Shown here piece after piece: positions 1-20,855 of a stretch of 20,855 nucleotides of DNA. The translations under genes and the position numbers were made by a program. Source of the DNA: a virus. Under the pieces are notes generated by a model. It was given only the letters and a program-made list of their open reading frames with translations. It was not told where the DNA came from and did not search any database. Position 1 is the stretch's first letter, and each line of letters starts with the position of its first letter. The stretch is taken from positions 1 to 20,855 of IMG/VR virus record IMGVR_UViG_3300033388_003545; one strand, written 5' to 3'.

Positions 1-312
1 ATCAACTTCTGGTGCTGTTTCTACTTCACCACCCGCTTCTGGTGTTGCAAATGGATCTTCAGCTGGCACATCTGTCAATGGTGCCTCTATACCTGCATCT
101 ACAGGTGGGGCATCATCTCCTTCTGGCGTTGCAAATGGATCTGCCGCAGGTTCTTCTTCACCAGGTACTGGATCTTGCTCATATAAATTAACTGCATCAT
201 CAAACAATAAATTCTCATCATCCTCTTCGTCCACTTCAGGCATATAGAATGTATATTCCAAAAGTTGCATGTGTCGTTTTAATTCTTCTTTTAATAGATT
301 TTTTTTACTCAT
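1..312 (-). CDS. Acidic Pro/Ala-rich protein, C-terminus beyond window
   Basis: Open from ATG at 312 through the window edge, giving at least 104 residues; it was found by translating the minus strand. The N-terminus is a basic amphipathic helix-like stretch (residues 1-19, ending QLLE). It is followed by a strongly acidic region (EVDEEDDEN) and then a Pro/Ala/Glu-rich, probably disordered region in which DPFATPE occurs twice. The start lies 5 nt after the stop of the 63-aa gene, so the two are probably co-transcribed. GC content is visibly higher than in neighbouring genes because of the Pro/Ala/Gly codons. I do not recognise the family. The acidic low-complexity make-up would fit a scaffold, prohead core or linker protein, but this is speculation. 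The leader's LLE recalls the leader of the 781-aa protein upstream. Confidence 0.8.
   Translation of the reverse strand, partial: MSKKNLLKEELKRHMQLLEYTFYMPEVDEEDDENLLFDDAVNLYEQDPVPGEEEPAADPFATPEGDDAPPVDAGIEAPLTDVPAEDPFATPEAGGEVETAPEVD
36..142. repeat. Spaced direct repeat, 23 bp, two copies
   Basis: Copies at 36-58 and 120-142 differ at one base. They encode the repeated DPFATPE peptide of the acidic protein on the minus strand. The spacing of 84 bp keeps the reading frame, so this is an in-frame coding repeat and not a site outside the gene. Confidence 0.75.
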
Positions 313-317
313 TTCAA

Positions 318-509
318 TTACATTAATAATTGTCTACCATCGGTAGTTTTATAAACTTTATTTACTCTCTCAACAATTTCTTTACCATCATTAATTAAAC
401 ATTCTTCACCAACACACTCTTTTTCTTCTTCTTCCAAAAAGGCATCCAATTTAGATTTCAAATCTTTTTTGTTTTTATCTTTGTTTTTATCTTTGTTTTT
501 ATCTACCAT
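318..509 (-). CDS. Small Lys/Asp/Glu-rich protein (63 aa)
   Basis: The frame is open from an ATG at 536, but I place the start at the ATG at 509 (MVDKNKDK). The 536 start would put the conserved TATTTATA element inside the coding region, while 509 lies 15 nt behind that element, as at other unit-leading genes here. The protein starts with a DKNK repeat tract, continues as a charged helix (KSKLDAFLEEEEKE) and has a two-Cys motif CVGEEC. Together with the acidic gene 5 nt downstream it forms the last transcription unit in the window. I do not recognise the family; a small virion or assembly accessory protein is possible. Confidence 0.7.
   Translation of the reverse strand: MVDKNKDKNKDKNKKDLKSKLDAFLEEEEKECVGEECLINDGKEIVERVNKVYKTTDGRQLLM
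471..503. repeat. 12-bp tandem repeat (about 2.7 copies)
   Basis: The unit GTTTTTATCTTT on the plus strand repeats at 471, 483 and 495. It encodes the DKNK repeats at the N-terminus of the 63-aa protein. The 12-bp period keeps the frame, so copy-number change would lengthen the Lys-rich tract without disrupting the gene. Confidence 0.8.
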
Positions 510-524
510 AATAATTGGTTTATT

Positions 525-532
525 TATAAATA
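525..532 (-). promoter_or_regulatory. Late-promoter-like element upstream of the 63-aa gene
   Basis: Minus-strand TATTTATA in the context GATATTTATAAATAAAC, 15 nt before the ATG at 509. This copy lies in a perfect palindrome (TATTTATAAATA, 521-532), so it reads the same on both strands. It matches elements ahead of five other unit-leading genes in this window. Its role as a promoter is inferred from position and recurrence only. Confidence 0.5.
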
Positions 533-540
533 TCATGTTC

Positions 541-966
541 TTAAGAAAAATTACGATTAATATTCATTATTGATAATTCTCCTGCCTTTACGATTAAAAT
601 TTTTCCTTGATAATTATCCCAATCTACCTGATAATCTTTATAGTTAATATTTCCAGGACCACTTCCAGTTTCTTTTTCAATTAATTTATTTAATGCGTTT
701 ATTGTATAAAAACATTCACCCTTTTTATGAACGATTATTGTGGTTGGGAAAAAGGAACTTGTATTAACCCTTTTACCATCTCTAACATATACCCTAAAAG
801 TTATAATCTTCTTTTCTGGGTCCTCATCTATATCATATATAAAAATCCTTTCGTTTGGTACTTTAAATCTTTTATATAGGTATTTTTTAAAACTATCTAT
901 TTTATCGTTTAAAACAAACGAAGCTAATGTAATTATTTTAGTAGTATTTTCCATATTTAACAACAT
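541..966 (-). CDS. Hypothetical protein (141 aa)
   Basis: ATG at 966; an alternative in-frame ATG at 954 (MENTTK) is equally possible and neither has a Shine-Dalgarno sequence. The protein begins with a short hydrophobic stretch (IITLASFVL), then a charged region with IFIYDIDEDPEKK, and ends in a beta-rich region (KILIVKAGELSIMNINRNF). I see no catalytic motif or transmembrane helix and do not recognise the family. The upstream 172-aa gene probably once overlapped this start by 29 nt (ATG at 966, inferred old stop at 938). A 68-bp duplication moved that stop upstream, so any translational coupling may now be lost. The stop lies about 30 nt before the start of the next gene, with a promoter-like element in between. 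Confidence 0.7.
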   Translation of the reverse strand: MLLNMENTTKIITLASFVLNDKIDSFKKYLYKRFKVPNERIFIYDIDEDPEKKIITFRVYVRDGKRVNTSSFFPTTIIVHKKGECFYTINALNKLIEKETGSGPGNINYKDYQVDWDNYQGKILIVKAGELSIMNINRNFS

Positions 967-1031
967 AAGGAACTAGTTTATACTTATTATCTAGTTTTTT
1001 TATAAATTCCTTACATTTATTAAATATTTCA
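938..1031 (-). pseudogene. Stranded 3' end of the 172-aa gene
   Basis: If the 68-bp duplication next to it is collapsed to one copy, the frame of the upstream gene continues after ...VLID into 31 more codons (starting NEIFNKCKEF) and stops at TAA 938-940. This gives a 200-aa protein whose end overlaps the start of the 141-aa gene. In the present sequence these codons are untranslated. The continuous open frame after collapsing is directly visible; that it is the ancestral coding end is inferred. Confidence 0.6.
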
Positions 1032-1167
1032 TTATCGATTAAAACACTATTTCTTAGATTAACTACTCTTGTTATAATACTATTAGTTTTTATACCAATT
1101 TATCGATTAAAACACTATTTCTTAGATTAACTACTCTTGTTATAATACTATTAGTTTTTATACCAAT
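1032..1167. repeat. Perfect 68-bp tandem duplication
   Basis: Copies at 1032-1099 and 1100-1167 are identical at all 68 positions and directly abut. The copy nearer the gene start (1100-1167) is coding; the other now lies mostly after the stop codon. Because 68 is not a multiple of three, the duplication shifts the frame and truncates the gene. Perfect identity suggests a very recent event, or an assembly artefact. Confidence 0.95.
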
Positions 1168-1608
1168 AAACTCTGTAATTTCTAAATTTACTCCAAAAAT
1201 TATATTTTCCCCTAAAATATACAACATATTTTTATCAGTAAAATATGAAATAGATTCGTTTAATGAATAGATTTTTTTTAATATTTTTTTAATTTTTTGT
1301 GGTTTATCATGGATTGGATCTATATAAACATATGATAATTCACTACCAAAATTATCATAACATACCCTTTTGAATATTATTATATCATCATCATAATCCA
1401 CTCTTCTTTCGGTTGGTAAAAATGTCCAATATAAATTATCACTGATTTTTTTATTTAAAATGGATATCTTATCTCCAAATATTTCTTTAGTTTTACCCCA
1501 ACCAACAATAAGTGTAGGTAAAGAATTATCCACCGATTCAATTTCATCAAATAACTTAAAATTATCTTCATTAATTTTAGAAGATGATACTATATTTCCA
1601 ATATTCAT
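1090..1608 (-). CDS. Hypothetical protein (172 aa), C-terminus altered by duplication
   Basis: ATG at 1608, 23 nt after the stop of the GH19-like gene. The protein contains LPTLIVGWGKTKEIFGD (about residues 30-46), a LYWTFLPTERR stretch and an acidic DYDDDIIIF segment, followed by a Lys-rich helix (KPQKIKKILKKIYS). No enzyme motif is recognised. Its last three residues (KLV) come from the junction of the 68-bp duplication; the inferred ancestral protein had about 200 residues. The sequence just before the start contains minus-strand TATATTTG (1613-1620), which fits the Bacteroidota -7 pattern TAnnTTTG, but it lies only 4 nt from the ATG, so its role is doubtful. Confidence 0.7.
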   Translation of the reverse strand: MNIGNIVSSSKINEDNFKLFDEIESVDNSLPTLIVGWGKTKEIFGDKISILNKKISDNLYWTFLPTERRVDYDDDIIIFKRVCYDNFGSELSYVYIDPIHDKPQKIKKILKKIYSLNESISYFTDKNMLYILGENIIFGVNLEITEFIGIKTNSIITRVVNLRNSVLIDKLV

Positions 1609-1631
1609 ATCGCAAATATAATATATTTTTT

Positions 1632-2315
1632 TTAAAAATTCAATTGTTTATCACCTGGGATAGTTCCCTCTACATTTATACCTAATAAGTCATATGTGTT
1701 TAAAACTCTATAAAATGCATCAAATGATAGTTTCATCTTTTCACTTGAACTATTATTTAGTAAATTAACAATCAAACTAAAATTATTAGAGCTACCACCA
1801 TTAGATAATTTATACGCAGTATCAGTTGAATTACTTTCAGAGATCGGTAACCCAATATATTTCCATTTTATGATAGACACCTTTATTAGTAATTCCAAAT
1901 TCCAAGTAACATTATCTGGGTCAGAAAGAATATCTATAGGTAATATATCGTTAGCTATGGAATATTGTCTTTTACCAATAATTGGTATGAATCCTCGTCC
2001 TCTATACATATACGCTTCATCTACTTCACCTGGGGTGTTACCGTAATCATTAGTGGGTTTTTTATAATAACTTTTTTGTACTGTATTTGGATCTGATTTT
2101 ACATTCCAAGTCTCTTCTTTTAATTGGAAATTATTAGATATTGCTAACATATTTGCTAATAACATTGTAACTTGTGATTTAGATATTATTTTTTCCCTTT
2201 GAAATTCTGTAGTTAGATATGTAGATAATTGATTAAGGTCTAAATTTATCTGGTTTTCATATTCCGTATTGGGGTCAACCCCCATACTAATTAATTTATC
2301 TCTAGTTATTTCCAT
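1632..2315 (-). CDS. GH19 lysozyme/chitinase-like protein, probably catalytically dead
   Basis: A 227-aa protein that resembles the lysozyme-fold GH19 chitinase/endolysin family. Residues 51-70 (LLANMLAIS..FQLKEETWN) align with the family's helix that normally carries the catalytic HES/HET. Here that site reads A-I-S (58-60), so the general-acid Glu is replaced by Ile. Residues 104-118 (YRGRGFIPIIGKRQY) match the YxGRGPIQLTGxxNY motif, with the conserved Gln replaced by Pro. Residues 171-178 (SNGGSSNN) resemble the INGGxNG segment. The start overlaps the end of the 1547-aa hub-like gene by 14 nt, a place where T4-like phages often keep a hub lysozyme. I infer a lysozyme-derived structural or glycan-binding part of the baseplate tip. 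A distant alignment could be misleading, but several family motifs occur in the right order. Confidence 0.65.
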   Translation of the reverse strand: MEITRDKLISMGVDPNTEYENQINLDLNQLSTYLTTEFQREKIISKSQVTMLLANMLAISNNFQLKEETWNVKSDPNTVQKSYYKKPTNDYGNTPGEVDEAYMYRGRGFIPIIGKRQYSIANDILPIDILSDPDNVTWNLELLIKVSIIKWKYIGLPISESNSTDTAYKLSNGGSSNNFSLIVNLLNNSSSEKMKLSFDAFYRVLNTYDLLGINVEGTIPGDKQLNF

Positions 2316-5300
2316 TATTTGGGGGTATTTGTGTTGTTATATCTGGGAGCTCCCCACTAGTTACATCCTGCCTATCTCCAAAAAATTGTTCATCTGGATT
2401 ATCATTAGGGTCAATACCTATAGTATAAGGATCATATGTTTTATTACTTAATTTATCTATATTTGGTTCCGATATTTCATCAGTTTCATCTAAACCAATA
2501 CCTAAAAAAGTAGTAACTTCTTCTACTGGTTTTGATATTATTTTACTTTGTCTTAACCCAGTAAATGTTGTTGTCATATGATTTGGTGTTATATTATGAG
2601 TAACGCTTAATATCATATACGCCCCATGAAAAAATGGAACATTATCTAGCTGGAAATACATCATTGGTTGTATATTCATACACCCTAATGATTCCACAAC
2701 ACACGTATAAGATCTAGTCCTAAACATTCTATATAAATCAGTTCCTTGATATGTTCTCTGAGTTCCACCCTTTTTATCTATCAAATCACTTAACGCAGCA
2801 AAATATTCTGCAGTTTCTCTATGTTCTTGTTGGTTTAATGCGACACTCTTAAAAAATGTTTGGTTTTCTGCACCATAAGCTACCCGAAAAGCCACTAAAT
2901 TAAATTGTTTATTATTACTATCTGTTTTATTACCTGTAAAATCTACTGTAGGGTTATCGAATAAAGAAAAACTATCATTTTTATATGAATATCTACTTTT
3001 TTCATCTAGGTCTAATACTTCTGACGATCCACCCACATAAACACACAAATAAGTTGGACCACTACTAGAGTTTCTATCGGAAATATTAGTAATCGGTTTA
3101 AACATATCCCTGACCTCATCTGGGTCTTTAAAATTGATATAACTAGGTATTATTTGTAATAAAAAATTACTATCTCTTAATATTTTTGAAATGTAAAAAT
3201 AAACACTAGTATTTAAATTTTCTGATAATGTAGCAACACTATTTAAATTTATTACTGCATCATCTCCAATATCATTAAATGCTCTATCAATAAACCTAAA
3301 ATAATCTATAAGTGGGATAGTATTATTGGTACAAGCATTAAAACATAACTTATCTTTTTCTGTTCCTGCAATCCATTTATCATAAACATTTTTAAAATAA
3401 TTATATACACTTAATTTAATAGTTTCTAATTGTTTATCATTATTTTCTGCATCTATTTTTGTTTTTTTATCTTGCTCAATTTCACTGGATTGAAATTTTT
3501 CTCTAAACCTATTATAATAAGCATCAAACCCTTCTACTGATAAGCCACTATTTAATCCATTAGATTCAAGTATGTCAGGGGCAGCAACAATAAAATCTGA
3601 ATAAAAAGATAGGTGTTTAACTAAATTCCTAGCCGACATATCTTTTTCATCTGTTGTTTGTTCCACATTAGTATATTTCACAAACAAATCTTCTAATTTT
3701 TCAGAATTGCTTTCTGCATATTTTATAAAATAATCTATTAATGTTTCTTTTGTTTTATCTGGTAAATTAATTAACTTATCACTAATAATAGTGCCTGAGT
3801 CATATAACTTTAGACTTGGATCACCAATATCATACAAATATTGATTTAATGGTATTGGGGGGGTTATTTCTGTGTTATTCCATACTATTGGGTCAGTTGT
3901 TTGTGTTGCTCTCCATAATGTTCCACATACCCATAATAAATAATGTTCAGGAATTCTTATTACTCTCGCACCAACTGTACCATCAAATATTTTTAGAACT
4001 GTATCTTCGAATGGTTGAAATGGTAATGTATTTAATAGTAATAAAACTTTTGACGGTGCATTAGTTTGTTGTGCAACATATAAATCAGTATCCGTTAATA
4101 ATAATGGTTGTTGTGTGGGTTGTGATGATTGCGATGTATTACTTCTTCTAAAAATATTAATATAATTAGTTTTTGTTGACGCACCTACACTATTGGTTTC
4201 ATCTTGTGATAACCCACCATCTATTATTGAAATATCATCAAAGGAAAAAGTAGATTCATTAGTAGTTATTTCTTTTTTAAATTTTGAATTTATATCTTCA
4301 CCCCATACACCGTAACTTATATTTTGTAATTTTATATGATTTTTCCACGTCGAGTTGATTGGAAGTCCTGTTTGAAACCCTCTGGTGTAATCAGTAGGTT
4401 TTGTGTCTTGGATAAAGATTCTTTTATATGAACTTGTTGATGTTACTTCTGTGAATAGATTTAATCCTTTGTTATACATATCTCTTTCATCTAAAAAAAT
4501 ATATTCAATATCATTATTTCTATACCCACCTACCATAATATCACCAATTTCTGGATCCGTACCCTCATTTATTTTATTATCTATTAAAAATCCATCTTGT
4601 TCTGCTTGACTCTTTAACTTAGTAGCACTGGTTTCATCAAAATAAACTGTTAACATTTTTCTAATTGTCGGCTCATCAATAAATTTATTTGCAAATGTCC
4701 CATCAAATTCACCAAATGCGGATAAATCCGTATCCACCATTTTACTATAATTCTTTGATATAGCAAATCTGGTTAAAATTACCTTACGTATCTCTTCTTT
4801 TATTCCTTCCTCTCCCTCATCTAATATCACATTAGAATTAAATTTAAAAAATGGGTTCTCTTCGAAATCTATAGGGTTAATAGGTACCCATGTATTGGTA
4901 TCACTACCTGTTAATGCTGTATTTAAGGTAGTTCTCCTATTAGCATCTAATGCCGCACTTTTTTCTACAATTCCTGATGTTACATTATTAATATATGTTA
5001 TTTCAGGAAAACTTTGTTCAGTTATTCCTTTTTCTTTTAATTCTTCACTTCCTATATATTTCTCTATTAATTCTCCAGATTCTTCTACTAATATTTTAGG
5101 GAAGGGATATATGGTTGAACTTCTAAAATCACTTTGATATTCCGTATCAATATCTGTTTCTATATTATAAGCGTTTGTTAATTCAACACCCCTAGATTTA
5201 CTTAATGATGTATTAACTTTTGATGCAATATCATATGTTGATTGTAACAACGCTTGAGTATTATTACATATAATTTCGAAAACTGTTCTCACAGTTGGGT

Positions 5301-6945
5301 TAAACCCTAAAGATTTTTTAAGTTTTTCATTTATTATTTTATTTACCTCCTTTTCTTTTTCTTTCTTAATTACATTTATATAAAACACCATTGAATTAAC
5401 TATTGATCTCATTTCATCAAATTTAAGTGCAAATACTACATCTTGGGAATTAAATTTACCAGGTCCGATAAAATCTTTGTCTTTAATAAGTGATGTATCA
5501 AAATTATTATTTTTACCACCTTCATTACCTAAAATATTTCTTATTTGATCTAACGCATCAGAAATAGTTGTTATATTTTTTGGTTTACTAGTATCTAAAC
5601 TATTAACATTTAAAGGATTTCCAGTTGCGAATTTAAATTGTAAACCATCTAAGTATCTAATCTTACCGCCAGCCATAGTAATTGAATCAAAAGGTGAGTC
5701 GAAAGTATACCCATCACCTTTACTAACAACTATACCATCTATAATATTGGTTAAAATTTCTTTATTTGCTGGGTCATTTTTAAACACTAAATAATTTAAT
5801 AATAAATCACTATATAAAAAACTAATATAGTCATTAACCACATCAAATGTGGAAACTTTAAATATTAATATATCTCTTATTGATAAATAATCGACTCCAA
5901 GTTCCAAACCATCTATTTCTTTTGGGAGTGGATCAGTTTTTATTTGTCTTGGGTCATTTGGTAAAAGTTCATATTGGGATTCAAAGTCTTCTGTTGATAA
6001 TTTTTTACCTGATGTTTGATCTATTGGGTCTTTTTTTATCGGCCTACCAATAAATTTTTGTATTCTTTTAATTTTTTCCCTTTGGGTGTTAATCTTTACT
6101 ATTTCATTATATTCAGGAATAGTTGTTTTTAGAACATCCACATCTACCTGTAATCTACCAATTTTTTTAATAAATTCATCTAATGGTGGTGTATCTAATA
6201 GTACCCCTTCAGGTGTTTTACTACTTTTTAATTTTAACTTACTTAATGCCGCCCTTCCTTCTTCTGTGTTGTTTACCCCTATTATATTACCTATTGTTAT
6301 ATCCGCTAAAAATGCTTGCTGAAAGCCTAAAAATTTTGCATCTATATCAAAATTTCCAGTAGATGGGTCAAATTTGGAGTTCCAATTAACCATATGTAAA
6401 CAATAATCTACTGGTTTACCAAAATACCCCTTTACTGTTAGAGTAAAGATTGGATATGGCATTTTAAAAAAAATACTATATGGTGATTTTCTATTATCTT
6501 CAGATATTATATCAAATAACGCGCTTCCTCTAATATCAGTAAATGATATATCAACTTCTGGCACTAAACTTGAACTATATTTTATATTAATACTTCTAAT
6601 ACCAAACCCTTCTAACGAACCATTACTATATGTATTTTTAACACCACCTATATCTGTATAATTTGTGGTAGCATAAGATTCTGTTTTTCCCATTAAATTT
6701 TTTATTGGGGCACCAGATGCATCATACTTAACTTCAGTTGCAATAAAATTTATTTCACCGATATTACTTTCATCTAAACTATTATCTGTAGATGTTAAAT
6801 TATATACCCCTCTACTTCTAGGTGTTGCAGTAAATTTAACATATATGAACATATCCTCAGTAGGTATAGTCCCCCTTCCAGGTGGGTTGGGATCAATTAA
6901 AAATAAACCAGCTTTTTCTTCTACTTTTGGGTCTTTATTCGGCAT
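2302..6945 (-). CDS. Giant baseplate hub-like structural protein (1547 aa)
   Basis: The largest gene in the window. About residues 112-200 are beta-rich and contain a pattern (RSINIKYSSSLVPEVDISF, then a MPYPIFTLTVKGYFGKPVDY stretch) typical of tail and baseplate proteins. The C-terminal part, about residues 1418-1475, has IQPMMYFQLDNVPFFHGAYM followed by THNITPNHMTTTFTGLRQSK. This resembles the end of hub proteins of contractile machines (T4 gp27/P2 gpD type), where a bound-to-sheet domain ends in ...TTTFTGxR. A Ser/Gln-rich linker (NTSQSSQPTQQP) lies near residue 940, and the final 60 residues are Pro/Asn/Asp-rich. It is far longer than T4 gp27 (391 aa), so it probably combines several baseplate functions. 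It follows the gp53-like gene after 8 nt and overlaps the GH19-like gene by 14 nt. The structural role is likely; the exact T4 equivalent is uncertain. Confidence 0.7.
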   Translation of the reverse strand: MPNKDPKVEEKAGLFLIDPNPPGRGTIPTEDMFIYVKFTATPRSRGVYNLTSTDNSLDESNIGEINFIATEVKYDASGAPIKNLMGKTESYATTNYTDIGGVKNTYSNGSLEGFGIRSINIKYSSSLVPEVDISFTDIRGSALFDIISEDNRKSPYSIFFKMPYPIFTLTVKGYFGKPVDYCLHMVNWNSKFDPSTGNFDIDAKFLGFQQAFLADITIGNIIGVNNTEEGRAALSKLKLKSSKTPEGVLLDTPPLDEFIKKIGRLQVDVDVLKTTIPEYNEIVKINTQREKIKRIQKFIGRPIKKDPIDQTSGKKLSTEDFESQYELLPNDPRQIKTDPLPKEIDGLELGVDYLSIRDILIFKVSTFDVVNDYISFLYSDLLLNYLVFKNDPANKEILTNIIDGIVVSKGDGYTFDSPFDSITMAGGKIRYLDGLQFKFATGNPLNVNSLDTSKPKNITTISDALDQIRNILGNEGGKNNNFDTSLIKDKDFIGPGKFNSQDVVFALKFDEMRSIVNSMVFYINVIKKEKEKEVNKIINEKLKKSLGFNPTVRTVFEIICNNTQALLQSTYDIASKVNTSLSKSRGVELTNAYNIETDIDTEYQSDFRSSTIYPFPKILVEESGELIEKYIGSEELKEKGITEQSFPEITYINNVTSGIVEKSAALDANRRTTLNTALTGSDTNTWVPINPIDFEENPFFKFNSNVILDEGEEGIKEEIRKVILTRFAISKNYSKMVDTDLSAFGEFDGTFANKFIDEPTIRKMLTVYFDETSATKLKSQAEQDGFLIDNKINEGTDPEIGDIMVGGYRNNDIEYIFLDERDMYNKGLNLFTEVTSTSSYKRIFIQDTKPTDYTRGFQTGLPINSTWKNHIKLQNISYGVWGEDINSKFKKEITTNESTFSFDDISIIDGGLSQDETNSVGASTKTNYINIFRRSNTSQSSQPTQQPLLLTDTDLYVAQQTNAPSKVLLLLNTLPFQPFEDTVLKIFDGTVGARVIRIPEHYLLWVCGTLWRATQTTDPIVWNNTEITPPIPLNQYLYDIGDPSLKLYDSGTIISDKLINLPDKTKETLIDYFIKYAESNSEKLEDLFVKYTNVEQTTDEKDMSARNLVKHLSFYSDFIVAAPDILESNGLNSGLSVEGFDAYYNRFREKFQSSEIEQDKKTKIDAENNDKQLETIKLSVYNYFKNVYDKWIAGTEKDKLCFNACTNNTIPLIDYFRFIDRAFNDIGDDAVINLNSVATLSENLNTSVYFYISKILRDSNFLLQIIPSYINFKDPDEVRDMFKPITNISDRNSSSGPTYLCVYVGGSSEVLDLDEKSRYSYKNDSFSLFDNPTVDFTGNKTDSNNKQFNLVAFRVAYGAENQTFFKSVALNQQEHRETAEYFAALSDLIDKKGGTQRTYQGTDLYRMFRTRSYTCVVESLGCMNIQPMMYFQLDNVPFFHGAYMILSVTHNITPNHMTTTFTGLRQSKIISKPVEEVTTFLGIGLDETDEISEPNIDKLSNKTYDPYTIGIDPNDNPDEQFFGDRQDVTSGELPDITTQIPPNNGNN

Positions 6946-6953
6946 ATCAATTA

Positions 6954-7283
6954 TTAACTATTACTACCATACAAAGTTTCATATCTTTGTACCTCTCTTA
7001 TATATTGTTGTAAACTATCTTTAAATGGGAATGGTACTCTAATAACTTCATTATTGGGTATATCACCTTCTACACCACCATATTGTGGATTAGCTAACAT
7101 TATTAACCACCCATGATATGGATTACCATAATATTGTTGGCTTAGTTTGTCCATCCTATCTCTTTCAGTTTTATATACCACAGTTTTATCACTAGATTTT
7201 GGCTCTATTTTTATAAATGGTAGTGGAGTATACTTACCATTAAAATTAAACTTCTGATACCTATTATAATATTCTGTTCCCAT
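6954..7283 (-). CDS. gp53-like baseplate wedge protein with LysM-type fold (109 aa)
   Basis: Residues 38-68 read KTERDRMDKLSQQYYGNP.. then GWLIMLANPQY. This fits the LysM-like pattern of T4 gp53-type wedge proteins: a DRxDxLAxxYYGxPxxWWxIxxANP core followed by a loop ending in IPxxxxIRVP (residues 74-86, DIPNNEVIRVPFP). In T4-like tails gp53 joins wedges around the hub. The gene sits 3 nt after the 1147-aa gene and 8 nt before the 1547-aa gene, in a baseplate cluster, which supports the assignment. It is shorter than T4 gp53 (196 aa) and lacks that protein's C-terminal part. A general LysM tail protein (P2 gpX-like) is the main alternative. Confidence 0.75.
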   Translation of the reverse strand: MGTEYYNRYQKFNFNGKYTPLPFIKIEPKSSDKTVVYKTERDRMDKLSQQYYGNPYHGWLIMLANPQYGGVEGDIPNNEVIRVPFPFKDSLQQYIREVQRYETLYGSNS

Positions 7284-7286
7284 AAT

Positions 7287-10200
7287 TTAATTTAGTTTAT
7301 TATTTCTTATAGTAAATGTTTTAATTTTACGACTACCCTTTTCATTATCTATATAAAAAGTTGTTACTATTACATTAGGAATAATCTCTTCTAACGCTTT
7401 TATCTCTGCTTTTTTACTAACAATCTCAGATAATATATTATATTTTATATTAGGATTTGTTTCTGCTGCATAATCAGCTGTTAATGTAACAATTTCAGAT
7501 TCTATAGTTACTATCTTTTCCGAATTACTAAATCCAAGTGAAAATTTCTTTATTCCACTTATATCAAATACATTACTACTTTCTAAAAATTGTTCTTTCA
7601 CCCATTCGGTTTCATCAATACTATCAGTTATTATTACCTCTATATTACTATCAGGTATTGTTGGTATACCACCTACCAATGATTCAACATAAATATTTTT
7701 ATCTCTAGCATTTATTATTAATGTAGGGGGTGTTTCGTTTGGTGCTGCTTGATCAATGGGATTATCAGGTATATTTTCATCCATTTGATTTAATGGTACA
7801 GATTGTTTTATTGTGCCAGTTGGTGCATCACCTATTAATGATAAATCCTTTAATGAATTTTGTATTTGTGGGAACAATGCTTTTTTACCATCTATAATAC
7901 GTGCACCTATAAATTGATCAATTTCCAATCTATCTGATCTTCTATCATACATCTCAGTATTAGCATAAAAATTAAATGATAATGCATTTTGTAATCTGTT
8001 AATTGGTCCTTGTAATGATTGACCACCTATTATATCTATACTCATAGTAATATCTGCCATCATTGGTTGGACTCCTATCCCTTCAGGGTTAAGATCCCAT
8101 TGTGGGGCATTACCAGTATTATAATTTATTGATAAACTATTAATTACTATTTTTGTGTAAATAAAATCTCCAATTCTTAATATACACACTGGTGGTCTAC
8201 CAAATGCTAAATTTTGTGGTTGAATGGTGTCATCTTTATCGTAGATACTTGGTCCTTGTCTAGTACATTGTTGTAAAAAGGTAACTCTAGTATTTAAACC
8301 TTCAGGTGTTGTAGAATGAAACCCAGGATGGAAATATTTTATTTTTTCTGATATAGTAGCAAAATAATTTGGGTAGGTGTCATTAACATAATCAAAATAT
8401 TTTGATTCATCAATCCTAATATTATCAAAAATTTGTGAATCTACTGGTAACGCTGCTAAATCTCCTGGTGGTTCAATACTTTTATGTTTAGCGCTTTGAT
8501 CTTTTGTAGCGTCATATGATATTATCAAATCCACCCTTCTACTTTGTGGGTCATTCGCTAATGTAGATTCGATAGATTTAGTTTCTATAGTAAATTTAAT
8601 TCCTTTTAATGATTGTAATACAACTTCTACCTGCGTTTTAACATCATTAGCTCTTTCCGATGCTAAATCTTTAGGGTTTGTTTCATCACTAGACGCATAT
8701 CCATTTATAACAACCTTAACTGTTTTATTGGTTGATTTTTGTTGTGATAAAAATAATGTAATTGCAGATGAATCAATATTAACACCCGCTGATTGATTTT
8801 TATTATAAAATAACTGATTTTTTTCTTTCGCAGTATAATTAGATGCAGTTTGTTGTTGTTGTTGTTGATTTAACTTTTTTTCAATTTGATTTTTTGCGTT
8901 TTCACTTACACCATCACTTTTATCTAAAAAATTTAAAAATTCTTGTGGTGATAAACATCCAGCAAAAAATCTTTCTATTTCATTTGTTCTCTTTCCTCTA
9001 TAAGCATTTATTACTTTAGGATGATCCACCAAAACTTTAAACCTAAGTTGACCACTTCGTGTTGTATTATTATATGTATAAACTGGTTCTGCCCTACCTA
9101 TGAAATCAGTTTTTGTCCAATTAGCACTTATATTTTCATCAAAATTTAAATCATAAGGTGGGAACCACATAATTCTACCTTTATTATTACTCATTGCATC
9201 ACCCGGACCAATTTCACTCATAGGTAAATCTGCTAAATTATCAGTCCAAGCTAGATTTTCTAAAGATAACATATATTTTTTATATGTTGTGGTTGAATCA
9301 TCTGCAACAGGAAAGGATTTAACTATCCCATTTTGACCTAACACACTTAATGCTGCATTATCAGAAGTTACAGAAAATCCTGGTTTAGATATATCATCTG
9401 AACTAAACAATCCACTTTTTCTTATAGCGTTTTTATATGAATATCCATCTTCTACTGTCCACACTCTACAAAATTTACCATTAGCAATTGCTGATTGATA
9501 AGATTCACTACTTATAGCACTACCCCTACTAATTAAATGATCTTTTATTTTATCTTTAAAATATTTTTTTGTTTGATCGATGAAAACAGCATCTGGATTT
9601 TCATTAACTAGTTCTTGTGTTGTAGATAATATTGTTTTATCATTAAAATTATTATTATCTGTACTCCAATAAAAGTCCTGGTTTACGTTTGTGATTGCTC
9701 CTGTTGCACCTGGTGAGCTACTACCATCAGCACCATTAAATTCATCAGAAGAGAATGTTTTAGTTACCTTAGACCCTCTATTTGTGCTTCTTTCACTACC
9801 AATATAATACCTACTATTTGTGCCGTCATTAGAATCACTGGTTAATCTCCTATCTTCATAATTTGGTACATATAGATTTAACCCCAAAGAATCAAACAAA
9901 AAGGTTGATGAATTCAATCCTGTTCTCGTTAACATTGCATTAACTCTTTGTTCTGTTGATAATATAGCTTCAGTATCACCATCTGCCGATCCACCTATTT
10001 TATTTGTTTTGGATAATCTATTATATTCTTGCCACCCAACAGCCGCAAAAGGTAAACTATTATATACAATTTCTTCACCCTTCATTGCGTTTGAATATTC
10101 TCCAGCTTCATTTTCTGGTGGGTCAAAAGGTGTTATAACCCAATTATTTAAAGATTCTGAAATAACCTGTTCTTGAACTTGAGCAACTTTAGCAATAACC

Positions 10201-10730
10201 ACATCTTGTAATTTTTCTGCACCAATGATTCCCAAAGATGTTTCATTTTGAAATGTTAATGAACTTAATTTATCTACAACATTGAATGGAAAATTAACAT
10301 ACGGCCTAATACCACTACTTAATAATGAAAATTGATCTGTATTTGAATAATTTGGATAAGGTCCCCTTACCTTTGTTGATGAATCTGAATATGGTTCAGC
10401 AGGAGTATTAAGTTGGAAAGTTTCATACTCATCATTTAATGGTATAAATCTATTATTGTTAACATTGAATTCATTTCTCCTAAATTGACCAAATGGTAAA
10501 ATTTGTTCATCCTCATCATAATGTATAGGAATATTCTCACTTTCAGTTCCCCAAATAGGTGTAGTAATAACTGTTCCTATATCTTGAAGGGATGAAGCAA
10601 AACCAGAATGGTCAACAGAATTAGTTACAGGTGGCGGTAAATTCCTACGCAATAACTTATTTCTAAGTTCTTCAGTTGTTAAAATACCGAATTGGGTAGT
10701 GGTTAATGTTTGATTTAAAATCCCGGACAT
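7287..10730 (-). CDS. Baseplate/tube-cap-like protein with inserted OmpA-like domain (1147 aa)
   Basis: A large structural protein directly downstream of the tape-measure-like gene, where T4 has the tube-cap genes 48 and 54. About residues 520-605 carry IMWFPPYDLNFDENISANW and GRAEPVYTYNNTTRSGQLRF, and about 860-950 carry VCILRIGDFIYTKIVINSL and a GPINRLQNALSFNFYANTEM stretch. Both look like conserved beta-rich tail-protein blocks. Between them, about residues 645-740, lies an OmpA-like domain: INGYASSDETNPKDLASERA then QSRRVDLIISYD, corresponding to the family's GyxDxxGxxxxNxxLSexRA and RRVei motifs. A six-Gln tract lies just before it and acts as a linker. In OmpA domains this fold binds peptidoglycan; here the usual first Asp of the binding motif is Ser, so binding is uncertain. 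The C-terminus is a helical, acidic region. Start ATG 10730, 15 nt behind the shared upstream element. Confidence 0.7.
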   Translation of the reverse strand: MSGILNQTLTTTQFGILTTEELRNKLLRRNLPPPVTNSVDHSGFASSLQDIGTVITTPIWGTESENIPIHYDEDEQILPFGQFRRNEFNVNNNRFIPLNDEYETFQLNTPAEPYSDSSTKVRGPYPNYSNTDQFSLLSSGIRPYVNFPFNVVDKLSSLTFQNETSLGIIGAEKLQDVVIAKVAQVQEQVISESLNNWVITPFDPPENEAGEYSNAMKGEEIVYNSLPFAAVGWQEYNRLSKTNKIGGSADGDTEAILSTEQRVNAMLTRTGLNSSTFLFDSLGLNLYVPNYEDRRLTSDSNDGTNSRYYIGSERSTNRGSKVTKTFSSDEFNGADGSSSPGATGAITNVNQDFYWSTDNNNFNDKTILSTTQELVNENPDAVFIDQTKKYFKDKIKDHLISRGSAISSESYQSAIANGKFCRVWTVEDGYSYKNAIRKSGLFSSDDISKPGFSVTSDNAALSVLGQNGIVKSFPVADDSTTTYKKYMLSLENLAWTDNLADLPMSEIGPGDAMSNNKGRIMWFPPYDLNFDENISANWTKTDFIGRAEPVYTYNNTTRSGQLRFKVLVDHPKVINAYRGKRTNEIERFFAGCLSPQEFLNFLDKSDGVSENAKNQIEKKLNQQQQQQTASNYTAKEKNQLFYNKNQSAGVNIDSSAITLFLSQQKSTNKTVKVVINGYASSDETNPKDLASERANDVKTQVEVVLQSLKGIKFTIETKSIESTLANDPQSRRVDLIISYDATKDQSAKHKSIEPPGDLAALPVDSQIFDNIRIDESKYFDYVNDTYPNYFATISEKIKYFHPGFHSTTPEGLNTRVTFLQQCTRQGPSIYDKDDTIQPQNLAFGRPPVCILRIGDFIYTKIVINSLSINYNTGNAPQWDLNPEGIGVQPMMADITMSIDIIGGQSLQGPINRLQNALSFNFYANTEMYDRRSDRLEIDQFIGARIIDGKKALFPQIQNSLKDLSLIGDAPTGTIKQSVPLNQMDENIPDNPIDQAAPNETPPTLIINARDKNIYVESLVGGIPTIPDSNIEVIITDSIDETEWVKEQFLESSNVFDISGIKKFSLGFSNSEKIVTIESEIVTLTADYAAETNPNIKYNILSEIVSKKAEIKALEEIIPNVIVTTFYIDNEKGSRKIKTFTIRNNKLN
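8850..8867. repeat. Trinucleotide repeat encoding six Gln
   Basis: Six TTG units on the plus strand (CAA on the coding strand) encode a poly-Gln tract at about residue 622-627 of the 1147-aa protein, just before the OmpA-like insertion. It is probably a flexible linker at the domain border. Confidence 0.85.
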
Positions 10731-10745
10731 ATATATTTCTTTATA

Positions 10746-10753
10746 TATAAATA
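10746..10753 (-). promoter_or_regulatory. Late-promoter-like element upstream of the 1147-aa gene
   Basis: Minus-strand TATTTATA in the context AAATATTTATATATAAAG, 15 nt before the ATG at 10730. It follows a 203-bp gap after the tape-measure gene, so a new transcript probably starts here. The role is inferred from recurrence at other unit starts. Confidence 0.5.
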
Positions 10754-10933
10754 TTTAAAGAGTAAATTCCAGGAAATAAATTAATGAGAACTTTATAATT
10801 ACAAGAATATTTAGTATATTTTTCTTGTTTTTTATTATTTTAGTTAATTATTTATTTTTAATTTGTTCTAGTTGGTCCAATATACAAGGAAAATTTTAGT
10901 AAGTAAAGGTCAAAATGAAAATAAATTATTTTT
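10754..10933. other. AT-rich intergenic spacer with weak hairpin
   Basis: No ATG occurs on the minus strand of this stretch, so I see no missed small gene in the local direction. An inverted repeat (ACAAGAA at 10801-10807 and TTCTTGT at 10822-10828) is followed on the plus strand by a T run, so it looks like a weak terminator for plus-strand transcription. On the minus strand it has no U tract. The spacer separates the tape-measure unit from the baseplate unit. Confidence 0.5.
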
Positions 10934-12778
10934 TTATTCACCTATCCAATCTTGAGCATCTTTACTAGTAGGTACACCCCCATTAAACATAATTTGTTGT
11001 ATATGTTTAATAATTTCCTTTTTTAATTCTGGAGTAATTGATGTGATATCTATACCTAAGTCCTCTAAAACCTTATCTGCTTTTATAGTGACAGTTGTAT
11101 TTACATTAACATCACCACTATGATTTACATTACTACTATTATTATTATTAGACATATCACCAACAATCTTTGTAGTTACATCAACAGGCCCATTTGAGGT
11201 TACATCCATTCTTTCAGTTGTTATTTCAGATATTTCAAATCCTTTTTTTATTGTTTCAATAGTTTTATCAAGCGTTTTTGCTATTACATCATTCATTTCC
11301 CCAATCCAATCACCACTTACTCCACCAGCCAATTCTTGCATTTTAACCAAAGCGTCTTTAATTCCTGTATCCCCAATTGCATCAGTTAATTTATTCATAT
11401 TTTCTGTCATACCTATATGAAATTCTTTAATTGGTTCGCTTAATACATTTTCTGCGCCCATATATATATTATTTTTAGATAATAATCCCGTTTTCAGAGA
11501 TATATTAATTTGATCTAAATATTTATTGGTTGTCATTGCTTCTTTTGCAGTTACAAGAATGGCATCCTCTTCAGTTGTGGGTACATCTAATAAACCACTA
11601 TTAACTGCCTCTTGTAATTCACTAGCATTTCCAATATCTATAGGTTTACCCTCAAAATCCACTACCCAATTATTATTTTTATCCATTCTAGCTAAACTAG
11701 CAATACCTTCTCTCATATCAGGATCAGTTATATTACTATCGACATGCATTTTAATATTTTTAATTTTGGAAGTTTGTCGAGCAATATCTATTAAGGCATC
11801 CTTATTTCCTAATAGTTGTTCACCCGCAGCTTGTAATTGCATTCTTACTTCTGCTGGCATATCCATTTCGCCAGTAGCGGAATTAAATGAAATCATATTC
11901 TCAGTCATTTTTCCAACCTTAGCAGCTAATTCCTCTGGTTTATTACGAGCCAAATACATTATTTCAAATGGGTCACCAAAAGCTTGTGCAATATCACCAC
12001 CAAGCATTTGTAAATTTGCAACTGCTTCAATTGCTTGTTCCGGATTATAGAATTTATCAGCCATCCCCAACATAGTACCAACATCTGTTCTCATCTTAAC
12101 TGCTAGTTGGGACATTTTTGTCATTCCCTTAACACCTTCCCTAAAAGAATACATTTGCATACTTTTAAAATTATCTGATAAAACTTTTGTTACTTTTGAC
12201 GCATTTAATCCCAATTTTAATGAATTGCGATATATTGACTCAATCGCCTCCATTGAAGATTCCGCAGATTTACCCATTAAATCAAAACGTTCCATCATTC
12301 TGGCGGCAGACTCACCCATTAATCCAGTTGATTTTTCTAAAGCTATAATATTTTCTATTTCTTCCGGGTCAATTATTCTTGCCCTACCAGATTCTTCTAT
12401 AAATGCAGAATATGCCCTAGAAACATCTCTAACTTCACCACCTAATGCTTCTGCTTTAGAGGTGGCACTTATAAAAGCCCTACCGAACTCATGTTGTTTC
12501 TGTACCGAAATACCAATCTCAACCGAGGTTTCTTTATAATACCCAGCTAATTTTTCCCCTAATTGATACTGTAATTTTAAACTTTTTGCAAAATCAGAAG
12601 AGCTTTTTGCAATATCTTTCATTCTCTCTGCCGCTGAACCAATTATATTACTCGTATCCCCCAAAGACTTATTAAGTCCCTTAGATTTTTTTTCCATTTC
12701 CCCCAAAGAATCATTTAAATCTTGAATATCTCTTTTTATCTGTTTAATTTGTTCTTCTAACTCATCATTGGTAGCCAT
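10934..12778 (-). CDS. Tape-measure-like tail protein (614 aa)
   Basis: Starts ATG 12778, overlapping the stop of the 38-aa gene in TAATG, which suggests coupling. The first 60 residues form a coiled coil (ELEEQIKQIKRDIQDLNDSL). The middle (about 80-330) is Ala/Met-rich and helical, with repeated MxE/AxxM patterns such as GESAARMMERFDLMGKSAES and a TKMSQLAVKMRTDVGTMLG stretch, as in phage tape-measure proteins. The last 100 residues are Asn/Asp/Thr-rich. I saw no cysteine. T4's tape measure gp29 has 590 residues; if the same length rule holds, a tail of about T4 length (near 100 nm) is expected. Position after the hub and chaperone-like genes and before the tube-cap-like protein matches T4 order 26-51-...-29-48-54. 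The family assignment rests on composition and context, not on a unique motif. Confidence 0.65.
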   Translation of the reverse strand: MATNDELEEQIKQIKRDIQDLNDSLGEMEKKSKGLNKSLGDTSNIIGSAAERMKDIAKSSSDFAKSLKLQYQLGEKLAGYYKETSVEIGISVQKQHEFGRAFISATSKAEALGGEVRDVSRAYSAFIEESGRARIIDPEEIENIIALEKSTGLMGESAARMMERFDLMGKSAESSMEAIESIYRNSLKLGLNASKVTKVLSDNFKSMQMYSFREGVKGMTKMSQLAVKMRTDVGTMLGMADKFYNPEQAIEAVANLQMLGGDIAQAFGDPFEIMYLARNKPEELAAKVGKMTENMISFNSATGEMDMPAEVRMQLQAAGEQLLGNKDALIDIARQTSKIKNIKMHVDSNITDPDMREGIASLARMDKNNNWVVDFEGKPIDIGNASELQEAVNSGLLDVPTTEEDAILVTAKEAMTTNKYLDQINISLKTGLLSKNNIYMGAENVLSEPIKEFHIGMTENMNKLTDAIGDTGIKDALVKMQELAGGVSGDWIGEMNDVIAKTLDKTIETIKKGFEISEITTERMDVTSNGPVDVTTKIVGDMSNNNNSSNVNHSGDVNVNTTVTIKADKVLEDLGIDITSITPELKKEIIKHIQQIMFNGGVPTSKDAQDWIGE

Positions 12779-12894
12779 TACTTATTTTTTTTAATTTCTT
12801 TTTCTATTTTATCTAATTCAGATTTAATATTTTTTAATTTCTCCTTTAATAAAGTAATATTTATGTTATACCCTATTTTTGTAATACCATACAT
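12778..12894 (-). CDS. Small Lys-rich helical protein (38 aa)
   Basis: A short frame from ATG 12894 to TAA 12778-12780. It starts 6 nt after the stop of the 225-aa gene and its stop overlaps the tape-measure start (TAATG). The product begins MYGITKIGYN and continues as a regular charged helix (LLKEKLKNIKSELDKIEKEI). Tight packing on both sides and a clean helical heptad make it a probable real gene, or at least a coupling leader for the tape measure. No family is recognised. Confidence 0.55.
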   Translation of the reverse strand: MYGITKIGYNINITLLKEKLKNIKSELDKIEKEIKKNK

Positions 12895-12900
12895 AATAAA

Positions 12901-13578
12901 TTATTGTGTTTTAAGAATTTTAAAATCAACACCTTTTTCTTCGCCAGAAATACTACCCTTATCTGTAGTTGACCCATATTGATTATATATTAGTTGTACT
13001 TTACCATGTTGGTCACCCATTGAATTTATATCTTTGTAGTATAAACGAGTAATAAGTGACGTTGGAAAACTTTTTGTTTTTAAATCAATGAACCTTAATT
13101 TTTCATTTAATCCATCTACAGTAAAATACATTGACCCAACTAAATTTCTTTTATATTCAGGAGAGTTCAATTTTTTAATATCTAGACTAATTTTCTTTTT
13201 AAATTTAATTTCTATTTTTTTAAATGGTAAAGCTTTCTTTTCTACTTTATTAAGTGCTCTAATTCTTTTAGAAATATCTTTAATTGATTTAGATAAATCA
13301 TCTATATCTTTTTGTATTTTTTCTTTTTCTTTTACATCTTTAGCTTTCTTTTTCTTTTTTTCTAAATCTTTTTTTTCATCTTTTAGATTTTCCTTTTCAT
13401 CCTCATCATCACCTACTAATTTATGTATTATTTTTTTTGTTATAAAACCTGGTGGTCCATGTCTAAATAATGTCCATATATCAGATAATGCGTTACCACT
13501 ACTATATTCATTTAATAGATTATCGATATCATTATTAATCGATTCAATTAACTTGTTGTGTTTTTCTAAAGATTCCAT
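12901..13578 (-). CDS. Lys-rich coiled-coil protein of unknown family (225 aa)
   Basis: ATG 13578, 12 nt behind the shared TATTTATA element, so it leads the tape-measure unit. Residues 1-30 are helical. Residues 75-125 are an extremely charged coiled coil (DEKENLKDEKKDLEKKKKKA and on). The C-terminal 90 residues are beta-rich, with a repeated K-x-K pattern (KKIEIKFKKKISLDIKK) and FTVDGLNEKLRFIDL. Placed between the gp26-like hub gene and the tape measure, where T4 has hub genes 51, 27 and 28, it may be a hub or tape-measure chaperone. I do not recognise a homologue. Confidence 0.75.
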   Translation of the reverse strand: MESLEKHNKLIESINNDIDNLLNEYSSGNALSDIWTLFRHGPPGFITKKIIHKLVGDDEDEKENLKDEKKDLEKKKKKAKDVKEKEKIQKDIDDLSKSIKDISKRIRALNKVEKKALPFKKIEIKFKKKISLDIKKLNSPEYKRNLVGSMYFTVDGLNEKLRFIDLKTKSFPTSLITRLYYKDINSMGDQHGKVQLIYNQYGSTTDKGSISGEEKGVDFKILKTQ

Positions 13579-13590
13579 AATTACTTTCTA

Positions 13591-13598
13591 TATAAATA
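13591..13598 (-). promoter_or_regulatory. Late-promoter-like element upstream of the 225-aa gene
   Basis: Minus-strand TATTTATA in the context TTATATTTATATAGAAAG, 12 nt before the ATG at 13578. It lies just after the end of the gp26 frameshift extension (13616), marking a new transcription unit. Role inferred. Confidence 0.5.
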
Positions 13599-13615
13599 TA
13601 AGTAAATAAGATAAA

Positions 13616-13816
13616 TTACTCACTTTTTGTAGGTGCTTCATATAGATCTATAAAATACCTCCTAGAATATGTTGGCATTATTAATATGTCAGAATATGTA
13701 AATCCTTTATTAACTAAATAAATTATTTCTTTATGTAAATTTCCTAAATATTTAGAGTTCAGGCCATAGAAAATTGATCCCGAATCTAAGAAAGCATGGT
13801 GCGGACACCTCCCCAT
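13616..13816 (-). CDS. +1-frame C-terminal extension of the gp26-like protein
   Basis: A 66-codon frame in +1 relative to the gp26-like gene, overlapping its last 65 nt. It has an ATG at 13816 but no Shine-Dalgarno sequence there and no promoter-like element. Its non-overlapping part reads NLHKEIIYLVNKGFTYSDIL then MPTYSRRYFIDL. This looks like the continuation expected after the FFWP-type end of gp26/gp51-class hub proteins (LHxEIxxLxxxGFxYxDIxxMPxxxRxFxI). I therefore read it as an extension made by +1 frameshifting near the gp26 stop (CCT GAA CTC TAA A). The fused product would have about 305 residues. An independent gene started at 13816, or a recent frameshift mutation, are the alternatives. 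Confidence 0.55.
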   Translation of the reverse strand: MGRCPHHAFLDSGSIFYGLNSKYLGNLHKEIIYLVNKGFTYSDILIMPTYSRRYFIDLYEAPTKSE

Positions 13817-14534
13817 GAATCCGCGCTGTTGTATTAAGATCTATCCCTGGCTCAATTTCTGTAATATATTTTCTTAACCCTCTTGAATCTCTTATACTTA
13901 AATTTTTAATAATATTTGATATTTTTATTTTATCCCTTTCTCCATCTATCTCAGTTATAGATTTTTGCAACCTTAACAATGGTTTTTGTGAAATTTCATC
14001 ATTATTCCTTTCCATTAAGTTATCATTCATATCGTCAATCTCCACTTCATCTCTTCCTGTTAATAATTTAAATTTAACTTTTTTTTCTGTAATTGATAAT
14101 GTATAATCAAACTCTCCATTTTCATCAGGGTGAACCACCAATTTCTTTTGTTTTAATTCGTTAAGATTAATTTCCCCTTCTTCTACTTTACCAGTTTTTG
14201 GATGTATAACGGGTTGTTTATAAGATTCACCAAACCCTGTAGCTCTTAAAAATATTAAAACCGCCATTCGATCGCCCTCTAATAAATCTAATGGGTCAAA
14301 CCCTAAATCTTTTATTTTACGTTCCAATAAAATATCCACCAATTTACCACTATTAATTATATTTGGTGAACTTAATATATTTTCATCCATAGTGGTTAAA
14401 AATTCAACTTTTACGGATGATTTTTTATTGGGGTATAAAATACCTTGTGAAGGTAATTCAATAACATCATAAGGTACCTTATATTCATCAGGTACATAAT
14501 TAGGGTCAAAACCCTCAGCATATTTCTTTTCCAT
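13752..14534 (-). CDS. T4 gp26-like baseplate hub protein (260 aa)
   Basis: The N-terminal region has ELPSQGILYPNKKSSVKVEF (residues 26-45), the hallmark LPSxGxxYP of the gp26/T4_baseplate family, followed by LTTMDENILSSPNII. Further on are DPLDLLEGDRMAVLIFLRAT and FGESY, also typical: this part binds or assembles the central hub. The C-terminus ends GINFLWPEL, close to the nFFWP end of the family. An alternative frame then continues the conserved tail. T4 gp26 has 208 residues. The gene follows the 507-aa gene by 41 nt, without the shared upstream element, so it is probably read from the promoter of the 224-aa gene. No Shine-Dalgarno sequence precedes the ATG. Confidence 0.8.
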   Translation of the reverse strand: MEKKYAEGFDPNYVPDEYKVPYDVIELPSQGILYPNKKSSVKVEFLTTMDENILSSPNIINSGKLVDILLERKIKDLGFDPLDLLEGDRMAVLIFLRATGFGESYKQPVIHPKTGKVEEGEINLNELKQKKLVVHPDENGEFDYTLSITEKKVKFKLLTGRDEVEIDDMNDNLMERNNDEISQKPLLRLQKSITEIDGERDKIKISNIIKNLSIRDSRGLRKYITEIEPGIDLNTTARIHGEVSAPCFLRFGINFLWPEL

Positions 14535-14575
14535 AAAACAATTTTAATATATTTTTTATAATAGTAAATAAAAAT

Positions 14576-16099
14576 TTAATATAATTCTATATTTTTTTCA
14601 TCATTTTCCCAAAGAATTACAGTACTTTCACTTTCTGCGGTAGTTTGACCACACTCCGTTTTCATATCTGTTTTTGCTTCATCGATTTTTTCATCTAAAA
14701 ACTTCCATTTTATATTTGATATTATATAATTTGCTATGTCACTATCCCATTTACCAGCTATTTCTTTTATAACTTGTTTCTTTATCTCTGTTTTATTAAA
14801 TGCTTTATCAATGTCATCACAAGGTAATCCCCCATCTTTTACATATCCATCTACTATACTTTCTATAACACTCTTAGATAACTCCGATACTTGATCTCTT
14901 AAGTCATCACAATCTGTGTTAGAAAAATCTGCCAATCCATCACAAAAACCCTCACCATATAATTTTCCCCATGGTATTCCAAAAATAGAAGTAAGCCAAT
15001 AGGTTGGTAAAATAAATTTCAGACCATTCCATCCTGTATATATCTTAGCACCAGCAGCAACACCTTGTAGTAACAACATAGATGCGCCAAACCTGTAAAG
15101 TCTAGTAAACTTGGTTAAGGCACCAGTAGTAGTTTTTTTCAGGAAGCTCCCATACCAAGTTTCTGGGATATTATTTATATCTATTCCATATGTTGAGGCG
15201 ATTTTCTCTTTAGGGGATACAAAATTAAAGACTTTTCCAATCAAACTCTCCAACTTCTTTTTATCTTTAGGGGATACTGTACCACCTTTAGATGTTATAT
15301 CAGTAACGGCTTCCTCAGCCATTTCTCCTGCTGTTTTATCCGATATCATATCTTGTTTTTTATTACCAACATAATATTCCTCTGTTCTTATAATTTTTAC
15401 CCCCCCAGATTCATTTTGTCCCGCTAGTTTTAAAGCTTCCTTAGAAGCAGCTGAATTTGCTTCTTCTACACCACCATTTACATTCACTATTGTTTGTTTT
15501 TTTGGATCAATTTTTACCTCTGGTTCAACTTCTTGTTTTACCTCTGGTTCAACTTCTTGTTTTACCTCTGGTTCAACTTCTTGTTTTACCGGTTCTACTT
15601 TTACTTCTGGGTTTATTTTATTTGGTCCCGAATTTATAGGATCTGTACCCCATTTATTTATGTCTACATCGTAATTTGTACCATATTTTTTATTATATGC
15701 AACAATTGTATTATGTCTTAAGTTACCAACAGGTGTTATTCTTTCTATGAGTGCTCGACCATTATATAAACTATCTGGAGAATATTTACCTTGTATTAAC
15801 ATAGAATCTAAAATATTTTCCATGTTTGTTGCTGCAATCTTATTTCCGCCAAGAATTTTTGTCCACATGTCTATATTTTTATTAACATGACCAACTAACC
15901 CAACTACAGCATCATCAATAGTTTTAAAAGTACCTAAATCAAGCTTAGGCATAGTAACACCTTTTAGTTTTGTTATTATATCACCAAGTGTTTTCCATTG
16001 CTCAGTTATAATTTCTTTTTTATCTACTAGATTACCATATAATCTTTCTTCAGTAAATAAACTTTTTATCCTTTTAATTTCTTCATTTAAATTTTTCAT
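14576..16099 (-). CDS. Putative packaged virion protein with leader peptide (507 aa)
   Basis: Starts ATG 16099 inside the ATGA overlap with the 224-aa gene. The first 33 residues form a charged helical leader (MKNLNEEIKRIKSLFTEER) ending in KKEIITE, followed by QW. The I-T-E fits the (I/L)xE site of T4-type prohead protease. Then come a helical region (35-150), a Glu/Pro/Lys/Val linker with three tandem VKQEVEPE-type units (about 173-200), and a hydrophobic block at about 330-376 (ASMLLLQGVAAGAKIYTGWN and on to SIFGIPW) that could enter a membrane. The end has four Cys. The family is unknown. By position and leader I infer a protein carried in the capsid and possibly ejected with DNA; a tail-associated protein is the alternative. 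Confidence 0.7.
   Translation of the reverse strand: MKNLNEEIKRIKSLFTEERLYGNLVDKKEIITEQWKTLGDIITKLKGVTMPKLDLGTFKTIDDAVVGLVGHVNKNIDMWTKILGGNKIAATNMENILDSMLIQGKYSPDSLYNGRALIERITPVGNLRHNTIVAYNKKYGTNYDVDINKWGTDPINSGPNKINPEVKVEPVKQEVEPEVKQEVEPEVKQEVEPEVKIDPKKQTIVNVNGGVEEANSAASKEALKLAGQNESGGVKIIRTEEYYVGNKKQDMISDKTAGEMAEEAVTDITSKGGTVSPKDKKKLESLIGKVFNFVSPKEKIASTYGIDINNIPETWYGSFLKKTTTGALTKFTRLYRFGASMLLLQGVAAGAKIYTGWNGLKFILPTYWLTSIFGIPWGKLYGEGFCDGLADFSNTDCDDLRDQVSELSKSVIESIVDGYVKDGGLPCDDIDKAFNKTEIKKQVIKEIAGKWDSDIANYIISNIKWKFLDEKIDEAKTDMKTECGQTTAESESTVILWENDEKNIELY
15513..15584. repeat. Three perfect 24-bp tandem repeats
   Basis: The unit TTTACCTCTGGTTCAACTTC plus TTGT occurs at 15513-15536, 15537-15560 and 15561-15584, with a 6-bp partial fourth copy. 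It encodes 8-residue EPEVKQEV units in the linker of the 507-aa protein. The in-frame period and perfect identity point to recent slippage expansion of a spacer. Confidence 0.92.
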
Positions 16100-16770
16100 G
16101 ATTCTGTTGTTTTATTTAATAAATCAATAAGTTGACCATTTTTAGTTATATCATTCATCTCTAATATATCAGATGTCCTACATTGTCCACCACATTTAGC
16201 GTTTGTTATTATAGTACCACTTGAATCTCTTAGGTATATATCGTCCTTTAATTTTTTATTTTTTTCAGATACTATCCCCTCAAAAGTTAAATTTTTATAG
16301 GTATTACTACTACAATCAAATTTACCTAAATACATTATTTTAAAAATAGTATCATTACCAACCTTTAATTTAAGTTTTAATGTGGTAGTATATACTATAT
16401 CCCCATTAGCCCAAAATGTGATATAATGCTTTTTCTGATTTGGTGCTGAAGCGACTCTTTTACCATTAACTAAAACGTAACATCCTTGTCCAGATACGTA
16501 ATTACTTTTTATTCTAGTATCATCAATATTGTAATCCCCTAAAAAATCAAAGGCGCATTTAATTTTCTCTTTTTCTTTACACTTATCTACCTTTTCAGTG
16601 TTTATATATTGTAAACTATCGGGATGAATTACTTTATATTTAAGGCCGTCACCGTCAGTCAACTGATTAATACATTCTTGATCAGTAATATCTTCTCTAA
16701 TAATAATTTTATTATTAATATTAGATTGTAATAACATAAATTGTCTTTCACTAATTATAATTTTTCCCAT
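16096..16770 (-). CDS. Cys-rich putative packaged protein with leader peptide (224 aa)
   Basis: Starts ATG 16770, 12 nt behind the shared element. Residues 2-11 (GKIIISERQF) closely match the leader of the 781-aa protein (KKIIISEEQY). The leader runs to about residue 26, ending IIIRE, which fits an (I/L)xE prohead protease site. The mature part has seven Cys (for example CKEKEKIKC and CGGQC), unusual for a cytoplasmic phage protein. It also has beta-rich segments (YITFWANGDIVYTTTLKLKL) that could form a small beta-barrel or SH3-like fold. No family is recognised. The last 4 nt overlap the start of the 507-aa gene (ATGA), implying coupled translation. Inferred to be a virion-internal or ejected protein. 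Confidence 0.7.
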   Translation of the reverse strand: MGKIIISERQFMLLQSNINNKIIIREDITDQECINQLTDGDGLKYKVIHPDSLQYINTEKVDKCKEKEKIKCAFDFLGDYNIDDTRIKSNYVSGQGCYVLVNGKRVASAPNQKKHYITFWANGDIVYTTTLKLKLKVGNDTIFKIMYLGKFDCSSNTYKNLTFEGIVSEKNKKLKDDIYLRDSSGTIITNAKCGGQCRTSDILEMNDITKNGQLIDLLNKTTES

Positions 16771-16782
16771 TTAACGTTTTTA

Positions 16783-16790
16783 TATAAATA
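16783..16790 (-). promoter_or_regulatory. Late-promoter-like element upstream of the 224-aa gene
   Basis: Minus-strand TATTTATA in the context GGTATATTTATATAAAAACG, 12 nt before the ATG at 16770. The stretch from here to the start codon (AAAAACGTTA) also recurs ahead of the 781-aa gene, so the upstream regions of these two leader-bearing genes look homologous. Promoter role inferred. Confidence 0.55.
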
Positions 16791-16816
16791 TACCTATATT
16801 ATAATAAATTTAATAA

Positions 16817-16981
16817 CTATAATGTTTTTTCCATTTCATTTACTTTATTACTCATTTCCTCTAATTCTCTCTTTACTGCATTTAATAATTCATCATCAGA
16901 ATTATAATTAAATAAAGTTTCCCTAATAAAAGATATTCTTTCTTGTAATTCTAATATTTCTGTTTCTATTATATTTTTCAT
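16817..16981 (-). CDS. Small coiled-coil protein (54 aa), coupled to the 781-aa gene
   Basis: The frame runs from ATG 16981 to TAG 16817-16819. Its ATG overlaps the TAA of the 781-aa gene by one base (TAATG), the same arrangement as before the tape-measure gene. The product starts MKNIIETEILELQERI and continues ELLNAVKRELEEMSNKVNEM: an acidic, regular helix without Cys or Trp. The clean heptad pattern and overlap support a real gene. No family is recognised; it may be a chaperone or partner of the large protein made just before it. Confidence 0.65.
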   Translation of the reverse strand: MKNIIETEILELQERISFIRETLFNYNSDDELLNAVKRELEEMSNKVNEMEKTL

Positions 16982-19326
16982 TACAGATTAATAACTCCAC
17001 TATCCACAACCATTGATCCATTATCTATAAATGTGTGTTCTTTATTATTAACGTCATTTCTACCTTCCCGTTTATTATCTATTAATTGTTGGGTCCTTTT
17101 ATCTACATTTTCTTTCTCAATCTTCATAATCTTTTTATATGTGTTGGTTTGGTATTGTGGAGGAACTGGGTTACCTGGTCTCCATTTACCTTTTATCCAC
17201 GCATCTATGAATAATATATTATCGTCATATGATGATTCGCCATTATCACATTTAAACCCTTTGCTTTTTGCTTGGTTTGAATTACATGTCATAAAAATAT
17301 CTTTACTTTCTTCCCAAGGGTAACCTTCCACAGCAACCATTTTTCTAGGTCCTAAATACCCTTTTTCCGCAAACCATTTAATATTATCTTCTGATAGTGT
17401 ATACACAACAGCACCAAACATACCCGCCTGCACTAGAAAATCTTTTCCTGCCCTTGTTTTGGCAAATTGGAATATACCTTCTGCAACATCTCCACCATTG
17501 ACTTTAATTGTAGCACTTAGACCCTTATGCTTCATAAGTTCCATAATATTACCTTGAGTTAATTTACCCTTAAGATTTAGATCTTTAAAGGACTTTAATT
17601 GTTTTGCCACTTTAGACATTATATCCGGATCAATTTTAGATAGTCCCTCAAACAAATCTCCCGCGATTAATATTTCAGCATCACTCAAACCATGTTTCTT
17701 AACTTGTTCTTTCCATATTTTCTCCAATGCTTCTTTATCTGATTTAGTAGTTAATTTTTTTGTATTTTTCCCAAACTTCTTCGTAACCTCTATTGCGAAA
17801 TCATCTGTCATTTTTAAAACTTTTGGATTAGCTAAAGATGATTTTATTAAACTTCTTGTTGGTCCAACTCCCGTCATTAAACCACCTGCCAATGTAAGAA
17901 CAGCTGCAGTATAATTCATTGCCCTTTTTTCTGGATCTTCCTCAATTAATCCCTCTATACCATAAGCTGCAGCATTTATAACATCTAACCCTGTAGATAC
18001 TACCCAACCAGCTATCGGAATATAAACCGCAATAATTGATGCTATATCTAATACACAATGATAATCTGTTGAGCAATTTACCGCCCAATCACCTAATTTT
18101 TCTAAAAATGATGGACTATTTAGGTATTGTGATCTATTAACGGCATTATAATACCCCGTCATCACATCTTTAGGGATTGTTCCCAACATTGTCATATATC
18201 CATCTCCACCAGCACATCCCGATTTAGAGGTGGTAAAATCTGATATACAACCACACCAATATTGCTCATTACTAGAAGGAAACCCAACAAGATTTTTCCT
18301 AGTACTAGTAACTGGTTGTACAAAAACACCACCACTTTCCTTATTTAAACATCCCGGACACATATGATCCCATGCACTATGTTCCAATACTTCTTTTATT
18401 GTACAATAATTACTTCGTCTAGTACCATCATTACCAATCTTTACACTACCCCCACGAGATACACAATTATTATAAGCATAACTTTCTTTATATTCCCAAT
18501 AATGCTTATATTCACTATGATCAACAGTATTACAATATTTTTTTATTAAATCTGGTTGCATATTAATTAAGTTATTATAACCTATGGCGTTCATTTGATC
18601 CTCATAAGCTTTACTATATTCCGTTTCATTTTCTATTGCTGGTACATATTCGCCAGTTACAGAATTATATACTAATCCCATACTCTGTTTATTTCCAAAA
18701 TCTGCTGCAGCAATCCTGTCACTTCCCACAGGTAAAGATTTTAGTCCATCATCATATACTTCAATATCTTCATAGTCACTTTTTTCGATATCATTGGTTT
18801 GTGCATTAACCGATGCGGTAATTGCATCTATAACATTTTTAGGTATTTTATTTATTCCTGTTTTCTTATTAGGGGCATTAAATTTACCCCAACCATATGG
18901 ATCACCAACTGGTAAATAATGCCTTGATTTGTCCAAGTAATCTTTACCCAAGAAATTAGGACCAGTTTGTTTATCAAACATTAATTGTGTCTGATTCTGC
19001 GGATTAGGTATATCCCTAGCATTATTTATCCAACCATTTTCTGGGTTGAAAAAGTTAACTGTTGGCCAACCCTCAATTGGGTTATATTTACGAAAGTTAC
19101 CATCAAAAACATTTTTGGTTATACCGCCAGTGTAAGGTATGGTAGATCTAAAAACTAGGTTGTAATATTCTAAGAGTTCCCTCCATTCTTTATCTGTTAA
19201 TTTTTGTTTCGTACCTTTTTCTATTAGCTTATAAAAATTATTTCTCCACCTGGTATCGTCTGGTATACCCTGTTCTAAAAGAAATACCCTTTTATATTGT
19301 TCTTCACTAATTATTATTTTTTTCAC
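16981..19326 (-). CDS. Large Cys-rich putative packaged protein with leader peptide (781 aa)
   Basis: The frame is open from an ATG at 19362, but I choose the GTG at 19326. It lies 15 nt behind the TATTTATA element and gives VKKIIISEEQ, matching the MGKIIISERQ start of the 224-aa protein. The leader ends at FLLEQG (residues 15-20), where LLE fits a T4-type prohead cleavage site. About residues 260-410 hold ten Cys, including CPGC and CGC motifs. Residues about 424-490 are hydrophobic and Gly/Ala-rich (PIAGWVVSTGLDVINAAAYG then LTLAGGLMTGVGPT), like membrane-active or pretoxin linker regions. The C-terminus is charged with two more Cys. The family is unknown. Its size, leader and hydrophobic centre suggest an ejected internal protein rather than a baseplate part, but this is inference. 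Confidence 0.7.
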   Translation of the reverse strand: MKKIIISEEQYKRVFLLEQGIPDDTRWRNNFYKLIEKGTKQKLTDKEWRELLEYYNLVFRSTIPYTGGITKNVFDGNFRKYNPIEGWPTVNFFNPENGWINNARDIPNPQNQTQLMFDKQTGPNFLGKDYLDKSRHYLPVGDPYGWGKFNAPNKKTGINKIPKNVIDAITASVNAQTNDIEKSDYEDIEVYDDGLKSLPVGSDRIAAADFGNKQSMGLVYNSVTGEYVPAIENETEYSKAYEDQMNAIGYNNLINMQPDLIKKYCNTVDHSEYKHYWEYKESYAYNNCVSRGGSVKIGNDGTRRSNYCTIKEVLEHSAWDHMCPGCLNKESGGVFVQPVTSTRKNLVGFPSSNEQYWCGCISDFTTSKSGCAGGDGYMTMLGTIPKDVMTGYYNAVNRSQYLNSPSFLEKLGDWAVNCSTDYHCVLDIASIIAVYIPIAGWVVSTGLDVINAAAYGIEGLIEEDPEKRAMNYTAAVLTLAGGLMTGVGPTRSLIKSSLANPKVLKMTDDFAIEVTKKFGKNTKKLTTKSDKEALEKIWKEQVKKHGLSDAEILIAGDLFEGLSKIDPDIMSKVAKQLKSFKDLNLKGKLTQGNIMELMKHKGLSATIKVNGGDVAEGIFQFAKTRAGKDFLVQAGMFGAVVYTLSEDNIKWFAEKGYLGPRKMVAVEGYPWEESKDIFMTCNSNQAKSKGFKCDNGESSYDDNILFIDAWIKGKWRPGNPVPPQYQTNTYKKIMKIEKENVDKRTQQLIDNKREGRNDVNNKEHTFIDNGSMVVDSGVINL

Positions 19327-19341
19327 TAAATAACGTTTTTT

Positions 19342-19349
19342 TATAAATA
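19342..19349 (-). promoter_or_regulatory. Late-promoter-like element upstream of the 781-aa gene
   Basis: Minus-strand TATTTATA in the context CAGGTATTTATAAAAAAACG, 15 nt before the proposed GTG start. Its spacing is one reason to prefer GTG 19326 over ATG 19362. Promoter role inferred. Confidence 0.5.
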
Positions 19350-19402
19350 CCTGAAAATACATAAAAATTGGATTTTATATATTCTATATGTGTTTTATTT
19401 AA

Positions 19403-19410
19403 TATAAATA
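19403..19410 (-). promoter_or_regulatory. Second late-promoter-like element between endonuclease terminator and 781-aa gene
   Basis: Minus-strand TATTTATA in the context GATATATTTATATTAAATA, 76 nt before the proposed start at 19326 and 34 nt after the endonuclease terminator stem. It may be a second start site, or the original promoter left by insertion of the endonuclease module. Role inferred. Confidence 0.35.
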
Positions 19411-19444
19411 TATCTTAGTTGTTATACATTTGTATTACATGAAA

Positions 19445-19480
19445 AATCCTCTTTATATATTATTATACATAAAGAGGATT
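19445..19480 (-). terminator. Intrinsic terminator after the homing endonuclease gene
   Basis: A perfect 12-bp stem (AATCCTCTTTAT at 19445-19456 with its complement at 19469-19480) around a 12-nt loop. In the minus-strand transcript the stem ends GGATTTTTC, giving a short U tract. It lies 29 nt after the endonuclease stop. It closes off the endonuclease module before the next promoter-like element. Confidence 0.8.
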
Positions 19481-19509
19481 AAAGTAAATAATAAACTATT
19501 TTGATTCTA

Positions 19510-20382
19510 TTATATAAATTTTTTAAGTTCCCCTATAACCCATTCGGTTCTATTGTTAATATCTGATTCCCAAAACCGAAGTAATGTTATCCCATTACTA
19601 CCTTCACAAATTTTATTTTTTTTATCGTCATTTTTAATCGTTGTTTTTTGTGTTTCATAAATTGGTCCGTTTGGGTACTTAATAGGGTTACAATGGTAAA
19701 AATCACCATCTACTTCTATCACCAGATCATATTTAGGTAAATAATAGTCAAAATTAAAACCACAAATAGTATACTGAAATATAAAATCCACCCCAATAGA
19801 TTCCAATAAATCACCAAAACGTGATTCTAATATTGTTTTATTATTATATTGATAATCCTTTAAATATTTAGCCCTTTTTTTACGTTGTTTCTCCCTATTC
19901 TCTTCCTTACCCCAGTATTCCCTCATACCTTGGTCGAATTTATCTAAGACATATTGTGGTCTTTTTCTACCCTTAAGGGATTGGGATATTTTTTTATTTC
20001 TTTCTAAGTTTGAACTTATCTTATCTCCATAATCTAACCTTTCATCATCTTCTTTGGTTAATCCCTTATTCCATATAACTAACTCACCAGATCCGTACAA
20101 TCTTCTTTGTGTTTCCTTGGATTTTCTTTGTGATTTAGAATTATGTCCCCAATTATTGTTAATTCTAGAGGCGTGGCCACGAATAAAATCTCTAAAACCC
20201 TTTTTAATTCCTAAAAACGTTGGTGTTTCACCACAACCACATTTACATGTTGGAGATATACCTTCTAAATTATGTTTAATAAAAGTTTCTTGTGGTTTGA
20301 TATCGTGTTTTTTGACATTATGAGATGATAACCCCCATAGCGAATCAAATTCCTTTTGACAAATTTCACATTTAAATTGCAT
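19510..20382 (-). CDS. Homing endonuclease, zinc fingers plus Vsr-like nuclease (290 aa)
   Basis: A free-standing site-specific endonuclease that spreads its own gene. Residues 5-26 are a classic C2H2 finger (C5-x2-C8-x12-H21-x4-H26). Next is a CKCGCGETPTFLG..GH element, a Cys-rich module seen ahead of phage homing nucleases. About residues 100-140 contain WNKGLTKEDD and ISQSLKGRKRP, a NUMOD3-like DNA-binding repeat. The C-terminal nuclease has ESRF, FDYYLPKYDLVIEVDGDFYH and LLRFWE: the E, D, ExD-G and H residues of the EDxHD/Vsr-like PD-(D/E)xK group. All key residues appear intact, so it may be active. It separates tail tube and 781-aa genes and has a terminator on each side. The ATG directly follows a T6 tract; AAGGGA, 6 nt upstream, could be a ribosome-binding site, unusual for this genome. 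Confidence 0.9.
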   Translation of the reverse strand: MQFKCEICQKEFDSLWGLSSHNVKKHDIKPQETFIKHNLEGISPTCKCGCGETPTFLGIKKGFRDFIRGHASRINNNWGHNSKSQRKSKETQRRLYGSGELVIWNKGLTKEDDERLDYGDKISSNLERNKKISQSLKGRKRPQYVLDKFDQGMREYWGKEENREKQRKKRAKYLKDYQYNNKTILESRFGDLLESIGVDFIFQYTICGFNFDYYLPKYDLVIEVDGDFYHCNPIKYPNGPIYETQKTTIKNDDKKNKICEGSNGITLLRFWESDINNRTEWVIGELKKFI

Positions 20383-20388
20383 AAAAAA

Positions 20389-20422
20389 TCCCTTTTACAT
20401 ATAAATATACACGTAAAAGGGA
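20389..20422 (-). terminator. Intrinsic terminator after tail tube gene, overlapping endonuclease start signals
   Basis: A perfect 10-bp stem (TCCCTTTTAC at 20389-20398 with its complement at 20413-20422) and a 14-nt loop. In the minus-strand transcript it is followed by exactly six U, then directly by the endonuclease ATG. It would end tail tube transcripts 25 nt after their stop. Its 3' arm contains AAAAGGGA, the only plausible ribosome-binding site of the endonuclease, so read-through RNA would hide that site. Confidence 0.8.
20400..20407 (-). promoter_or_regulatory. Late-promoter-like element inside the terminator loop
   Basis: Minus-strand TATTTATA in the context GTGTATATTTATATGTAAAA, 17 nt before the endonuclease ATG at 20382. 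It occupies the loop of the upstream terminator. A transcript starting a few bases downstream would lack the 5' arm and so leave the ribosome-binding site free. This is inferred from position. Confidence 0.5.
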
Positions 20423-20447
20423 AAGTCTTATATTTGATGAAGGAATC

Positions 20448-20855
20448 TCAAAAAACGTTTATAGCTCTATCAAATCTAAAAGTGATATCGATAGTTGCTA
20501 AATCATTTTCTGTGTATCCTAGAGAACCAAAATCTGCATCGTTAATCTGTGTTCCTTGTAAAATCCATTTTTGTACCACAACACCAGTTGGGTCTAACAT
20601 TTCTAATTCTACATCTTTTTTATACCCTGCGGCGTATCCTTGTCGTCCCGTAACTGATTCAGAATGTAATCTAATCCACTCCATAAGTGCTTGTGTCGCT
20701 GAAGGACCAATTGGATCTCTAAATCCTACTGTTATAGGTTCCCATTTAAATCTACCGATAACATAAGTTTCAGTATTTAAAAACGGTATTGCTACTTCTT
20801 CGCTTGAATATTTTGGTCGTGAACCTGTCGAAACCCACCATTCTTGTATTCCCAA
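20448..20855 (-). CDS. T4 gp19-like tail tube protein, 5' end beyond window
   Basis: The frame is open at the window edge; its first codon there is TTG and most likely internal. About 136 residues are visible, ending TGA at 20448-20450. The sequence WWVSTGSRPKYSSEEVAIPF then TETYVIGRFKWEPITVGFRD, RQGYAAGYKKDVELEMLDP and a final IDITFRFDRAINVF match the gp19-type tail tube family, which forms the inner tube of contractile tails from stacked hexamers. In particular the pattern of a strand with WEPITVxFRD, an MEW-type helix and a QKWxLxG strand is typical. T4 gp19 has 163 residues, so a modest N-terminal part is missing. Sheath and portal genes would be expected nearby, outside the window. The gene ends just before an intrinsic terminator, consistent with high, separate expression. 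Confidence 0.85.
   Translation of the reverse strand: MGIQEWWVSTGSRPKYSSEEVAIPFLNTETYVIGRFKWEPITVGFRDPIGPSATQALMEWIRLHSESVTGRQGYAAGYKKDVELEMLDPTGVVVQKWILQGTQINDADFGSLGYTENDLATIDITFRFDRAINVF

Follow-up and report, generated by a model that had tools for sequence, protein, structure and literature searches.

The window analysed here, a 20,855-nt stretch of viral DNA, carries on its minus strand the 3' part of a gp19 tail tube gene followed by a free-standing endonuclease gene, with a short hairpin between them (Table 1). The minus strand from 20422 to 20380 reads TCCCTTTTAC GTGTATATTTATAT GTAAAAGGGA TTTTTT ATG, so that the endonuclease ATG at 20382 directly adjoins a run of six U residues in the RNA. 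Judging from relatives of the window, the host probably belongs to Bacteroidota-type bacteria.

Table 1. Features at the gp19-endonuclease junction and downstream of the endonuclease gene
Feature	Coordinates	Strand	Basis
gp19 tail tube gene, 3' part, stop at 20450-20448	20448..20855	-	Pfam Phage_T4_gp19, E=0.001; phrog_4542, E=9e-24
Conserved block GATTCCTTCATCAAATATAAGACTT from gp19 stop to hairpin (25 nt)	20423..20447	-	Core found in the 16-bp direct repeat around the L008 insert
Hairpin	20389..20422	-	10 uninterrupted Watson-Crick pairs, 15 bp once G-U pairs are counted; loop of 4 nt; ribosome-binding region of read-through RNA lies inside
Late-promoter-like element ATATTTAT in apical part of hairpin	20401..20408	-	Directional enrichment 5' of genes
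Predicted RNA 5' end region if the element is a promoter	20393..20399	-	Spacing by analogy with -12..-5 elements; accessibility calculation
U6 run, terminator-like, directly 3' of stem	20383..20388	-	Letters read
Free-standing homing endonuclease, 290 aa, zinc-finger-like N terminus and I-Bth0305I/Vsr-type nuclease domain	19510..20382	-	Profiles, structure model
Second terminator-like hairpin, 3' of endonuclease	19445..19480	-	Matches L104/L105 hairpin directly behind gp19 in place and shape
Two ATATTTAT-type elements 5' of next gene, 19410-19403 and 19349-19342	19342..19410	-	Sequence

The endonuclease matched two profiles clearly (phrog_3339 homing endonuclease, E=9e-12; phrog_9084, E=4e-8) and DUF559 and Vsr weakly, while a phmmer search against PDB sequences returned nothing beyond one weak zinc-finger match. 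An AlphaFold model was built from 17 relatives (mean pLDDT 74, about 90 in the C-terminal domain). Foldseek matched this model to the I-Bth0305I catalytic domain (3r3p; E=2.5e-4, TM 0.75 by target length) and to the Vsr structure 1cw0, a Vsr-like catalytic fold of the EDxHD, I-Bth0305I-like class. From these two matches, the predicted fold identifies the enzyme as an I-Bth0305I/EDxHD-like nuclease with a zinc-finger-like N terminus. I-Bth0305I itself is an intron-encoded enzyme. Its catalytic domain resembles the one predicted here, but the window enzyme is free-standing behind gp19 and has a zinc-finger-like N terminus.

Rereading the sequence confirmed the positions and letters that the first-pass annotation had given for the hairpin, the U6 run and the ATG, and folding supported the hairpin: the window leader reached -21.7 kcal/mol, compared to -6.8 +/- 2.6 for shuffled sequences (z = -5.8), with none of 200 shuffles as low. 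Within it, TATTTATA occupies 20407-20400 and AAAAGGGA occupies 20396-20389 on the minus strand, and in folding the AUG can pair in part with an upstream AUAUAAG. The stem followed by a U run has the form of an intrinsic terminator, with only four G-C pairs, and, as in T-even-type leaders, RNA started upstream would form a stable hairpin that pairs the ribosome-binding region. A sigma-70 and terminator scan of the window gave counts not above those in shuffles, and a nucleotide search of the leader against cultured phages found no match.

We next compared the leader with those of relatives. A scan of viral contigs found 140 endonuclease relatives, of which the best 80 loci were kept; with two added gp19 scans, the distinct leaders that run from gp19 to the endonuclease ATG numbered 41. 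Among loci L001-L048, gp19 was the upstream gene wherever this could be read, with L041 and L042 as exceptions. When each leader was folded, which also catches bulged stems, a strong hairpin was found just 5' of the ATG in 41 of 41, with energies from -16.5 to -27.4 (mean -20.9). Leaders of ordinary genes in the same phages averaged about -5 to -9, and the value of -16.5 was reached by 3/111, 1/31, 1/166 and 6/166 genes in the control sets. The leaders share ancestry, so these counts are not fully independent. Runs of at least five T were present in 37 of the 41 leaders, compared to 13/111, 1/31, 1/166 and 3/166 control genes. L039 and L048 have no U run, yet retain both the hairpin and the promoter-like element. 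Given this enrichment and these two leaders, termination of incoming RNA is likely to be an added layer rather than a core or essential function.

Phages with and without the endonuclease allowed us to locate the boundaries of the insert. L119 (empty) and L008 (filled) are about 90% identical and align across gp19; the alignment resumes downstream of an insert of about 955 bp in L008, which has the hairpin at its start and is flanked by a 16-bp direct repeat with a TTATCAAATATAAG core. The native terminator, AAGCCTTCC...GGAGGGCTTTTTTT, is located 3' of the endonuclease in L008. Similarly, L275 (empty) is 99.7-99.9% identical to L021 and L035 (filled) away from the site, and about 97.6% identical in the adjoining gp19, and the insert of about 1.0 kb in the latter two includes the hairpin and the gene, again with the native terminator downstream. 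The unit is thus present or absent at one site in near-identical phages, the pattern of a free-standing cassette, and by these two sets of filled and empty sites the hairpin is part of the mobile endonuclease cassette. We accordingly rejected the hairpin as gp19's own terminator, which persists 3' of the insert in both comparisons, and with it the earlier proposal that the lock had been fused with the terminator of the tail tube gene. In the window, the hairpin at 19480-19445 is probably the original gp19 terminator pushed downstream by the insertion, given its likeness to L104/L105 and the parallels in L008 and L035, and the two elements beyond it are likely promoters of the next gene. The ATCAAA motif of the conserved block marks both filled sites and scars.

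Could the hairpin nevertheless be merely an intrinsic terminator of gp19 RNA, with TATTTAT in its loop by chance in AT-rich DNA? The stem and U6 run are a good terminator match, and the U run recurs in most leaders, but we consider this explanation unlikely. A native gp19 terminator is already present downstream of the insert, and the hairpin and element also occur in L039 and L048, where the U run is missing. TATTTAT is strongly biased in orientation, with 21 sense occurrences in the hairpins of the 41 leaders and 2 of the reverse complement. Finally, at empty sites the terminator and ATATTTAT lie apart, with the element just 5' of the next gene, whereas at endonuclease sites the two coincide at the start of the gene.

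Several further arrangements were seen at this locus. L275 carries at 764-2485 (minus strand) a different, possibly Vsr-like nuclease of 573 aa, placed in the opposite orientation between the sheath and tube genes, and is otherwise nearly identical to L021 and L035, which bear the gp19 endonuclease instead. Some phages (L129, L135, L137 and L149) have lost the gene but retained the hairpin. In the leaders of L003, L020, L102, L103, L149 and L178 the hairpin stays while TATTTAT is gone from the loop; their flank resembles the L104 native terminator, which suggests recombination, and L003 has an intact endonuclease gene, L149 a decayed one. In the L012-L019 group, the next gene begins a few nucleotides past the endonuclease stop; as no terminator or promoter lies between the two, this downstream gene may depend on the hairpin promoter.

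The stems themselves differ widely in sequence. Among the 41 leaders we found 23 different 8-bp stem cores, with every position changed on both sides; examples of core arm pairs are TCCCTTTT/AAAAGGGA, GTCCTCCT/AGGAGGAT, TCCTTTAC/GTAAAGGA and CCTCCTGC/GTAGGAGG. Because a MAFFT alignment of all stems misplaced the arms, we extracted the stem of every leader and counted the pairs there. Swapped arms were 53% complementary and own arms fully paired, the latter partly through the choice of the best stem, which inflates own-arm pairing but not the energy contrast with other genes. With this many cores changed on both sides, the comparison indicates that it is the pairing, rather than the letters of the stem, that is conserved. 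This bears on a second explanation, in which the endonuclease binds the palindrome in DNA, as an operator or target, and so represses itself, with RNA folding secondary. The site is palindromic, and I-TevI has been described as binding an operator that overlaps its own late promoter (PMC2988022); a bound sequence is hard to reconcile with stem letters that change completely among relatives while pairing is kept, and we regard this explanation as improbable in the form stated. Operator binding and an RNA lock are compatible, and one does not exclude the other.

We then examined the element in the loop, which the first-pass annotation had described as recurrent. As a word, TATTTATA is not enriched across the window (9 found, 9.5 expected), but where it stands is informative. 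It lies 10-19 nt before the ATG in four window genes, and ATATTTAT exceeded its reverse complement at 4-40 nt from the ATG in four phage records (22 v 9, 12 v 2, 8 v 2 and 6 v 0), although the genes so preceded are not all known late genes. In Flavobacterium phage immuto (NC_055915), ATATTTAT occurs 31 times on the coding strand and 4 times on the other, and TATTTAT-type sequences stand 5' of the terminase, portal (gp20), sheath, tube, baseplate hub and tape measure genes. The element also precedes genes for the major head protein (phage record G002) and baseplate wedge (phage record G001). It is followed by an A-rich stretch and has no -35 box; the absence of -35 conservation is common to T4 late promoters. 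The T4 late consensus TATAAATA was not found in the sense strand of the window leader, which has ATATTTAT, and among the leaders it occurs only in L028 and L033, in the loop. A reading in which the element acts from the opposite strand, as a T4-type TATAAATA promoter sending antisense RNA into gp19, is very hard to credit: TATTTATA, once reverse-complemented, does give the T4 late consensus (PMC3014915), but the sense orientation is strongly preferred before genes in the four records and immuto, and by 21 to 2 in the leaders.

Not all leaders share this element. Six of the 41 (L003, L020, L044, L045, L047 and L336) have the hairpin with no recognizable element. Twelve further leaders contain TATATTTG, mostly with an upstream TTGACTT whose TTG is spaced 19-20 nt from the box. 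The Bacteroidota -33/-7 promoter consensus is TTTG/TANNTTTG (PMC6847099), and the resemblance of TTGACTT/TATATTTG to it suggests that this group may use a host-type promoter at the equivalent place. In L025, L028, L033, L280, L310, L313 and L328, which have TTGACTT and TATATTTG, the -7-like box lies in the 5' arm of the hairpin. As for a late sigma factor, one match to the T4 gp55 late sigma family was found in G001 (L192; G001:7120-7479, minus strand; E=5e-6), a single and modest match. The phrog_12791 late-sigma profile gave no match, and neither did its control. A literature search found no published promoter motif for immuto or RM378. We also noted a weak gp55-like match in immuto at 78186, and TATTTATAATAAA-like sequences 5' of many immuto structural genes.

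Next, we calculated how the hairpin would affect access to the start of the gene. In partition-function calculations, AAAAGGG was unpaired with a probability of 0.001 when RNA read through from upstream, and of 0.62-0.78 when RNA started at 20399-20394. Across 33 leaders, the zone 5-15 nt before the AUG had a computed unpaired probability of 0.06 in read-through RNA and 0.58 in loop-started RNA. The hairpin had been thought to hide a ribosome-binding site; the start zone is indeed paired in computed read-through RNA, but AAAAGGGA is doubtful as a Shine-Dalgarno site. Such motifs precede only 3-6% of the genes of G001, G006 and immuto, about equal to reversed-string controls. With Shine-Dalgarno sites so little used in this lineage, AAAAGGGA probably does not serve as an ordinary ribosome-binding site and may matter little, and a lock that closes the whole start region fits better than one that hides a Shine-Dalgarno site. 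Such sparse use agrees with expectation for Bacteroidota, whose translation is known to be tuned by structure around the start (PMC6847099). In G002, Shine-Dalgarno-like motifs were found at 52% of genes, with 46% in the reversed-string control, and AGGAGG lies in the stem; GGAGG lies in the stem in both G002 and the L012 group.

Together, these data make it likely, in our judgment, that the hairpin serves as a control element at the 5' end of a mobile endonuclease cassette inserted 3' of the tail tube gene, in which the hairpin locks the start and a promoter in the loop unlocks it. RNA entering from gp19 would fold the leader into the hairpin and close the endonuclease start to ribosomes, and the U run would probably terminate part of this incoming RNA. 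The candidate late-type viral promoter ATATTTAT would start RNA in the loop, downstream of the 5' arm, and the resulting short RNA, lacking that arm and so unable to form the hairpin, would be translated. With read-through RNA locked and loop-started RNA open, we infer that the endonuclease is made mainly while the loop promoter is active, probably late. The I-TevI-like logic that had been suggested for this site, a hairpin that hides the start and bears a promoter-like element in its loop, is strongly backed by the comparison of leaders. With the hairpin in all 41 distinct relatives compared and stem letters that change yet still match, this T4-type silencing trick seems to be common and to move together with the gene.

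The principle of a start-hiding hairpin with an internal late promoter is already known from T4 and Aeh1. For I-TevI, I-TevII, I-TevIII, segB and Aeh1 mobE, Edgell, Gibb and Belfort (PMC2988022) describe a hairpin that hides the ribosome site together with a late promoter; in the case of T4 I-TevI, I-TevII and I-TevIII, the promoter lies within the hairpin and yields RNA without the 5' arm. T4 genes e and soc are likewise late genes with inhibitory leader structures, and gene e has its late promoters situated in the 5' strand of that structure (PMC3014915). When we folded the T4 I-TevII leader, CCTCGTATAAATATGAATACGAGG, its geometry was as in the leaders of the window family. Some features differ, however. 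The genes of the three T4 enzymes lie in introns and have TATAAATA-type promoters and a genuine Shine-Dalgarno site, whereas the window gene is free-standing and of another nuclease family, with a ATATTTAT element, a U run 3' of the stem and little use of Shine-Dalgarno sites. Aeh1 mobE and T4 segB are closer, each a free-standing endonuclease with a start-hiding hairpin and a late promoter (here a candidate promoter), but the insertion sites, nuclease families and phages differ, and the portions of PMC2988022 drawn on here mention neither a terminator-like U run nor wide compensatory conservation for them. Genes e and soc are ordinary phage genes, in contrast to the mobile cassette seen here. 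What is new is the phage lineage, together with the promoter word, the family of nuclease and the overlap with a terminator-like U run, along with the placement of the control element inside the insert and the conservation by compensatory change over many phages.

These observations would extend the few T4 cases to a general rule, testable in many phages, namely that mobile endonucleases carry their own lock, which blocks read-through expression and is opened by an internal promoter. They also offer a natural system for translation control by RNA structure only, where Shine-Dalgarno pairing is unused, and put forward ATATTTATAATAAA as a candidate motif for late promoters in a large group of uncultured phages.

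Other endonucleases show the same arrangement. In G002 (152 kb; L089-L096), the ATATTTAT sites with the strongest hairpins precede HNH- or Vsr-type endonucleases at 134709, 93040, 84977 and 96379, and a member of the window endonuclease family at 139581 also has a strong hairpin at ATATTTAT. In this phage, endonuclease genes had stronger hairpins than the other ATATTTAT genes did (p=0.0035, terminase left out), and in G001 two endonucleases ranked 1 and 2 by hairpin strength among 23 ATATTTAT genes (p=0.004). On a wider proposal we are almost evenly divided, leaning slightly towards doubt: that far-T4 phages of Bacteroidota-type hosts may possess a module of about 40 nt, combining terminator, translation lock and promoter, in mobile endonuclease cassettes; that it could have arisen or been borrowed repeatedly by unrelated families and would close the start region without reliance on Shine-Dalgarno sites; and that one sister group may have replaced the phage late element with a host-type promoter (TTG-N19-20-TATATTTG).

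Individual leaders in these two records vary in detail. The hairpins of the G002 HNH- and Vsr-type leaders, with ATATTTAT inside, cover GGAGG-like sites in unrelated nuclease families within one phage, and two GIY-YIG-type genes of G002 have the element with weak hairpins. In the second endonuclease gene of G001, the 3' arm contains the ATG itself. Near gp19 there is also a second homing endonuclease, of 526 aa (L085:6080-7657; L200 about 3103; L202 about 3098), with a ATATTTAT-bearing hairpin whose 3' arm takes in the start codon. Lastly, the terminase large subunit of G002 (L094:13834-17934; 1367 aa) contains a long insert with a LAGLIDADG match, probably an intein, and no other hairpin in the record is as strong as that of its leader, whose loop holds ATATTTAT.
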